From Paeniglutamicibacter quisquiliarum (GTDB taxonomy: Bacteria > Actinomycetota > Actinomycetes > Actinomycetales > Micrococcaceae), in contig NZ_JAHRED010000005.1 of assembly GCF_019084045.1 (NCBI RefSeq), positions 186,001 to 250,000 of the forward strand: 64,000 nt of DNA, in the 5' to 3' direction. The notes under the pieces are model-generated. The model saw only the letters and a list, made by a program, of their open reading frames with translations. It was not told the DNA's origin and ran no database searches. Shown here one piece after another: positions 1-64,000 of the stretch. The stretch's first letter is position 1. The number at the start of each line of letters is the position of its first letter. The position numbers and the translations under genes are program-made.

Positions 1-130
1 GAACACTTGGCAATGACTAAACGCACAACAGGCACTCTACCGGGTTTCGCGCCCGGGCCGTGGCCGGACAGGCAGTGCCGCCGGTGCGTCCCGTACCGGG
101 CGGACGGCGCATCTGGGGCAGAATTGGACC

Positions 131-481
131 ATGGCCCGCTCGAACCGTCCTTCTCGCTCCTCCGCTCCCAAGCCCCGCTCCGGCAGGGTCAACAAGTGGA
201 CGCGGGCCGACGAGGGATCGGATGAGCCGTGGCTGGAAAAGGCCCGCTACGGCGTGCAGCGCCTGCAGGACGCGCCGGACGGCCAGTGGCATGTGCGCCG
301 GATATCGGCGGTCGGCGCGGCCAAGACCTACAAGTGCCCCGGATGCGGGCAGTTCATCAAGCCCGGGACCGAGCACCTGGTGGCGTGGCGGGCCGACCAC
401 TGGTCCGGCGACGACGCCTCGGCCGCGGCACGGCGCCACTGGCACCCCAAGTGCTGGGAATCACGCTCCTACCGGTACTGA
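131..481 (+). CDS. Conserved actinobacterial zinc-ribbon protein
   Basis: A 116-residue basic protein of unknown function. The N-terminal 25 residues are Ser/Arg/Pro-rich and probably disordered. The C-terminal half has paired zinc ligands: CPGC (C69, C72) and HxxxC (H105, C108), arranged as a small zinc ribbon. Similar actinobacterial proteins are usually labelled 'ATP/GTP-binding protein' although no P-loop is visible here, so I would not repeat that name. The ATG has no Shine-Dalgarno; a CAGAAT box ends 6 nt before it, which fits a leaderless transcript. The first 130 bases of the window show nothing else. It converges with the minus-strand AI-2E-type gene 54 bp away. Confidence 0.75.
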   Translation: MARSNRPSRSSAPKPRSGRVNKWTRADEGSDEPWLEKARYGVQRLQDAPDGQWHVRRISAVGAAKTYKCPGCGQFIKPGTEHLVAWRADHWSGDDASAAARRHWHPKCWESRSYRY

Positions 482-535
482 CCGGGCGGGGCGCCACGCC
501 CGGGGCCGAATGCCAGGGGCCGGCGGGGAGTGCGG

Positions 536-1837
536 CTAGCGGTTGTCCTGCCGGGTGATGAAGACCTCGCGCAGGATCAACATGACGGCGGCCGCCGCGG
601 GAATGGCCATGAGTGCGCCGACGACGCCGAGCAGCGAGCCGCCGGCGATCACCGAGATCACCGCCACCGCGCCGGGAACCGACACCGCCTTCTGCATCAC
701 CCGCGGGGAGATGAAGTAGGCCTCGATCTGCAGGTACCCGAAGTAGCAGATCGCGTAGATCGCGGTGGTCTGCCAGCCCAGGGTCAGCGAGACCAGGGAC
801 ACCAGGATGCCGGCGATCACGGCCCCGACCAGCGGGATGAAGGCCAGCATCGCCACCAGCAGGGTCAGCAGCGCGGCGAACGGGACCCCGAGGATGCTCA
901 TCAAGACCAGCGCCACGGTCGCGTTCAGCAACGCCACGAACGCCTGGCCCATGACATAGTTGCCGACCGAGTGCGTGATGGTGTTGCCCAGTTCCTCCAC
1001 GCGGACCCGGCGCGAGTGCGGGGCCAGCCGGTAGAAGAACGACTTCATCGCCGGAAGCGAGGCCAGGAAGTAGATGGCCAGCACCAGCACGATCAACACG
1101 CCGAACATGCCCTGGGCGATCACGCTGCCGACGCCCAGCACGCCGCCGAAGATCCCGCCCACGGCCCCGGTGTCGGAGAAGAACTTCCCGATCTCGTCGC
1201 TGATCCGGTCCGAGAGCTGGTACTGCGCGTCGAGGGTGACGAAGAATTCGGACTTCAGGAAGTCGTCGACGATCCGCGGCGCACGCTCGATGAACTGCGC
1301 CGTCTGCTCGGTGAGCGTGGGGATGATGGCGCCCATGAACCCGGCGGCACCGCCGAGCAGCGCGAGCATCGTGATCAGCACGCCGATACTGCGCGGGATC
1401 CCGTGGGTCACCAGGAAGCGCACGATCGGGTCCAGGCCTAGCGCAATGAACAGGGCGATGGCGATCCAGATGACCAGCGACCCCACATTAGTCAGCAGGA
1501 AGAAGCCCAGCAAGGCCAGGCCCACGCCCACGGTGAACAGGAAGCCGAAGGCGATCGGGTTGGACTGCGGGGAGACGTCGGCGTCCGGAAGCCCGTCCCC
1601 GGGATCGCGAACCGGAAGCGGCGGGAACCCGAAGTTCGCCGGCGGCTTGATCCGGGCATCCAGCGTCTGCTGGGCGGTGCCCAGCGCCCGGCGCCACCAC
1701 CGGTGAGGTGCAGCAGGGCGGTGCGGTGCGGAATCCGGCGCCGGGGACCCCTGGACGCCCGAAGCGTCCCCGGGCAGCTCGGGGTGGCCCCCGGTGCCCG
1801 CCGGCGTTGTTGCTTCGTCCCCGTCTTGAGTAGTCAC
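536..1837 (-). CDS. AI-2E family transporter (PerM/YdiK-like permease)
   Basis: This 433-residue membrane protein belongs to the AI-2E exporter / PerM family, which includes quorum-signal exporters and Na+/H+ antiporter-like members; the substrate cannot be told from sequence. After a hydrophilic Pro-rich N-terminus of about 80 residues come a pair of helices, a periplasmic-type amphipathic region, and a C-terminal helix bundle containing the family's typical PLVGAVIAG-like and GALMAIPAAA-like stretches. An ATG start further upstream is possible (position 1948) but would add a low-quality extension; the GTG at 1837 begins MTTQDGDE and has a TAAGCT box exactly 7 nt upstream, so I chose it. It is divergent from the next gene. 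Confidence 0.88.
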   Translation of the reverse strand: MTTQDGDEATTPAGTGGHPELPGDASGVQGSPAPDSAPHRPAAPHRWWRRALGTAQQTLDARIKPPANFGFPPLPVRDPGDGLPDADVSPQSNPIAFGFLFTVGVGLALLGFFLLTNVGSLVIWIAIALFIALGLDPIVRFLVTHGIPRSIGVLITMLALLGGAAGFMGAIIPTLTEQTAQFIERAPRIVDDFLKSEFFVTLDAQYQLSDRISDEIGKFFSDTGAVGGIFGGVLGVGSVIAQGMFGVLIVLVLAIYFLASLPAMKSFFYRLAPHSRRVRVEELGNTITHSVGNYVMGQAFVALLNATVALVLMSILGVPFAALLTLLVAMLAFIPLVGAVIAGILVSLVSLTLGWQTTAIYAICYFGYLQIEAYFISPRVMQKAVSVPGAVAVISVIAGGSLLGVVGALMAIPAAAAVMLILREVFITRQDNR

Positions 1838-1844
1838 AATCCCG

Positions 1845-1850
1845 AGCTTA
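1845..1850 (-). promoter_or_regulatory. -10 box of the AI-2E family gene
   Basis: TAAGCT on the minus strand ends 7 nt before the GTG at 1837. No clear -35 hexamer is visible. The position implies a transcript starting at or next to the start codon. Confidence 0.45.
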
Positions 1851-1976
1851 ATGCCCCGGGGCCCCAGTTGACGACATTGGCGGGGCTGAGTTGCCCCGCC
1901 CAAAAGTGGTCGACACCTCAGCGTGTTTCGGCGTGGTGCTACCCACATTCCGGAACGCAGATGCGCTAGAACTCGT

Positions 1977-2001
1977 TAGACTTGTGAGCGTGTCATCCTG
2001 A
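1977..2001 (+). promoter_or_regulatory. Possible leaderless promoter with a three-codon ORF
   Basis: TAGACT at 1977-1982 is followed 7 nt later by GTG TCA TCC TGA (1990-2001), then directly TAA and two ATGs in the same frame. The geometry equals that of the leaderless genes in this window, but the reading frame stops after three codons, 60 bp before the preferred start of the next gene. It may be a simple 5' leader, or a mini-ORF that tunes translation. Confidence 0.3.
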
Positions 2002-2061
2002 TAAATGATGTGGGTGGCACCCGAGGCCGAATCTCGACCCCCTCATCCGTTAGGTGTAATT

Positions 2062-3774
2062 GTGCGAAAGATCTTCTCAGCGATCGCTATCATTCTTGGG
2101 CTGGCAGCCCTGGTGGTGGGGATCGGCCAGCGAACCATATGGGCTCCGCCCGAGACGCTGACCGCTTCCTTTGCCCAGGCCCCCGCAGCAGCCCCGGTAA
2201 CACTCATCGAGGCCGGGGCCGGAACCGTGGCCGGACACCCCACGGAAATCACCATCAATGCCGAAGGCAAGTTCACCGCCTCGCTGGTGCGCTCCGCCGA
2301 TGCCAAGGCATGGGTCGGCAAGGCCGCCCACACGACCGTCACCGGCATCAACGCCGCCGACACGGTCCTTGAGTCCACCTCCGAGAGCGGCGAGGACCAG
2401 GTGCCCAACCCGGCCGGCGACGACATCTTCCAGGCGACCGAGAACGCCGACAAGACCATGACCTACCGCTGGACCAATCCCGACGAGGGATCCTGGACGC
2501 TGCTGCTGGCCGCCGACGGCAAGGCCGCCGCTCCCACCGACATCACCGCCACGTGGCCCGGCGACACCGCCACCCCGTTCTCCATGCCGCTGATCATCGC
2601 CGGTTCGCTGCTGCTCATCGCCGGCATCGCCCTGGCCGCAGTGCGCACCACCCCGCGCGGAGGATCCGGCGGCGGACGCCGCTCGGCAGACCAGCCCGAT
2701 GCCCCGCGCACCGATGCACTGCCCACCACTGCCATGCCCAAGGGCGGAGAGAACACCGTGGCCAAGATCGTGGCCACCGCCTCCGTGCTGTCCCTGGTGC
2801 TGCTGCCCTCCGCACCGGCCCTGGCCGCCGGTTCCTCGTCGAGCCCGGCGGAAAGCTCCGCCACCGAGGAAGCCGAGAAGGTCTTCCCCGTGGTGCTGCA
2901 GAACCAGCTTGAGCGCATTCTCGGCGAGGTTTCTACCTCCGTGGCCAAGGCCGACAAGTCCCGGAACATCAAGGACCTGGATGCCCGCACCACCGGTGCC
3001 CTGAAGTCCCTGCGCGGCCAGAACTACGAACTGCGCAACGACGACGTCAAGATCGATGCCCCCGCGGCAATCGACACCAGCGTGATCCGCTCGGCCGCCG
3101 TGCCGACCGACGACGGGGCGAACTTCCCGCGCTCGATCATGGTGGTCACCGCCAAGGACTCCGGCGCCTCCACGATCCCCACCGCGATCACGCTGACCCA
3201 GTCGGGACCGCGCGAGAACTACAAGGTGGCCTTCGCGACCCCGATGCTCCCCGGTTCGACGTTCCCCGGCATCGCCGTGGGCGACCAGTCGGTGAAGATG
3301 CTCAAGGACGACGCCAAGGACCTGACCATGACCCCGAAGACGGCGCTCGAGCGCCTCGCCGCGTTCATGGACAACGAGAAGGCCAAGGATGCCGACAAGT
3401 TCGCCAAGAACGCCTTCCTGACGCTGAATGCCAAGGAGCAGAACGCGATGGTGAAGTCCAACAAGGACGCGACGATCACGTTCAAGCGGACCGTGAACGC
3501 CAAGGACACTGTCGTGTTGGCCACCCCGGACGGCGGGGCACTGGTGTCGGGCAGCTTCACCTCGACGACGACCGCCAAGCCCAAGGAAGACGGCGGGACC
3601 GTCGGAATGGACGCCACCACCGCCAAGATCGTCGGCGCCAAGGACACCAAGAAGGGTGTCGAGATCACCTACGGGGAACCGACGCTCATCTACATTCCGG
3701 CGGCCGACTCCAAGGACAAGATCTCCGTGGTTGCCGCCGAGGTCATCACCAGGGGAGCGAAGCTCCTGAAGTAG
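2062..3774 (+). CDS. Two-segment membrane/exported protein of unknown function
   Basis: About 570 residues. An N-terminal hydrophobic helix (starting VRKIFSAIAIILGLAALVVG) is followed by an extracellular domain of about 150 residues, a second transmembrane helix (SMPLIIAGSLLLIAGIALAAV), a Gly/Arg-rich link, and then a second signal-like hydrophobic stretch ending ALAA before a 300-residue Lys/Asp-rich exported domain. It looks like two exported modules joined in one polypeptide. Similar architectures occur as hypothetical membrane proteins in Micrococcaceae; I do not recognise a catalytic motif. The GTG at 2062 is preferred because it places the first helix at the N-terminus; ATGs at 2005/2008 would add 19 polar residues. 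No partner gene is obvious. Confidence 0.75.
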   Translation: MRKIFSAIAIILGLAALVVGIGQRTIWAPPETLTASFAQAPAAAPVTLIEAGAGTVAGHPTEITINAEGKFTASLVRSADAKAWVGKAAHTTVTGINAADTVLESTSESGEDQVPNPAGDDIFQATENADKTMTYRWTNPDEGSWTLLLAADGKAAAPTDITATWPGDTATPFSMPLIIAGSLLLIAGIALAAVRTTPRGGSGGGRRSADQPDAPRTDALPTTAMPKGGENTVAKIVATASVLSLVLLPSAPALAAGSSSSPAESSATEEAEKVFPVVLQNQLERILGEVSTSVAKADKSRNIKDLDARTTGALKSLRGQNYELRNDDVKIDAPAAIDTSVIRSAAVPTDDGANFPRSIMVVTAKDSGASTIPTAITLTQSGPRENYKVAFATPMLPGSTFPGIAVGDQSVKMLKDDAKDLTMTPKTALERLAAFMDNEKAKDADKFAKNAFLTLNAKEQNAMVKSNKDATITFKRTVNAKDTVVLATPDGGALVSGSFTSTTTAKPKEDGGTVGMDATTAKIVGAKDTKKGVEITYGEPTLIYIPAADSKDKISVVAAEVITRGAKLLK

Positions 3775-3866
3775 GACCCCCTCCCCGTGCGGGGAGCCGG
3801 GAACCGCACGGTTCCCGCATTGGAAGGCGTGGTGCCACAGGGCACGGGGCGGATCCCGTGGCCGCA

Positions 3867-3917
3867 GCGCCGCGCCTTCCGTCGTTGGCGCCGCGCCTTC
3901 CGTCGTTGGCGCCGCGT
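3867..3917 (+). repeat. 21-bp tandem repeat, about 2.4 copies
   Basis: The unit GCGCCGCGCCTTCCGTCGTTG occurs at 3867-3887 and 3888-3908 without mismatch, with a partial third copy to 3917. It lies in the 209-bp gap before the CnoX-like gene, downstream of two small hairpins (3781-3796 and 3798-3817, the latter CGGGAACC/GGTTCCCG without a T-run). Confidence 0.85.
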
Positions 3918-3971
3918 CGCCGCGCCGGCAGCGGCCCGGCGACGGGTTTTCCACCCGGGCCCGTTGCGGCC

Positions 3972-3977
3972 TAAAGT
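3972..3977 (+). promoter_or_regulatory. -10 box of the CnoX/YbbN-like gene
   Basis: TAAAGT ends 6 nt before the ATG at 3984; an AGAGGA lies in between and would be lost from the transcript if it starts at the ATG. Confidence 0.4.
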
Positions 3978-3983
3978 AGAGGA

Positions 3984-4910
3984 ATGACCACCAGCATGCC
4001 TGAACCCACTGCTCCCTCCTCACGCGGCGCCATTGATCTGGCAGCCTTCAAACAGTCCCAGCCGGAGCCGGCCGGCGCATCGGGGGAGGCCCTTCCCACC
4101 TGGGTCCGCTCCGTCGACCAGGAGAGCTTCCCGGAGGTCGTTGCCCTTTCCCAGCAGGTGCCGGTGATCGTTTCGCTGGGCAGCCCGCGCGCCCAGGCCT
4201 CGGTGCAGCTCGACGGCACGCTGGCAAGCCTGGTCGATGCCAAGCGCGGCACCCTTGCCCTGGCCACCGTGGATGCGGAACAACAGCCCGCCATCGCCCA
4301 GGCCTTCCAGGTCACGCAGGTGCCCTCCGTCATCGCCCTGGTCAACGGCCAGCCGGTGCCGCTGTTCCAGGGCACGGCCGAGGCCGCGCAGATCCAGTCG
4401 CTGATCGACGAGCTGCTGGCCCTGGGCGTCCAGCACGGTGTGGCGGGGACCGTTCCGCCGCTGGGCACCACGGGGCCGGCCAGCGGCCCGGCACCGCTGC
4501 CGCCGCTGCACCAGGCCGCCCTGGATGCCATCGAGTCAGGTGACCTGCCGGCCGCCGAGAGCGCGTACAAGCAGGCGCTGAACGAAAAGCCCAACGACAA
4601 CGAGGCATCCATCGGGTTGAACCAGGTGCGCCTGCTGATGCGCACCGAGGGCAAGGACCTCGCCGCCGTGCGCGCCGCAGGTGCCGCAGCCCCGGATGAC
4701 CTGCAGGCGCAGCTTGACGTGGCGGACATGGACCTGGTCGGTGGCCACGTCGAGGACGCCTTCGCCCGCCTGGTCGCATTCATCGGCCGCAACGCAGGGG
4801 ACGAGAAGGAAGCCGCCCGGGCCCGCCTGGTCGAACTGTACTCCGTGGTAGGCGTCGGTGACGCCCGCGTCGTGGCCTCGCGCCAGAAGCTGGCCCGCGT
4901 CCTGTTCTAG
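3984..4910 (+). CDS. Thioredoxin-fold TPR co-chaperone (CnoX/YbbN-like)
   Basis: A 308-residue cytoplasmic protein with a thioredoxin-like domain (about residues 40-145; the cis-Pro region reads VTQVPSVIALVNGQPV) followed by a C-terminal TPR-like helical region (about 165-300). The CxxC redox motif of thioredoxin is absent; the corresponding segment reads SLGSPRAQ, as expected for YbbN/CnoX proteins, which act as holdases and transfer clients to DnaK/GroEL. Chaperone function is inferred from the family. A strong terminator follows 60 bp downstream, so it is probably a single-gene transcript. Confidence 0.88.
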   Translation: MTTSMPEPTAPSSRGAIDLAAFKQSQPEPAGASGEALPTWVRSVDQESFPEVVALSQQVPVIVSLGSPRAQASVQLDGTLASLVDAKRGTLALATVDAEQQPAIAQAFQVTQVPSVIALVNGQPVPLFQGTAEAAQIQSLIDELLALGVQHGVAGTVPPLGTTGPASGPAPLPPLHQAALDAIESGDLPAAESAYKQALNEKPNDNEASIGLNQVRLLMRTEGKDLAAVRAAGAAAPDDLQAQLDVADMDLVGGHVEDAFARLVAFIGRNAGDEKEAARARLVELYSVVGVGDARVVASRQKLARVLF

Positions 4911-4971
4911 GAAAGCCCTCAGCGTCCCGTCCACGATTGCGGGCCTTGGGCCACGCAACGAACCTCGACGG

Positions 4972-5018
4972 GGGAGTGCCGCCGGGACCCGAAACGGTCC
5001 CGGCGGCACTCCCTTTTT
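4972..5018 (+). terminator. Rho-independent terminator after the CnoX-like gene
   Basis: An uninterrupted 18-bp stem (4972-4989 with 4996-5013), six-base loop CGAAAC and T5 at 5014-5018. It is one of the strongest terminators in the window. Confidence 0.95.
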
Positions 5019-5143
5019 CCGTGCCCGCAGACGGGGGATCGCCCATCGTGCGGGCCCGCCGCCGACCCGGGCATCATCCGAAAAGATGGCACTGGCGGCG
5101 GGATTAGTCCGCTGGGATGACGCCAAAACCGCGTGCCGACTGC

Positions 5144-5149
5144 TAATTT
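5144..5149 (+). promoter_or_regulatory. -10 box of the ABC-2 exporter operon
   Basis: TAATTT ends exactly 7 nt before the ATG at 5157. It supports that ATG over the GTG at 5133. Confidence 0.45.
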
Positions 5150-5156
5150 CGACTGC

Positions 5157-5936
5157 ATGAGCTATTCCACTGCGGAACCCGGGACCCCGGCCCTGTCGAT
5201 CCGATCGCTGGGCAAGCGGTTCGGCGAAAAGGTCGCGGTCAACGGCATATCCCTTGACGTCCCCGCGGGGTCCTTCTTCGGCCTCGTCGGACCCAACGGC
5301 GCCGGCAAGACCACCACGCTGTCCATGGCCACCGGGCTGCTGCGCCCGGATGCCGGCCAGGTCCTGCTGAACGGCATCGACGTGTGGGCCGAACCGCTGA
5401 AGGCCAAGGCCGCCATGGGCGTGCTGGCCGACGGCGTGCGGCTCTTCGACCGGCTCTCCGGGCGCCAGCTGGTCACCTACTCCGGCCTGCTGCGCGGCAT
5501 GGACCGCGCCACGGTCCAGGAGCGCACCGAGGACCTGCTGCGCGTGCTGGACCTGGAGGACGCCGGGGCCAAGCTGGTCGTTGACTACTCCGCGGGCATG
5601 ACCAAGAAGATCGCCCTGGCCACGGCGCTGATCCACTCGCCGCGGGTGCTGGTGCTCGACGAGCCCTTCGAGGCCGTCGACCCGGTCTCCGCCGCGAACA
5701 TCCGCGAGATCCTCGCCGACTACGTCGCCCACGGCGGCACCGTCATCGTCTCCTCCCACGTCATGGACCTGGTCCAGCGCATGTGCAGCCACGTGGCCGT
5801 CATCGCCGAGGGCAACCTGCTCGCGGCCGGCACCGTGGAGGCTGTGCGCGCCGGCTCCTCGCTGGAGGAACGCTTCGTCCAGCTGGTCGGCGGCCGCGGC
5901 ACGAACGAGGGGCTCTCGTGGTTGCGCACCTCCTAA
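5157..5936 (+). CDS. ABC transporter ATP-binding protein
   Basis: A 259-residue ATPase of an ABC-2 type exporter. Walker A is GPNGAGKTT (about residues 40-48), the Q-loop region follows, the signature is degenerate (YSAGMTKK instead of LSGGQ), Walker B is VLVLDEPFEAVD and the H-loop is SSHVMD. Signature variants of this kind are common in ABC-2 exporter ATPases. It overlaps the next gene by 19 bp, so the two are cotranscribed and translationally coupled. The ATG at 5157 is chosen over a GTG eight codons upstream because of its promoter spacing and because MSYSTAEP is a normal short N-terminus. The substrate is unknown. Confidence 0.9.
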   Translation: MSYSTAEPGTPALSIRSLGKRFGEKVAVNGISLDVPAGSFFGLVGPNGAGKTTTLSMATGLLRPDAGQVLLNGIDVWAEPLKAKAAMGVLADGVRLFDRLSGRQLVTYSGLLRGMDRATVQERTEDLLRVLDLEDAGAKLVVDYSAGMTKKIALATALIHSPRVLVLDEPFEAVDPVSAANIREILADYVAHGGTVIVSSHVMDLVQRMCSHVAVIAEGNLLAAGTVEAVRAGSSLEERFVQLVGGRGTNEGLSWLRTS

Positions 5937-7486
5937 GGCTCAAGCTGCTGCTGCTGGGGAACTCCTTCCGGCGCAGCCCCTGGCAGCTGGTCGGGGTCGG
6001 CATCGGGGCGCTCTACGGGCTGGGCATGGCCGTGACGCTGGTGGCCGGCACGGCGTACCTCTCCGGGGTGGACCCGGAGCTGTCCAACACCATCCTGGTC
6101 TCCGCCGTCTCGCTGGTGACGCTGGGCTGGGCCGTCATCCCGCTGGTGGCCTTCGGCGTCGACCTGACCCTGGACCCGGCGCGCTTCACCACCTTCACGC
6201 TCTCGCGGCCCAAGCTGGCCGCCGGCCTGCTGCTTTCGGGCTTCATCGGGGTCCCGGGGATCCTCACGCTGGTGCTGCTCGGCGGGCAGTTCCTGGCCTG
6301 GCGGCAGAACCCCGCAACCCTGGCCGCCGCCCTGCTCGGCGGCGTGCTCGGTGCGCTGATGTGCCTGGCGCTGGCCCGGCTGACCACCACCTCGATGACC
6401 CGGTTGACCGCTTCGCGGCGCTTCCGCGACGTCGCGGGGATCATCGCGATCATCCCGCTGATCCTGCTGGGGCCGATCATCGGCTCGGCGGCCGAGGGCA
6501 TCGAATCGGTGCTGGACTGGCTGCCGCGGCTCGTGGGCGTGCTGGGCTTCACCCCGCTGGGCGTCTTCGCGGCGCTGCCCGGGGACGTGGCCGCCGGTGC
6601 CTGGGGGCTGGGCGCCCTGCGCCTGCTCCTGGGGCTGGCGTACCTCGGGGCGGTGCTCTGGGCCTGGGAACGCGGGCTGCACAGGTCCATGGAGAACCCG
6701 ATGGCGCCGCGCGCCGGCACCAAGGCCGTGGGCATGGGCGCCCTGGGCATCTTCCCCGGCACCCCCGTCGGGGCGGTGGCCGCCCGCTGCCTGACCTACT
6801 GGCTCAAGGACCCGCGCTATGCCGCCTCCATCGTGATCGTGCCGCTGATGCCGGTGCTGATCTGGTTCACCTCCACCAACGCGGGGAACCCGCAGATCAT
6901 GCTGGTGCTTGGTCCGCTGCTGGCGATCCTGATGGCCTTCGCGATTTCCGCCGACGTGTCCTACGATTCCACGGCGTTCTCGCTGCACGTGCTCACCGGG
7001 GTGCGCGGGGTCGCGGACCGCGCCGGGCGCGTGCTGGCCTGCGCCGTGTTCGCGCTGCCGGTGACGCTGCTGGCGGCCATCCTGACGCCGGTGTTCCTTG
7101 ACCGGCTGGACCTGCTGCCGGCGATCCTCGGGATCTCGCTGTGCGGGCTGCTCGCCGGGCTCGGCGTGGCCTCGGTCGCCTCCGCCCGCTTCACCTACGC
7201 GGTCCCGCTGCCGGGGGAGAGCCCGTTCAAGACGCCGCCGGGCGCAGGGGCGCGCATGGCCGTCGTCCAGTTGGCCACGTTCACCGTGATGTCCGTGCTT
7301 CTGGTGCCGGGGCTCGGGCTGCTGGTGGCCCAGCTGTTCACCGGGGAGGTGCTCTTCGGCTGGCTGGCGCTGGTGGTGGGCATCGCGGAGGGTGCGGTGC
7401 TGTTGGTTCTCGGTATCCGCATCGGCGGGCGCTGGCTCGATGCCCGCATGCCCGAGCTGATGCAGGCGGTGATGGTGAACCGCTGA
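5918..7486 (+). CDS. ABC-2 type exporter permease
   Basis: This 522-residue protein is almost entirely hydrophobic, with roughly twelve membrane segments, so it resembles a permease carrying two ABC-2 halves. The GTG at 5918 is preceded by GAGGGG within the end of the ATPase gene and gives the N-terminus MVAHLLRLKLLLLGNSF, whose basic/hydrophobic start is typical of this family. It forms a transporter with the preceding ATPase. No regulator or substrate-specific gene is adjacent, so the cargo (lipid, drug or peptide) cannot be assigned. Confidence 0.87.
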   Translation: MVAHLLRLKLLLLGNSFRRSPWQLVGVGIGALYGLGMAVTLVAGTAYLSGVDPELSNTILVSAVSLVTLGWAVIPLVAFGVDLTLDPARFTTFTLSRPKLAAGLLLSGFIGVPGILTLVLLGGQFLAWRQNPATLAAALLGGVLGALMCLALARLTTTSMTRLTASRRFRDVAGIIAIIPLILLGPIIGSAAEGIESVLDWLPRLVGVLGFTPLGVFAALPGDVAAGAWGLGALRLLLGLAYLGAVLWAWERGLHRSMENPMAPRAGTKAVGMGALGIFPGTPVGAVAARCLTYWLKDPRYAASIVIVPLMPVLIWFTSTNAGNPQIMLVLGPLLAILMAFAISADVSYDSTAFSLHVLTGVRGVADRAGRVLACAVFALPVTLLAAILTPVFLDRLDLLPAILGISLCGLLAGLGVASVASARFTYAVPLPGESPFKTPPGAGARMAVVQLATFTVMSVLLVPGLGLLVAQLFTGEVLFGWLALVVGIAEGAVLLVLGIRIGGRWLDARMPELMQAVMVNR

Positions 7487-7544
7487 GGCAACGATGCGAT
7501 GGACGGCACCCGGCGAATCTGCCGGGTGTTGGCCAATCCGTTGT

Positions 7545-7550
7545 TAGACT
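7545..7550 (+). promoter_or_regulatory. -10 box of the DUF3039 gene
   Basis: TAGACT ends 7 nt before the ATG at 7558, the same box and spacing as in front of rph. A small hairpin (7507-7514 with 7521-7528) lies just upstream and may end the exporter transcript. Confidence 0.5.
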
Positions 7551-7557
7551 GGTGGAC

Positions 7558-7854
7558 ATGAGCATGCCCCTAGATCCGTTCCGAGATGACCCGCGCACGA
7601 CCTCCGGCGGCGGTGCCACCACCATCGAGCGCACCGAGCAGGCCCAGGAAGTCGAGGCCGGCGACCACGAGCGCTTCGCGCACTACGTGCGCAAGGAAAA
7701 AATCATGGAGTCGGCGCTCTCCGGCGATCCGGTGATTGCGCTGTGCGGCAAGGTCTGGATCCCGGGCCGCGACCCGCAGAAGTTCCCCGTGTGCCCCGAG
7801 TGCAAGGAAATCTACGAGGGCCTCACCGGCGGCGGGGACAAGGACAAGAAGTAA
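7558..7854 (+). CDS. DUF3039 family protein
   Basis: A 98-residue protein with the conserved DUF3039 core: an HERFAHYV segment, then ALCGKVWIP and PVCPECKEIYEGL. The Cys/CxxC arrangement suggests a bound metal. The family is restricted to actinobacteria and its function is unknown. It sits directly upstream of the SF2 helicase gene in the same orientation, but a perfect terminator separates them, so they need not be coexpressed. Confidence 0.88.
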   Translation: MSMPLDPFRDDPRTTSGGGATTIERTEQAQEVEAGDHERFAHYVRKEKIMESALSGDPVIALCGKVWIPGRDPQKFPVCPECKEIYEGLTGGGDKDKK

Positions 7855-7886
7855 TCATCTTCCACGCATCGTAGGTTCACACAGAA

Positions 7887-7929
7887 CCCCCTTGGGCGCG
7901 CCGGCCCGCGCCCAAGGGGGAAGTTTTTT
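7887..7929 (+). terminator. Rho-independent terminator after the DUF3039 gene
   Basis: A 14-bp perfect stem (7887-7900 with 7907-7920), loop CCGGCC, and T6 at 7924-7929. The helicase start codon follows 21 bp later. Confidence 0.93.
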
Positions 7930-7949
7930 ATTGCCGTGGAGGTGTATGC

Positions 7950-9746
7950 ATGACCGATACCTTGTTCTCACTTGCAGACAAGCTGCCCATGGAGGACCGT
8001 CTTCCTCCCGCCTACCCGGAACGGGCCGCCTGGGGCACCGGCCCCAAGCTCCGCGCCTGGCAGGCCGAGGCGCTGGACAAGTACTTCACCACCAACCCGC
8101 GCGACTTCATGGCCGTGGCCACCCCCGGCGCCGGCAAGACCACCTTCGCGCTGCGCCTGGCCAAGGTGCTGGTCGACGCCAAGACGGTCAACCGCATCAT
8201 CGTCGTCGCCCCCACCGACCACCTCAAGAAGCAGTGGGCCGACGCCGCCGGGCGGGTGGGCCTGGCCATTGACCCGAACTTCAAGAACTCCGACGGCCGG
8301 CACGGCGACGGCTACATCGGCGTCGTCGTCACCTACGCGCAGGTCGCCTCCAAGCCGATGCTGCACCGCGCCAAGACCGAGGCCGCCCGCACCCTGGTGA
8401 TCCTGGACGAGATCCACCACGGCGGCGACGCGCTTTCCTGGGGCGACGGCATCCGCGAGGCCTTCGAACCCGCGGCCCGGCGCCTGGCGCTGACCGGAAC
8501 CCCGTTCCGCTCCGACACCGCCGCGATCCCCTTCGTCGAATACGCCGAGGGGCCCGACGGCATCCGCCGCTCCAAGGCCGACTACACCTACGGCTACGGC
8601 AATGCGCTGCGCGACCACGTGGTGCGCCCGGTGCTGTTCATGGCGTACTCCGGCTCCATGCGCTGGAAGACCAGCTCGGGCGAGGAAATGGAGGCCCAGC
8701 TCGGCGAGGGCTTCACCAAGGACATCACCGCGCACGCCTGGCGCACGGCCCTTGACCCGGCGGGGGACTGGATCCCCTCGGTGCTCCAGGCCGCGGACAA
8801 GCGCCTGACCCGGGTCCGCCGGACCGTTCCGGACGCCGGCGCCCTGGTGATCGCCACCGACCACGAGGACGCGCGCGGCTACGCCGAGCAGCTGGAGAAG
8901 ATCTGCGGCGAAAAGGTCACCGTGATCCTGTCCGACGACGCGGGCGCCTCGAAGAAGATCGACGAGTTCTCCGCCGGCGATTCGCGCTGGATGGTCGCGG
9001 TGCGCATGGTGTCCGAGGGCGTCGACGTGCCCCGGCTGTGCGTGGGCGTCTACGCCACCTCGACCTCCACCCCGCTGTTCTTCGCCCAGGCCATCGGCCG
9101 CTACGTGCGCAGCCGAAAGCGCGGCGAGGTCGCCTCGATCTTCCTGCCCTCGGTGCCGGTGCTCATGGCACTGGCCAACGAGATGGAGACCGAGCGCGAC
9201 CACGCCCTCGACCGCCCGGAGAAGCACTTCCAGGACCCGGACTACAACCCAGAGGACGACCTGGTCGCCGAGGCCAACCGCGAGGAAAAGGCCAGCGACG
9301 AGCTGAACAAGCAGAAGTTCGAGGCGCTGAACTCCAACGCCTCCTTCGACCGGGTGCTCTTCGACGGCGGCGAGTTCGGCACCGGCGGCGCCGTGGGCTC
9401 CGAGGAGGAGGAAGACTTCCTGGGCATCCCCGGGCTGCTGGACGCCGACCAGGTGGGCGTGCTGCTGCGCCAGCGCCAGGCCGAACAGGTCTCGCGGCGC
9501 AAGGTGCGCAAGGGTGCCGAGGAGGCGGCCGCTTCCCCGGTGGTCGACCACCGGGCGCTGATGGAGATGCGCTCGACGCTGTCCAAGAACGTCTCGGCCT
9601 GGAGCGCGCGCACCGGCACCCCGCACGGGGTGATCCACACCAAGCTGCGCGAGGTGTGCGGCGGGCCGGCCGTTGCCCAGGCCAATGCGGAACAGCTGCA
9701 AAAGCGGTTGAACAAGCTGCAGGGCTGGTTCATCGGCAAGAAATAG
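7950..9746 (+). CDS. DEAD/DEAH-box (SF2) helicase
   Basis: A 598-residue ATP-dependent nucleic-acid helicase of the XPB/Ssl2-like type. Motif I is TPGAGKT (residues 58-64), motif II is DEIH (about 153-156), motif III is TGTPF (about 181), and motifs IV-VI lie in the second RecA fold, including SEGVDVPR (about 355) and QAIGRYVRSR. A charged, mostly helical C-terminal 170 residues follows, ending in the helix AEQLQKRLNKLQGWFIGKK. GGAGGTG precedes the ATG. Orthologues are widespread in actinobacteria without a defined role; DNA repair is a plausible inference. Its last 85 bp and its terminator are duplicated 2 kb downstream. Confidence 0.9.
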   Translation: MTDTLFSLADKLPMEDRLPPAYPERAAWGTGPKLRAWQAEALDKYFTTNPRDFMAVATPGAGKTTFALRLAKVLVDAKTVNRIIVVAPTDHLKKQWADAAGRVGLAIDPNFKNSDGRHGDGYIGVVVTYAQVASKPMLHRAKTEAARTLVILDEIHHGGDALSWGDGIREAFEPAARRLALTGTPFRSDTAAIPFVEYAEGPDGIRRSKADYTYGYGNALRDHVVRPVLFMAYSGSMRWKTSSGEEMEAQLGEGFTKDITAHAWRTALDPAGDWIPSVLQAADKRLTRVRRTVPDAGALVIATDHEDARGYAEQLEKICGEKVTVILSDDAGASKKIDEFSAGDSRWMVAVRMVSEGVDVPRLCVGVYATSTSTPLFFAQAIGRYVRSRKRGEVASIFLPSVPVLMALANEMETERDHALDRPEKHFQDPDYNPEDDLVAEANREEKASDELNKQKFEALNSNASFDRVLFDGGEFGTGGAVGSEEEEDFLGIPGLLDADQVGVLLRQRQAEQVSRRKVRKGAEEAAASPVVDHRALMEMRSTLSKNVSAWSARTGTPHGVIHTKLREVCGGPAVAQANAEQLQKRLNKLQGWFIGKK

Positions 9747-9814
9747 CTGCACGTAAAAGCCGGCGGCCCGCGCGCGTTGGAGGAGTTCCAATGCACGCAG
9801 GCCGCCGGCTTTTT
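9663..9814 (+). repeat. Direct repeat, copy 1 (helicase 3' end plus terminator)
   Basis: This stretch of about 150 bp matches 11661-11809. Over the first 76 bases I count five mismatches; the rest, across the stop codon and terminator, has roughly ten more differences including a small gap. Copy 1 is the intact version that encodes the helicase C-terminus. The two copies bracket the alpha/beta-hydrolase gene. Confidence 0.9.
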
Positions 9815-9815
9815 G
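9755..9815 (+). terminator. Terminator of the helicase gene
   Basis: The arms AAAAGCCGGCGGCC (9755-9768) and GGCCGCCGGCTTTTT (9800-9814) pair around a 31-base loop that contains a weak inner GTTGGA/TCCAAT hairpin. A T-run forms the end of the 3' arm. Confidence 0.85.
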
Positions 9816-9905
9816 CTTCTCCCGCCGTACCGGGCAGGGCTTTTCGCGGCTGCTCGTCGTCGCTTCGGGTAGACGGCGCGGGGCCGGGAAGCGGCGCATG
9901 CCCGG

Positions 9906-9994
9906 CAACAAGTGGCAACAAGTGGACGGTTGAATGTGTCGCAGGACACGCTGGCCTAGGGGCGCCCGGGCGCCCCTACCGAACAACGTTGTTC
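9906..9994 (+). promoter_or_regulatory. Control region of the hydrolase gene with two perfect palindromes
   Basis: CAACAAGTGG is repeated twice in tandem (9906-9925). AGGGGCGCCCGGGCGCCCCT (9958-9977) is a perfect 20-bp palindrome and GAACAACGTTGTTC (9981-9994) is a perfect 14-bp palindrome with a central CG, as in LacI-family operators. They end 17 bp before the ATG, next to the ribosome binding site GAGGAGGGGG. No regulator gene lies nearby. Confidence 0.6.
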
Positions 9995-10011
9995 CACCGA
10001 GGAGGGGGCTT

Positions 10012-11625
10012 ATGCCTAATCAACCCAGAGGCCGCCGGTATCGTGCCGCGCTGGCCGCCGCGTGCGCCGGTGTGCTTGGCCTGGTCGTCATGGCGGCGCC
10101 GGCGGGTGCCGCACCGGATCGGGAACCGGAAGCGGCCGCCGCGTCGATGGTTTCCGTTCCCGACGTCGTCGGGCCGATCGCGGTGACTGCCGAAAGCTAC
10201 CCGTTTTCGACCTTGGGGCGCGCCAGGGTGCCCGTCGACATCGCCGAACGCGGTTTCGTCGAGGAGGAGTTCTTCCTGTCCGGGACCGCGAACGTATACG
10301 ACAACCCGGACGGGTCGCTGCAGGTCGTGGACGCGGGCGTGCCCTACACCAACCACGTCCTGGTGCGCCGCCCCGCCAACCGGGCGGACTCCTCCGGGGT
10401 CGTGCTCGTGGATATTCTCAACGCCTCGAACGGGTTCCCGGGGGAGGACCACCTGCGGCGCATGTGGGACTGGGCCATGGAGGAGGGACACACCATCATC
10501 GGCGTGACGTCCAAGCCCATCCAGGTGGACGCGCTGAAGAACTTCGACCCGGAACGCTATGCGGACCTGACGTGGGATGTTGAGGACGTCAAACGGGAGC
10601 CGATCATCGCCGACCCGGCGGACCCCGGCTCGTTCGACCCGTTCATGGTCGTTCCGGGCGCCGAGGAGGGGCTGGCCTGGGACATCATCACACAGGTTGG
10701 CACGCTGCTTGAGAGCAATCACGGCCGTGCGCTCCTGGGTGGACAGAAGGCGAAGACAGTCCTGCTCATGGGCCAGTCCCAGTCCGGGATCTACCTCAAC
10801 ACCTACGCGTCCAACTTCCACCGCGCGGTGACCGAAGCCAACCGCGGACCGGTGTTCGACGGCTATCTCAACACGGTCGGTGCAGTTCTTGAGCGGCCGC
10901 TGCGCCAGGCGGAGACCGATGGCCTGGTGGTGGTGCCCGGCACTGAACCGGCACTGGACGTCCCCTTCGTCACTGTCACCTCCGAGGGCGATGCCGGGCT
11001 GTTCGGTGCCGCAACGCTGGCCGAGAAGGAGCTTCCGGCAAATCGGCGGCATTGGCAGGTTCCCGGAACCCCGCACACCGACCTGCTCTCCGCGGTGATT
11101 CCGGCCGACGAAGAAATCCTCAAGGCCGGGCGCCTCCCGAACACCGCGGTCCACGACGCGTCGTTCCGCGAATCCCTCAACACCTACCCGCTGGAACCCG
11201 CCATCATCGCTGCCGCCGAGGCCGTTGTGGACTGGAGCAAATCGCACAAGGACGCGGCGCCATCGCAGTGGTTCGAGCAGTCCGATGGCGCGCTCTCCCG
11301 GACCGCCGACGGAAACGTCTCGGGCGGTGTCCGCTACGGGCTCATGGAGCATCCACTCGGGCAGTACCGCGGCGCGGCGGCTCCGGGCGCGGTCTACGGT
11401 GCCATGGAGCTGATCTCGGCAGAGGACTTCGCCACGGCCTACGGCACCCGCGCGGACTACCTCGCGCTGATCGGCGAGGTCGACGCCGCCCGGATCAGGC
11501 ACGGCTATCTCACCGAGTGGGGCGCGGACTACTTCGTGGGAGTGGCCAACGGGCTCATGGACCGCATCGGGGTCCCTGCCGGCACTGCCGCTGCCGCCGC
11601 TGAAGAGCGGGGCGGCCGGGGCTGA
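10012..11625 (+). CDS. Secreted alpha/beta-hydrolase domain protein
   Basis: A 537-residue exported hydrolase. The signal peptide has an Arg-rich n-region (QPRGRRYR), a hydrophobic core and a predicted cleavage after AGA at about residue 34. The nucleophile elbow is GQSQSG, and GTPHTDLL near residue 360 probably carries the catalytic His; both fit the broad 'alpha/beta hydrolase domain' family whose substrates are mostly unknown. The ATG at 10012 has an excellent GAGGAGGGGG ribosome binding site, unlike the many leaderless neighbours. It lies alone between two copies of the helicase tail and has its own palindromic control region, which suggests it arrived as a unit. Esterase activity is inferred, not shown. 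Confidence 0.85.
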   Translation: MPNQPRGRRYRAALAAACAGVLGLVVMAAPAGAAPDREPEAAAASMVSVPDVVGPIAVTAESYPFSTLGRARVPVDIAERGFVEEEFFLSGTANVYDNPDGSLQVVDAGVPYTNHVLVRRPANRADSSGVVLVDILNASNGFPGEDHLRRMWDWAMEEGHTIIGVTSKPIQVDALKNFDPERYADLTWDVEDVKREPIIADPADPGSFDPFMVVPGAEEGLAWDIITQVGTLLESNHGRALLGGQKAKTVLLMGQSQSGIYLNTYASNFHRAVTEANRGPVFDGYLNTVGAVLERPLRQAETDGLVVVPGTEPALDVPFVTVTSEGDAGLFGAATLAEKELPANRRHWQVPGTPHTDLLSAVIPADEEILKAGRLPNTAVHDASFRESLNTYPLEPAIIAAAEAVVDWSKSHKDAAPSQWFEQSDGALSRTADGNVSGGVRYGLMEHPLGQYRGAAAPGAVYGAMELISAEDFATAYGTRADYLALIGEVDAARIRHGYLTEWGADYFVGVANGLMDRIGVPAGTAAAAAEERGGRG

Positions 11626-11657
11626 GTTGCCGCACTGGCTCCCGTTGGGCGCACCAT

Positions 11658-11738
11658 GCCGGGCCGGCCGTTGCCCAGGCCACTGCGGAACAGCTGCAAG
11701 AGCGGCTGCACTAGCTGCAGGGCTGGTTCATCGGCAGG
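11658..11738 (+). pseudogene. Remnant of the SF2 helicase 3' end
   Basis: Read in the helicase frame this gives AGPAVAQATAEQLQERLH, a TAG at 11712-11714, then LQGWFIGR, matching the last 28 residues of the intact helicase (GGPAVAQANAEQLQKRLNKLQGWFIGKK). The premature stop and the lost natural stop show that it is not functional. There is no sign of the rest of the helicase gene upstream. Confidence 0.85.
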
Positions 11739-11809
11739 ATAGCCGCACGCCAAGGCCGGCGGCCCGCGCGCATTGGAGACGTTCCAATGCACGCAGGCCG
11801 CCGGCTTTT
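11661..11809 (+). repeat. Direct repeat, copy 2 (degenerate helicase tail plus terminator)
   Basis: The partner of 9663-9814. It abuts the end of the hydrolase gene (stop at 11625) and the convergent pncA gene, so it may mark where the original helicase-pncA junction was. Confidence 0.88.
11755..11809 (+). terminator. Terminator copy downstream of the hydrolase gene
   Basis: GCCGGCGGCC (11755-11764) pairs with GGCCGCCGGC (11796-11805), followed by T4. It is the duplicated helicase terminator and now serves the hydrolase gene. Confidence 0.78.
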
Positions 11810-11868
11810 CCCGTGGCCGGGCAGCGCGCTCCCTCAATGCCCGGACCGGGTCCGAAGGGGGTGTGGGC

Positions 11869-12504
11869 TCAGCCCAGCGACAAGACCGTGACCTCTGCGT
11901 CGCGCAGTTCCTGCAGCACCGCGGGGGTGTTTTCCGGGTGAACGGCGGCGGTCAACGGCGCAATGACCGTGGTGGCCAGGCCCTGGTCCCTGGCATCCAG
12001 GGCGGTGGCACGCACGCAGTAGTCGGTGGCGATGCCCACGATGTCTACCGCGCCGATCCCCTGGCTGCGCAGCCAGTCGCCCAGCAGTGCCCCGGATTCA
12101 TCGTCGACCTCGTCGGCGTCGGAGCACAGGCGTCCCTCGAAGCCCGAATACGCGGCGGCGAAGCGGCCCTTGCGGAAGTGGTGGCCGATGAAGCCGGCGG
12201 CCCCGGACAGCTCCGGGTGCAGTGCGGCGCCGTCCGTGGCTGCAACGCAGTGCACCGGCCAGGACTCGATGAAGTCGGGGGTGTCGGAGAAGTGGGACCC
12301 CGGGTCGATGTGCCAGTCCTGGGTCGCCACAACCGCGGCGTAGGTGTCGGCGCGCTCGCGCAGCACCGTGGCGATGGAGGCCGCCACCGCGGCCCCGCCC
12401 TCCACGCCGAGGCTGCCGCCCTCGCAGAAGTCGTTCTGGACATCGACGATGATCAATGCGCGTGCCGCGGGTTGCTCCGGCGCGCTGGTTGGTTCCTGGG
12501 TCAT
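11869..12504 (-). CDS. pncA: Nicotinamidase
   Basis: A 211-residue isochorismatase-fold hydrolase that converts nicotinamide to nicotinate in NAD salvage. The catalytic triad is visible: D21 (IIVDVQNDF), K112 (RKGRF) and C163 (GIATDYCV). Metal ligands match D63, H65 and H71 (TQDWHIDPGSHF). It lies 22 bp downstream of pncB on the same strand, so the two consecutive salvage steps form an operon. Length and motifs are normal for PncA. Confidence 0.95.
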   Translation of the reverse strand: MTQEPTSAPEQPAARALIIVDVQNDFCEGGSLGVEGGAAVAASIATVLRERADTYAAVVATQDWHIDPGSHFSDTPDFIESWPVHCVAATDGAALHPELSGAAGFIGHHFRKGRFAAAYSGFEGRLCSDADEVDDESGALLGDWLRSQGIGAVDIVGIATDYCVRATALDARDQGLATTVIAPLTAAVHPENTPAVLQELRDAEVTVLSLG

Positions 12505-12526
12505 GATGCCTTACCTCTCGCAGTAC

Positions 12527-13840
12527 TCAGTTCTCGTCAATGAAGCTGGTGGGGATGACCGGTTCGCCGCGCTGCAGGCGGCGGGAGCTGCCGGGCATTT
12601 CCATGATGGAGTCCCGGTGGCGCTTCACGGCGCGGCGCACGCCGGCGGCCCCGGTGAAGGCCTCGTCGACTTCCCCATTTGAGACAAATTGTGTCAGCAA
12701 GGCGCGGTCGTTGGCGTCGGAGGCGGGCAGCTCGCCGACGCCGATGAGCTCCTCGGTGGCGCGGCCGCGCTCATTGAGCCGGCGCACCGCAAACTTGCGC
12801 CCGCCCACGGAGGCCTTGTTCTTGGCGGCCTTGGCCACGTCGACGTAGTCCCCGGCGTCGTTCTGGCGGGACACCAGCTTGTAGACCATGGAGGCGGTCG
12901 GGTGCCCCGAGCCGGTCACCAGCGAGGTGCCCACGCCGTAGGCGTCCACCGGGGCGGACTGGAGTGCGGCAATGGCGTATTCGTCGAGGTCGGAGGTGAC
13001 CATGATGCGGGTGTTCTCGTTGCCCAGGTCATCGAGCAGCACGCGGACCCAGCGGGCCTGTTCCACCAGGTCCCCGGAATCCAGGCGCACGGAGCCCAGG
13101 GCCGGGCCGGCGACCTCAACGGCGGTGCGGACCCCCTGCTCCACGTCGTAGGTGTCGACCAGCAGCGTGGTGCCGGCACCCATGGAGGCGACCTGCGCCT
13201 CGAAGGCCGCGCGCTCGGTGTCGTGCAGCAGCGTGAAGGAGTGGGCGGCGGTGCCCACGGTCTTCAACCCGTAGCGGTGCCCTGCCTCCAGGTTCGAGGT
13301 CGAGTCGAAGCCGGCGACGATCGCGGCACGGGCGGCGGCGACCGCCGATTCCTCGTGGGTGCGGCGGGATCCCATTTCCACGCAGGGCCGGGTTCCGGCC
13401 GAGGCGATCATGCGCGAGGCGGCGGAGGCGATGGCCGAATCGTGGTTCAGTGCCGAAAGGATGAAGGTCTCCAGCACGCAGGCCTCGGCGAACGTCGACT
13501 CGACGATCATCACCGGCGAGTAGGGGAAGTAGATTTCCCCCTCGGCGTAGCCGTGGATGTTGCCGCTGAACCTGAAGTCCTCCAGGTACTTGATGGTCGC
13601 GGCGTCCACGACCTTGGTGTCGGAGAGGAACCGCAGCTGATCGTCGCCGAAGCGGAACTCCTTGATGCCCTCGAGCACCCGCCCGGTCCCGGCCAGCACG
13701 CCATAGCGCCGGCCCTCGGGCAGCCGGCGGGCGAATGCCTCGAAGACGCTGGGGCGGTGTGCGGCGCCCGAGTGCAGGGATGCCTGCAGCATCGTCAGTT
13801 CGTAGTGGTCGGTGAAAAGGGAGGTGGGCTGCTGCCACAT
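12527..13840 (-). CDS. pncB: Nicotinate phosphoribosyltransferase
   Basis: A 437-residue cytoplasmic enzyme that joins nicotinate to PRPP to give nicotinate mononucleotide. The N-terminus MWQQPTSLFTDHYELTML is characteristic, as are GSRRTHEESA (with the catalytic/phosphorylatable His) and RLDSGDL. The start is the ATG at 13840, preceded by GAGGAG at a good distance. It is the first gene of a pncB-pncA operon; nicotinamide released from NAD turnover would be deamidated by PncA and fed to PncB. The 276-bp region to clpS holds divergent promoters and an imperfect CTAGTAGATACTCTAG palindrome at 13974-13989 that I cannot assign. Confidence 0.95.
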   Translation of the reverse strand: MWQQPTSLFTDHYELTMLQASLHSGAAHRPSVFEAFARRLPEGRRYGVLAGTGRVLEGIKEFRFGDDQLRFLSDTKVVDAATIKYLEDFRFSGNIHGYAEGEIYFPYSPVMIVESTFAEACVLETFILSALNHDSAIASAASRMIASAGTRPCVEMGSRRTHEESAVAAARAAIVAGFDSTSNLEAGHRYGLKTVGTAAHSFTLLHDTERAAFEAQVASMGAGTTLLVDTYDVEQGVRTAVEVAGPALGSVRLDSGDLVEQARWVRVLLDDLGNENTRIMVTSDLDEYAIAALQSAPVDAYGVGTSLVTGSGHPTASMVYKLVSRQNDAGDYVDVAKAAKNKASVGGRKFAVRRLNERGRATEELIGVGELPASDANDRALLTQFVSNGEVDEAFTGAAGVRRAVKRHRDSIMEMPGSSRRLQRGEPVIPTSFIDEN

Positions 13841-14103
13841 GGCCGGTGGGCTCCTCGCGACGGGGGACTGGGGGCAAGTCATTGCCGGACTGGTTTGCAC
13901 CTTTGCCCGGCACCGCGGTGCCGGATCCGGTTCGCCGCCGGTGGCGGCCGGCGACCTGGTCGGCGGTGCAAACGCTAGTAGATACTCTAGACCCGGCGTC
14001 GGCCCAGCGCCGCGTTGGGGTGCGTGAGTCGCCGTTTGCCGCGTCTGGTTCAGTTGTGTCCACGGCCCGGTTGGCCCCGGTTCGCATCCCGCGTGCCCGG
14101 TCG

Positions 14104-14109
14104 TAGAAT
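14104..14109 (+). promoter_or_regulatory. -10 box of clpS
   Basis: TAGAAT ends 7 nt before the ATG at 14117. A GGAGGT lies within those 7 nt and would serve a second ATG at 14126 if the transcript started further upstream. Confidence 0.5.
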
Positions 14110-14116
14110 GGGAGGT

Positions 14117-14422
14117 ATGCCAACCATGACTGCGATGCCCGATGTGCTTGAGCACGTGGAGCAGGCACAAGCACACGAACTCGACCAGCCCTACATCCTG
14201 ATCGTCTGGAACGACCCGGTCAACCTGATGAGCTACGTCAGCTTTGTCTTCCGCTCCTACTTCGGATACTCCGAGGCCAAGGCGGAGAAATTGATGATGC
14301 AGGTCCACCAGGAGGGCCGCAGCGTGGTGGCCACCGGCAACCGCGAGAAGATCGAGGCCGACGTGACGGCAATGCACGGATTCGGCCTGTGGGCCACCCT
14401 GTCGAAGGCGGACGCGGCCTAG
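14117..14422 (+). CDS. clpS: ATP-dependent Clp protease adaptor ClpS
   Basis: A 101-residue adaptor that delivers N-degron substrates to ClpAP/ClpCP. The conserved core is present: YILIVWNDPVNLMSYVSFVF, GYSEAKAEKLMMQVHQEGRSVVATG and the C-terminal helix ending GLWATL. Two starts compete: ATG 14117 (leaderless, box 7 nt upstream) and ATG 14126 (GGAGGT nine nt upstream); the mature N-end differs by three residues only. It is followed two bases later by the DUF2017 gene, the usual actinobacterial arrangement. Confidence 0.94.
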   Translation: MPTMTAMPDVLEHVEQAQAHELDQPYILIVWNDPVNLMSYVSFVFRSYFGYSEAKAEKLMMQVHQEGRSVVATGNREKIEADVTAMHGFGLWATLSKADAA

Positions 14423-14424
14423 AT

Positions 14425-14994
14425 ATGGCACGAGCATTCAAGAGCACCATGCGCGGCTTCTCCGCGTCCCTGGAAGCCGCCGAACGCCAACTGCTCCGCG
14501 GCCTCTTTGAGGACGTCATCACGCTGCTGGAGCCCGAGCAGGTCCCCGACGAGGATCCGCTGTGGGCCATGGTCGGCCTGGATCCCAACGGGCACAAGGA
14601 GGACTTCGCCGCACCGAGCGACAGGGCCACCAAGCGCCTGCTGCCCGATGCCGATCCCGACGACGCGGCCGCGTCGCTGGAATTCCGCAGGCTCTCCGAG
14701 CGCGGGATCCGTGAGCGCAAGATCGGCGCCCTGCGCGAGGCGGCCCTGTTGATGGAGTCGGGTTCCATCCTGCTCAACGAGCAGACCGCCCCGCGCTTTG
14801 CCGCCGCCGTCAACGACGTGCGCCTGGTGCTGGCCGAAAGGCTGGGGCTGGAGAGCGAGGAAGACGCCGAGCGGATCCACGCACAGGACGACTGGTCCAA
14901 GGCAGAAACCGTCGACGAATACCTGGCGCTGGTCTACAACTTTGTCACCTGGCTGCAGGAATCCCTGATGCAGGCCATGCTCAAGTCCTTGTGA
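14425..14994 (+). CDS. DUF2017 family protein
   Basis: A 189-residue, mostly helical, acidic protein of a family that almost always follows clpS in actinobacteria. It starts MARAFKSTMRGFSASLEAAERQLLRGLFEDV and contains the conserved DDWSKAETVDEYLALVYNFVTWLQESL segment. Function is unknown; conserved linkage suggests a role with ClpS or Clp-dependent proteolysis. Its ATG lies 2 bp after the clpS stop, so they are translationally coupled. Confidence 0.88.
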   Translation: MARAFKSTMRGFSASLEAAERQLLRGLFEDVITLLEPEQVPDEDPLWAMVGLDPNGHKEDFAAPSDRATKRLLPDADPDDAAASLEFRRLSERGIRERKIGALREAALLMESGSILLNEQTAPRFAAAVNDVRLVLAERLGLESEEDAERIHAQDDWSKAETVDEYLALVYNFVTWLQESLMQAMLKSL

Positions 14995-15059
14995 GCTGGG
15001 CTACAGTGTGTCGCGCTTGCTAGCCGTTGGGCGCGAAAACCACGTAGGCTTCGTACACC

Positions 15060-15989
15060 ATGACAAGTGTGTCCACTAGCGGGAATCGACCATCCGAACG
15101 GCCCCACCCGAATGCCCCCTTGGGCATCTTCGACTCCGGGGTCGGCGGCCTGACCGTTTCCCGCGCCATCATTGACCAGCTTCCCGGTGAATCCACGATG
15201 TACGTCGGGGACACCGCGAATTCGCCCTATGGGCCGCTTCCCATCGCCGAGGTGCGTGCCAATGCGCTCGGGGTGATGGACGAACTCGTCGATGCCGGCG
15301 TCAAGCTGCTGGTCATCGCCTGCAATTCCGCCTCCGCCGCGGTGCTGCGCGATGCCCGCGAACGCTACACCGCCCGCTACGGGATCCCCGTGGTCGAGGT
15401 CATCCAGCCGGCGGTGCGCCGCGCCGTGGCGGCGACCCGCAACGGGAAGATCGGGGTCATCGGGACCCTGGCCACCGTCGGGTCCCGCGCCTACGAGGAC
15501 GCCTTCGCCGCCGCCCCGCACTACTCCATCACCTCCGTGGCCTGCCCCCGCTTCGTCGAGTTCGTCGAGAACGGCATCACCACCGGGGCCGAGCTCATGG
15601 AGACGGCCGAGGCTTACCTTGCACCGCTCAAGGCCGCCGGCGTGGACACGCTGGTGCTGGGCTGCACCCACTATCCGCTGCTGACCGGCGTGATCTCCTA
15701 CGTCATGGGCGAGGACGTGACCCTGGTCTCCAGCGCCGAGGAAACCGCGAAGGACGTGTACCGCGCGCTGATGCGCCACGACCTGGCACGCACCGAGGAA
15801 CAGGCGCCGACGCACCAGTTCCTGTCCACCGGCGACTCCGACAGTTTTGAGATCCTGGCCAGGCGCTTCCTGGGCCCGGAAGTGCTCGCGGTCGAGCAAG
15901 TCGACCACGTGGCCGCCCATTACCCGACCGGCTCCATCGCGATGATTACCCCGCAGATGGTGGCTCTTTCGAAAGCGAGTGCCTCATGA
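15060..15989 (+). CDS. murI: Glutamate racemase
   Basis: A 309-residue enzyme that interconverts L- and D-glutamate for peptidoglycan. The two catalytic cysteines are C88 (IACNSAS) and C202 (GCTHYP); the N-terminal [12 protein letters not shown] and GDTANSPYG motifs are intact. The first 18 residues are a variable extension. A possible TAGGCT box lies 9 nt before the ATG. The stop overlaps the start of the next gene by 4 bp. Confidence 0.96.
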
Positions 15990-16885
15990 AGCTGACCATC
16001 ATCGGCTGCACCGGCTCGTTCCCCGGCCCGGGGTCGCCCGCCTCCTGCTACCTGGTCACCGCGTTCGACGGGACCCGCGACTGGAAGATCCTGCTGGACT
16101 TGGGATCGGGCGCCCTGGGCGTGCTGCAGCGCTACGCGGACATCAAGGACCTGGACGGGATCTTCATTTCCCACCTCCACCCGGACCACTGCATGGACCT
16201 GTGCGGCATGCACGTGGCCATCCGCTGGGACCCCAATGGCTGGAACCGCGACCGGATGCTGGTTCACGGGCCCGCTGCCACCGCGGACCGGATGGCCACC
16301 GCCTACGGCCTGCCGCTGGAGGAGGGCATGCACCCGGACTACGACTTCCAGCACTGGAAATCCCGGACGCCGGTGAAGATCGGTCCGTTCTCGATCACCC
16401 CGTACCCGGTGCTGCATCCCATTGAGGAGTCCTACGCCCTGCGCGTGGAGGCCACCGAACCGGTTGCCGACGGATCGATGCGCACGTCCGTGCTGACCTA
16501 CTCGGGCGACACCGATGCCTGCCCCGAGCTCATCGAGGCCGCCGCCGGCGCCGACATGTTCCTCTGCGAGGCAGCCTTCGAGGAGGGCCGCGATGACGGG
16601 ATCACCGGGGTCCACCTGACCGGGAAGCGCGCCGGCGAGGCCGCCGCCGAGGCCGGGGTCGAGCGCCTCCTGCTCACCCACATCCCGGTGTGGACCGACA
16701 TCAACACCGTGGTCAACGAGGCCAAGGAGGTCTACTCCGGCGGCATCGCCGTGGCGGTCTCCGGGGTGACCTACGGCGTGTTCTCCGGCTCGCAGCTGGG
16801 CACGCCCAAGTCCCTGCCCACCGCTCCGGTCTCCATTGTGCGCTCGGCACCGGCCCGCGAGTGGCCGGGCACCAAGGCGAAGTAG
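15986..16885 (+). CDS. MBL-fold metallo-hydrolase
   Basis: A 299-residue metallo-beta-lactamase-fold protein with the di-zinc motif HLHPDH (H63, H65, D67, H68), later LTYSGDT and [12 protein letters not shown], giving an RNase Z/PhnP-like arrangement. The exact substrate is unknown. It overlaps murI by ATGA and is separated from rph by a strong terminator. Genes of this type stand between murI and rph in many actinobacteria, which suggests a conserved cellular rather than a resistance role. Confidence 0.88.
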
Positions 16886-16916
16886 CGGGCCCCCAACGGC
16901 CGCGGGCTGCCCGGCG

Positions 16917-16965
16917 GCGGCGGTGCGGTTCCGGGGGACACCGGAGCCGCACCGCCGCACTTTTT
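16917..16965 (+). terminator. Rho-independent terminator of the murI operon
   Basis: An 18-bp stem (16917-16934 with 16941-16958, one G-U pair), loop GGGACA and T5 at 16961-16965. Confidence 0.93.
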
Positions 16966-16994
16966 GCGTCTACGGCCGGAGCCGGCACGGCGAC

Positions 16995-17000
16995 TAGACT
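16995..17000 (+). promoter_or_regulatory. -10 box of the rph-rdgB operon
   Basis: TAGACT ends 7 nt before the rph ATG at 17008. There is no Shine-Dalgarno between them and no convincing -35. Confidence 0.5.
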
Positions 17001-17007
17001 TGAAGCC

Positions 17008-17757
17008 ATGACTTCAGCATCAACCACAGCAGCAGTGCGCGCCGACGGGCGCGGCGTCGACCAACTCCGTGAGATCACCATTACCCGTGGCTGGTCCAAG
17101 CAGGCCGAGGGCTCGGCCCTGATCGAATTCGGCAACACCAAGGTGCTGTGCACCGCTTCCTTCACCGAGGGCGTGCCGCGCTGGCTCAAGGGGCAGGGCA
17201 CCGGCTGGGTCACCGCCGAATACGCCATGCTGCCCCGGGCCACCAACACCCGCAACGGCCGCGAGTCCGTCAAGGGCAAGATCGGCGGGCGCACCCACGA
17301 GATTTCCCGCCTGATCGGCCGCTCGCTGCGCGCGGTCATCGACACCAAGGCGCTGGGCGAGAACACGATCGTGCTTGACTGCGACGTGCTCCAGGCCGAC
17401 GGCGGCACCCGCACCGCGGCCATCACCGGCGCGTACGTCGCGCTGGCCGAGGCCATCGAGTGGGCCAAGGAGAACAAGCTGGTGCGCAAGAACGCCACCG
17501 TCCTCACCGACTCGGTGGCCGCGATCTCCGTGGGCATCATCGACGGGGTCCCGATGCTAGACCTGCCCTACGAGGAAGACGTGCGCGCCGAGACCGACAT
17601 GAACGTCGTGGTCACCGGCACCGGCGACTTCGTCGAGGTGCAGGGCACCGCCGAGGGCGTCCCGTTCAAGCGCGCCGAGCTCGACTCGCTGCTCGACCTG
17701 GCGCTGGTGGGCACCACCGAGTTGGCACTGATCCAGCGCGAAACCCTGGGGCTCTGA
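17008..17757 (+). CDS. rph: Ribonuclease PH
   Basis: A 249-residue phosphate-dependent 3'-5' exoribonuclease that trims tRNA 3' ends. It shows the expected [18 protein letters not shown] start, [24 protein letters not shown] (phosphate-binding Arg region) and [15 protein letters not shown]. The protein is full length. It probably begins on a leaderless transcript and is followed 2 bp after its stop by rdgB. Confidence 0.96.
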
Positions 17758-17759
17758 GC

Positions 17760-18395
17760 ATGGGCGCCACCCCGCGCCTGGTGCTGGCCACGCACAACCA
17801 GGGCAAGCTGCGGGAACTGCGCGAGCTGCTGCGCGGGCAGGTCCCGGGCCTCGACGTGGACACCCAGGTCGTCGACGCCGGTGCGGTTGGCGCACCGGAC
17901 GTCGTCGAGGACCAGGTCACCTTCGAGGGCAACGCGCTGCTGAAGGCACGTGCGGTGTGCGAGGCCACGGGCCTTGTCGCCATCGCCGACGACTCGGGCC
18001 TCTCCGTCGATGTGCTCGGCGGGGCCCCGGGAATCTTCTCCGCGCGCTGGTCCGGGAAGCATGGCGACGACGAGGCGAACATCGACCTGTTGCTCGCCCA
18101 GCTGGGGGACATCGCCGACGAGCACCGCGGCGCTTCCTTCGTGTGTGCCGCGGCCCTGGCCGCCCCGGGCGGCCATGTCGCGGTGGAGATGGGCCACCTG
18201 GCCGGGACGCTGCTGCGCGGACGCAGGGGAAACGGCGGCTTCGGCTATGACCCGATCCTGCAGCCCGACGGCTACGGGATCTCCGTGGCGGAGCTGTCCG
18301 CCGAGGAGAAGAACGCCATCAGCCACCGAGGACGTGCGTTCCGCGGCTTGTTGCCGCAGATCGTGAAGGCCCTGGCGGACCAAGACTCCAGGTAG
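17760..18395 (+). CDS. rdgB: XTP/dITP diphosphatase (RdgB/HAM1)
   Basis: A 211-residue house-cleaning pyrophosphatase that hydrolyses deaminated purine triphosphates. Family motifs are LVLATHNQGKLREL, TFEGNALLKARA, IADDSGLSVDVLGGAPGIFSARW and GFGYDPILQPDG, ending with SHRGRAFR. The ATG at 17760 overlaps nothing but lies two bases after the rph stop, so both are in one operon. Confidence 0.95.
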   Translation: MGATPRLVLATHNQGKLRELRELLRGQVPGLDVDTQVVDAGAVGAPDVVEDQVTFEGNALLKARAVCEATGLVAIADDSGLSVDVLGGAPGIFSARWSGKHGDDEANIDLLLAQLGDIADEHRGASFVCAAALAAPGGHVAVEMGHLAGTLLRGRRGNGGFGYDPILQPDGYGISVAELSAEEKNAISHRGRAFRGLLPQIVKALADQDSR

Positions 18396-18423
18396 GCTCC
18401 GGCTCGCTATCGGTGAGACATCG

Positions 18424-18478
18424 ATGGGCGGTCCTCGCCCGGATTTGTTCCGGGGAGGGGCCGCCCATTGCGGTGTCC
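18424..18478 (+). other. Stable hairpin downstream of rdgB
   Basis: ATGGGCGG (18424-18431) pairs with CCGCCCAT (18471-18478) and an inner CCTCGCCCGG/CCGGGGAGG stem extends it. There is no T-run. It may stabilise or end the rph-rdgB transcript, or belong to a 5' leader. Confidence 0.4.
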
Positions 18479-18585
18479 GGACCGATTGCAACGGGGAACG
18501 CCGGGCAGGATGCGCGGCGGGCCAACGGCTTCCCAGCGCATAGGGTGGAGGCAAGACAAACGTACCGAGAACGAATGGAGCAAGT

Positions 18586-19140
18586 GTGGACACATTTATC
18601 AAGGGTCCCTCGAAGCGCGATGTTGCGGGCATGAAGGCGGCCTTCGCACTTGTTGGGGCCTCGGAGGTGGTTTCCGTCCTGTTCAAGAATGCGCGCTACG
18701 GCAACTTCCTAGTCACCGGCATGGCCCACCCCACCGTGCTCGATGACCTGATGGTCGGCGGGTTGAACGCTGCGGCCGCGGTGAAGGTGACAAAATCCGC
18801 GGACGGCGAGACGCTGCGGCAGCGCCAGCCGGACTCGGATGTACGGGCCTTCCCAGCGGTTTTCGAGGGCGAATTCGCCCCGACCCCGTATGCGGCCGAC
18901 AAGGTCGTGCATGGTGATCTGGTGGTTGCCTCATTCACGCAGGCACCCTACGGCGACTTCGTGGTCACCGGAGTGGCCACCGCCGCCGAGGGCAATGGGG
19001 ATTACCTCATGGTCGGGCCGTGGATCCTGAATGCCGCCGCCGGCCCGGCCCCGCGGTTGAACGAGGTGCAGCTCGTGGCGGTTGCCGGCGAGCATGTCGC
19101 CCCGGTCCCTTCGCGCCGCGGACAGATGGAGTTCGAATAA
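18586..19140 (+). CDS. Hypothetical protein with an internal tandem repeat
   Basis: A 184-residue protein starting at GTG (MDTFIKGPSKRDVAG). I do not recognise a named domain. Two similar segments stand out: residues 33-58 contain NARYGNFLVTGMA and later DLMVG, and residues 118-144 contain QAPYGDFVVTGVA and later YLMVG. The two halves thus share YG(N/D)F(L/V)VTG(M/V)A plus LMVG, which points to a duplicated small beta domain. There is no signal peptide or membrane segment. A terminator follows, so it is monocistronic. Confidence 0.72.
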   Translation: MDTFIKGPSKRDVAGMKAAFALVGASEVVSVLFKNARYGNFLVTGMAHPTVLDDLMVGGLNAAAAVKVTKSADGETLRQRQPDSDVRAFPAVFEGEFAPTPYAADKVVHGDLVVASFTQAPYGDFVVTGVATAAEGNGDYLMVGPWILNAAAGPAPRLNEVQLVAVAGEHVAPVPSRRGQMEFE

Positions 19141-19186
19141 CCCGTCTTGACTTCTTGGGGTCTTGGTCTTTCGAAGTTGTCACGGG

Positions 19187-19236
19187 AACGACCCTGCAGG
19201 CGGATCCAATCTGGATCCCACTTGCAGGGTCGTTTT
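19187..19236 (+). terminator. Terminator after the repeat protein gene
   Basis: AACGACCCTGCA (19187-19198) pairs with TGCAGGGTCGTT (19223-19234) and the T-run reaches 19236. An inner GGATCC...GGATCC pair can fold in the loop. Confidence 0.85.
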
Positions 19237-19250
19237 CTATTCGCGGGGTT

Positions 19251-21092
19251 CTAGAACAGGGGTGGTGCAGGGGTGCGCCAGTGGGCGTTACGTCGAGGTT
19301 TTTGTTCGGGGTCCATGAACTTGGGCAGGATGACGGAGAAGAGCCCGTCGTCGGCCCGGACGACGTCGATGAGTCCGGTGTGCCGGGCATGGTGGTGCCC
19401 GGAACACAGGGGCCGGCCGTCCTGGATGTTGGTGGTTCCGCCGTTTTTCCAGAGTTCGTCGTGGTCGATCTCGCAATGCTCAGGGGGCACTGTGCAGCCG
19501 GGCATGATGCAGCCGCCGTAGATCCCCAGAATGATCTCGCGCATGTACTCGGGGAAAAAGCGTTCTTCCTGGCCGAGGTCCAAGATCTGGGACCTGCCGC
19601 CCATGACAGCTGGTATGACCCCGCCGTTGCACAGGCCCTGGCGAAGTTCTGCCGGGGTGAGCCTTTGGCCGCGTGAGGTGATGCCGTGGGTGTCGGCCAG
19701 TCCGCGCAGCTCGTCCAGGGTCGCGATGACCAAGGTCTTGGGGGAGGGCAAGCCGATGGTCTTCTTCCCGGTGCGCGGTTGGCCGGCCGCCCTGATCAGG
19801 TTGAGCAGTCCCTGCAGGTGCCGTTGGGGCGGGGTGAGCCCGTCGCCGCCATAGGCCGTGGAGTTGAAGGTTCCCGGATCGAACAGCTCGTTGCGGGAGC
19901 CGGCGCCGTTTCCCTCGATGCGGTCATTGGCTGCGGTTGCCGGGGTGAACAGATTGCCGAGGCCGTCGGGGTCCAGGGAGAGATTCCGGATGGTGGCCGG
20001 GTCGGTGAGCGGGGCGCCGGTGGCGGGGTCGGTGAGGAAATCGGGGAACCCGGCACCCGGGCCGGCGTGTTCGGCGGTGTCGGACGGGCCGCCGGAGGCG
20101 CTGCCGTCGGTAAGGGCAGTGTCTGCTGCAGCTGCATCGGTTCCCGTTCCGGTGGTGGACAGCGACTGGGCGAGTAGCCCGTCGCGGTCCCCGGCCTTGG
20201 TCCGGGGGTTGTCGGTGCTGGCGCACATGGCCAGCAGGGCCTCGGTGTCGCGGGGCAGGGTGCGCAGCAGGAATTCGCCCAGCCCGCCGGTGGTGCCGCG
20301 GTAGAAGAGCCCGGTCCGGGTGCGCAGCACCTCCTCGGGGAGGTCCTCGGGTCCCCGCTCGAGGGATGTCTGGATCCCGGCCAGGAGCTTGGCGGTGGTG
20401 CGGGGGTCTTGGGTGCGCACGGACTCGGCGACCCGGTCCTCGAGCGTCTCCGCCAGGGTGGCGGCGTCGGGGTGCCCGTCGATGCCGGGGGCGAGGGCCT
20501 CGAGCTTGCGGGCCGCGGCCCCGATTTGCCCGGGGTCGGCCGTCCCGTCGGCGAAATCCCCCGCCAGGACCGGGAACTTCGGACGGGTGGGAACCCCGTT
20601 GATGTCGGTGCCCGGCAGCAGCCGGTCGATGGAGCGGACGCGTTCGCGGGCCTCGAAGAAGGAGATGTGAAGGAACCCGGACAAAAAAGCCCTCGTGTCC
20701 TTGAAGACCGGGCGCCCGGTCGGAACCGTGCGGGGGTCCTGCGGCAGGGCCGTGGTGCCGGCGAGGTAGCCGGAGGGGTCGCGGTGGATGGCCGCGAGGG
20801 CGTCGAAGGTTTCCCCGGGCAGTTCGTGGGCCAGGGTGCGCCGGGCGGTGTCGGCGGCCAGCAGGCGGGTGTGGGCGGCGGCGCGGTGTTCGTCCTCGGC
20901 GGCCCGGGCGAACAGGGCGGCACGGACCGGGGAGTGGGTGTGTGCCGAAACGCGCCGGGCCAGGTCCCGGGCCAGGGCCTGGGCTTCGAGCAGGGCGCGC
21001 AGTTCATCGTCCGGTGACACGGGGTGTCCCGGGGTGCCGCGGGTGCCCGCGGTGAGTTTGATGAACCGGTCGGTTTCCATGTCCACCAGCAT
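19251..21092 (-). CDS. DUF222 / HNH endonuclease domain protein (13E12-like)
   Basis: A 613-residue protein of the actinobacterial DUF222-HNH family, related to the REP13E12 repeat proteins of mycobacteria. The N-terminal 300 residues are the helical DUF222 region; a low-complexity Gly/Ser/Thr/Pro-rich linker (about 320-350) follows; the C-terminus has a complete zinc-HNH site: CIMPGC, CEIDHDELW and NIQDGRPLCSGHHHARH. These proteins often exist in many divergent copies per genome and behave like mobile or recombining elements; nuclease activity is inferred. ATG 21092 and ATG 21080 are both possible starts. No inverted repeats or target duplication were seen at its ends. Confidence 0.86.
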   Translation of the reverse strand: MLVDMETDRFIKLTAGTRGTPGHPVSPDDELRALLEAQALARDLARRVSAHTHSPVRAALFARAAEDEHRAAAHTRLLAADTARRTLAHELPGETFDALAAIHRDPSGYLAGTTALPQDPRTVPTGRPVFKDTRAFLSGFLHISFFEARERVRSIDRLLPGTDINGVPTRPKFPVLAGDFADGTADPGQIGAAARKLEALAPGIDGHPDAATLAETLEDRVAESVRTQDPRTTAKLLAGIQTSLERGPEDLPEEVLRTRTGLFYRGTTGGLGEFLLRTLPRDTEALLAMCASTDNPRTKAGDRDGLLAQSLSTTGTGTDAAAADTALTDGSASGGPSDTAEHAGPGAGFPDFLTDPATGAPLTDPATIRNLSLDPDGLGNLFTPATAANDRIEGNGAGSRNELFDPGTFNSTAYGGDGLTPPQRHLQGLLNLIRAAGQPRTGKKTIGLPSPKTLVIATLDELRGLADTHGITSRGQRLTPAELRQGLCNGGVIPAVMGGRSQILDLGQEERFFPEYMREIILGIYGGCIMPGCTVPPEHCEIDHDELWKNGGTTNIQDGRPLCSGHHHARHTGLIDVVRADDGLFSVILPKFMDPEQKPRRNAHWRTPAPPLF

Positions 21093-21130
21093 GCACCGAA
21101 GTCCGGGGCCGCGGGGCGGGAGGATAAATC

Positions 21131-21139
21131 TGTGGATAA
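21131..21139 (-). other. Isolated perfect DnaA box
   Basis: TTATCCACA on the minus strand, 39 bp upstream of the HNH gene. No second box or AT-rich unwinding region is close, so it is not an origin. A small hairpin CATCCGG/CCGGATG follows at 21157-21176. Confidence 0.4.
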
Positions 21140-21211
21140 CTGTTGTCCGGGTCGCCCATCCGGGATACGCCGGATGAGCATGGCGAGGCCGGGGGAGATG
21201 CGGACAGTGCG

Positions 21212-21970
21212 TCAGGTGGCGCGGCCGTCCCGCGGGCCGAACACGGTGAGCGCCTCGACGTCGCTGGCGGCGGACCGGATGAAGTACTCGGCCCAGCCGC
21301 GGCGGTTCGGGTAGGTCGATTCGGCCACGATGCGTTCGATGGTCGCCTCGACGTCGATGACGGTGCGGTGCAGGGAGACCACCCCGTCACGCAGCAGGGC
21401 CCAGTTGCCGCCCGGGCGGCCGTAGGGCATGCCCACGCTGCCGGGATTGATGACCAGCCGCCGATCGACCAGCCGGACGAACGGCATGTGCGTGTGGCCG
21501 CAGAGAACGGTCCGGACCCCGTCGGGCAGTGAGGCGAAGACCTCGGTCCAGCGCTCCAACCGGGAGTCGACCAGCACGACCTCCTCGTCGTCGCGCGGGG
21601 TGCCGTGGCAGCACAGCACGGTGCCGAACCCCTCGAGTTCTAGGGTCACCGGATGAGGCAAACCCTCCAGCAGGGAAACCTGTTCCGGGGTGAGCTGCGC
21701 GGCGGCCCAGGGCACGACCTCGGCGGGAACCTCGATCGAGGCGCCCCGGGCCACGGCCGCCAGCTCCCGGTCCGCGTTGCCGCGCACCAGCACGGCCTTC
21801 TCGCCCAGGGCGGCCAGAAGGTCCAGCACCTCGACGGGTTGCGGACCCGAGGCGTGGTCGCCGGTGACGACGATGCGGTCGGCGGCCGCCACCTCGGGCT
21901 CGGCCAGGATCGACTCGAGCACCGGAAGCACCCCGTGGATGTCGGACAGGACGGCGGCGCTTCGAATCAT
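21212..21970 (-). CDS. Calcineurin-like metallophosphoesterase
   Basis: A 252-residue phosphoesterase with the complete family signature: LSDIHG (residues 8-13), VTGDH, VRGNAD, CCHGTP, CGHTHMPF and NPGSVG. This is the YfcE/MJ0936-type group of small phosphodiesterases, whose physiological substrates are uncertain. It is a single gene on the minus strand between the small membrane protein gene and the HNH gene. The ATG at 21970 is the natural start (MIRSAAVLSDIHG); a CATACT box 6 nt upstream could again give a leaderless transcript. Confidence 0.9.
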   Translation of the reverse strand: MIRSAAVLSDIHGVLPVLESILAEPEVAAADRIVVTGDHASGPQPVEVLDLLAALGEKAVLVRGNADRELAAVARGASIEVPAEVVPWAAAQLTPEQVSLLEGLPHPVTLELEGFGTVLCCHGTPRDDEEVVLVDSRLERWTEVFASLPDGVRTVLCGHTHMPFVRLVDRRLVINPGSVGMPYGRPGGNWALLRDGVVSLHRTVIDVEATIERIVAESTYPNRRGWAEYFIRSAASDVEALTVFGPRDGRAT

Positions 21971-22030
21971 GCCCCGAGTATGCCCGTCCCGCGGGACGGG
22001 AACAAGGTCGGGGGGGCGGTGTGGCAGCGG

Positions 22031-22288
22031 CTAGATGTCGGTGTCGTCCACCTCGCGGGTGGTCTTGGTGATTCCGTCGACCTCGCCCTGTGCGCCGACG
22101 GTCCGGCGCGTCGAGACAGTCCGGCGGCGGCGGAACGTGAACACGAGCCCAAGCACGAAGATCAGGACGCCGGCCCCCATGAGCAGGTTCCCGACCAGGG
22201 GCAGATCCAGCCAGCTCACTTCGACGTTCAGTGCGAAGCGAAGGACCGCACCAACAACAAAAAGCAATATTCCGGCACCGATACTCAT
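22031..22288 (-). CDS. DUF6458-like small membrane protein
   Basis: An 85-residue protein with two transmembrane helices (MSIGAGILLFVVGAVLRFAL and GNLLMGAGVLIFVLGLVFTF) and a charged cytoplasmic tail rich in Arg, then Asp/Glu. The MSIGAGILLFVVGAVLRFA start is typical of the actinobacterial DUF6458 family, of unknown function. It is transcribed as a single gene downstream of aconitase. Confidence 0.8.
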   Translation of the reverse strand: MSIGAGILLFVVGAVLRFALNVEVSWLDLPLVGNLLMGAGVLIFVLGLVFTFRRRRTVSTRRTVGAQGEVDGITKTTREVDDTDI

Positions 22289-22391
22289 AATGTTTCCGCC
22301 TTTCCGGGCGATCTTGCATTAGCGAACAACTTGATCCGTGATTCCAGCGTACTTATTTTCGCCTGTCATGGCACCCATTTGGCCTGCTGCC

Positions 22392-25199
<2,808 letters not shown>

Positions 25200-25595
25200 G
25201 GAAGCGTCGTCCTTTCGGAAGGCCGCCGGCCACCGTGCCGGGGGCCGGGTTGCTGCGTGCTTGCTCGGTGTTGTCGGCGAGGGACTTGGGTCCGTCGCCA
25301 CCTCGAATTCCTGGTGCGTGCCCGGGTAACATCCGCATGGTGCCTCCCGGCAGGAGCGGAGCGCCTGGCGTGGCGTCCCGGAATCGTGCGCCGGGTCTGC
25401 GGGGATGGCTGGTTTCGCCTGCGACGACGCCCGGCTACTGCCTTCAACCTACCGCCGGGGAGGGGATTTGGCCATGGTTGGCCCTCGCGCAGGCAAGGGG
25501 CGCGCGGGAAGCCGCCACGGGGTGGTTCCTTGACCCGCGCGGTGTCCCCGGGACATCCTTGGGCAAGAGGGTTTGCCGCAGGGAACGAGGAGCAC
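25200..25595. other. 396-bp divergent intergenic region, acnA / cupin
   Basis: No gene is apparent on either strand. It must hold the acnA promoter and the cupin promoter. TGTCCCCGGGACA at 25543-25555 (6-bp arms) lies 7 bp after a TTGACC at 25530-25535 and could be an operator for the cupin gene, but this is a weak call. Confidence 0.35.
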
Positions 25596-25931
25596 ATGAA
25601 GAAGTTTTCACTGACGGCCATCGCCCGGGCCCAGCTGCAGGCCGCCGCCGCGGCGTCGAGCGGGCGTGCGGCCAGCACCGTGTTCGGCGGGCACGAACAG
25701 ACCCTGCGCCAGACGGTCATCGGCCTGGCCGCCGGCACCGAGCTGAAGGAACACATCAACCCCGGCGAGGCGACAGTCATGGTGCTCAGCGGCCGGATCC
25801 GCCTGGATAACGGCGGCGAGTCCTGGGAGGCGCGGACCGGCGACCTGCTGGTGATGCCCCCGGGCTTTTCGCAGATCACCGCGCTGGAGGAAACGGGCCT
25901 GCTGCTCAGCGTGGCCAAGACCGACAGGTAG
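25596..25931 (+). CDS. Small cupin-domain protein
   Basis: A 111-residue single-domain cupin. The two motifs are loosely preserved: EHINPGEATVMVLSGRIRL (motif 1, with H, E) and GDLLVMPPGFSQITALEETGLLL (motif 2), the usual metal His of motif 2 being replaced by Gln/Ile, so metal binding is doubtful. Short cupins of this type are frequent near aconitase or in stress loci in Arthrobacter and lack an assigned substrate. ACGAGGAG precedes the ATG. It converges with the isomerase gene 9 bp away. Confidence 0.83.
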   Translation: MKKFSLTAIARAQLQAAAAASSGRAASTVFGGHEQTLRQTVIGLAAGTELKEHINPGEATVMVLSGRIRLDNGGESWEARTGDLLVMPPGFSQITALEETGLLLSVAKTDR

Positions 25932-25940
25932 GCGCCTCGG

Positions 25941-26963
25941 CTAGTCCTGGTTGCTGAAGGCCGCGTCGAAGTTGGTCTCCGGAAGCTTCCACAGCAAGGA
26001 GCGCACATAGTCCACGGCCTGGGCGGCCCCGTGCAGCCGGTCCATGCCGGCGTCCTCCCATTCGATGGAGATCGGCCCGGCGTAGCCGATGGACCTCAGC
26101 GCCCTGAACGCGTCCTCCCACGGCACGTCCCCGTGGCCGGTGGAGACGAAGTCCCAGCCGCGGCGGGGATCACCCCACGGCAGGTGCGAACCCAGCACCC
26201 CGGCCCGACCGTTGGGGGTGCGCATCCGGGTGTCCTTGCAGTCCACGTGGTAGATCCGGTCCTTGAAGTCCCAGATGAAACCCACCGGGTCGATGTTCTG
26301 CCACATCATGTGGCTGGGGTCCCAGTTGAACCCGAAGGCCTCCCGGTGGTCGATGGCCTCCAGCGTGCGCACCGATGACCAGTAGTCATAGGCGATTTCC
26401 GAAGGGTGGACCTCATGGGCGAAGCGCACACCGTGGTCATCGAAAACGTCGAGGATCGGGTTCCAGCGGTCCGCGAAGTCCTGGAAGCCGGCGTCGATGA
26501 CCGAAGCGGGGACCGGCGGGAACTGGGCCACGTAGGGCCAGATCTTCGATCCGGTGAAGCCCACCACGGTATCGACCCCGAGCTTGCGGGCCACCCGAGC
26601 CGCGCGCTTCATGTCCTCGGCGGCGCGCCGGCGCACGCCCTCGGGGTCCCCGTCGCCCCACGTGTAGGGGCGCACCAGCGCCTCGTGGCGGAAGTCGATC
26701 GGGTCGTCGCACACCGCCTGGCCGGTGAGGTGGTTGGAGATCGCGTAGACCTTCAGCCCGTGTCGGTCCAGAATGTCCAGTCGCGATTGGGCATAGGCGT
26801 CGTCCTCGTCGGCCCGGCGCAGGTCGAGGTGGTCGCCGGAGGCGGCGATTTCCAGCCCGTCATAACCCCATGCGGCGGCGTGTGCTGCCACCTGCTCGAA
26901 GGGCAGGTCGGCCCATTGGCCGGTGAAGAGGGTGACCGGGTGGTTCGAACCGGTGGCGGTCAT
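25941..26963 (-). CDS. Sugar phosphate isomerase/epimerase (xylose isomerase-like TIM barrel)
   Basis: A 340-residue TIM-barrel protein of the AP endonuclease-2/IolE-like superfamily. Metal-binding residues are typical: AHEVHPSEIAYD, GFNWDPSHMMWQ, YHVDCKD and ISIEWEDA. AAAGGAG precedes the ATG at 26963. It lies 81 bp downstream of the ROK regulator on the same strand and faces the sugar ABC transporter and a Gfo/Idh/MocA dehydrogenase, so I infer it converts the transported sugar, or its keto-derivative after the dehydrogenase step. Confidence 0.88.
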   Translation of the reverse strand: MTATGSNHPVTLFTGQWADLPFEQVAAHAAAWGYDGLEIAASGDHLDLRRADEDDAYAQSRLDILDRHGLKVYAISNHLTGQAVCDDPIDFRHEALVRPYTWGDGDPEGVRRRAAEDMKRAARVARKLGVDTVVGFTGSKIWPYVAQFPPVPASVIDAGFQDFADRWNPILDVFDDHGVRFAHEVHPSEIAYDYWSSVRTLEAIDHREAFGFNWDPSHMMWQNIDPVGFIWDFKDRIYHVDCKDTRMRTPNGRAGVLGSHLPWGDPRRGWDFVSTGHGDVPWEDAFRALRSIGYAGPISIEWEDAGMDRLHGAAQAVDYVRSLLWKLPETNFDAAFSNQD

Positions 26964-27043
26964 GGTGGCGATCTCCTTTGCCGGGCCGACCATGGCCCCT
27001 GGGTGTGGTGCTGAATTCGGGAAGGCGTGGGTGCGTGCGGCCG

Positions 27044-28270
27044 CTACCGGGAAACCGCGGCGGGCTGCGCATCGGCCCGCTGCTGGACCAACTCGTCAAC
27101 CGCGGCGGCCGAGAGGACGTGTTGGATCACCAGCATGCTGGCGCCGCGCACCCCGGCCATTTCCCGTGCGGCCGAACCGACGATGACCAGGTGCTGGGTG
27201 GCCAGCGGCGTGGAGCGGAAGTAGACAAGTTCACGGACGCCGGCAATCACGTGCTCGCCGGCGTTGGCCAGGCGCCCACCGAGCACGATCACCGAGGGGT
27301 TGAGCAGGTTCACACACATCGCCAACACTGACCCGATGTCCCGCCCGGCCTGGCGCAACACCTGGATCGCTGCGGTGTTGTTGGCCTCGGCGAGCTTCCC
27401 GACCTCGGATGCGGTGGCCACCTCGATGCCGAAGTCGGCCAGGTTGCGGGCGACCGCCGGGCCGCCGGCCAGCGCCTCGAGGCAGCCGCTGTTTCCGCAG
27501 CGACACGGCGTGTTCGCGCCGCCCGGGACCTGGACGTGCCCGAGGTCCCCGGCCGATCCCTGGGCTCCGCGCTGCAGCTCGCCACCGCTGATGATGCCCA
27601 CGCCGATGCCGGTGGCAACCTTCACGAACATCAGGTTCTCGGTGTCGGGCCAGTTGAAGGACTGCTCGCCCAGCGCCATGATGTTCACGTCGTTGTCCAC
27701 CAGCACCGGCACGTCGAAGGTGCGCCGGATGGTGCCGGGAATGTCGAAGTCGTTCCATCCGGGCATGATCGGGGGCTTGGTGGGCCGTCCGGTGGAATGT
27801 TCCACGGGCCCCGGAACGCCGATGGCGATGCCCGAAAGCGTCGAGGCGTCGCGCCCGTTGCGCCGCAGCAATTCGCCGAAGCTGCGCACCACCCAGTCGA
27901 GCACCGGCACCGGGCCGCTGGTGATGTCCAGGTCGGCGCGCAGGTGGTCGACGACGTTCCCGGCCAGGTCGGTCAGCGCCAGGATCCCGTGGGCTGCGCC
28001 GAGATCGGCCGCAAGCACGGTGCGCGAGTCCGGGGCGAAGGCAAAGGTGGAGGGCGGGCGGCCGCCGGAGGAAAGGGCGGGACCGACGGCGCCGATAAGC
28101 CCGCTGTCCAGCAGGGCGTCAATCCGTGCGGCGATCGTGGAACGGGAAAGCCCGGTCTCGGACGCCAGCTCCGAGCGGGTGCGGGGCCGCCCGTTGCGCA
28201 GGAGCTGGAACAGTTCTCCGGCACCCGTGCCCGGGGTGGGTGACTTGGGGGGAATCATCGTCAATGCCAT
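27044..28270 (-). CDS. ROK family transcriptional regulator
   Basis: A regulator of about 408 residues. A winged helix occupies about residues 15-70 (LLRNGRPRTRSELASETGLSRSTIAARIDALLDSGLI); the rest is a ROK sugar-binding fold with PVLVDNDVNIMALGE and the zinc/ROK signature CRCGNSGCLEALAG. It sits divergent to the sugar ABC operon with 112 bp between and heads a transcript with the isomerase, so it most likely represses both until the sugar is present. Start choice between ATG 28270 and ATG 28258 is uncertain because neither has a clear ribosome binding site. Confidence 0.9.
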   Translation of the reverse strand: MALTMIPPKSPTPGTGAGELFQLLRNGRPRTRSELASETGLSRSTIAARIDALLDSGLIGAVGPALSSGGRPPSTFAFAPDSRTVLAADLGAAHGILALTDLAGNVVDHLRADLDITSGPVPVLDWVVRSFGELLRRNGRDASTLSGIAIGVPGPVEHSTGRPTKPPIMPGWNDFDIPGTIRRTFDVPVLVDNDVNIMALGEQSFNWPDTENLMFVKVATGIGVGIISGGELQRGAQGSAGDLGHVQVPGGANTPCRCGNSGCLEALAGGPAVARNLADFGIEVATASEVGKLAEANNTAAIQVLRQAGRDIGSVLAMCVNLLNPSVIVLGGRLANAGEHVIAGVRELVYFRSTPLATQHLVIVGSAAREMAGVRGASMLVIQHVLSAAAVDELVQQRADAQPAAVSR

Positions 28271-28335
28271 GGAACTAGTGAAGCATATTAGGCAGAAGGT
28301 GTAGCTGTCGTCACAGGATAATGACATTCGTTGCG

Positions 28336-28374
28336 CGACTTTTGCTCGACAATAATCATAAGTCGGTGTAACGT
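28336..28374. promoter_or_regulatory. Promoter/operator region between the ROK gene and the sugar ABC operon
   Basis: CGACTT (28336-28341) and AAGTCG (28360-28365) form inverted half-sites 24 bp apart around an AT-rich core, a candidate ROK operator. TAACGT (28369-28374) ends 8 nt before the ATG of the ABC ATPase gene, and no Shine-Dalgarno intervenes. Confidence 0.4.
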
Positions 28375-28382
28375 CCATCACC

Positions 28383-29921
28383 ATGAGTGACGACGAAGCC
28401 ACAGGCGCCGCCCCGAGCAGGGCGCACCTGCTTGAAATGCGAGGAATCGAAAAGCGATTTCCCGGCATCATCGCCCTGCAGGATGTCTCCTTCGAGGTCT
28501 CCGCCGGCGAGGTCCACTGCCTGCTGGGCCAAAACGGTGCGGGCAAGTCCACGCTGATCAAGGTGCTTGCAGGTGCCCACAGGCCCAACGAGGGCCAGAT
28601 TCTGCTCGATGGCAAGGAAGTCGGTTTCTCCAGCCCGGATGATGCGATCAAGGCAGGCATCGGCACCATGTACCAGGAGCTCGACCTCGTCGAGACGCTC
28701 ACCGTGGCGGAGAACATCTTCCTGGGCCATGAGAAATCCCGGGGCGGCTTTAGTTCCCGTCGGGCCGAGCAGCTCGAGGCCGCGCGACTGCTGGCCGGCC
28801 TGGGGCACCCGGAGATCTCGCCGGACATGGAGGTCGGCTCGCTCTCCGCGGCCGGCCAGCAGATCGTCTCCATGGCCAGGGCCCTGTCCCGCGAGGTGCG
28901 GCTGATCATCATGGACGAGCCCTCGGCCGTCCTGGACTCCGAGGAGGTGCGCAACCTCTTTGACACCGTGCGCAGGCTTACCGCCGGCGGGGTCGCGGTC
29001 ATCTACATTTCGCACCGGCTCGAAGAAATCCGGGTGATCGGCGACCGCATTACCGTCCTCAAGGACGGTCGGGCGGTCGCCTCCAACCTCCCGGTCTCCG
29101 AAACGCCCAACGTGGAGCTCATCAAGCTCATGACCGGCCGTTCGATCACCAACGTCTTCCCGCCGGTTGCGGCCGTTGCACCGGATGCGGCCGAGGTCCT
29201 GTCAGTCACCGACCTGGTCGTGGCCCCGGGGCACGAGCCGATCTCCTTCTCCGTGCGCGCCGGGGAGGTGTTGGGGCTGGCGGGGCTGGTGGGCTCGGGC
29301 CGGTCGGAGATCCTCGGCGCCATCTACGGCACCACCAAGCCGGTCTCCGGAGCCGTCGGCATCGACGGCAGGAAGCTGCGCCCCGGCTCGACGGTCTCGG
29401 CGGTGAACGCCGGCATGGGACTGTGCCCGGAGGAACGCAAGAGCCAGGCGCTGCTGCTCGATGACACCCTGGTCGCCAACTTCACCCTGGCCAGCATCGG
29501 GCGCTATGCCACAGCCGGGTTTACCAGCGGCAAGCGCGAATACCAAGCCAGCATGGAGCAGGTCCGGAAGCTGGAACTGCGCCCCGCAGACCCGGCACGC
29601 GAGGCGCGCACGCTCTCGGGCGGAAACCAGCAAAAGGTCGTGCTGGGACGCTGGCTCTCGCACGGCTGCCGCGTGCTGCTGCTCGACGAACCCTCCCGCG
29701 GGGTGGACGTCGGGGCACGCAGCGAAATCTACAACCTCATCGCCGGGCTTTCCCGGGCGGGCATCGCCATCGTGGTGGTCTCCAGCGAACTCGAGGAGGT
29801 CCTCGGGCTGTGCCACGAGGTCTTGGTCGTGTCCGAAAACCGGATCGTGCACCGGGCGCCGGCCGGTGAATTGAGCGAACACCAGATTCTTGACCTCGTG
29901 ATGGAAGGGACCACACTATGA
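28383..29921 (+). CDS. Sugar ABC transporter ATP-binding protein (RbsA/XylG-like)
   Basis: A 512-residue protein with two fused nucleotide-binding domains, the hallmark of the ribose/xylose/inositol importer class. Domain 1 has Walker A GQNGAGKST (residues 49-57) and a Walker B IIMDEPSAVLD; its signature reads LSAAGQQ. Domain 2 has a degenerate Walker A (GLVGSGRSE), LSGGNQQK and LLLDEPSRGVDVGA, the usual pattern in this family. It overlaps the permease gene by 4 bp (ATGA). Energising import of a pentose, hexose or cyclitol is inferred; which one cannot be read from the sequence. Confidence 0.94.
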   Translation: MSDDEATGAAPSRAHLLEMRGIEKRFPGIIALQDVSFEVSAGEVHCLLGQNGAGKSTLIKVLAGAHRPNEGQILLDGKEVGFSSPDDAIKAGIGTMYQELDLVETLTVAENIFLGHEKSRGGFSSRRAEQLEAARLLAGLGHPEISPDMEVGSLSAAGQQIVSMARALSREVRLIIMDEPSAVLDSEEVRNLFDTVRRLTAGGVAVIYISHRLEEIRVIGDRITVLKDGRAVASNLPVSETPNVELIKLMTGRSITNVFPPVAAVAPDAAEVLSVTDLVVAPGHEPISFSVRAGEVLGLAGLVGSGRSEILGAIYGTTKPVSGAVGIDGRKLRPGSTVSAVNAGMGLCPEERKSQALLLDDTLVANFTLASIGRYATAGFTSGKREYQASMEQVRKLELRPADPAREARTLSGGNQQKVVLGRWLSHGCRVLLLDEPSRGVDVGARSEIYNLIAGLSRAGIAIVVVSSELEEVLGLCHEVLVVSENRIVHRAPAGELSEHQILDLVMEGTTL

Positions 29922-30946
29922 GCACCTCGGCCGAAACCGAGCTCAAAACCGCGCCAAGCCCGCCTCGCCGGCGCAGCGCCATGAAATGGCTGTTGGATGC
30001 CGGGCTCCGCCGGAACATGGGGCTGATCCTGGCCCTGGTCCTGCTTGCCGTGCTGGGCACCGTCACCGCGGGGGACAGGTTTGCCGACTCCAACAACGTG
30101 ATGACCATCGTGCGCCTGGCCGCGGTCACCGGGGTGGTCAGCATCGGCGCGACGTTCGTGATAACGATCGCCGGCATCGACCTGTCCGTCGGCGCGATCC
30201 TGGCGCTCTCCGCGGTCTGGGCGACGACACTCTCCGGGCAGGCCTTCGCCGATTCCACCTCCTGGATCTTCATGGCGCTGACCGCGATGGGGGTCGGTGC
30301 GGCCGCGGGGCTGGTCAACGGGATCCTGATCGCCTACGGCAAGGTCGTCTCCTTCATCACCACGCTGGCCATGATGGCCGCTGCCCGCGGACTGGCGGAG
30401 ATCATCTCCGACAAGAAGACGCAAATCATCACCGTCGACGGATTCCTCGAGACGGTGGGAGGAAACCTCTTCGGCGTCCCGGTCATCGTGCTGGTCTTCG
30501 TCTTCGTGGCCGTGGGGGGCTGGGTCCTGCTCAACCGCACCACCTTCGGCCGGCGAACCTTCGCGATCGGCGGCAACCCCGAGGCGGCCCGCCTGGCCGG
30601 AATCAAGGTCGAGCGCCACACCATGGCCATCTATGCCCTGGCGGGGCTGTGTGCCGGCATCGGCGCGTTCATGCTCATGGCCCGCACCACCACCGGCAGC
30701 GCCACCCACGGCACCGGCCTGGAACTCGACGTGATCGCCGCGGTGGTCATCGGCGGGACCCTGCTCACCGGCGGGCGCGGCTCGATCTTCGGCACCGTTC
30801 TCGGCGTGCTGATCTTCTCCACGCTGACCAACATCTTCACCCTGAACAACCTCTCGCTCTCGGTCCAGCTTGTCGCCAAGGGCGCGATCATCGTGATCGC
30901 CGTGCTGATCCAGCGCCAGCTGGCCGCCCGGCAGTCCCGCACCTGA
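29918..30946 (+). CDS. Sugar ABC transporter permease (RbsC-like)
   Basis: A 342-residue permease with about 8-10 membrane helices. Family motifs are GIDLSVGAILALSAV (N-terminal third) and the EAA-like loop ARLAGIKVERHTMAIYALAGL near residue 225; TTTGSATHGTGLELDVIAAVVIGGTLLTGGRGS is the conserved C-terminal segment. The N-terminal 30 residues are hydrophilic. It pairs with the ATPase before it and the lipoprotein after it. Confidence 0.94.
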   Translation: MSTSAETELKTAPSPPRRRSAMKWLLDAGLRRNMGLILALVLLAVLGTVTAGDRFADSNNVMTIVRLAAVTGVVSIGATFVITIAGIDLSVGAILALSAVWATTLSGQAFADSTSWIFMALTAMGVGAAAGLVNGILIAYGKVVSFITTLAMMAAARGLAEIISDKKTQIITVDGFLETVGGNLFGVPVIVLVFVFVAVGGWVLLNRTTFGRRTFAIGGNPEAARLAGIKVERHTMAIYALAGLCAGIGAFMLMARTTTGSATHGTGLELDVIAAVVIGGTLLTGGRGSIFGTVLGVLIFSTLTNIFTLNNLSLSVQLVAKGAIIVIAVLIQRQLAARQSRT

Positions 30947-30991
30947 CCCGCACCACACACACGCACCAAAAACTGTTTCAAAGGAGAAGTA

Positions 30992-32062
30992 ATGTTCAAG
31001 CCCACCGCAAGCCCGAAGAAGATGCTCGGCGCCGCAGCCCTGCTGGCCACCTCGGCGTTCATGCTCACCGCCTGCGTCTCCAACGCCCCGGCGGAACCCG
31101 CGCCCGCCTCCGGTGCCCCGGCCGCCGCAGCCGCCGCAGCCGCCGCCGGCTCCAACGCCGCAGAGGGCAAGAAGGTCACCATCGGCTTCTCCGTGCCCGC
31201 GGCCGACCATGGTTTCATGGCCGCGATGACCGATCTCGCCGTGGAGACCGCCAAGGAATACCCGGACGTGGAGCTGAAGGTCGCCGAGGGAACCAACGAC
31301 GTCAGCGTCCAGATCAGCCAGGTCGAAACCATGATCAACGACAAGGTCGACGCCATCGTGCTGCTGCCCTTCGACGGCGCCGCGCTGACCCAGGTGGCGC
31401 AGAAGGCCATGGACGCCGGCATCCCGGTGATCAACGTCGACCGCGAATTCAGCACCGCCCAGTCCTCGCGTGTCACAGTGCTGGGCGACAACTACGGCGT
31501 GGGCGTCTCCGCGGGCGACTTCATCTGCAACGAGCTCGACGGCAAGAAGGACGCAAAGATCGGCGAGATCCCCGGCATCGACTCGCTGCCGCTGACCCAG
31601 GACCGCAGCCGCGGATTCAAGGACGCGCTGGAAAAGTGCGGGCTTGAGGTCTCCAACCGGGTCCCGGCGGAGTTCACCGTGGAGTCCGGAGAGAAGGCCG
31701 CATCCAACCTGCTCCAGGCCGCCCCGCAGCTCGACGCCATCTGGAACCACGACGACGACCAGGGCGTCGGCGTGCTGGCGGCCATCAAGGCCGCCGACCG
31801 CAGCGAGTTCTTCATGGTCGGCAACGGCGGGTCGGCCAACATGATGCGCGAGATCCAGTCCGGCGATTCCGTCGTGAAGGCAACCACGGTCTACCCGGCC
31901 TACCAGGCCGCCGATGGTGTGCGCGTGGCCCGCCTCGTGGCCCAGGACAAGGCGCTGGGCGACCTGATGGACATCGAGATCCCGCGCCAGATCGTGCTCT
32001 ACGCGGCAGTGGTGACCAAGGAGAACGTCGAGCGCTACCTGCCGACGGCCTTCGAGTCCTAA
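30992..32062 (+). CDS. Sugar ABC transporter substrate-binding lipoprotein
   Basis: A 356-residue periplasmic-binding-protein type 1 protein anchored as a lipoprotein: signal peptide MFKPTASPKKMLGAAALLATSA and lipobox LTAC (Cys 28). A short Ala-rich linker (about 45-58) precedes the binding domain, which shows KVTIGFSVPAADHGFMAAM, IPVINVDREFS and WNHDDDQGVGVLAAI. It lies 45 bp after the permease gene with AAAGGAG before the ATG. The ligand-contacting residues resemble those of the ribose/galactose group, but ligand identity is not determined. Confidence 0.93.
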   Translation: MFKPTASPKKMLGAAALLATSAFMLTACVSNAPAEPAPASGAPAAAAAAAAAGSNAAEGKKVTIGFSVPAADHGFMAAMTDLAVETAKEYPDVELKVAEGTNDVSVQISQVETMINDKVDAIVLLPFDGAALTQVAQKAMDAGIPVINVDREFSTAQSSRVTVLGDNYGVGVSAGDFICNELDGKKDAKIGEIPGIDSLPLTQDRSRGFKDALEKCGLEVSNRVPAEFTVESGEKAASNLLQAAPQLDAIWNHDDDQGVGVLAAIKAADRSEFFMVGNGGSANMMREIQSGDSVVKATTVYPAYQAADGVRVARLVAQDKALGDLMDIEIPRQIVLYAAVVTKENVERYLPTAFES

Positions 32063-32117
32063 GCCCGCGCAGCACCAGCGATCCGCCCACCGGCAGCACC
32101 ACCGCAAGGAGTAACAG

Positions 32118-33257
32118 ATGTCCAGAACCGGCTCGGCCCTTGGCGTAGCAGTTATCGGCCACTCGTTCATGGGCAAGGCCCATTCCCAGGCCTGGCGCAA
32201 CGTCAACGCCGTGTTTGACACCCCGAAGGTGGCCCTGCGCGTGCTCGTCGGGCGCAATGCCGCATCGGTCGACGAGTCGGCGCGGCGCTACGGATGGGAG
32301 AAATCAAGCACCGACTGGCGCGCGAGCATCCTGCGCGACGACGTGGACATCGTCGACATCTGCACCCCGGGGGCGCTGCACGCCCAGATCGCGCTCTTCG
32401 CCCTGGAGCACGGCAAGCACGTGCTCGTGGAAAAGCCCTTGGCCAACACCCTGGCCGAGGCGCAGGCGATGGCCGGGGCGGCCGCCACCGCGGCCGCCTC
32501 GGGCGTGGTCTCGATGCTCGGGTTCAACTACCGCAGGGTTCCTGCGCTCGCGCTGGCCAGGGAGCTGGTGGCCTCGGGCCGGCTGGGGGAGCTGCGGCAG
32601 CTGAACATCCGCTACTACCAGGACTGGCTGGTCGATGAGGCCTCGCCCATGAGCTGGCGGCTGCGCCGGGAAGAGGCGGGTTCAGGTGCGCTGGGGGACC
32701 TGGGATCCCATGCCGTTGACCAGGTCCATTTCCTGACCGGGGCTCGCGTCAGTTCGCTGTCGGCAACCAGCCGGACCTTCGTCACCCGGCGCCCCGGCGC
32801 GGCGGGGGACGAGGACGTCACGGTGGACGACGCGATCTGGTCGACGCTGGAGCTGGACAACGGGGCGGTGGCAACCGTGGAGGCAACGCGCATGGCCACC
32901 GGGCGCAAGAACTCCTTGCGGATCGAGGCCTACGGGTCGCGCGGGTCCCTGGCCTTCGACCTGGAATCGCTGAACCACCTGCAGTTGTGCGAAGCAGGTG
33001 CCCCGGCCGGGGAGCAAGGGTTCAGGACCATCCTGGTCACCGAGCCTCAACACCCGTACCTCGAGGGCTGGTGGCCGACCGGCCACGTACTGGGATGGGC
33101 AGACACCTTCATCCACGAGGTCCGCGACCTGCTGCTGGCCATCGAGGGCCGAACCCCTGCCTCGCCGTCCTTTGCCGACGGGCTCGAGGTCCAGCGAGTC
33201 CTGGCCGCGATCGAGTCCAGTGCCGCCGCCGGCAGCGCCAGGGTCCGTGTGTCCTGA
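32118..33257 (+). CDS. Gfo/Idh/MocA family oxidoreductase
   Basis: A 379-residue NAD(P)-dependent dehydrogenase. The Rossmann start is AVIGHSFMGKAHSQAW (a variant of GxGxxG), the EKPLANT motif near residue 110 is the family lysine, and GALGDLGSHAVDQVHFL carries the substrate-binding Asp/His. It is the last gene of the sugar operon; with the isomerase on the other strand it could oxidise the imported sugar or cyclitol to a keto-derivative, as in inositol pathways. The specific substrate is inferred only from context. Confidence 0.92.
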   Translation: MSRTGSALGVAVIGHSFMGKAHSQAWRNVNAVFDTPKVALRVLVGRNAASVDESARRYGWEKSSTDWRASILRDDVDIVDICTPGALHAQIALFALEHGKHVLVEKPLANTLAEAQAMAGAAATAAASGVVSMLGFNYRRVPALALARELVASGRLGELRQLNIRYYQDWLVDEASPMSWRLRREEAGSGALGDLGSHAVDQVHFLTGARVSSLSATSRTFVTRRPGAAGDEDVTVDDAIWSTLELDNGAVATVEATRMATGRKNSLRIEAYGSRGSLAFDLESLNHLQLCEAGAPAGEQGFRTILVTEPQHPYLEGWWPTGHVLGWADTFIHEVRDLLLAIEGRTPASPSFADGLEVQRVLAAIESSAAAGSARVRVS

Positions 33258-33307
33258 TCCCCATGTTCCCGGCTGTGCGGGGGACACGCGCAGCCGGGAC
33301 GCCGCGG

Positions 33308-33838
33308 CTATTGCTCCGGGTTCCACCGATCGCCGGCGTGTTGCTCTTGCTGCCTGCCCCGGCCTTCGCGTGGCTCGAATTCCGTGCCGGAAAGCGGCGC
33401 GACGGCGCGCAACCCTCCGTCCTCGGCCAAGGCGGCACGTTCGGCGGCCTCTGCCTGCTCGGCTTCGCACAGCACGGCAAAGCAAGATGCCGACGCCGGA
33501 TTCGCGGCGGCAAGCGGGCTGTTGAAATAGCGCCGCCTGGACCATCTCTCGTAACTGCGGAATTCGACGGCAAAACCGCTGCCGACTTCCGCGGCCACGA
33601 GGCCGGCCAGCCGGTTGCCTTCGGCGGTGTGGGCCCGCGCCAGTGCCTTGTTGCGGAAGGCGTGCTCCTCGTCGAGGGACTCGTAGTACGAGAGCTCCCA
33701 GCTGCGCAATGCCGCCACGAGCTGCGCACTGAGCGACGTGTCCGAATAGTCAACGGGATGACCGAGCCACAGGACGGTGTCGGCGTGGTCCGGAAAAAGT
33801 CGAATCACCGGTGGACGGGACGTGCGTTGAAGTGCCAT
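33308..33838 (-). CDS. Conserved hypothetical protein
   Basis: A 176-residue protein of unknown function. Its first 120 residues (VLWLGHPVDYSDTSLSAQLVAALRSWELSYYESLD, then AEGNRLAGLVAAEVGSGFAVEF) have the regular charge pattern of a conserved actinobacterial hypothetical; the last 50 residues are polar and probably disordered. It has no signal peptide or membrane helix. It stands alone between the convergent sugar operon and a divergent DedA gene. Confidence 0.72.
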   Translation of the reverse strand: MALQRTSRPPVIRLFPDHADTVLWLGHPVDYSDTSLSAQLVAALRSWELSYYESLDEEHAFRNKALARAHTAEGNRLAGLVAAEVGSGFAVEFRSYERWSRRRYFNSPLAAANPASASCFAVLCEAEQAEAAERAALAEDGGLRAVAPLSGTEFEPREGRGRQQEQHAGDRWNPEQ

Positions 33839-33993
33839 CGGGCCAGCCTAACAACTCGGCCGGCCCGACAGGCGACCGCCGGCGCGGACGGCGCCGGGGC
33901 GGCCCCGGCGCGTCGCCCAACGCGTGAGGCATTGAACACATAGTGGTCTCCGTTCCTGTGGATACGCGGCGGCTTAAGAGACACTGAAAGACA

Positions 33994-34695
33994 ATGACTA
34001 CCTTGATTGCGCTACAGGCCGCGACCGCCGACACTTCCGGCGGAAGCCTGATCACGAGATTTGCCGACTGGGCGGTGCACCTGATGGAGGTCATCGGGGC
34101 ACCCGGTGCCGCGCTGGCCATCGCGCTGGAAAACCTCTTCCCGCCGCTGCCCTCCGAGGTCATCCTGCCGCTGGCGGGATTCACCGCAAGCCGCGGGTCG
34201 TTTTCCCTCGTGGAGGCGCTGCTGTGGACGACGATCGGGTCGATCTTCGGCGCCTACGCGCTGTACTGGGTCGGCCGGGCACTGGGGCGCGAACGCACCC
34301 GGGCCATCGTCGGCTGGCTTCCGCTGGTTGACATCGAGGACGTCGACAAGGTCGAGGGCTGGTTCGAGCGCAACGGCGCCAAGGCGGTGTTCTTCGGCCG
34401 GATGATCCCGATCTTCCGCTCGCTGATCTCCATCCCCGCAGGCATCACCAAGATGAACCAGGGCAAGTTCCTGGGCCTGACCGCCGCCGGATCGCTGATC
34501 TGGAACTCCATCTTCGTCCTCTCCGGGTTCTACCTGGGGGAGAACTGGCACGTGGTCGAGGCCTATGCCGATGTCTTCCAGAAGATCGTCATCGTTGCGG
34601 TGGCATTGCTGCTGGTGCTGTGGGTCGTGCTGAAGGTCCGCAAGTCCAGGGCGAAGAAGCTGGCGACCCTGCAGGATGCGGACGCCGCCAAGTAG
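33994..34695 (+). CDS. DedA family membrane protein
   Basis: A 233-residue member of the DedA/SNARE-associated family, which includes flippases for undecaprenyl phosphate and other lipid carriers. The conserved motifs are present: ENLFPPLPSEVILPLAGF (acidic and Pro residues in a re-entrant helix), FGAYALYWVGRALGRE and FFGRMIPIFRSLISIPAG, with the essential Arg. About four to five membrane segments; the C-terminus is basic (KVRKSRAKK). A terminator follows. Confidence 0.92.
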   Translation: MTTLIALQAATADTSGGSLITRFADWAVHLMEVIGAPGAALAIALENLFPPLPSEVILPLAGFTASRGSFSLVEALLWTTIGSIFGAYALYWVGRALGRERTRAIVGWLPLVDIEDVDKVEGWFERNGAKAVFFGRMIPIFRSLISIPAGITKMNQGKFLGLTAAGSLIWNSIFVLSGFYLGENWHVVEAYADVFQKIVIVAVALLLVLWVVLKVRKSRAKKLATLQDADAAK

Positions 34696-34721
34696 CGCGC
34701 GCCGCCGGACCGAGCCCCGGG

Positions 34722-34784
34722 GCCCGGCCGCACTTCACTGTTTTTCGCATCGCGCGGAGCACGGGGAGTGCTGCCGGGCTTTTT
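34722..34784 (+). terminator. Probable terminator of the dedA gene
   Basis: GCCCGGC (34722-34728) and GCCGGGC (34773-34779) flank an inner AGCAC/GTGCT hairpin, followed by T5. The long loop lowers confidence. Confidence 0.6.
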
Positions 34785-34847
34785 GCTGTCCCCAAGGGGG
34801 CCCGTGCGCCGCGTCGGCGATGTTCCCGCGGAGCCTCGCATTGCCTC

Positions 34848-34890
34848 TTGACATCCGCTTCATGCGCTCCTAGGTTAGTTACATGAGTAA
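34848..34890 (+). promoter_or_regulatory. Promoter and operator of the YtrA-like operon
   Basis: TTGACA (34848-34853), 17 bp, then TAGGTT (34871-34876). TTACATGAGTAA (34879-34890; TTAC-N4-GTAA) lies directly over the expected transcription start. This is the best sigma-70-like promoter in the window, and the palindrome sits where a YtrA-type repressor would block it. Confidence 0.65.
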
Positions 34891-34949
34891 TGAACCACTG
34901 AACCAACCAAGCATCCGGGTTCGGTGCATGTCAAGAAAGGTTGGCCGTC

Positions 34950-35339
34950 GTGAGCGCCATTGATGATTCACGGCCGATCTTCCTCCAGATCGCGGAGCTG
35001 ATCGAGTCCGAGATCGTCGCCGGCACCATGGCCGAAGAGGCCCAGGTGCCCTCGACCAACGAGTTCGCCGTCTACTACCGCATCAACCCGGCCACCGCGG
35101 CCAAGGGCGTGAACCTCTTGGTTGAAAGTGGAATCCTGTACAAGAAGAGAGGCATCGGCATGTTCGTCGCCACCGGGGCCCGCGACCAGTTGCTGGGAAA
35201 AAGGCGCAGCGCCTTCGCGGCCCAATACATCCAACCGCTGGCCCGCGAGGCCCGGAAGCTCGGCATCGACGCCGAGACGCTGGCATCGATGGTCCGCCAG
35301 TCACTGGCCGCCGAGTCGGCCGAAGGGAGCGTCCGCTGA
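34950..35339 (+). CDS. GntR family regulator (YtrA-like)
   Basis: A 129-residue regulator consisting of a winged-helix domain (about 10-75: IFLQIAELIESEIVAGTMAEEAQVPSTNEFAVYYRINPATAAKGVNLLVESGILYKKRG) plus a short C-terminal helix pair, the YtrA layout without a ligand-binding domain. The GTG at 34950 has AAAGG nine nt upstream; a TTG at 34941 is the alternative. Its stop overlaps the ATPase start by one base. YtrA-type genes typically repress their own ABC operon and respond to cell-envelope stress; here that is an inference supported by the palindrome at its promoter. Confidence 0.9.
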   Translation: MSAIDDSRPIFLQIAELIESEIVAGTMAEEAQVPSTNEFAVYYRINPATAAKGVNLLVESGILYKKRGIGMFVATGARDQLLGKRRSAFAAQYIQPLAREARKLGIDAETLASMVRQSLAAESAEGSVR

Positions 35340-36262
35340 TGGCACCGACATCCGCGCCGGCCATCGAGGTCCGGAACCTGACAAAGACCTACCGCGACGC
35401 CAACGCGCTGGACGGGGTTTCGCTGGCCCTGGAGGAAAACCGGATCTACGGGCTGCTGGGCCGCAACGGCGCCGGCAAGACCACCCTGATGTCCATCCTC
35501 GCCGGCCAGGGCTACCCGACCGGCGGCCAGGTGCTGATCCACGGCAGGAACCCGTACGAGAACGACTCGACCCTGGCCCGGATCTGCTTCATCCGCGAAT
35601 CCCAGAGGTACCCCGATGACTTCAGCCCGCACCAGGCCTTCAAGGCGGCCGCGCTGTTCTTCGCCAACTGGGACCAGGAGCTGGCCGAGCGGCTCATCGA
35701 GGACTTCAACCTGCCGACCAGGCGGCGCATCAAGAAGCTCTCCCGCGGCCAGCTCTCGGCCGTCGGGGTCATCATCGGCATGGCGGCGCGGGCCGAGGTC
35801 ACCGTCTTCGACGAACCCTATCTGGGGCTGGACGCGGTGGCCCGGCAGATCTTCTACGACCGCCTGGTCGAGGACTATGCGCTGCACCCGCGCACCATCG
35901 TGCTCTCCTCCCACCTGATCGACGAGATCGCCAACCTCCTGGAACATGTCGTGGTCATCGACAAGGGCAGGATCCTGCTCGACGAGGATGCCGACACGCT
36001 GCGCGGCTCGGCCGTGGCGGTGACGGGAAACCAGGACAAGGTTGCGTCCTTCATCGACGGGTATCGCGTGCTGCACCGCGATTCCCTCGGCTCCCTGGCC
36101 TCGGTCACCATCCAGGCCAGGCTCGGGGCGACCCAGCGGGCCATGGCCGCCGAGATCGGGCTCGAGCTCTCGCCCGTTCCGCTGCAGCAGCTGGTCGTGC
36201 GCACCACCATGTCCGCCCAAGCCGAACCCCACGGGGATCACTACCAGGAGGCCCTCAAATGA
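35339..36262 (+). CDS. ABC transporter ATP-binding protein of the YtrA-like operon
   Basis: A 307-residue ATPase. Walker A is GRNGAGKTT (about residues 40-48), the signature is LSRGQLS (a variant of LSGGQ), Walker B is VTVFDEPYLGLD and the H-loop is SSHLID. The C-terminal 80 residues form an extra domain (about 225-307) with the accessory beta region common in YtrB-like exporters. Overlaps at both ends (1 bp with the regulator, 4 bp with the permease) show a tight operon. Confidence 0.93.
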   Translation: MAPTSAPAIEVRNLTKTYRDANALDGVSLALEENRIYGLLGRNGAGKTTLMSILAGQGYPTGGQVLIHGRNPYENDSTLARICFIRESQRYPDDFSPHQAFKAAALFFANWDQELAERLIEDFNLPTRRRIKKLSRGQLSAVGVIIGMAARAEVTVFDEPYLGLDAVARQIFYDRLVEDYALHPRTIVLSSHLIDEIANLLEHVVVIDKGRILLDEDADTLRGSAVAVTGNQDKVASFIDGYRVLHRDSLGSLASVTIQARLGATQRAMAAEIGLELSPVPLQQLVVRTTMSAQAEPHGDHYQEALK

Positions 36263-36954
36263 ACCGCGTCGTCAAGGTCGCCCGCATGCAGCTGATCAAC
36301 AAGTGGCCATTCCTCGGGATCCCGATGGTGATCCTGGTGGCCTCCACCCTCATGACCTTCGGCATCTGGGCGCTGCTGCCGGCCAGTGCCCGGGAGGGGG
36401 AGCTGTACTCGGGCTCGGGCCAGGCCGTCATGTGGTATTTCCTGGCCCTGGGCATCCAGTCCCTGACCTACACCTTCCCGTTCTCGCAGGCCATGAGCGT
36501 CTCGAGAAGGAGCTTCTACCTGGGAACCCTTGGGCTGTTCGCCGCCATCGCGCTGGGCTTCTCGATCCTGTACTACCTGCTGGGGCTGGTGGAGAAGGCC
36601 ACCGGCGGATGGGGCTTCAACGGGCAGGTCTTCGCCCTGGGATGGATTTCCCAGAACAACGCGGCGATCCAGATCCTGTTCTACTTCGTGGCCATGGTGC
36701 TGCTGTTCATGATCGGCTTCTGGGCGGCAACGGTGTACATGCGCTGGAAGGCATCCGGCCTGCTGGTCGCCGGCATCGGCTTCGCCGTCCTGGTGCTGGG
36801 CATGGTTGCCCTCGCGACGCTGAACGACGCCTGGCCGCAGGTCGGCGCCTGGTTCGCCGCGATGCAGGTGCTGGGCCTGAGCATCGTCCTGGGGATGCTC
36901 TGCGTGCTCCTGGCCGGCGGCTCGTACCTGACCCTGCGACGGGCCACCGCGTAG
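36259..36954 (+). CDS. ABC transporter permease of the YtrA-like operon
   Basis: A 231-residue membrane protein with about six helices (for example WPFLGIPMVILVASTLMTFGIW and GSYLTLRRA at the end). It lacks any extra domain and is not clearly similar to a named exporter family, but its position as the last gene of a GntR-ABC operon marks it as the transport partner of the ATPase. The stop codon lies within an 11-bp tandem repeat. Confidence 0.85.
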   Translation: MNRVVKVARMQLINKWPFLGIPMVILVASTLMTFGIWALLPASAREGELYSGSGQAVMWYFLALGIQSLTYTFPFSQAMSVSRRSFYLGTLGLFAAIALGFSILYYLLGLVEKATGGWGFNGQVFALGWISQNNAAIQILFYFVAMVLLFMIGFWAATVYMRWKASGLLVAGIGFAVLVLGMVALATLNDAWPQVGAWFAAMQVLGLSIVLGMLCVLLAGGSYLTLRRATA

Positions 36955-36973
36955 CCACCGCGTAGCCACCGCG
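36943..36973 (+). repeat. 11-bp tandem repeat across a stop codon
   Basis: GCCACCGCGTA is present at 36943-36953 and 36954-36964, with a partial third copy to 36973. The first copy supplies the permease's last residues and its TAG stop (36952-36954). Further downstream, GAAACCCC/GGGGTTTC form a long hairpin (about 37000-37060) without a T-run. Confidence 0.8.
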
Positions 36974-37129
36974 GGGCCGGCGCGGCAAAACGGCCATCCG
37001 AAACCCCTGGCGGGTCGGCCCGGCCACGTGCGTCGCGGGGCCGGCAAGCCGGGGGTTTCGTGCGTGGCGGGCGGTGTCATTCGCGCCACATGCGGGCCCG
37101 GCGGTGCCCCGGCCGCGGGGGATCGGCGG

Positions 37130-37135
37130 TATCCT
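37130..37135 (+). promoter_or_regulatory. -10 box of the exonuclease-BRCT gene
   Basis: TATCCT ends 7 nt before the GTG at 37143, with no ribosome binding site between. Confidence 0.45.
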
Positions 37136-37142
37136 TTGGTTC

Positions 37143-38141
37143 GTGGCCCTGGACTTTACATCGATTGACTTTGAAACCGCCAACGGATTCCGTGGCTCCG
37201 CCTGCAGCGTCGGACTCAGCCGGGTCCGCAACGGCAAGATCGTTGAGGAGGCCTCCTGGCTGATGCGCCCGCCGGAGGGGTTTGACCACTTCGATGCACG
37301 CAACGTGATGATCCACCGCATCACCGCAGACATGGTGGCCAACGCCCCGCGCTTCGGGGAGCTATTCACCCCGATGGCCAACTTCATCGGCACCGACACC
37401 CTGGTGGCGCACAACGCCGCCTTCGACCTTGGCGTGATCCGCTCCGCCCTGGAGGTCTCCGAGCTGGCCGGCCCGGCCTTCGACTACGCCTGCACCGTGA
37501 AGATGTCCCGGCGCACCTACGAGCTCTCCTCCTACTCGCTGCCGTTCGTGGCCGAGGAGGCCGGCTCGCCCATGGAAAACCACCACGATGCGCTGGCCGA
37601 TGCCCGGGCCTGCGCCAACATCATGATCGACATCGCCCGCCGCCAGGACGCCGGGGACGTGGCCGCCGCCGCCGAGCTGCTGAAGGTGAAGATGGGCTTC
37701 GCCCCTGCCTACGTGCCGGGCGACGCGCTGTCCAAGGCCACCCGCGACGCCCGGGGCTGGGCCGCCAGCGGCAACCCGGTGCCGGCGCAGCCCGAGTGGG
37801 CCGCCTGGCCGCAGGAAGGCGAGGACCGCACCGGCGACCCGCAGGCCGATCCGGCGCACCCGCTCTACGGCGAGATGGTCGTGTTCACCGGCAACCTGCG
37901 CATCTCCCGCCAGGTGGCCAAGGACAGGGCCGCCGAGCGCGGGGCAAACACGGCCAGCCGCGTCACCCGCGCCACCACGGTGCTGGTGGTCGGGGACGGG
38001 TTCGTGCCCGAGGACCTGTCCACCGGACGGCTCACCGGCAAGGCCAAGCGGGTGCTGCGCCTCCAGGAGGCCGGGCAGCCCGTCGCGATCCTGGCCGAGG
38101 GCGAATTCCTGCAGCTCATCGACGGCTTCGACGCCGCCTAG
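37143..38141 (+). CDS. 3'-5' exonuclease with C-terminal BRCT domain
   Basis: A 332-residue DnaQ-like exonuclease joined to a BRCT domain. The DEDDh residues are visible: SIDFETANG (D, E), AHNAAFDLGV (D) and NHHDALADA (H and D). The C-terminal domain (about 240-332) begins HPLYGEMVVFTGNLRISRQVAKDRAAERGANTASRVTRATTVLVVGD, the typical BRCT pattern also found in NAD-dependent ligases. Such fusions are widespread in actinobacteria and thought to act in DNA repair or replication proofreading. The GTG is favoured over an ATG 23 codons upstream because it begins at VALDFTSIDFE and has a -10 at leaderless distance. Confidence 0.9.
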   Translation: MALDFTSIDFETANGFRGSACSVGLSRVRNGKIVEEASWLMRPPEGFDHFDARNVMIHRITADMVANAPRFGELFTPMANFIGTDTLVAHNAAFDLGVIRSALEVSELAGPAFDYACTVKMSRRTYELSSYSLPFVAEEAGSPMENHHDALADARACANIMIDIARRQDAGDVAAAAELLKVKMGFAPAYVPGDALSKATRDARGWAASGNPVPAQPEWAAWPQEGEDRTGDPQADPAHPLYGEMVVFTGNLRISRQVAKDRAAERGANTASRVTRATTVLVVGDGFVPEDLSTGRLTGKAKRVLRLQEAGQPVAILAEGEFLQLIDGFDAA

Positions 38142-38186
38142 CCAAGCCAAGGCCCGGCCCGCGCAAGCGGTGCGGCCGCGTGCCGG

Positions 38187-38212
38187 GCGGCGCCCTGCCG
38201 AGAGGGCGCCGC
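38187..38212. terminator. Hairpin between convergent genes
   Basis: GCGGCGCCCT/AGGGCGCCGC with loop GCCGAG. There is no T-run on either strand, so it is a weak terminator at best. Confidence 0.35.
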
Positions 38213-38216
38213 GGAA

Positions 38217-39173
38217 CTACTCCCCGACGGTGAGCTTGACCCAGCGGTCGTGCATGGCGTCCAGGATCGGGTCGATTTCCGAGGCCGGTCGGTGGGCCAC
38301 CGCATCAGTGCCCTGCACCGCGGCCAGCAGCGCCGTGGCGTACGCGGCGGTCTCCGGGTCAGGATCCTCGCCGAGCGACTCGAAGAGCGCGTCGTACGCC
38401 GCCTTCGGTTCGGTGTTCGCCAGCGCGCTCGCCACGTAGGTCGTGGCCCGGAACAACCCCGCCCCGGCCGTCATGTCCAGTTCGGGGGCCTCGGCCTCGG
38501 GCGCTTCGTGCCCCTGGTCCGCCGGATCCTCGGCCTCGGGCGCCTCGGGTTCGAATTCGTTGACCAAGGCTGCCCAGCTGCCCACGGAGTCGGTCCCGGA
38601 TTCCAGGGCCGCGCGCACCACCAGCGCGGCCGCGGCGGCGGCGCGGTGGGCGGAGGGGGACCCGTGGGTCAGCGCCGCGGCATCGGTGGCGAGCTTGGCC
38701 GTGGTGGCCTCGTCGACCCGGGGCAGCAGCGCCATGAACGCGGCGCGGGTGAGCACCCCGGTGGTGTCGGCCTTCGGGAACAGCGGGCGGCCGACCGAGG
38801 CCATGTCGGCGTTGTCCAGTGCCAGCAGGTTCTGGCTGTCGCCCGGGGCGAAGTCCGGGGCCCCGTCGAAGGCCTCGTCGATCCAGCGCGGCTGCGGCTC
38901 CGGAGCGCCGGCCGGGAAGGACTTGTTCACCAGCTTGTACCAGCGCAGCGCGGCCAGCCACATGCAGGCGGCCTCGTCGGAGGACACGCCCTCGTTCGCC
39001 CATTCCAGGGCCTCGAGCAAACCGTCGAGCAGGTAAAGGGCAAGGGTCTCGGTCTCGCCGGGATCGGCGCCGTCGCGCGCGTGGGCGGCACCGTCGGCGG
39101 CGGCCAGCAGCACGCCGAAGACACGGTCGGAAAAATCGGCGGGAAGCGCGTACTGATCAGTTGATTCACTCAC
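38217..39173 (-). CDS. ADP-ribosylglycohydrolase-like protein, probably inactive
   Basis: A 318-residue acidic protein. The N-terminal 200 residues follow the ADP-ribosylglycohydrolase (DraG/ARH) layout: FSDRVFGVLLAAADGAAHA, then a helix ending WLAALRWYK, then DTTGVLTRAAFMALLP and the AALTHGSPSAHRAAAAAALVV helix typical of the family. The metal-binding TDDT of active enzymes appears as ETET (DPGETETLALYLLDGLLEAL) and the C-terminal catalytic Asp segment is not evident. A Glu/Pro/Ala-rich insertion occupies about 215-245. I infer a non-catalytic relative, perhaps a binding protein; assignment is by pattern only. Confidence 0.6.
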   Translation of the reverse strand: MSESTDQYALPADFSDRVFGVLLAAADGAAHARDGADPGETETLALYLLDGLLEALEWANEGVSSDEAACMWLAALRWYKLVNKSFPAGAPEPQPRWIDEAFDGAPDFAPGDSQNLLALDNADMASVGRPLFPKADTTGVLTRAAFMALLPRVDEATTAKLATDAAALTHGSPSAHRAAAAAALVVRAALESGTDSVGSWAALVNEFEPEAPEAEDPADQGHEAPEAEAPELDMTAGAGLFRATTYVASALANTEPKAAYDALFESLGEDPDPETAAYATALLAAVQGTDAVAHRPASEIDPILDAMHDRWVKLTVGE

Positions 39174-39236
39174 CCTGCCAGTCTAGTTGTTTCGCGCCGG
39201 CGCCCGTGCTGATTCCAACCCGTGGCCCGGGCTGGC

Positions 39237-39242
39237 TAATGT
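39237..39242 (+). promoter_or_regulatory. -10 box of the sbcD-sbcC operon
   Basis: TAATGT ends exactly 7 nt before the ATG at 39250. Confidence 0.45.
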
Positions 39243-39249
39243 TGATCCC

Positions 39250-40416
39250 ATGCGTATCCTGCACACCTCCGACTGGCACCTGGGCCGTTCCTTCCACGGG
39301 GCCTCGCTGCTGGCGGCCCAGCGCGAATTCGTCGACCGGCTCATCGACACCATCGAGACCGAGGCGGTGGAGCTGCTGCTGGTCTCCGGGGACGTGTATG
39401 ACCGTGCCCTGCCCGGGGTGGACGCGGTGCAACTCTTCGACGAGTCGCTGGTCCGGCTGCGGGCCACGGGGGTGCAGATGGTCATCACCAGCGGCAACCA
39501 CGACTCGGCGCTGCGCCTGGGCTTCGGCTCCGCGCTGCTCGAGCATGCGGGGCTGCACCTGCGCACCTCCCTCGCCGACATCGACCGGCCCGCGGTCTTT
39601 GGCCGGGACGGCTACTCCGTGGCCGTCTACGGGCTGCCCTACCTGGAACCGCGCATGGTCGCCGACGCCCTGGACGTCACCGCGCCCGGGCACCCTCCCG
39701 TGGTGGAGGCCGCGCTTCAGAAGGTGCGCGGGGACCTGGCCGCCCGGCGCGATGCCGCGGGGACCCCGGTGCACGGGATCGTGCTGGCGCACGTGTTCGC
39801 CGCCGGCGGCGCCGCCTCCGACTCCGAGCGCGAGCTGAGCATCGGCGGGCTGGACATCGTGCCCACGAGCTACTTCTCCGACTTCACCTATGCCGCCCTG
39901 GGCCACCTGCACGGCCGGCAAAAGCTGGCCGAACACATCAGGTACTCCGGCTCCCCGATCCCGTACTCCTTCTCCGAGGCCGGGCACCGCAAGGGCGCCT
40001 GGCTGCTGGACATCGGCCCCGACGGGCTGGGGGAGGTGCGCGGCATCGACTGGCCCGCGGCCAAGGAGCTGCGCATCCTCAAGGGCAGGATCGATGACCT
40101 GCTCACCGACCCGGCCCACGCCTCCGCGCAGGACGCCTGGTGCCAGGTCACGCTGACCGACACGCACCGGCCCGCCGGCGCTATGGAGCGGCTGCGCGCC
40201 CGCTTCCCCGACACCCTGGTGCTGAACTTCGAGCCCGAGGACCGCGCAGAGGACCCGCACCACTCCTATGCCGACCGGCTCGCGGCCGCCGCCTCCCCGG
40301 TGGAGGTCTGCGCCGGATTCGTCGACCACGTCAGGCTGCGGCCGCTGAACGACGCCGAGGAAGTCCTGGTGGCCTCGGTGCTGGAGCAGGTCAAGAGCGA
40401 GAAGGTGCAGGCATGA
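39250..40416 (+). CDS. sbcD: Exonuclease SbcCD subunit D
   Basis: A 388-residue Mre11-type nuclease that with SbcC cleaves hairpins and DNA ends. Phosphoesterase motifs are HTSDWHLG (residues 5-12), VSGDVYD, SGNHDS, LAHVF and ALGHLHGRQ. The ATG at 39250 begins MRILHTSDWHLG; a longer frame upstream is not credible. It overlaps sbcC by 4 bp. Confidence 0.96.
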   Translation: MRILHTSDWHLGRSFHGASLLAAQREFVDRLIDTIETEAVELLLVSGDVYDRALPGVDAVQLFDESLVRLRATGVQMVITSGNHDSALRLGFGSALLEHAGLHLRTSLADIDRPAVFGRDGYSVAVYGLPYLEPRMVADALDVTAPGHPPVVEAALQKVRGDLAARRDAAGTPVHGIVLAHVFAAGGAASDSERELSIGGLDIVPTSYFSDFTYAALGHLHGRQKLAEHIRYSGSPIPYSFSEAGHRKGAWLLDIGPDGLGEVRGIDWPAAKELRILKGRIDDLLTDPAHASAQDAWCQVTLTDTHRPAGAMERLRARFPDTLVLNFEPEDRAEDPHHSYADRLAAAASPVEVCAGFVDHVRLRPLNDAEEVLVASVLEQVKSEKVQA

Positions 40417-43400
40417 GGGTCCATTCGCTTCAGCTGGAGGCCTTCGGCCCCTTTGCCCAGCGCGCCTCCATCGACTTCGACGCGCTCTCCGAGGCGGGGA
40501 TCTTCCTGCTCAACGGGGAGACCGGGGCGGGAAAGACCAGCGTGCTGGACGGGATCTGCTACGCGCTCTACGGCTCGCTGCCCGGGGTGCGCACGGGCAG
40601 CAAGTCGCTGCGCAGCGACCACGCCGCGCCCGCGGCGGTCCCGGAGGTCATCTGCGAATTCTCCACCGGCGGCCGGCGCTTCGAGGTCACCCGTTCCCCG
40701 GCCTGGGAACGGCCCTCGGCGCGCAGCAAGAGCGGCTTCACCACCGCGCAGGCCCAGTCCCGGCTGCGCGAGCGCATCGACGGTGCCTGGGTGGAGAAGT
40801 CCACCCGCAACGACGAGGTCGGGCACGTCCTGGCCGAGATCCTGGGCCTGGACAAGGAGCAGTTCACCAAGGTCGCGATGCTGCCCCAGGGCGCCTTCGC
40901 CGCCTTCCTGCGGGCCAAGGACAAGGACCGCGAGGACCTGCTGCGCTCGCTCTTCGACACCAGCGAATACGCGATGGCCGAGCGGATCCTGGGCGAGAGG
41001 CTGAACGCCGCCCGCGCCGAGGCCGAGGACGCCGAGCGCGCCCGCACCGCGACCCTGCAGCAGCTGGCCGCCGACGCGGCCGCCACGCTGTACGCGGATG
41101 CCGGCGCCGAGCGGGACGGGGCCGATGGCGCGGAGGGTGGATTGCCGCCCGATGCCCGCGGGCACCTCGACGCCGGGGAGGACGCCGCACTCGGCGAGGT
41201 GCTGCGCGCCCGCGTGTCCGGGCTGCGGGCCGGTCTGGCCGAATCCCGCAAGGGTGCCGACGCGGCGCTCGCCGGTGCGCAGAAGACCCGCACTGCCCTG
41301 GAGGAGCGGGCCACCCGGCACCGGCAGCTGGCCGAACTGGGAGCCCTGCGCGCCGCCCACGACTCGCGCGCCGAGCAGATCGCCGAGCTCGGTGCGCTGC
41401 TGGAGGCCGATGCCCGTGCCGTGGGGCTGCGCCCCTACCACCAGCAACTTTCCGACGCCCGGGACAAATCCGAGGCGGCACACCGCAGGCTCGCGGCGGC
41501 AGCAGCCGCGGCGGACACCGGCGAGGCCCGCGAGTCCCTGGCGGCGCAGCACCCGGGAATCGACGCGCTGCTGGAACAGGCACGCGGCGCGGATCCCGAT
41601 CCGCAGGGGCTTGCCGCGCTCGGCGCGCACGCCGCCGGAGCCGCGAAGTCCTCCCGCGCCGCCGCCGCCCTCATCGAGGCCGCGCTGCCGGAGGAAGCGG
41701 AACTGGAGCAGGTCCGCAACGACATCGAGAAGCTCGAGGCAGGCATCCAGGCGGGCACGGCGCGGCAACGGGACCGAGCCTCCCGGATCCAGCAGATCGG
41801 GGAGCAGCTCCCCGCCCTGCGCACCCGGCACGGGGAACTCGCGGCCCTGGCCGAATCCAGCTCCGCGCTCGGGGCCGCGGTGCACGCCGCCACCGGGCGC
41901 CGCGACGCGGTGCTCGCCCGCACCCGGGCCGAATCGGCGCAGGCACGTGCGCACACCACCTGGAATGCCGCACGCACCCACGCGCTGGAGGCCCGCGAAG
42001 AGGTCGCGGCGCTGATCACCCTGCGACTGGAGCAATCGGCCGCGGCACTGGCGAAGGAACTCGTCGACGGGGAAGCCTGCCTGGTCTGCGGATCCACGAC
42101 CCACCCGGAACCGGCCACCCTTCCCGCGGGGGAATTTGTCGCCCCCGAGGACATCGAGGCGGCCCAGGGGCTGCTGGCCACGGCCGAAAAGGCCGAGGAG
42201 AAGCAGCGGGCCGCACTGAAGAAAGCCGACCAGGCCCTGGACGTGTCGCGTGGCGCGATCGGGGAATTGGGCGCCGAAGAAGCCGCCGCCGAACTCACGG
42301 CGGCAACCGAGGCCCACGCCAGGGCCGTGGCGTCGGGGACCGAGGCCGCAGCCGCGCAGCAGGCGCTGCACCGGTCTGAGACTGAGCTCGAATCCCTGGT
42401 GTCGGCCCAGTCAACGACCGCCACGGAGCTGGAAGTCGCCGCCGCGAAGCGGGACGCCGAGGAAGCCAGGGCCTTGAAGCTCGAGGCGCGGCTGGCCAAG
42501 CTGGGCAGGGACGGCCAGACCCTGGCCGAACGCCACGTGCTCCTGGGCGCGGCCGCCTCCGCGTTGGAGGCGCTTGCCTCCGCGGTGCAGGCGAGCACCG
42601 ATGCGGCCGCCCACCTGGAGGCCACCGCGCGGCTGTGGGCCGGGAAGCTCGCGGACATCGGCGTGGCCGACACCGCCGCATGGAACGGGCTGTTGCTAGA
42701 CGATGCCCGGCGCAGCGACGAGCAGCGGCGCGTGCGCAAGCACAACGACGAGGCCGTGCGCATCAAGACCCTCGCCGAGGCGCCGGGCATCGAGCTGGCC
42801 CGCACCGAGGTCGCCGACGGCATCCAGGCACCCGGCGAGGACGAGCACGCCGCCGCACGCCAGCAGGCGGACGATGCCGCCGCGGCCCGCGACGCACTGC
42901 TGGCCCGCGACGCGGTGCTCACCAGCTACGCCGGACGCCTGGACGCGGCACTCGAAAAGCTGGCAGACCTCGCGCGCGCGGCCGGGCCGGTGCTCGAGCG
43001 CTACGCCACGCTCAAGGCCATCGCGGAGCTGGCCCGAGGCGCGGGGGAGAACCGGCTGAAGATGACGCTGAGCACCTACGTGCTCGCGGCCCGGCTGGAG
43101 TCCGTCGCGCTCGCCGCCACCGCGCGGCTGCTGCTGATGACCGGGCAGCGCTATTCGCTGGTGCACGACGACACCCCGCGCGGGAACAACAAGTCGGGGC
43201 TGGGCCTGCAGATCCTGGATGCCTGGACCGGGGTCAGGCGCGACACCCAGACCCTCTCGGGCGGGGAGTCGTTCATGGCATCGCTCGCCCTGGCGCTGGG
43301 CCTGGCGGATGTGATCCAGCAGCAGAGCGGCGGCATCGACATCGAGACGCTCTTCGTGGACGAGGGCTTCGGCTCACTGGACGGGGAGACGCTGGAGCAG

Positions 43401-43550
43401 GTCATGGACGCCCTGGAAACGCTGCGCAGCGGCGGGCGGGTCATCGGGGTGGTCTCGCACGTGGCCGAGATGAAGCAGCGCATCGCCACCCGGTTGAACG
43501 TGCACAAGGGCCGCAACGGCTCGACCGTGTCGCTGCAGATCGGGGTGTGA
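40413..43550 (+). CDS. sbcC: Exonuclease SbcCD subunit C
   Basis: A 1045-residue SMC-like ATPase, the Rad50 partner of SbcD. Walker A is NGETGAGKTS near residue 37; two long Ala/Glu/Arg-rich coiled coils flank the zinc hook CLVC (C556, C559); the signature TLSGGESFMASLALALGL and Walker B TLFVDEGFGSLD are at the C-terminus. The coiled coil is unusually Ala-rich, as expected from the base composition. The ATG at 40413 overlaps the sbcD stop (ATGA). Confidence 0.96.
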   Translation: MRVHSLQLEAFGPFAQRASIDFDALSEAGIFLLNGETGAGKTSVLDGICYALYGSLPGVRTGSKSLRSDHAAPAAVPEVICEFSTGGRRFEVTRSPAWERPSARSKSGFTTAQAQSRLRERIDGAWVEKSTRNDEVGHVLAEILGLDKEQFTKVAMLPQGAFAAFLRAKDKDREDLLRSLFDTSEYAMAERILGERLNAARAEAEDAERARTATLQQLAADAAATLYADAGAERDGADGAEGGLPPDARGHLDAGEDAALGEVLRARVSGLRAGLAESRKGADAALAGAQKTRTALEERATRHRQLAELGALRAAHDSRAEQIAELGALLEADARAVGLRPYHQQLSDARDKSEAAHRRLAAAAAAADTGEARESLAAQHPGIDALLEQARGADPDPQGLAALGAHAAGAAKSSRAAAALIEAALPEEAELEQVRNDIEKLEAGIQAGTARQRDRASRIQQIGEQLPALRTRHGELAALAESSSALGAAVHAATGRRDAVLARTRAESAQARAHTTWNAARTHALEAREEVAALITLRLEQSAAALAKELVDGEACLVCGSTTHPEPATLPAGEFVAPEDIEAAQGLLATAEKAEEKQRAALKKADQALDVSRGAIGELGAEEAAAELTAATEAHARAVASGTEAAAAQQALHRSETELESLVSAQSTTATELEVAAAKRDAEEARALKLEARLAKLGRDGQTLAERHVLLGAAASALEALASAVQASTDAAAHLEATARLWAGKLADIGVADTAAWNGLLLDDARRSDEQRRVRKHNDEAVRIKTLAEAPGIELARTEVADGIQAPGEDEHAAARQQADDAAAARDALLARDAVLTSYAGRLDAALEKLADLARAAGPVLERYATLKAIAELARGAGENRLKMTLSTYVLAARLESVALAATARLLLMTGQRYSLVHDDTPRGNNKSGLGLQILDAWTGVRRDTQTLSGGESFMASLALALGLADVIQQQSGGIDIETLFVDEGFGSLDGETLEQVMDALETLRSGGRVIGVVSHVAEMKQRIATRLNVHKGRNGSTVSLQIGV

Positions 43551-43573
43551 GCAGGGCCCTTGCGGGCCTCGGA

Positions 43574-43629
43574 TAGACTGGACGATGTCTGCAAAGGGTT
43601 CTGTGTAGCGGGAGGCAGGGACGCTACAC
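43574..43629 (+). promoter_or_regulatory. Attenuator-like leader of the MFS gene
   Basis: TAGACT (43574-43579) is followed five nt later by a seven-codon ORF (43585-43608, MSAKGSV then TAG). Starting at the stop codon, GTGTAGCG (43603-43610) pairs with CGCTACAC (43622-43629) around an 11-base loop that contains GGGAGG. Promoter, mini-ORF and hairpin occupy just over half of the 107-bp gap between sbcC and the transporter. Confidence 0.5.
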
Positions 43630-43657
43630 GCATGTATGTGGAGTACCCGGCATCGCC

Positions 43658-44929
43658 ATGACCAACACTTTCCCGAACAAGTCCGCCACCGCCTCCTCGC
43701 CCTATGCGGCGCTTCCGCCGCTGGTGGGCTGGGCCTTCTTCCCGCTGGGCTTCTTTGCCCGACTGCCGCTGGCCATGCTGACCATCGGCTCGATGACATT
43801 GCTGATCGACTCGACCGGATCCTACGCCGCCGGCGGCATGGCCGCCGCCATGGTCGGCCTGGGCTCCGCCGTGGGCGGACCCACCATCGGCTACCTCTCG
43901 GACCGGCTCGGCCAGCGCCGCGTGCTGCTGCCCGTGGCCGTCCTGCAGTCCCTGCTCATCACCGCGCTGCTGTGGTTCGGCGGCGCCGGGCCCCTGGCCC
44001 CGCTGGGTGTCATCGTGCTGCTGGCGGTCCTCGCCGGCGCCACCGGCCCGCAGGTCGGCCCGCTGGCCCGCGTGCGCTGGATGGCGCTGACCCGGAAGCG
44101 CGAAACCGGCGGGCGCGAGCTCTCCGCGGCGCTGAGCTACGAGTCGATGGTCGACGAGCTGGGCTTCGTGCTCGGCCCGGCCGCCGTGGGCCTGTTCGCC
44201 GCGCTGGTCGCCCCCTGGCTGCCGCTGGCCATCGCCGCGGTCCTCACCCTGGTCCTGGTGCCGCTCTTTGCGCTGCACCGCACCGAACGGGCGGTGGTGC
44301 CGGCGGTGCGCAACGCCGTGAAGGTCAAGCTCACCGCGCACCAGCTGGGCGGGATCGGCCTCGCGGTCATCGGCATGATCGGCATGGGCACCTTCTTCGG
44401 CTCCAGCGCCGCCGGCACCCTGGCCTTCGCCGGCGCGCTGGGCAACGCGAACATCGGCGGGCTGCTCTACGCCGCCGTCGGGCTCACCTCGGCCATTGCC
44501 GCACTGTCCGTCGCGTTCTGGCCCAGCGGGTGGCCGCAGGCGAGCCGCTGGCTGGCCGCGGCGATCTTCATGGTCCCCGCCGCACTGGCCCTGCAGCTTC
44601 CCGGGGAGCTGGGCCCGATGATTGCCGCGCTGCTGCTGGTGGGCATCCCGGTCGGCCCCATCCTGGTCACCGTGTTCACCCTCGGCGGGGAAATCGCCCC
44701 GCCCGCCCGCCTGTCCACGGTCATGACCCTGCTGTCCTCAGGGATCGTGGTGGGCACCGCGATCGGCAACTCCCTGGCCGGACTGCTCGCCGACGCGCAC
44801 GGCTATGCCGGCGCCTACGCGGTCGCTGCCGGTGCCGCGGGCCTGCTCCTGGTCTCGGGGATTGCGATGGCGATCCTGCGCACTCTCCAGCGCCGCACGA
44901 TGATGGGCGGTTCCGGCCCGCGCCCCTAG
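43658..44929 (+). CDS. MFS transporter
   Basis: A 423-residue major-facilitator permease with about 12 helices. The motif-A loop GYLSDRLGQRRVLL follows helix 2, and a second, MFS-like charge pattern occurs in the middle loop (TRKRETGGRELSAALSYESMVDELGFVLGPAAVG). The general layout is that of a drug/H+ antiporter of the DHA1 type. No regulator is adjacent, but a leader with mini-ORF and hairpin precedes it. The ATG at 43658 lacks a well-spaced ribosome binding site (GGAG lies about 15 nt upstream). Confidence 0.88.
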   Translation: MTNTFPNKSATASSPYAALPPLVGWAFFPLGFFARLPLAMLTIGSMTLLIDSTGSYAAGGMAAAMVGLGSAVGGPTIGYLSDRLGQRRVLLPVAVLQSLLITALLWFGGAGPLAPLGVIVLLAVLAGATGPQVGPLARVRWMALTRKRETGGRELSAALSYESMVDELGFVLGPAAVGLFAALVAPWLPLAIAAVLTLVLVPLFALHRTERAVVPAVRNAVKVKLTAHQLGGIGLAVIGMIGMGTFFGSSAAGTLAFAGALGNANIGGLLYAAVGLTSAIAALSVAFWPSGWPQASRWLAAAIFMVPAALALQLPGELGPMIAALLLVGIPVGPILVTVFTLGGEIAPPARLSTVMTLLSSGIVVGTAIGNSLAGLLADAHGYAGAYAVAAGAAGLLLVSGIAMAILRTLQRRTMMGGSGPRP

Positions 44930-44951
44930 CGGGGCTACCCGGCACCCAAAA

Positions 44952-44994
44952 CGGGCGGTGGTTCGAAAGGGATGATTCCCCGAACCGCCGCCCG
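44952..44994 (-). terminator. Terminator of the iclR gene
   Basis: CGGGCGGTGGTTCG (44952-44965) pairs with CGAACCGCCGCCCG (44981-44994). Read on the minus strand it is followed by a short T4, so it fits the end of iclR; it may also stop MFS transcription. Confidence 0.65.
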
Positions 44995-45015
44995 CCTGCT
45001 TGTGGCACCGGGGAC

Positions 45016-45732
45016 TTAGCCGAGCTCGGCCTCGATGGCGCGGGCGGCGGCCTGCAGGCGCGCACCGATGGCGGCAACCTCGTTCGTCCGGGATCCGGTG
45101 CTGTAGACCACTGCAACGGCCGCCGGGAGCTGCCCCGGCACGGTGATGGGTGCCGCGACCGAGGAAAGGCCCGGGATGACCTCGTCGATGCTGGTGGCGT
45201 AGCCCAGGGTGCGGGCCTCGGAGGCGATCTGCCGGTACGGCGTCTCGTGGTTCAGCGCTTCCCACTGGGCCTGGGTGAGTGTTGACTGCATGGCAATGCC
45301 GGGCGCGCCGTGGCCAAAGGGGTGACGCGAGCCCGGGCGCTGCACCACCGCGGCGTGCACGTGGCGCGGTTCCACGGTGACCAGCGTGGTGCAGTCGGGT
45401 TGGTCCCATACGGCTATGAAGGCACACATCTTCAACTCGTTGGCCAGCAACGTCAGTTCCGGAAGGGCCGCGCTCTGCAGGTCCCGCTGCACGCTGCTGG
45501 CCAGCACGGCCAACCCCGGGGCGCCATGCACCCGCCCCGATTCGTCGCGGGTGACCAGCCGGTGGGATTCCAAGGTGCGCAGGATCCGGTAGGCGATCGA
45601 GCGGTGCACCCCCAGGTCCTCGGCAAGTTCGGCAATGGTCATCGGCCCGTTGGCCTCGGCCAGGATCTCCAGCATGCGGATGCCGCGCGAGAGGGTCTGC
45701 GAGGCCGGGGCGGTGGTGCTGGTGGCAGTCAT
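45016..45732 (-). CDS. IclR family transcriptional regulator
   Basis: A 238-residue regulator with a winged helix at about residues 10-70 (TLSRGIRMLEILAEANGPMTIAELAEDLGVHRSIAYRILRTLESHRLV) and a C-terminal IclR ligand domain. It is divergent from hpaC-hpaB, and two 15-bp palindromes lie between, so it very probably controls them, either as activator (as PcaU/PobR do) or repressor, in response to an aromatic acid. The effector is inferred to be 4-hydroxyphenylacetate or a product. Confidence 0.92.
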   Translation of the reverse strand: MTATSTTAPASQTLSRGIRMLEILAEANGPMTIAELAEDLGVHRSIAYRILRTLESHRLVTRDESGRVHGAPGLAVLASSVQRDLQSAALPELTLLANELKMCAFIAVWDQPDCTTLVTVEPRHVHAAVVQRPGSRHPFGHGAPGIAMQSTLTQAQWEALNHETPYRQIASEARTLGYATSIDEVIPGLSSVAAPITVPGQLPAAVAVVYSTGSRTNEVAAIGARLQAAARAIEAELG

Positions 45733-45825
45733 GGGGGTTGGTGCCGTCCTTCGATGGATTCGCGCATTGGGGCACGGCCCGCGGGGGTTGTGGGTCACCC
45801 CGCGCTGGGCTATGGTGCAAATACA

Positions 45826-45860
45826 ATTCTCTATTGGAACTGCTCGTTCGATATTAGAAC
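45826..45860. promoter_or_regulatory. Paired IclR-type operators, iclR / hpaC
   Basis: ATTCTCTATTGGAAC (45826-45840) and GTTCGATATTAGAAC (45846-45860) agree in 11 of 15 positions and are spaced exactly 20 bp. The second is a GTTC-N7-GAAC palindrome resembling the PcaU/PobR operator half GTTCGATAAT. Confidence 0.6.
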
Positions 45861-45910
45861 ATTTTTCGCGTGAATGCGAGGGACGGGCGGAAGGGAAGCA
45901 GGGGCACGCC

Positions 45911-46450
45911 ATGATTGTCCCGGGCCAGCACGAAGTCGCAGAGGGCGGCGTTCCGCGCCGGATCGATGCCTCCACGTTGCCACATTTTCGCGGCAGCCTG
46001 GGCCGATTTGCCACCGGGGTGGCGATTGTGACATTTGACGGACAAAGCAGGCGGCACGGCATCACGGTGAACTCGTTCACCTCGGTCTCCATGGACCCGC
46101 CCCTGGTGCTGGTCGCCATCGCCCGCTCCACCAGGGCCCACGACGAACTGGCCAACCGCGCCTTCACCGTGAACATCCTCGGCGCCGAGCAAAAGGACCT
46201 CGCCTTGCACTTCGCCGGGCGGCCCTCGCACGATCCCGCCTGGATCGAGGGTCCCACCGCCCCGCGCCTGGCGGGAGTGCTCGCCTACTTCTCCTGCACC
46301 CCGTGGGCCGCCTACGGCGGCGGGGACCACACGCTCTACCTGGGAGAGGTCCGGGACTTCAACTACCGCCGCGGAGACGCGCTCGCCTTCGCCAACTCGT
46401 CATTCACCACCATCCCCGAACGCCACCTGGGCGTCGAGGAGTTGCTCTAG
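45911..46450 (+). CDS. hpaC: Flavin reductase, 4-hydroxyphenylacetate 3-monooxygenase reductase component
   Basis: A 179-residue FMN-binding split-barrel protein of the HpaC/flavin reductase family, which supplies reduced FAD to HpaB. Typical segments are LGRFATGVAIVTF, GITVNSFTSVSMDPPLVLVAIAR, FTVNILGAEQKDLALHFAG and the final GDALAFANSSFTTI. The ATG at 45911 has AGGGGC nearby. It is directly upstream of hpaB (50 bp). Confidence 0.88.
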   Translation: MIVPGQHEVAEGGVPRRIDASTLPHFRGSLGRFATGVAIVTFDGQSRRHGITVNSFTSVSMDPPLVLVAIARSTRAHDELANRAFTVNILGAEQKDLALHFAGRPSHDPAWIEGPTAPRLAGVLAYFSCTPWAAYGGGDHTLYLGEVRDFNYRRGDALAFANSSFTTIPERHLGVEELL

Positions 46451-46500
46451 GTCCGAGACCGCAACCGAACAAGCGCCACCACTCAAGAGGGGTATTCACG

Positions 46501-47952
46501 ATGGGCATCCGAACCGGGGCACAGTTCCTAGCCAAGCTGGACGCGATGCGCCCGCACCTGGTCATCGACGGGGAGGTGGTCTCCGGGAATCTCACCCGGC
46601 ACCCCGCGTTCAGGCAGCTCGCGCTCACCTACGCCAAGCTCTACGACATGCAGCACGACCCTGTGCACCGCGAGGCGCTGACCTATGTCTCCCCGACGTC
46701 GGGGGAACTGGTCAATGCCTCCTTCCTGGTGCCGCGCACCGTGCAGGATCTGGCCCGGCGGCGTGCCGCGACGACCACGTGGGCCGAGTATTCCAACGGC
46801 TTCCTGGGGCGGACGGCCGACTACATGAACTCCGCACTTACAGCTCTGGCCACCGCCAAGACGTTTTTCGGCCAGGCGGACCCGGTGTTCGGGGAGCGCA
46901 TCGAGGCCTACTACGAGTTCGCGCGGGAGAACGACCTGCTGGCCACGCACACCCTGATCCCGCCGCAGGTGAACCGCTCGGTCTCCGGTTCCGAGCAGAT
47001 GGGCGGACAGCTCACCGCCCGCATCGTCGAGGAGCGCGCCGACGGCATTGTGCTCCGTGGCGCCCGCATGCTGGCCACCGTCGCCCCGATTGCCGACGAG
47101 TTGCTGGTCTTCCCCTCCACGGTGCTGCGCGGAACCCCCGACGACGCCCCCTATTCCTTCGCCGTGGCCGTGCCCAACGACGCGCCGGGGCTGCGTTACC
47201 TCTGCCGCACGGGGCTGCACAACGGTGGGAACACGCACGACGAGCCGCTTGCCGCCCGCTTCGACGAGATCGACGCGGTGGTGGTGTTCGACGACGTGTT
47301 CATCCCCAACGAACGCATCTTCATGCTCGGGCGCCCCGAACTCTGCAATGCCTGGTACACCGAGACGGGTGCCGGGGCGCTGATGACCCACCAGGTCGTC
47401 ACGCGCACCGTCGCCAAGTCCGAGTTCTACCTGGGGCTGGCCTCGGAGATCGCCGGCGCCATCGGCATCGACGGATTCGCGCACATCCAGGAGGACCTGG
47501 CGGAGCTGATCCGCAATGTGGAGATCGGCAAGGCGTTGGTCGTCGCCGCCGAGGTGCAGGCGGCCCCCAGCGCCGACGGGGTGCTGCTGCCGCACTGGGC
47601 AACGCTGAACGCGGCGCGCAACTGGTACCCGAAGATCTCCCAGCGCTTCCCGGAGATCATCCGGAAGTTCTGCGCCTCGGGCCTGATGGCGCTGCCCGGC
47701 CAGGCGGACCTGGAGGTGGCGGGCGATGACATCGCCACGTACCTGCAGGGCAAGTCCCTGACCGGGCCCGAGCGCATCCGGTTGTTCAAGCTGGCCTACG
47801 ACGCCTCGATCACCGGGTTCTCCGGCCGCCAGGCCCTCTACGAGTACTTTTTCTTCGGCGATCCCGTGCGCATGGCCGGGGCGATGGTCAACGGCTACGA
47901 CCGCGAGCCGGTGCGTGCCCGGGTGCGCGAATTCCTGGCGCGGGAGGATTGA
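46501..47952 (+). CDS. hpaB: 4-Hydroxyphenylacetate 3-monooxygenase, oxygenase component
   Basis: A 483-residue FADH2-dependent oxygenase that would hydroxylate 4-hydroxyphenylacetate to 3,4-dihydroxyphenylacetate (homoprotocatechuate). The acyl-CoA-dehydrogenase-like fold of the HpaB family is shown by LATHTLIPPQVNRS, RGARMLATVAPIADELLVFPS, FDEIDAVVVFDDVFIPNERIF and the C-terminal segment with FSGRQALYEYFFFGDPVRM. AAGAGGGG lies upstream of the ATG. Closely related oxygenases accept chlorophenols or p-hydroxybenzoate-like substrates; the hpaD/hpaE genes 7 kb away favour 4-hydroxyphenylacetate. Confidence 0.9.
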   Translation: MGIRTGAQFLAKLDAMRPHLVIDGEVVSGNLTRHPAFRQLALTYAKLYDMQHDPVHREALTYVSPTSGELVNASFLVPRTVQDLARRRAATTTWAEYSNGFLGRTADYMNSALTALATAKTFFGQADPVFGERIEAYYEFARENDLLATHTLIPPQVNRSVSGSEQMGGQLTARIVEERADGIVLRGARMLATVAPIADELLVFPSTVLRGTPDDAPYSFAVAVPNDAPGLRYLCRTGLHNGGNTHDEPLAARFDEIDAVVVFDDVFIPNERIFMLGRPELCNAWYTETGAGALMTHQVVTRTVAKSEFYLGLASEIAGAIGIDGFAHIQEDLAELIRNVEIGKALVVAAEVQAAPSADGVLLPHWATLNAARNWYPKISQRFPEIIRKFCASGLMALPGQADLEVAGDDIATYLQGKSLTGPERIRLFKLAYDASITGFSGRQALYEYFFFGDPVRMAGAMVNGYDREPVRARVREFLARED

Positions 47953-48073
47953 GGGGCGCCGCCCCAAGCGCGCGGCGCCGGTGGCGGGCGTTCCCGGCCA
48001 CATGCGGGGAAATGCCGGTCGCCCGCAGACGTGAGCCAACTCACGGGCATGGGTTATCATTGTCAAAGCACTT

Positions 48074-48093
48074 TACCGTCCGAACGGTCGGTA
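48074..48093. promoter_or_regulatory. TetR-type operator before the MHS transporter
   Basis: TACCGTCCGAACGGTCGGTA is an imperfect 20-bp palindrome (TACCG-n-CCGnnCGG-n-CGGTA) located 54 bp before the transporter ATG. The shape is that of TetR-family sites such as those of phenylacetate regulators. No tetR gene lies in the window. Confidence 0.5.
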
Positions 48094-48146
48094 TGACGTG
48101 CCGACACTCGTCCACCGCGCGAAGCGCCGAACGCTGGAGTTCTCCC

Positions 48147-49517
48147 ATGGCTTCCTTACCCCTGGCCGCAAGCAGCAAACGTTCCGAGGAACGCCGCGTG
48201 CTTGCCGGCACCCTGGTTGGCACCACCATCGAGTGGTATGACTTCTTCATCTTTGCCCAGCTCACGGCAACGCTGCTGACCCCGCTCTTCCTGGCGCCGT
48301 TGGGGCAGTCCAACCCCGGATTGGCCCAGATCCTGGCCTTCGCCATGATCGGCATCTCCTTCCTCTTCCGCCCGCTGGGCGCCATCGTCGCCGGCCACCT
48401 GGGTGACAAGTACGGACGCAAGCGCGTGCTGGTTGCCACCCTGATCCTGATGGGCGCGGCCACCGCACTGATCGGCCTGCTGCCCACCTACGCCTCCATC
48501 GGATTGTGGGCACCGATCCTGCTGGTGCTGCTGCGCATCATCCAGGGCTTCTCCGCCGGCGGGGAATGGGGCGGCGCGGCCCTGATGGCCGTGGAGCACG
48601 CCCCGGAAAACAAGCGCGGCTACTTCGGCGCCTACCCGCAGATCGGCGTCCCGATCGGCATGATCATCGCCACCGGCATGCTCTACCTGCTGCGCACCTC
48701 GATGACCCCGGAGCAGTTCGGCACCTGGGGCTGGCGCATCCCGTTCCTGCTCTCGGTGGTGCTGATCGTGGTCGGCTACCTGATCCGCAAGGCCGTGGAG
48801 GAATCCCCGATCTTCAAGCAGCTCGCGCTGCGCAAGGCCTCCGAGCACACCCCGCTGAAGCAGCTCTTCCAGACCAACACCAAGGAGGTCATCCAGGCCG
48901 CGCTGATCTTCATCTCCAACAACGCCGCCGGCTACCTGGTCATCGCGTTCTTCATCGCCTACACCACCAAGGTGGTCGGCATGCCGGCGGCACCGGTGCT
49001 CCTGGCCACCACCATCGGCTCGGTCGGCTGGCTGATCTTCACCCTGGTCGGCGGCTGGCTCTCGGACCACCTGGGGCGGCGCAACACCTTCCTGATCGGC
49101 TACGGCATCGTCTTTGTCTGGATGATCCCGATGTTCCTGATCATCGACACCGGCAGCGTCTTCCTCTACGGCGTCTCGATCTTCATCCTGACCATCGGCC
49201 TGGGCCTGTCCTACGGGCCGCAGTCGGCCATGTACGCCGAGATGTTCCCGGCGCACATCCGCTACTCGGGCATCTCGATCGGCTACGCCCTGGGCGCGAT
49301 CCTGGGCGGCGCCTTCGCCTCCACCGTCGCCGAGATCCTGCTCCAGCGCACCGGCTGGTCCGGTTCCATCGCCATCTACATCATGGTGCTGACCCTCATC
49401 TCGATGGCGGCAGTCATCTGGGTCGGCGAGACCAAGGGCAACAACCTGCACGTCGAGGACGTGGACCCGGACCTGCAGGCAGCCCACGACGCGAAGCACG
49501 GCGGCCGGCACGCCTAG
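48147..49517 (+). CDS. MHS family MFS transporter
   Basis: A 456-residue metabolite:H+ symporter of the MFS superfamily (shikimate/alpha-ketoglutarate/proline-type). The signature is GTTIEWYDFFIFAQ near the N-terminus, then GHLGDKYGRKRVLV (motif A) and GGEWGGAALMAVEHAPENKRGYFGAYPQIGVPIG, with about 12 helices. GGAG lies 8-11 nt before the ATG. It follows hpaCB, so it probably imports 4-hydroxyphenylacetate or a related aromatic acid; a TetR-type palindrome lies in its promoter. It is followed by a strong terminator. Confidence 0.9.
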   Translation: MASLPLAASSKRSEERRVLAGTLVGTTIEWYDFFIFAQLTATLLTPLFLAPLGQSNPGLAQILAFAMIGISFLFRPLGAIVAGHLGDKYGRKRVLVATLILMGAATALIGLLPTYASIGLWAPILLVLLRIIQGFSAGGEWGGAALMAVEHAPENKRGYFGAYPQIGVPIGMIIATGMLYLLRTSMTPEQFGTWGWRIPFLLSVVLIVVGYLIRKAVEESPIFKQLALRKASEHTPLKQLFQTNTKEVIQAALIFISNNAAGYLVIAFFIAYTTKVVGMPAAPVLLATTIGSVGWLIFTLVGGWLSDHLGRRNTFLIGYGIVFVWMIPMFLIIDTGSVFLYGVSIFILTIGLGLSYGPQSAMYAEMFPAHIRYSGISIGYALGAILGGAFASTVAEILLQRTGWSGSIAIYIMVLTLISMAAVIWVGETKGNNLHVEDVDPDLQAAHDAKHGGRHA

Positions 49518-49547
49518 CAAAAAATCCCGGCGCACCGCATGAAAGAA

Positions 49548-49606
49548 GGGCCTGCCGGTTCCGTTTCCCCGCAGCGGGGGAGCGGGACCGGCGGGCCCAC
49601 TTTTTT
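49548..49606 (+). terminator. Rho-independent terminator of the MHS gene
   Basis: A 23-bp stem with a few G-U pairs (49548-49570 with 49576-49598), loop GCAGC and T6 at 49601-49606. Confidence 0.92.
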
Positions 49607-49641
49607 GGTCCTGGCGGCGGGTGAAGGCCCGCAGGTTGCAC

Positions 49642-50310
49642 CTAGCGGCGGGGGACCAGGGCGAGGATCTCGTAGTCGGCGAGTGAGTCGAAGCGCGAGT
49701 AGAAGGCGCTGACGGTGTGGAACACCCTGGGGGTGATGGCGCAGAGAACCTCGTCGACCAGCGGCTCGATCTGCTTGAGGGCCACCGCAGGGGCCACCGG
49801 AACGGCCACCACGATGCGCCCGGCGCCGGCCCCGCGCATCAATTCCACGGCGGCCAGCATGGTCGCCCCGCTGGCGACCCCTTCGTCGACCAGGATGACG
49901 GTGCGGCCGGCGACCGGCAGGACCCTCTCGCCCACGAGCAGAGCCCGCAGCTCGTCCAGCTCCCGCCGCGCGGCGGTCTCCACCGCGTCGAGGGTTTCCC
50001 GCTCGAAGCGCAACTGCGCCGAATCCCAGACCCCCTCGATGTACTTCAGGGAGGTGTGCTCCCCGTAGGCCGCCAGCGCCGCGAAGGCGATGTCGGTGCG
50101 TTCGGGCATCACCAGCCGGCGCACGGCCAGCGCGTCCAGCTCAAGGCCCAGCCGCGCCGCGATCTCCGCCGCCACCGGGATCCCGCCGCGCAACAGGCCG
50201 AGCACCAACGCGTTGGGATCGTGGGCGTACTTCTGCAGGTCGGTCGCCAGGAATTCGCCCGCGGCCGTGCGGTCCGAGAAGCGGGTGGGGGCGATGTGTT
50301 CGGGTGTCAT
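49642..50310 (-). CDS. Phosphoribosyltransferase family protein (copy 1)
   Basis: A 222-residue PRTase-fold protein. The PRPP loop is VILVDEGVASGATMLAAV and the N-terminal LGLLRGGIPVAAEIAARLGLELDALAVRRL is typical of the group. Substrate is unknown; such proteins are common in actinobacteria, often paired with dormancy or purine genes. A paralogue lies at 53292-53987 on the same strand. The start ATG at 50310 is preferred over an upstream ATG at 50391 that would add a poorly conserved extension. Confidence 0.86.
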   Translation of the reverse strand: MTPEHIAPTRFSDRTAAGEFLATDLQKYAHDPNALVLGLLRGGIPVAAEIAARLGLELDALAVRRLVMPERTDIAFAALAAYGEHTSLKYIEGVWDSAQLRFERETLDAVETAARRELDELRALLVGERVLPVAGRTVILVDEGVASGATMLAAVELMRGAGAGRIVVAVPVAPAVALKQIEPLVDEVLCAITPRVFHTVSAFYSRFDSLADYEILALVPRR

Positions 50311-50398
50311 GTTCCCAAGTCTGCACCAGCGCGCGGCGGCTTGGGGCCCCAGCCACGATCCCGCGCCACTTTGCGGGCCAAAAGCGCACAATTGCGGC

Positions 50399-50404
50399 TA
50401 CCAT
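50399..50404 (+). promoter_or_regulatory. -10 box of the META-domain lipoprotein gene
   Basis: TACCAT ends 6 nt before the ATG at 50411. Confidence 0.4.
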
Positions 50405-50410
50405 GTGGGC

Positions 50411-50905
50411 ATGAAGCGAGCTGCAGCCCTGGTCCTGGTTTCGGCGATGGCGCTGGCCGCATGCGCCCCGGGCCCGGGTGCGCCGGGCAGCGAATCCGCC
50501 CGCCCGGAAATGCACGGCCCCACCACCGGAAGCGGTGCCCCGCCGGGCTCTGCCTCCGCTGTCCCGCCGGAGGCCACCTCCGGCCCGGTACCCAGCGCAA
50601 CCGATGCCGGGGCGAGGCTCATCGGCCAATGGGGCGGGGCCACCGAGGGATCCCCGGTGCTGTGGTTCGCGGACGGTGGACGCTTCAACGGGCACGACGG
50701 GTGCAACTCGCTCAGCGGCAGCTGGGCGCAGTCCGGGCAGGGATTCGCGCTGCGCGACGTGGCCATGACGTTGATCGGCTGCCCGGGTATGGACACCTGG
50801 CTCTCGCGCGGAGCCTTCGTCACGGTGGACGGCCAGACGCTGAGGGTCGCGGACCAGGACGGCAAGAACATCGGAACGTTGCCGCGCCTGAACGTGGCCG
50901 GCTGA
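50411..50905 (+). CDS. META-domain lipoprotein (HslJ-like)
   Basis: A 164-residue exported lipoprotein: signal peptide MKRAAALVLVSAMALAAC with the lipobox LAAC (Cys 18), a Pro/Ser/Gly-rich linker (about 20-70), then a META-like domain with FADGGRFNGHDGCNSLSGSW and VAMTLIGCPGMD. The two Cys probably form a disulfide. Function of META proteins is unclear; roles in stress or surface attachment have been suggested. It converges with the ABC-F gene 53 bp away. Confidence 0.83.
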   Translation: MKRAAALVLVSAMALAACAPGPGAPGSESARPEMHGPTTGSGAPPGSASAVPPEATSGPVPSATDAGARLIGQWGGATEGSPVLWFADGGRFNGHDGCNSLSGSWAQSGQGFALRDVAMTLIGCPGMDTWLSRGAFVTVDGQTLRVADQDGKNIGTLPRLNVAG

Positions 50906-50958
50906 TTCGGGCAACGGGAAATGGGCCCGGACCCGGGCCCTGCAACCGAACCTTCGCG

Positions 50959-52587
50959 CTATTCCACGAGCATCCCCTGCTCCAGGTGGATCCGCCGCCC
51001 GGGGAACCCGGCTCGCAGCGCCCTGTCGTGGCTCACCACCACGACGGTGCCCCCGAAGGAGTCCAGCGCCCGTTCCAGGTCATCGCCCAGGGCCGGGGAC
51101 AGGTGGTTGGTGGGTTCGTCCAGCAAAAGCAGTGACGCCGGCCTGGCGAACAGCCGCGCCACATCGAGCCTGCGCCGCTGCCCCAGCGACATCTCCGACA
51201 TGCGCAGGGTCAGTTCCTCCGGCCGGAAAAGCCCCAGGGACAGCAGCTGCCCCAGGTCCTCGGCGAGCTCCCGGCCCGAGCCGAAGCAGAAACCCTGGGC
51301 CGCCATCCAGTGCCCGGGCCAGTCGGCGGGTTCCTGGCGCAGGTATCCCACCGGCCGGCCGACGCGGCAGGTGCCGGACGGGGGAGTCAGGACCCCCGCG
51401 ATGACGTCCAGCAACGTCGACTTGCCGGCGCCGTTGGGCCCGGTGAGCAGGACCCGTTCACCAGGTTTCAGCAGCAGGTGGCCGATGGCAAGGCGCCCCG
51501 GAACGTGCACGCCGACGAGCTCGACCGCAGCCGCCGAGTCTTCGGCCCCGGAATCTGCCGCGGGACCCGGGGTGAAGCGCAGCGGCTCGAGCGGCGGCTG
51601 CGCCTCATTTGCCCGCAACTCCGCCAGGCGCGTGTTGGCCCGGCGCAACGCGGCGGAGGACCCGTGCGAGCGGTCGCGCGCGCGAAACGCACCGTGGCCG
51701 AATCCGGGTTTCTCCGTCTTCCGGGGGATCTTGGCCACCGCGCCTTCGGAACGTCCGGCCATGCGGGCTGCCTGTTCCAGTTTGTCCTGCCATTGTTCCC
51801 GGGCCAGGATGACGGCCCGGCGCTGTGCTGCCTTGGCCCGCAGGTAGCCGTCGTAGCCATCCGCGTGGCGGGTGGGAACGCCGCGGTCCAGCTCGAGGAT
51901 CGCATCCGAGACCCGCTCGAGGAACAAGCGGTCGTGCGTGCAGAACACTACGGTTCCGCGGTGGGTAGCCAGCCGGTGCTCCAGCCATTCCAGGCCGGCG
52001 GTGTCAAGGTTGTTGGTGGGTTCGTCGAGCAGCAGCACCTCCGGGTTCGCCGCCAGCGTGGCCGCCAGCGCCAGCCTGGACCGCTCCCCGCCGGACAGCG
52101 TGTCGAAGCGCCGCCCGCCCGCGATGCCGCCGATGCCGAGCCGGTGCGCCGAGGCGGCCAGGCGCTGCCGTGCCCCGGCGCCGTCCCGGGACTCCTGGAG
52201 ATCCGTCAGGCGCCCGTATTCCGCCAGTGCCCGGGGCAGCTGGGACTCGGAGGCGAGGGCCAGCCGCGCGGCCGCGGCCTCGATCCGCGATTCAAGGTCC
52301 CTGAGCCAGGCCAGGGCATGGTCCAGGAAGTCAGCGACGGTCCACCCCGGTTCGGATGAGGGCTGTTGCGCCAGGTAGCCGAATCCTCCTGCAGCGTGGC
52401 GGGTGGCGGTTCCGGCGTCCGGGGCCAGGTCGGCCGCGAGCAGCCGCAGCAGGGTGCTCTTGCCGGCGCCGTTTTCGCCAATGATCCCCAGCCGCTCGCC
52501 GGGACGCACCGAGAAGTCGAGGTCGCGGAACACCGGGTGCCCGGCATGGGAAAAGGTGAGGCCGTGAAGGGATAGTTGGGTTCGCAT
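50959..52587 (-). CDS. ABC-F family ATPase
   Basis: A 542-residue soluble protein with two ATPase domains and no membrane segment, of the ABC-F class that acts on ribosomes. Domain 1 has GENGAGKST, DTLSGGERSRLALAATLA and LLLDEPTNNLD; the linker (about 245-320) is rich in Lys/Arg/Ala; domain 2 has GPNGAGKST, MSLGQRRRLDVARL and LLLDEPTNHLS. The second signature MSLGQ is the variant seen in antibiotic-resistance ABC-F proteins, so target protection (macrolide, lincosamide or pleuromutilin) is plausible but unproven. ATG 52587 lacks a good ribosome binding site; the frame is open for 57 more codons to an ATG at 52758 with a promoter right before it. Confidence 0.88.
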   Translation of the reverse strand: MRTQLSLHGLTFSHAGHPVFRDLDFSVRPGERLGIIGENGAGKSTLLRLLAADLAPDAGTATRHAAGGFGYLAQQPSSEPGWTVADFLDHALAWLRDLESRIEAAAARLALASESQLPRALAEYGRLTDLQESRDGAGARQRLAASAHRLGIGGIAGGRRFDTLSGGERSRLALAATLAANPEVLLLDEPTNNLDTAGLEWLEHRLATHRGTVVFCTHDRLFLERVSDAILELDRGVPTRHADGYDGYLRAKAAQRRAVILAREQWQDKLEQAARMAGRSEGAVAKIPRKTEKPGFGHGAFRARDRSHGSSAALRRANTRLAELRANEAQPPLEPLRFTPGPAADSGAEDSAAAVELVGVHVPGRLAIGHLLLKPGERVLLTGPNGAGKSTLLDVIAGVLTPPSGTCRVGRPVGYLRQEPADWPGHWMAAQGFCFGSGRELAEDLGQLLSLGLFRPEELTLRMSEMSLGQRRRLDVARLFARPASLLLLDEPTNHLSPALGDDLERALDSFGGTVVVVSHDRALRAGFPGRRIHLEQGMLVE

Positions 52588-52764
52588 GGGCCATGTCTCG
52601 TGTTTTCCGCGCGATGCCCGGCTGCCGGCGGGCAGGCGGGGCCGCGCTCGCTGTAATCGTGAACGGTGGATCGCGCTGTCCACGGACCCCCGGGGGGCGG
52701 ACACACGCGGGACTGCGGCGGACCGAACGCACCTGCGGGGGTGCGAACGATCGGGCATCACCGG

Positions 52765-52793
52765 ATTACAGGTAGAAAGACAACATGGGCCAA
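52765..52793 (-). promoter_or_regulatory. Promoter of the ABC-F gene
   Basis: On the minus strand TTGGCC (52793-52788), 17 bp, TGTAAT (52770-52765). The -10 ends 6 nt before an ATG (52758) that opens a 57-codon in-frame extension of the ABC-F protein. Confidence 0.5.
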
Positions 52794-52875
52794 AGATAAC
52801 AACGAGGACGGGGTGTTGTCGAGGAGCATGCGGGGATTGCCGGGGCTAGGCCCGACGACGGCCGCATCAACGGGG

Positions 52876-53136
52876 CTAGGCCCGGCGCTGGCGGATGACA
52901 CCGCAGGTCCCGGCCACCACCACGGCGCCCAGGATGGACGGCACCCAGGTGCGCAGGTTCAGGAATTCGCCGATTCCGGTGCCGAAGGCCATGGCGGCCA
53001 GCCAGCCGCCGGCCACGGCACCGAGGACCCCCAGGAGCAGGGCGGCCGTCCAGCCGTGGTGGGCGCGGCCCGGCATAATGTTCTTGAACAGGGCGCCGAC
53101 GATGAGCCCCAGGACGATCCAGCCAAGCAACCCCAT
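52876..53136 (-). CDS. GlsB/YeaQ/YmgE family membrane protein
   Basis: An 86-residue protein with three hydrophobic helices (GWIVLGLIVGALFKNIM, WTAALLLGVLGAVAGGWLAAMAFG, WVPSILGAVVVAGTCGVI) and the family's GRAHHGW-type loop (PGR...G). This family is linked to general or envelope stress. A 14-bp direct repeat CGGGGCTAGGCCCG occurs at 52841-52854 and 52871-52884, the second overlapping its stop codon. It is monocistronic. Confidence 0.85.
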   Translation of the reverse strand: MGLLGWIVLGLIVGALFKNIMPGRAHHGWTAALLLGVLGAVAGGWLAAMAFGTGIGEFLNLRTWVPSILGAVVVAGTCGVIRQRRA

Positions 53137-53291
53137 CGAGTTCCCCTTCGATGCAGCGGATACCCGGGCCCGCGGCCGGTGGCTCCGGCCGGCGAGTGTG
53201 CCCCGGTGGGCAACAACCTACGACGTGTTCGCACCGGAGGCAATGAACTTGCAGCGCGGGCCGCGGGGCGTCGGCGGGATGCCGGGACCGG

Positions 53292-53987
53292 CTAGTTGGA
53301 CTCCCGGGCGTCGTGCTGCCCGCGCGCCTCGCGGGCCTCGAGCAGCAGCCGTTCCACGGCGTCCTCGTCGACCTGCCAAAAATCCTCGTAGTGGGATCCC
53401 ACCGCGGAAAACTCCCGCGGCGCCAGCAGGCAAACGACCGAAGAGGCACCGGCCATGGAACGGGCCAGGACGCGCGGCGCGACGGGCACCGCGACGATGA
53501 CCTCCTGCGCCCCGCACTGCGCCGCCACGTCCACGGCGGCATGCATGGTGGCACCGGTGGCCAACCCGTCGTCGCACAACACCACCTTCGCCCCGGTGAT
53601 GTCGGGCGCGTAGTCGGCGAAGCGCCGGGCGAGCCGATCCAGTTCCGCGGTGGCGCGGGATTCCACCTCCTCCAGCACTGCCTTCGCGCGGGAACCGAGC
53701 ACATGCTGGTGGACGGTGCGCACCAGGTAGCGGCCCCGGCACGAGCGGTAGGAGGCGACGGCCCCGAAGGCGACCTCCTCCTGTTGCGGCACGCCCAGCT
53801 TGCGCACGGCCAACGCGCCGAGCGGGGCGCCCAGCCTTGCGGCCAGCGCCGCCGCGACGGGGATACCGCCGCGCAGCAGGCCCAGCACGATGCTCCCGGA
53901 ACCCATCCCGCGCTCCACCAGGTGCTCTCCCAACAGCGCCCCGGCCTGGCCCCTGTCCCGGAACTGCGGTCCTGCTTGCCTGTCCAT
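53292..53987 (-). CDS. Phosphoribosyltransferase family protein (copy 2)
   Basis: A 231-residue PRTase-fold protein with PRPP loop VVLCDDGLATGATMHAAV and LGLLRGGIPVAAALAARLGAPLGALAVRKL, closely patterned on copy 1 at 49642-50310. The first 25 residues differ. The two may be ancient paralogues with separate substrates. The ATG at 53987 is preferred to an upstream start at 54095 because the extension is poor and lacks conservation with copy 1. Confidence 0.85.
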   Translation of the reverse strand: MDRQAGPQFRDRGQAGALLGEHLVERGMGSGSIVLGLLRGGIPVAAALAARLGAPLGALAVRKLGVPQQEEVAFGAVASYRSCRGRYLVRTVHQHVLGSRAKAVLEEVESRATAELDRLARRFADYAPDITGAKVVLCDDGLATGATMHAAVDVAAQCGAQEVIVAVPVAPRVLARSMAGASSVVCLLAPREFSAVGSHYEDFWQVDEDAVERLLLEAREARGQHDARESN

Positions 53988-54152
53988 GTATCCAGTGTGC
54001 TCGGGTTCGGGGCGGGAGTGAAGACCAATGCCGCCCGGGGCCGCGGATGCCTGCCCGGTGACTTCGCCCCGGTCCGGGAGTACCGTGGGATCCACGCTTC
54101 ACGCGGTCCCGCCCCCGCCCGGGGCACCAACCACGCGCACGAGGGGAACACC

Positions 54153-54713
54153 ATGTCCAGGCTGATCTACGCGTTTCTCGCATCCTTGGACGGCTACATC
54201 GCCGACGAGGACGGGGCATTCGACTGGGCCTATCCGGGTGAGGAGGTGCTCGACTTCATCAACGCCACCGAGCGCGGGGTCGGCACCTACCTGTACGGGC
54301 GCACCATGTACGAGATGATGACCGGCTGGGAGAACGACCCGGCCCTGACCGCGGATTCGCCCGGGAACGCCGAGTTCGCCCGGATCTGGCAGGCGGCCGA
54401 CAAGGTCGTCTTCTCCAGCACGCTGGAGGCCGTGTCCACCAGGCGCACCCGGATCGAGCGCAGCTTCGACCCCGAACCGGTCCGCTCCCTCAAGTCGTCG
54501 GCGGGCCTGGACCTGAACATCTCCGGTGCCCGGGTGGCGGCGGAGGCCTGGCGGGCGAACCTGATCGACGAGTGCCAGGTGTATGTCGCACCGATGCTCG
54601 TCGGCGGCGGCAAGCGGATGTTCCCCGAGGGCATCCGCCATTCCCTGGAGCTGCTCGAGGAGCGGCGCTTCGAAAACGGCATGGTCTTCCTGCGGTACTC
54701 CGTGGGGCACTGA
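54153..54713 (+). CDS. Dihydrofolate reductase family protein (RibD C-terminal-like)
   Basis: A 186-residue NADPH-dependent reductase-fold protein: LIYAFLASLDGYIADEDGAFDW (N-terminal), GTYLYGRTMYEMM, DLNISGARVAAEAWRANLIDECQVYVAPMLVGGGKRMF. These proteins resemble the reductase half of RibD and YyaP but their substrates are mostly unknown. GAGGGG precedes the ATG. It converges with hpaD and ends at a long hairpin. Confidence 0.88.
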   Translation: MSRLIYAFLASLDGYIADEDGAFDWAYPGEEVLDFINATERGVGTYLYGRTMYEMMTGWENDPALTADSPGNAEFARIWQAADKVVFSSTLEAVSTRRTRIERSFDPEPVRSLKSSAGLDLNISGARVAAEAWRANLIDECQVYVAPMLVGGGKRMFPEGIRHSLELLEERRFENGMVFLRYSVGH

Positions 54714-54789
54714 CCCGGGCCTCACCCCGGCCCCCGGCCCCCGGCCATCGGCGGGCAAAGGAAAAGGCCGAAGGGCAGGAAAAACGGAA

Positions 54790-54841
54790 GGGCCGGTGTC
54801 CGTGCGCACCATCGGATGATGATGCGCGCGGACACCGGCCC
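54790..54841 (-). terminator. Terminator of the hpaD operon
   Basis: A 19-bp near-perfect stem (54790-54808 with 54823-54841). On the minus strand T5 (54784-54780) follows five bases later. It separates hpaD from the convergent RibD-like gene. Confidence 0.75.
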
Positions 54842-54877
54842 CCTTCGGGCGCCGCGGCGCCGGCGGGTCGGGAAGGC

Positions 54878-55987
54878 CTAGAGCTGGTGGCCCATCTTGA
54901 AGCCGACTTCCTCGCCCGGGTCGCCGGTCAGCGCGTCGCCCGGCGCGCGGGTGTAGGAGAAGCCGTCGGCCCCGACGGTCACCTCCATCTCCGAGGAGTC
55001 GGTGCGCTTGATGACCTCGCGCGGGTTGCCGTCCAGGTCCAGGACCTTGGAGGCCTCGGTGTACCAGGACGGGACCACCGGGTTGCCCCACCAGTCGCGG
55101 CGCTGGTTGTCGTGCACGTCCCAGGTGATGACCGGGTTGTCCGGGTCGCCGGTGTAGTAGTCCTGGGTGTAGATCTCGATGCGGTGGTCATCCGGGTCCA
55201 GGATGTAGAGGTAGAACGCGTTGGAGACTCCGTGGCGGCCCGGTCCGCGCTCGATGCGGTCGGACATGCGCAGCGCGCCCATCTTGTCGCAGATCTGGAT
55301 GATGTTGTGCTTCTCGTGGGTGGAGAAGGCCACGTGGTGCAGGCGCGGGCCGTCGCCGCCGGTCAGCGCGGTGTCGTGCACGGTGCCCTTGCGGTGCATC
55401 CAGGCCGCATAGGTCACGCCCTGGTCGTCCTGGATGTCCTCGGTGACGCGGAAGCCCAGGTCCTCGAGGTACTTGCGCCCGCGCGGGACATCCGGGGTGA
55501 CCTGGTTGAAGTGGTCCAGGCGGACCAGCTCGCCGGCCGAGTAGATGTCGTAGCGCATGTGCAGGCGCTCGACGTGGGTGGTCTCGAAGAAGAACTCGTA
55601 CGGGAAGCCCAGCGGATCCTCCACGCGGACCGCGTCGCCGATGCCCTTGACGAAGCCCTCGCTGCGGCGCTCGGTGCGGCAGCCCAGTTCCTTGTAGTAC
55701 GCCTCGGCGGCGTCGACGTCCTCGGGGGTGCGCACGCGGAAGGCCATGGCCTTCAACGCGGCGACCGGGCCCTGGGTGAGCACCAGGTTGTGGTGGATGA
55801 ACTCCTCGAAGGAGCGCAGGTAGATCTGGGTCTCGTCCTCGTGGGAGACGTGCAGTCCCAGCACGTCGACGTAGAACTTGCGCGAGGCCGCGAGATCGGT
55901 GACGACCAGTTCGGCGTAGGCACAGCGCAGGATGTCCGGGGCCGGGACGGAGGGCTTGGGGATGGTGTTGGAATCGTTGGTGCTCAT
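54878..55987 (-). CDS. hpaD: 3,4-Dihydroxyphenylacetate 2,3-dioxygenase (homoprotocatechuate dioxygenase)
   Basis: A 369-residue extradiol dioxygenase that opens homoprotocatechuate to 5-carboxymethyl-2-hydroxymuconate semialdehyde. Two vicinal-oxygen-chelate modules are seen; metal ligands are H159 (RLDHFNQVT), H218 (RLHHVAF) and E271 (HRIEIYTQ), and the second-sphere acid/base His is H204 (GTVHDTALTG). From memory the sequence runs in parallel with the Fe enzyme of Brevibacterium fuscum and the Mn enzyme MndD of Arthrobacter globiformis, so the metal cannot be predicted. It is the last gene of the minus-strand operon. Confidence 0.96.
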   Translation of the reverse strand: MSTNDSNTIPKPSVPAPDILRCAYAELVVTDLAASRKFYVDVLGLHVSHEDETQIYLRSFEEFIHHNLVLTQGPVAALKAMAFRVRTPEDVDAAEAYYKELGCRTERRSEGFVKGIGDAVRVEDPLGFPYEFFFETTHVERLHMRYDIYSAGELVRLDHFNQVTPDVPRGRKYLEDLGFRVTEDIQDDQGVTYAAWMHRKGTVHDTALTGGDGPRLHHVAFSTHEKHNIIQICDKMGALRMSDRIERGPGRHGVSNAFYLYILDPDDHRIEIYTQDYYTGDPDNPVITWDVHDNQRRDWWGNPVVPSWYTEASKVLDLDGNPREVIKRTDSSEMEVTVGADGFSYTRAPGDALTGDPGEEVGFKMGHQL

Positions 55988-56036
55988 GGTTCGCTCCTTT
56001 GCGGGAAAACTCTTGAAGTGGGGAGGGGGGTAAGGA

Positions 56037-57542
56037 CTAGGCGCCGAACTTGGGCGTGTGGACCTCACCGAGGGTGATGTGCACGGCCTGCTGGTCGGTG
56101 TAGAAGTCGATCGAGCGGTAGCCGCCCTCGTGGCCCAGGCCCGAGGCCTTCACGCCGCCGAAGGGGGAGCGCAGGTCGCGCACGTTGTGGCTGTTGAGCC
56201 AGACCATGCCGGCCTCGACGTCCTGCGCGAAGTTGTGCGCGCGCTTCAGGTCGTTGGTCCACACGTAGGCGGCCAGGCCGTAGCGGGTGTTGTTCGCCAG
56301 TTCCAGCGCCTCCTCGTCGGTGTCGAACGGGGTGATCGCCACGACGGGACCGAAGATCTCCTCCTGGAAGATCCGGGCGTCCGGGGCAACGTCCACGAAC
56401 ACGGTCGGGGCGACGTAGGAACCGTTTTCCTGGCCCTCGGGCAGGTTTTCCGGGCGTCCGCCGCCGGCCACGACGCGGGCCTCGGACTTGCCGATCTCCA
56501 CGTAGCTCATGACCTTGTCGTAGTGCTCCGGGTGGACCAGCGCGCCGACCTGGGTGGCCGGGTCGTGCGGGTCGCCGACCTTGATGTTCTTCGCGCGCGC
56601 CGCGTAGGCCTCGACGAACTTCTCGTAGATCGGGCGCTCCACCAGGATGCGGGAGCCGGCGGTGCAGCGCTCGCCGTTCAGCGAGAAGACGCCGAAGAGG
56701 GTCGAGTCGATGGCGGCGTCGAAGTCGGCGTCGGCGAACACGATGGCCGGGGACTTGCCGCCCAGTTCCATGCTCATGCCCTTGAGGTTCTCCGCGCAGT
56801 TGCGGAAGATCAGCTGGCCGGTGGAGGATTCGCCGGTGAACGAGATCAGCGGGACCTTCGGGTGCTTGACCAGCGCGTCGCCGGCCTCCTCGCCGATGCC
56901 GTTGACCAGGTTGAAGACGCCGTCGGGCAGGCCGGCCTCCTTGAAGATGGTGGCCCACAGCGAGGCCGAGAGCGGGGTGAACTCGGCCGGCTTGAGCACC
57001 ACGGTGCAGCCCGAGGCGATCGACGGGGCGAGCTTCCAGGACTCGAGCATGAACGGGGTGTTCCACGGGGTGATCAGGCCGGCGACGCCGATCGGCTTGC
57101 GGTTCACGTAGTTCAGCTGGGATCCGGGGACCTTCAGCGCGGTGTCGTGCTGGGCGACGATCAGGTCGGCGAAGAAGCGGAAGTTCTCCGCGGCGCGCTG
57201 CGCCTGGCCGCGGGCCTGGGTGATGGGCAGGCCGGTGTCGAAGGTTTCCATCTCGGCCAGGCGGTCTTCCTGGGCGACGACGGCGTCGGCGATCTTGTAC
57301 AGCACCTTGGCGCGGGCCCTGGCGCTCATCGTCGGCCACGGGCCGTTCTTGAATGCCTCGGTGGCCGCATTGACTGCTGCATCGATGTCGGCCTTCTGGC
57401 CGGCGGCTGCGGTGGCGTAGGTCTGGTTGGTCACCGGGTCCAGGACCTCGAAGGTTTCCCCGCCGATGGAGTCGACGAACTGGCCGCCGATGTAGTGCTG
57501 CAGGTGGGTCGGAAGGTTCTCGGGAACGAAGTGCTTGCTCAT
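56037..57542 (-). CDS. hpaE: 5-Carboxymethyl-2-hydroxymuconate semialdehyde dehydrogenase
   Basis: A 501-residue NAD-dependent aldehyde dehydrogenase that oxidises the HpaD product. Catalytic residues are N161 (ITPWNTP), E259 (SMELGGKSP) and C293 (NGERCTAGSR); TGESSTGQ binds the cofactor. It starts at the ATG 57542 with a nearby AAGGAG and lies 49 bp upstream of hpaD. The assignment as HpaE follows from the gene order, since aldehyde dehydrogenases are hard to separate by sequence. Confidence 0.93.
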   Translation of the reverse strand: MSKHFVPENLPTHLQHYIGGQFVDSIGGETFEVLDPVTNQTYATAAAGQKADIDAAVNAATEAFKNGPWPTMSARARAKVLYKIADAVVAQEDRLAEMETFDTGLPITQARGQAQRAAENFRFFADLIVAQHDTALKVPGSQLNYVNRKPIGVAGLITPWNTPFMLESWKLAPSIASGCTVVLKPAEFTPLSASLWATIFKEAGLPDGVFNLVNGIGEEAGDALVKHPKVPLISFTGESSTGQLIFRNCAENLKGMSMELGGKSPAIVFADADFDAAIDSTLFGVFSLNGERCTAGSRILVERPIYEKFVEAYAARAKNIKVGDPHDPATQVGALVHPEHYDKVMSYVEIGKSEARVVAGGGRPENLPEGQENGSYVAPTVFVDVAPDARIFQEEIFGPVVAITPFDTDEEALELANNTRYGLAAYVWTNDLKRAHNFAQDVEAGMVWLNSHNVRDLRSPFGGVKASGLGHEGGYRSIDFYTDQQAVHITLGEVHTPKFGA

Positions 57543-57598
57543 GAACTGGCTCCTTGCTGGATGGGGTGGGGCGTCGTGCTGAAGATGTGTGTGGTTGC

Positions 57599-58258
57599 CT
57601 AGAGCGGGGAGGCCGGGAGGTTGGCCGCCGCGAGGTAGGCGTTCAGGGTGGTGGTGCGGTGGGCCCGGGCCGCCTGCTCGATCTCGGCCGCGGGGGCCTT
57701 GGCCTCGATCAAGTCCAGGAGGTGGGCGTGTTCCCTCACCGATTCCCGGGCCCGGCCCGGGATGTGGGTGAAGGAGGAGGAGCGCATCACGGCCAGGCGG
57801 TTCCAGCCGCGGTGCACCAATTCCAGAATGTGCGGATTGGGGCAGTTGCGGTAGAGCACCTGGTGGAACTCGTTGTTCAGTTCGGTGAAGCGCGGGGCGT
57901 CGAAGTCGACCAGCAACTCGGCCATGGCCTGGTTGATGGCCCGGGCCGCGGCCAGCTGGTCATCGTCGATGAACGGGGCGCTCAGCGCGGTGGCCGCTCC
58001 CTCGATGATCGCCAGGGTCTGCATGGTGTGCAGGTAGAGGGTGGTGTCGGCTGCCGCCACCATGGCCCCGACGTTGCGTTCGAAGGTCACCAGGCCCTCG
58101 GCCTCGAGCCGGCGGATGGCCTCGCGCACCGGGACCACCGAGCAGCCGAGCTCCGCGGCGATGGTGCCGAGCACCAGCCGGTAGCCGGGGGAGAAGGTTC
58201 CCTCGGTGATCTTCTCGTGCAGCAGCCGGTAGGCCGACTCTGATTTGCTGGGGGCCAT
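57599..58258 (-). CDS. GntR family regulator (FCD type)
   Basis: A 219-residue FadR-type regulator: winged helix about residues 5-70 (YRLLHEKITEGTFSPGYRLVLGTIAAELGCSVVPVREAIRRLEAEGLV), then an all-helical FCD effector domain with the metal/ligand His residues in NNEFHQVLYRNCPN and REHAHLLDLI. It is embedded between the fusion gene and hpaE and shares the operon's promoter palindrome, so it most likely represses its own operon; the effector would be a homoprotocatechuate intermediate. Confidence 0.91.
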   Translation of the reverse strand: MAPSKSESAYRLLHEKITEGTFSPGYRLVLGTIAAELGCSVVPVREAIRRLEAEGLVTFERNVGAMVAAADTTLYLHTMQTLAIIEGAATALSAPFIDDDQLAAARAINQAMAELLVDFDAPRFTELNNEFHQVLYRNCPNPHILELVHRGWNRLAVMRSSSFTHIPGRARESVREHAHLLDLIEAKAPAAEIEQAARAHRTTTLNAYLAAANLPASPL

Positions 58259-58266
58259 GTCGAGTC

Positions 58267-59772
58267 CTAGAATTCCGGTTCGCCGTCGGCGACCCACTGG
58301 TTGTACTTGGTCTTCCAGTCCGCGTTCATCGGGAACAGGCCCTTGATTTCGGCGCCGTTGGATACGTGCTTGAACACGAAGGTGTCCTGGCGTTCGGACT
58401 CGACGACCTCCTCGGCGATTTCCGCTGCAAGGTGCGGCGGGATGACCAGGATGCCGTCGGCGTCGGCGATGACGATGTCGCCGGGAACGATGGTGGTGCC
58501 GCCGCAGCCCACGGCCACGTCGGTGTCCCACGGCACGTGCTTGCGCCCGAGCACCGCCGGGTGCGCGCCGTTGTGGAAGGTGGGGATGTCCAGGGCCGCC
58601 ACGGCGTCGAGGTCGCGGACCCCGCCGTCGGTGATGATGGCCTCGGCGCCGCGGACCTGGGTGCGCATCGCCAGGATGTCGCCCAGGGTGCCGGAGCCCT
58701 TTTCCCCGCGGGCCTCCATGACCAGGATCTCGCCCGGGCCGATGTCGTCGATGACGCGCTTCTGGGCGTTGTAGCCGCCGCCGTGGCTCTTGAAGAGGTC
58801 CTCGCGGTTGGGCACGTAGCGCAGCGTGCGTGCCGTGCCGATGACCTTCGTCATGCCCTTGGTGGCCTGCAGGCCGTCGACCGAGACGTTGTTCAGCCCG
58901 CGCTTGCGCAGCGCGCCGGAGATGGTGGCGGTGGCCACCGACATGAGCTTGGCCTTGACATCATCGGTCAGCGCCTGCTTGCCGGTGACCGGGGTTTCGA
59001 TGCCCGCGCCGGCGGCGGTGCCAAAGGCGTCGATGCGGTCAGCGTCGGTGATCTTGGGCTGGTTGCCGAAGGCCGCAAAGGCGTCGGTTCCCTCCACCAC
59101 GGTGGTGGCCAGGCGCCCGGTGGACAGGCCGGCGGCCTCGTCGTCGACCTGCACCTCGACCAGGTCGCCCGGGACGATCACGGAGGATCCGGCCGGGGTG
59201 CCGGTGAGGATCACGTCCCCCGCCTTCAGCGTCATCTGCTGGGAGAGGTCCGCGACAATCTGCGCGAAGGAGAAAATGAGCTCGGCAGTCGAGGCGTCCT
59301 GGGCGATCTCGCCGTTGACCCAGGTGCGGATGCGCAGGGCGGCCGGGTCGACCGCGGCTGCCGGCAGCAGCGCGGGGCCCATCGGGGTGTAGCCGTCGCC
59401 GGACTTGGAGCGGATGTTCGAGCCCTTGTCGGCGTACTTCATGTCGTAGACGCCCAGGTCGTTGGAGGCCGTCACGTGGCCGACGTGGCTCCAGGCCTGC
59501 TCGACGGAGACGCGGCGGGCGTCGGTGCCGATGACCAGGGCGATCTCGCCCTCGAAGGCGAGCAGCTCGGTGCCGGCGGGGCGCTCGACGGTGGCCCCCG
59601 AGGCGGCCAGCGAGGAGGAAGCCTTCATGAAGTACGACGGGAAGGCCGGGGTGCGCCCGCGCTGGGCGGCCCGCGAGGAATAGGAGAGATGCACCGCAAG
59701 GACCTTGCCGGCCTTGTCGAAGATGGACTGGTCGACCTGCACCAATTCGGTGGCTGTGGCGTCGCTGCTCAC
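58267..59772 (-). CDS. Fumarylacetoacetate hydrolase (FAH)-RraA fusion protein
   Basis: A 501-residue fusion. Residues about 20-230 are a FAH domain of the HpaG type (metal residues E74, E76 and D105 in FEGEI and ASNDLG; conserved LTGTPAG), which would decarboxylate/isomerise the HpaE product. Residues about 265-480 are an RraA-like domain retaining the aldolase motif DGGVRD (R386, D387) and GDILAMR, as in class II pyruvate (HMG/CHA) aldolases. I infer it joins decarboxylation and aldol cleavage of the lower pathway, though the intervening hydratase (HpaH) is not in the window. The GTG at 59772 has AGGAGG five nt upstream. No Hpa isomerase or aldolase gene is present separately. Confidence 0.9.
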   Translation of the reverse strand: MSSDATATELVQVDQSIFDKAGKVLAVHLSYSSRAAQRGRTPAFPSYFMKASSSLAASGATVERPAGTELLAFEGEIALVIGTDARRVSVEQAWSHVGHVTASNDLGVYDMKYADKGSNIRSKSGDGYTPMGPALLPAAAVDPAALRIRTWVNGEIAQDASTAELIFSFAQIVADLSQQMTLKAGDVILTGTPAGSSVIVPGDLVEVQVDDEAAGLSTGRLATTVVEGTDAFAAFGNQPKITDADRIDAFGTAAGAGIETPVTGKQALTDDVKAKLMSVATATISGALRKRGLNNVSVDGLQATKGMTKVIGTARTLRYVPNREDLFKSHGGGYNAQKRVIDDIGPGEILVMEARGEKGSGTLGDILAMRTQVRGAEAIITDGGVRDLDAVAALDIPTFHNGAHPAVLGRKHVPWDTDVAVGCGGTTIVPGDIVIADADGILVIPPHLAAEIAEEVVESERQDTFVFKHVSNGAEIKGLFPMNADWKTKYNQWVADGEPEF

Positions 59773-59795
59773 GGTTTCCTCCTGTTGTGTATGAA

Positions 59796-59838
59796 ATCGT
59801 ATACGATCTAGTGTGATGCGCATCTCCGCGCTTGTCAA
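59796..59838 (-). promoter_or_regulatory. Promoter and GntR-type operator of the hpa lower operon
   Basis: On the minus strand TTGACA (59838-59833) is followed after 17 bp by CACACT (59815-59810). ATCGTATACGAT (59796-59807), a perfect 12-bp palindrome of the FadR/GntR kind, covers the expected start point. It lies 23 bp upstream of the GTG of the fusion gene. Confidence 0.7.
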
Positions 59839-60135
59839 GACGTGTCGGCGAACACGTCCGCCCGGTACCGGGGAACGGGGCCTCCGACCCCGGAATCGCG
59901 CGGAAAATTGCCTACCGGTCGGGCGAAAAATTGCACCTCCGGGTACGTTGCCCCTTCGCCTTCGCAGCCTGCGGGGGCCCGCTCCTGGAAGCCTAAAACG
60001 GCAGGGTGAACACCGTCCACCGATTTGCCGACGGGCAGCCAAACCCCGCTGGCGGCCGCTCCGGCCCCAAAATGTCGGAACGGACCGGAAGGATTCGACG
60101 GGTCAGGTCCCTCTTTCGGCCCAGGAGCAAACGCC
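59839..60135. other. 297-bp upstream region of the Cys-rich protein gene
   Basis: No gene is visible. GACGTGT (59839-59845) and ACACGTC (59852-59858) form a perfect 7-bp inverted repeat immediately upstream of the hpa promoter -35, a possible second regulatory site. The rest shows no clear element. Confidence 0.35.
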
Positions 60136-60918
60136 ATGCAACCCACCAGCCAGTGCCTCCCGTGGTGCGCGAAAAGCCCCGCCCGGGACTGCGACGGGGA
60201 CTGCCTCGCGCGAACCCGGCTGTACACCCGGCCACCGATGCTCAGCGGCAGGGAGCATCTGCCGGGAATCGAGTGGACGGGTGCGGACGCCAACGAGCTG
60301 GAATTCGTGGTGGGCACCGATGCCTGGGAACCGGGGGAGGACGCGCCGCCGATCTGGACCTGCCTCAATTTCAGGCACGTGGTGTCGGATCGCCGGCACG
60401 ATCCCGAGGCCTCCCTGCAGACCAATGTCCCGGGCATGAGAACCATCCATGCGCAACTGGGAAGGTTCCTGGCCCTGGTCCGCAGCGGGGACGCGCACCG
60501 CGCCGAGGCTCGGCCCGGTTCCGGGCCCCGGCAGGCGGGCTGGAAGGCACAGGACCCGGCGGAGCACAACCTGGACAACTGCCAGCCATGGTGCCGGGAG
60601 CACGGCGAAGAAGGGTGCGGCTTGCGCATGACGCTGGCGCTGACCGCTGCCCGCGGGACGGACAACCGGCTGTACGGGGCGCAGGAATCCGCCGACCCGA
60701 CCGCAGACCTCCTCGCCGCCCGGGCCCTCCTGACCCCCGGTGCCGCGGGCTGCCAGGACCTTCTCCAGGTGGGCCTTGACTGCTGGAACACCCTGACCGA
60801 GTCCGCGCCGGAGCACCAGCGTGACCGCGCCACATCGCTGCCCGTGACATTGACCGACCTCAAGCGCATCCACACCAGGCTCGGCAAGCTGCTCGCGGAG
60901 GTGGATCCCTTTCGCTAG
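60136..60918 (+). CDS. Hypothetical protein with two Cys-rich repeat halves (DUF6907-like)
   Basis: A 260-residue protein with no signal or membrane helix. Each half begins with a CxPWC motif: C7-LPW-C11 with C19 and C23, then C149-QPW-C153 with C161. Each half also ends in a similar helix (IHAQLGRFLALV near residue 104 and IHTRLGKLLAEV near 245). This is a tandem duplication of a small zinc-binding-like unit, reminiscent of actinobacterial DUF6907. Function is unknown. AGGAG lies 8 nt upstream of the ATG. Confidence 0.68.
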   Translation: MQPTSQCLPWCAKSPARDCDGDCLARTRLYTRPPMLSGREHLPGIEWTGADANELEFVVGTDAWEPGEDAPPIWTCLNFRHVVSDRRHDPEASLQTNVPGMRTIHAQLGRFLALVRSGDAHRAEARPGSGPRQAGWKAQDPAEHNLDNCQPWCREHGEEGCGLRMTLALTAARGTDNRLYGAQESADPTADLLAARALLTPGAAGCQDLLQVGLDCWNTLTESAPEHQRDRATSLPVTLTDLKRIHTRLGKLLAEVDPFR

Positions 60919-61051
60919 GGCCCGCCGCGCAAATCGCTTGGCATCGACATGCCGCAACGGTAGCGTGGGAGCCACGACACCGGCGGATTCCATGCCTGGA
61001 TCCGGTCAGGTACGACTCCCCAACGGGCAACACCACTCAAGGAGACGAAAC

Positions 61052-61309
61052 ATGTCGACGAATTCCCCCAACGGTCCCGAACACCGGGACGAATACCCCG
61101 ATGACGCCGCGGAGCTCGGCGGCGGAACAATGTCCGACGTTGACCCCCTCGAAGGCCCGGAAGATCCGGGAACCGTCGATCCGTTCCAGGACTCCGAGTA
61201 TCTGGCCACGCATCTGCCCGACGACGCCGAGGCGCTGCCGGGCACCGGCAGCGATGAAGCCGGAACCGATGCGCCGTCCGAGGACGAAGAGCGCTTCGAC
61301 GCGGGGTAG
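61052..61309 (+). CDS. Small acidic hypothetical protein
   Basis: An 85-residue protein made almost wholly of Asp, Glu, Pro, Gly and Ser, probably disordered (MSTNSPNGPEHRDEYPDD and so on). AAGGAG precedes the ATG at good distance, and codon use is ordinary, so it is likely real. It may form an operon with the membrane protein gene that follows 4 bp after its stop. There is no recognisable domain. Confidence 0.62.
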   Translation: MSTNSPNGPEHRDEYPDDAAELGGGTMSDVDPLEGPEDPGTVDPFQDSEYLATHLPDDAEALPGTGSDEAGTDAPSEDEERFDAG

Positions 61310-61313
61310 GGAG

Positions 61314-62414
61314 ATGACCTCACGGCCGGAGCGGAAAATGGTCGGCTTGATGGCCGACGCCGGCATGCCGCTGGTCCGTGCCCTGGAACTGGAGAAAACC
61401 CTCCCCGCCCAGCTGGGGGCGACGTTGGATTCGGCCACCGACTGGGAGCTGGAGGTCGCGGAGTTTTCGCTTCCGCTTGACACCAAGGGAGAAGTCGAAC
61501 TCAACGAGCATGCCAGCCAACTGCGCGAAGCGGGGAAGTGGGACTACCTGATCTACCTGACCGACCTGCCCAAGTACGAGAACGGCGAGCCGGTGGCAAC
61601 CAGCCTGAACGCCGGTTCCCAATCCGCCGTCGTGGTCCTGCCCGCCCTGGGCATTGTGCGCCGGAAGCGGCTGCAGCGGGCGGTGGTACAGGTCCTTGCC
61701 GCCCTGCACGGTGTCGGCGACCCCTACCTTCGGGACGACGGACGGGTTTCGGCAGCCGTCGACCCGTTTTCCGTCGAGCGCCGGGTCGAGGCGGCCCAGG
61801 CGGAGGACGACGCCTTCGAAACCGTCAAGGGCCTGCGGGGCCGCCTGCTCTTGCTGCTGGGGATGGTGCGCAGCAACCGGCCGTGGCGACTGGTGCCCAG
61901 CTTGTCCACGGCCATGGCCGCCGCCCTGGCCACCGGCGCCTTCGGCGTCTTTTACACGAGCATCTGGAGCATGGCCGACTACCTTCCGCCGCAGCGGCTC
62001 GCCCTCATCAGCCTGCTGTCGGTCATCGGCATGGGTTCGTGGCTGGTGTTGCACAACGGCCTCTGGGAACGGCCCGTCGGCGTCCGCCACCGGGAGAAGC
62101 GGGTGGTCTACAACCTGGCGACGGTGCTGACCATTGTCTCCGCGATCCTGTTGATGTATCTTGTGCTGTTCGCCGTCATCCTCACCGGTGCCCTGATCAT
62201 CATCGACGCCAAGTTCTTGGCCCAGGAACTGGGGCACGACGTTGGATTCGGCGAATACCTGAACCTGTCCTGGCTTTCGGCGTCGTTGGGAACCCTGGCC
62301 GGTGCCCTGGGTTCGAGCCTGGACAACGAGGAATCCGTGCGCAAGGCCACCTTCAGCAGTCGGGAGTACGAACGCCGGCAAATCCGGCTGACCAAGGACG
62401 ACGACGACCAGTAG
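61314..62414 (+). CDS. Uncharacterised membrane protein
   Basis: A 366-residue protein with a soluble N-terminal half (about 1-180, containing WELEVAEFSLPLDTKGEVELNEH) and four to five membrane helices afterwards (for instance LSTAMAAALATGAFGVFYTSIW, RLALISLLSVIGMGSWLVLHNGLW and LATVLTIVSAILLMYLVLFAVILTGALIIIDA). The C-terminus is charged (RQIRLTKDDDDQ). The layout suggests a sensor or regulatory membrane protein, but I do not recognise a family. GTAGGGAG lies just before the ATG. Confidence 0.7.
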   Translation: MTSRPERKMVGLMADAGMPLVRALELEKTLPAQLGATLDSATDWELEVAEFSLPLDTKGEVELNEHASQLREAGKWDYLIYLTDLPKYENGEPVATSLNAGSQSAVVVLPALGIVRRKRLQRAVVQVLAALHGVGDPYLRDDGRVSAAVDPFSVERRVEAAQAEDDAFETVKGLRGRLLLLLGMVRSNRPWRLVPSLSTAMAAALATGAFGVFYTSIWSMADYLPPQRLALISLLSVIGMGSWLVLHNGLWERPVGVRHREKRVVYNLATVLTIVSAILLMYLVLFAVILTGALIIIDAKFLAQELGHDVGFGEYLNLSWLSASLGTLAGALGSSLDNEESVRKATFSSREYERRQIRLTKDDDDQ

Positions 62415-62460
62415 CCTCGGCAGCAAGACCCTGATTTAGGCACACCATCGAAGGAGAACA

Positions 62461-62718
62461 ATGAAACTCATCACCAAGCCCCTCATCATCGCCATCTCGC
62501 TCCTGGCCGGACTGGCCGCGGCGCGGATCTCCGGTGCCATCTGGAAGGGGGCCACCGGCGAACAGCCTCCCAACGTGACCAACCCGGATGCGCAGCAACG
62601 CGAGAAGATCGGCAAGGTGCTGGCCTTCGCCGTCATCTCCGGCGCCACCGCATCGGTAATCCAGGCCGTCACCAAGCGCTGGACGCAGAACATGGTCGAG
62701 AAAAAACGCACCCCGTAG
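62461..62718 (+). CDS. DUF4235 domain protein
   Basis: An 85-residue protein with two hydrophobic helices (TKPLIIAISLLAGLAAARISGAIW and VLAFAVISGATASVIQAVTKRW), the DUF4235 pattern found in actinobacteria. Function is unknown. GAAGGAG precedes the ATG. A C8 homopolymer (62723-62730) lies just after the stop, and the 227 bp to the SDR gene hold nothing else that I can identify. Confidence 0.83.
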   Translation: MKLITKPLIIAISLLAGLAAARISGAIWKGATGEQPPNVTNPDAQQREKIGKVLAFAVISGATASVIQAVTKRWTQNMVEKKRTP

Positions 62719-62945
62719 GAAACCCCCCCCGAAGGGACGGAACCCGGGCTGGAACGGCGTGAGGACGACGCGTCCCACCGGGTGGACGCGCCGCAGGACG
62801 AGGAGGCTTCCGGCGCCGCCAGGACCTTGCGGCTCGGCTTGCAGCGACGGTTGCCGCCGCGACTGCGGATTCATTGATCACCCCGGGGCTTTGCCCTAGC
62901 GTGAATCGTACGAGCACACCGCCTACGAAGACTGGAGGATTTCCC

Positions 62946-63869
62946 ATGGATGAGCGCGAGCCCCTCAAGCCCGACTCCGGCGCCCAGCTTTCCCCGGACA
63001 ACCCCGTCACCCGCCACCCCAGGATCTCGCCGCCCAAACAGGACCAACCGGAACCCGGCCTTGACGCCAAGCTCGATCCCCGGGCCGACCACGGCGAAAA
63101 ATCCTACGTCGGGACGGGGCGGCTCAAGGGGCGCAAGGCGCTGATCACCGGAGGCGATTCGGGCATCGGCGCGGCCGTGGCCATCGCCTTCGCCAGGGAG
63201 GGGGCGGATGTCGCCATTGCCTACCTGCCGGCGGAGGCGGAAGACGCCCGCAAGGTCATCGGCGTGATCGAGGCCGAGGGACGCGTCGGCATCGGGCTGG
63301 CCGGCGACCTCCTCGACGCCGACTACCGCAACTCGCTGGCCGACGAGGCGGCGGAGAAACTCGGGGGCCTGGACATCCTGGTCAACAACGCCGGGAAGCA
63401 GGTGGCCATCGAGAATCTCGAGGACCTTGACGACGAGCAGGTCCTGCAGACCTTCCAGGTCAACATCCTGGCCATGTTCACCATCACCCGCGCGGCGCTC
63501 AAGCACCTCCCGGCCGGCTCCAGCATCATCAACACCACCTCGGTCCAGGCCTACGACCCGTCGCCGACACTGTTGGACTACGCCTCGACGAAGGCGGCGA
63601 TCAACGCGTTCACCAAGGGACTGGGCGTGCAGCTGGCGCCCCGCGGAATTCGAGTCAACGCGGTTGCGCCCGGTCCCATCTGGACCCCGTTGCAGGTCTC
63701 GGACGGCCAGCCCAAGGACAGATTGCCGAAGTTCGGGCACAACGTTCCCCTCGGCCGCGCCGGCCAGCCCGTGGAACTGGCGCCCGCCTACGTATTCCTC
63801 GCGTCGGCCGAATCCAGCTACGTCATCGGGGAGACCCTGAACGTCAACGGCGGCAAGTCAACTCCCTGA
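62946..63869 (+). CDS. SDR family oxidoreductase
   Basis: A 307-residue classical short-chain dehydrogenase with a long Pro-rich N-terminal extension of about 55 residues. Cofactor motif ITGGDSGIGAAVA, NNAG in DILVNNAGK, and the catalytic pair YASTK. The extended N-terminus and GDSGIG are typical of the YghA/GSP39 group, often stress-induced and NADP-dependent. The substrate is unknown. AAGACTGGAGG lies upstream of the ATG. Confidence 0.9.
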   Translation: MDEREPLKPDSGAQLSPDNPVTRHPRISPPKQDQPEPGLDAKLDPRADHGEKSYVGTGRLKGRKALITGGDSGIGAAVAIAFAREGADVAIAYLPAEAEDARKVIGVIEAEGRVGIGLAGDLLDADYRNSLADEAAEKLGGLDILVNNAGKQVAIENLEDLDDEQVLQTFQVNILAMFTITRAALKHLPAGSSIINTTSVQAYDPSPTLLDYASTKAAINAFTKGLGVQLAPRGIRVNAVAPGPIWTPLQVSDGQPKDRLPKFGHNVPLGRAGQPVELAPAYVFLASAESSYVIGETLNVNGGKSTP

Positions 63870-63908
63870 ACCGGGTGCCGGGCCGGAAAAATCAAAGGAG
63901 AATCCACG

Positions 63909-64000
63909 ATGGATAACCAGGACCTTCCCGGCGGGGAGGAACAAGCAACGCCGGTGCCGGCAAGCGGCGAAAAGCCGGCCGCGGATCCGCCACCGGGGGA
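63909..64000 (+). CDS. Partial CDS, N-terminus only
   Basis: An ATG at 63909 with AAAGGAG upstream opens a frame that runs off the window (MDNQDLPGGEEQATPVPASG and on, Pro/Glu-rich). It probably continues the SDR operon. Thirty residues are too few to name it. Confidence 0.5.
   Translation, partial: MDNQDLPGGEEQATPVPASGEKPAADPPPG

Follow-up and report, generated by a model that had tools for sequence, protein, structure and literature searches.

Organization of the helicase–pncA region

The window, a stretch of 64,000 nucleotides from Paeniglutamicibacter quisquiliarum, contains an intact gene for an SF2-type helicase on the + strand (7950–9746) and, downstream of it on the − strand, a gene (11869–12504) that in congeners is the right neighbour of the helicase gene. 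We take this second gene to be pncA-like, following the label given in an earlier reading of the sequence alone (the sequence-only reading). The region between them comprises, all on the + strand, a first copy of a repeat in which the helicase gene ends (copy 1, 9662–9813), an inserted segment of about 1.85 kb that carries a hydrolase gene missing from all 14 congeners (9814–11659), and a second copy of the repeat (copy 2, 11660–11809).

The coding part of copy 1 corresponds to the last 85 bp of the helicase gene, including the stop codon (9662–9746), and is followed by a strong terminator hairpin (about 9755–9813). Copy 2 consists of a decayed helicase 3′ end and a terminator-like hairpin. 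The copies are in direct orientation with a spacing of approximately 2.0 kb; positions 9662–9741 match 11660–11739 at 93% identity, and 9743–9813 match 11739–11809 at 90%. Across 152 aligned columns they differ by 13 substitutions and a single 2-nt deletion, the remaining 150 columns being 91.3% identical. The claim of the sequence-only reading that the helicase tail and terminator occur twice, in direct orientation, is borne out by this 152-bp segment recurring at 91% identity, and the premature stop codon it placed in copy 2 is present as well (AAG to TAG at 11712). It also described the original stop codon of copy 2 as lost; this codon is indeed out of frame through the 2-nt deletion, but the letters TAG are still there.

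When copy 1 was used to search the own genome (40 of 80 candidates scored), copy 2 was matched at E = 1.6e-53, and no third full copy was found among the scored candidates, the other matches being hairpins on the opposite strand only. The repeat has no measurable extension beyond the terminators (41 of 500 shuffles scored equally well), and none of the other direct repeats of at least 40 nt listed for the whole window exceeded 72% identity. Both hairpins fold strongly on the + strand compared to shuffled sequences (z = −5.8 and −5.5). Stem positions were substituted in 1 of 48 cases, against 12 of 102 positions elsewhere in the repeat (Fisher p = 0.06), a contrast that hints that the copy 2 hairpin may have been kept since it now ends the hydrolase transcript. 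The sequence of the post-helicase hairpin varies between most species compared, and P. sulfureus and both copies in the window share one design. No Rfam element was detected within 9500–12000 at E ≤ 1.

The hydrolase gene and its upstream element

Exactly one gene lies between the two tails, as had been stated from the sequence: an open reading frame of 537 aa (10012–11625, + strand). Its product is a predicted hydrolase, with a match to the Pfam profile Abhydrolase_10 (PF20091) over residues 52–503 that scores 367 bits against a curated cut-off of 23. By eye, we recognized a signal-peptide-like N-terminus, a nucleophile-type motif (GQSQSG) and a GGAGG ribosome binding site ahead of the ATG at 10012, in agreement with the signal peptide and ribosome binding site called by the sequence-only reading. 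No relative of solved structure was found by sequence at E ≤ 1.

The double palindrome noted earlier upstream of the gene consists of two perfect palindromes, one of 22 bp (9957–9978) and an operator-like one of 14 bp (9981–9994). They are preceded by the core GCAANNNNTGGCAAC (9905–9919, + strand), an element common to some hydrolase relatives. This 15-base pattern has one match in the window against 0.03 expected, and is present in 4 of the 7 other genomes with a hydrolase homolog at E ≤ 1e-80. A screen of 196 loci placed it in front of the hydrolase gene in the own genome, Arthrobacter sp. MYb229, G740, and G528, in front of a GH3 glucosidase gene that immediately precedes the hydrolase gene in G074, and nowhere else. 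The loci of G276, G262, and G631, whose homologs also reach E ≤ 1e-80, and those of weaker homologs lack it. The MYb229 homolog shares the element found upstream of the gene in the window (0 of 500 shuffles matched equally well). G631 encodes a fusion of the hydrolase with a GH3 protein (L139, 1327–4473), whose end matches a cell-wall anchor weakly and below the threshold. From the distribution of the pattern and this fusion, the hydrolase gene seems to have moved together with its control element, and the enzyme may work with secreted glycosidases. The pattern spans several genera (L129, L138, L140, L130) and is possibly a regulator binding site.

Homologs of the hydrolase are patchily distributed. 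With at most three candidates scored per genome, they were found at E ≤ 1e-30 in 25 of 395 genomes of the family and at E ≤ 1e-80 in 4 of 396 genomes of the order, the own genome included in both counts; a second copy in the own genome was not detected. Arthrobacter sp. MYb229 (G105) encodes the best homolog, with 75% identity, in a genus where 1 of 18 genomes has a homolog at E ≤ 1e-80. This homolog does not adjoin the helicase, and we therefore name no donor. A donor locus pairing helicase and hydrolase was sought and rejected for MYb229, G074, G276, G262, and G131, where the helicase lies elsewhere. The proposed codon-usage check gave no foreign signal: 4 of 39 window genes, chosen by a GC3 heuristic, score lower than the hydrolase gene (z = −0.96).

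In MYb229 the homolog is followed by a perfect hairpin with 22-nt arms; in the window, 34 bp separate the hydrolase stop codon from copy 2. The original terminator of the hydrolase gene thus seems to have been left behind, although sequence downstream of the stop codon is not significantly similar to that of the MYb229 homolog (82 of 500 shuffles). No repeat longer than 24 nt surrounds the MYb229 gene in the stretch searched. That gene is preceded by one that is presumably cysE; beyond the cysE-like gene, comparison with 17 relatives, each with 1.5 kb of sequence further on, gave no match.

The site in congeners

The nearest named relative, P. sulfureus As4PL, has a helicase that is 99% identical. 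The helicase is single-copy in each of the 15 genomes of the genus, own included, and a query with its 41-aa tail gave one match in each of the 14 congeners and two in the genome of the window. At E ≤ 1e-30 the hydrolase is absent from all 14; at E ≤ 0.001, four of them hold just a relative with 27–30% identity. Of nine named congener loci, seven have pncA in view 3′ of the helicase, without a hydrolase gene, and two stop at contig ends. The helicase–pncA gap measures 122–134 bp in six of these loci and 383 bp in one.

The comparison suggested by the sequence-only reading thus shows sites with one helicase tail followed by pncA and no hydrolase. Relatives sharing the two-copy structure, or tails similar at chance level only, had been named as outcomes that would speak against an insertion, and neither was observed. 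Most simply, the one-tail, hydrolase-free arrangement is ancestral in the genus. Given the empty sites and single tails of the congeners, the module was most likely inserted in the lineage of the window, and the hydrolase was probably gained there rather than lost in every congener. The earlier proposal of an insertion behind the helicase is supported in this respect; the codon-usage check suggested with it gave no sign of a foreign gene.

Origin of the two tails and decay of copy 2

In a phylogeny of 85 columns, the two copies form a clade apart from P. sulfureus (UFBoot 94), with a branch length of 0.066 for copy 2 and 0.011 for copy 1; on these 85 columns, both copies would derive from the recipient lineage. 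At the stop codon and at four other coding positions (9674, 9689, 9692, and 9701), the two copies agree with each other and differ from P. sulfureus. The states at these four positions are also present elsewhere in the genus: those at 9674 and 9692 in one congener each, that at 9701 in 6 of 14, and that at 9689 only in the most distant congener. All five substitutions private to copy 2 are nonsynonymous, the premature stop included, and are accompanied by the frameshifting deletion. A single substitution, a synonymous one that two congeners also have, was assigned to copy 1. The private lesions show that copy 2 decayed in place, and together with the shared states they suggest that it was made in the lineage of the window and is probably not the tail of a diverged donor. 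Set against half of the synonymous divergence of the helicase from P. sulfureus (0.17), the branch length of copy 2 (0.066) points to an event that lies far back on the branch leading to the window, with a wide error. The spacer after copy 2 shows no demonstrable match to P. sulfureus (143 of 500 shuffles as good), nor does the one after copy 1 (80 of 500).

These observations disfavor one of the alternatives offered by the sequence-only reading, an exchange in which the donor DNA brought a helicase tail with it, as copy 2 shares the states of copy 1 and its private changes are lesions. A donor near-identical to the recipient is possible. In homology-facilitated illegitimate recombination, hydrolase-bearing helicase DNA of a very close relative would pair with the recipient, its other end being joined illegitimately inside the recipient tail. 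Such recombination is reported from E. coli conjugation and from three naturally competent species (PMC3240628), and joining on one side only has been put forward as a way in which former gene 3′ ends move downstream (PMC5361080). We nevertheless regard it as rather improbable here: it presupposes a donor more closely related than P. sulfureus that already had the hydrolase in place, an arrangement seen in 0 of 14 congeners, and the identity of the helicase to P. sulfureus shows no jump near the 3′ end, although a near-identical donor would leave none. The other alternative offered, replication slippage, brings in no foreign gene on its own; local re-copying combined with capture of DNA would fit.

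Related structures at the helicase end

At the helicase–pncA junction of MYb229, a direct repeat of 131 bp with 90% identity (L016, 7725–7855 and 13544–13674) flanks an operon in 5.7 kb. The four proteins of this operon that were scanned are a helix-turn-helix and TetR regulator, a beta-keto acid cleavage enzyme, a thioesterase and a BCCT transporter, and we assume the operon to be of carnitine type. The repeat appears to cover the 3′ ends of both convergent genes together with the terminator, which argues for a duplication of the target itself. Glutamicibacter sp. PS has a related operon (79% identical) at this junction, with no repeat around it. MYb229 holds both the closest hydrolase homolog found and this repeat, on different contigs. 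In Glutamicibacter-type loci with pncA in view (L014–L024), the helicase–pncA gap ranges from 85 bp to 5.5 kb and its contents differ.

The genome G046 has its helicase tail doubled over 68 bp at 98.5% identity (L169, 1558–1625 and 1711–1778), without a cargo gene. The copies lie 153 bp apart from start to start, with a hairpin-like sequence between them as judged by eye. Here the right neighbour in view is a gene for a putative secreted CAP-type protein instead of pncA, and only the helicase end is common to the cases. Such a cargo-free copy lends some credit to a two-step history for the window, in which the helicase tail and terminator were first duplicated locally in tandem and the hydrolase was inserted between the copies later, perhaps by ordinary recombination. 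This would require two events at one place, and in the window as well as in MYb229 the cargo is enclosed by the two copies; we consider it unlikely.

The edges of the repeats differ from case to case (152, 131, and 68 bp, one reaching into the opposite gene) in genera that are distant from each other. This bears on a site-specific integration at the helicase 3′ end by an integrase, with the remainder of the element lost since. Gene 3′ ends are common attachment sites of genomic islands, and the window keeps its intact copy next to the gene, an arrangement also produced by islands that reconstitute the gene end. However, the hydrolase is the sole plausible gene among open reading frames of at least 100 aa in the 1.85-kb insert (9814–11659), with no recombinase gene among them, the repeat spans 152 bp, and that of MYb229 reaches past the terminator to include 3′ sequence of the opposite gene. 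As the insert has no integrase, the repeat is long and its edges differ case by case, we judge this the least probable of the alternatives. The insert likewise shows no sign of an insertion sequence or transposon, lacking a second plausible gene of at least 100 aa and inverted repeats at its edges beyond the hairpins.

Decayed tails were sought in 23 loci of the family, MYb229 included, with a helicase–pncA gap of at least 380 bp or with pncA out of reach, and only MYb229 was positive. A scan of 80 family loci (1.05 Mb) for repeats of at least 60 nt, at least 80% identity and more than 200 nt apart returned the MYb229 pair only, which speaks against a general tendency of gene ends to be duplicated. 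Within 454 kb of the own genome, the window included, the other local repeats were two putative tRNA genes and repeats inside two proteins. Additional tail matches in G193 and G252 were set aside, being weak and on other contigs. A statistical hotspot at the helicase end is not established by a comparison of 2 of 394 genomes with 0 of approximately 880 other gene ends (p = 0.095), in which the latter number is a rough estimate, MYb229 was found by DNA only, and detection was unequal between the sets. The recurrence is therefore suggestive, and statistically unproven. We raise only tentatively, and consider improbable, the broader idea that the helicase 3′ end in Micrococcaceae is a recurrent site of integrase-free duplicative capture, at which repair around the terminator hairpin would re-copy approximately 70–150 bp of the gene end and sometimes trap DNA, the extra terminator supplying the newcomer with a transcript end and so aiding its persistence.

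A model for the acquisition of the hydrolase

The explanation that we favor, and hold to be probable on balance, is that a foreign hydrolase gene with its own upstream element inserted between helicase and pncA after the split from P. sulfureus, duplicating approximately 150 bp of recipient sequence. The insertion itself would have duplicated the helicase 3′ end and terminator, either through a staggered break, fill-in and end joining around captured DNA, or through a template switch of replication near the hairpin that returned upstream and captured passing DNA. Ku, required for end joining of the Ku type, is encoded in the genome (E = 8.9e-50); no junction scar that proves a repair route was found. 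The helicase-side copy would then have stayed intact, and the pncA-side copy, relieved of coding constraint, would have decayed. The copy 2 hairpin persists, and may close the hydrolase transcript ahead of pncA.

A circle that held the hydrolase together with a copy of the junction, for instance one excised from another cell with the same repeat structure, would on integration by a single crossover (Campbell type) yield exactly such repeats, and reinsertion of circles is the model proposed for repeats flanking transposed Arabidopsis genes (PMC2869330). The circle must already carry the tail and terminator of this lineage, however, which merely postpones their origin. Moreover, all nine plasmid records that match the hydrolase do so at 22.8–34.4% identity, and viral contigs contain no close relative. 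These results also argue against a phage or plasmid as carrier, and we find integration of a circle very unlikely. As remaining alternatives to a single duplicating insertion, prior duplication, one-sided joining and circle integration are possible, in that order.

Relation to known systems and significance

Gene insertions flanked by direct repeats of the target are already known as a kind, and the present case is a well-preserved member, with relatives that have a gene-free site and a single repeat copy. It resembles genomic islands at gene 3′ ends in its duplicated gene end with the intact copy on the gene side, and differs in its insert without integrase, its longer repeat, and the different edges in MYb229. 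Among small variable segments in bacteria, 10–18% are flanked by direct repeats, of which 66–94% are shorter than 30 bp (PMC2884548). These segments are likewise small, lie between conserved genes, vary in presence and have direct repeats at their base; there deletion between repeats is considered, whereas here the repeat is a gene end and terminator of 152 bp and gain is favored. Homology-facilitated illegitimate recombination (PMC3240628; PMC5361080) also places foreign DNA beside homology without a mobile element and can leave old 3′ ends downstream, but the window has no detectable donor-derived homologous arm. The transposed Arabidopsis genes (PMC2869330) share a repeat made of target-site sequence, which is mostly genic and single at the site of a relative; those plant nuclear genes move within the genome, whereas here no second copy of the gene was detected. 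Among the papers listed by a literature search, with subscription journals mostly outside its scope, none was recognized as a description of this pattern.

Entry of a single gene without an integrase or insertion sequence is hard to see, since its scars fade. The scar at this locus can still be read and polarized against relatives, and a like structure surrounds other cargo at the same junction in another genus. A gene end and terminator repeated on either side of an imported gene provide a testable signature for a wider survey. Though small in scale, the locus illustrates clearly how bacteria may acquire genes without a recognizable mobile element.
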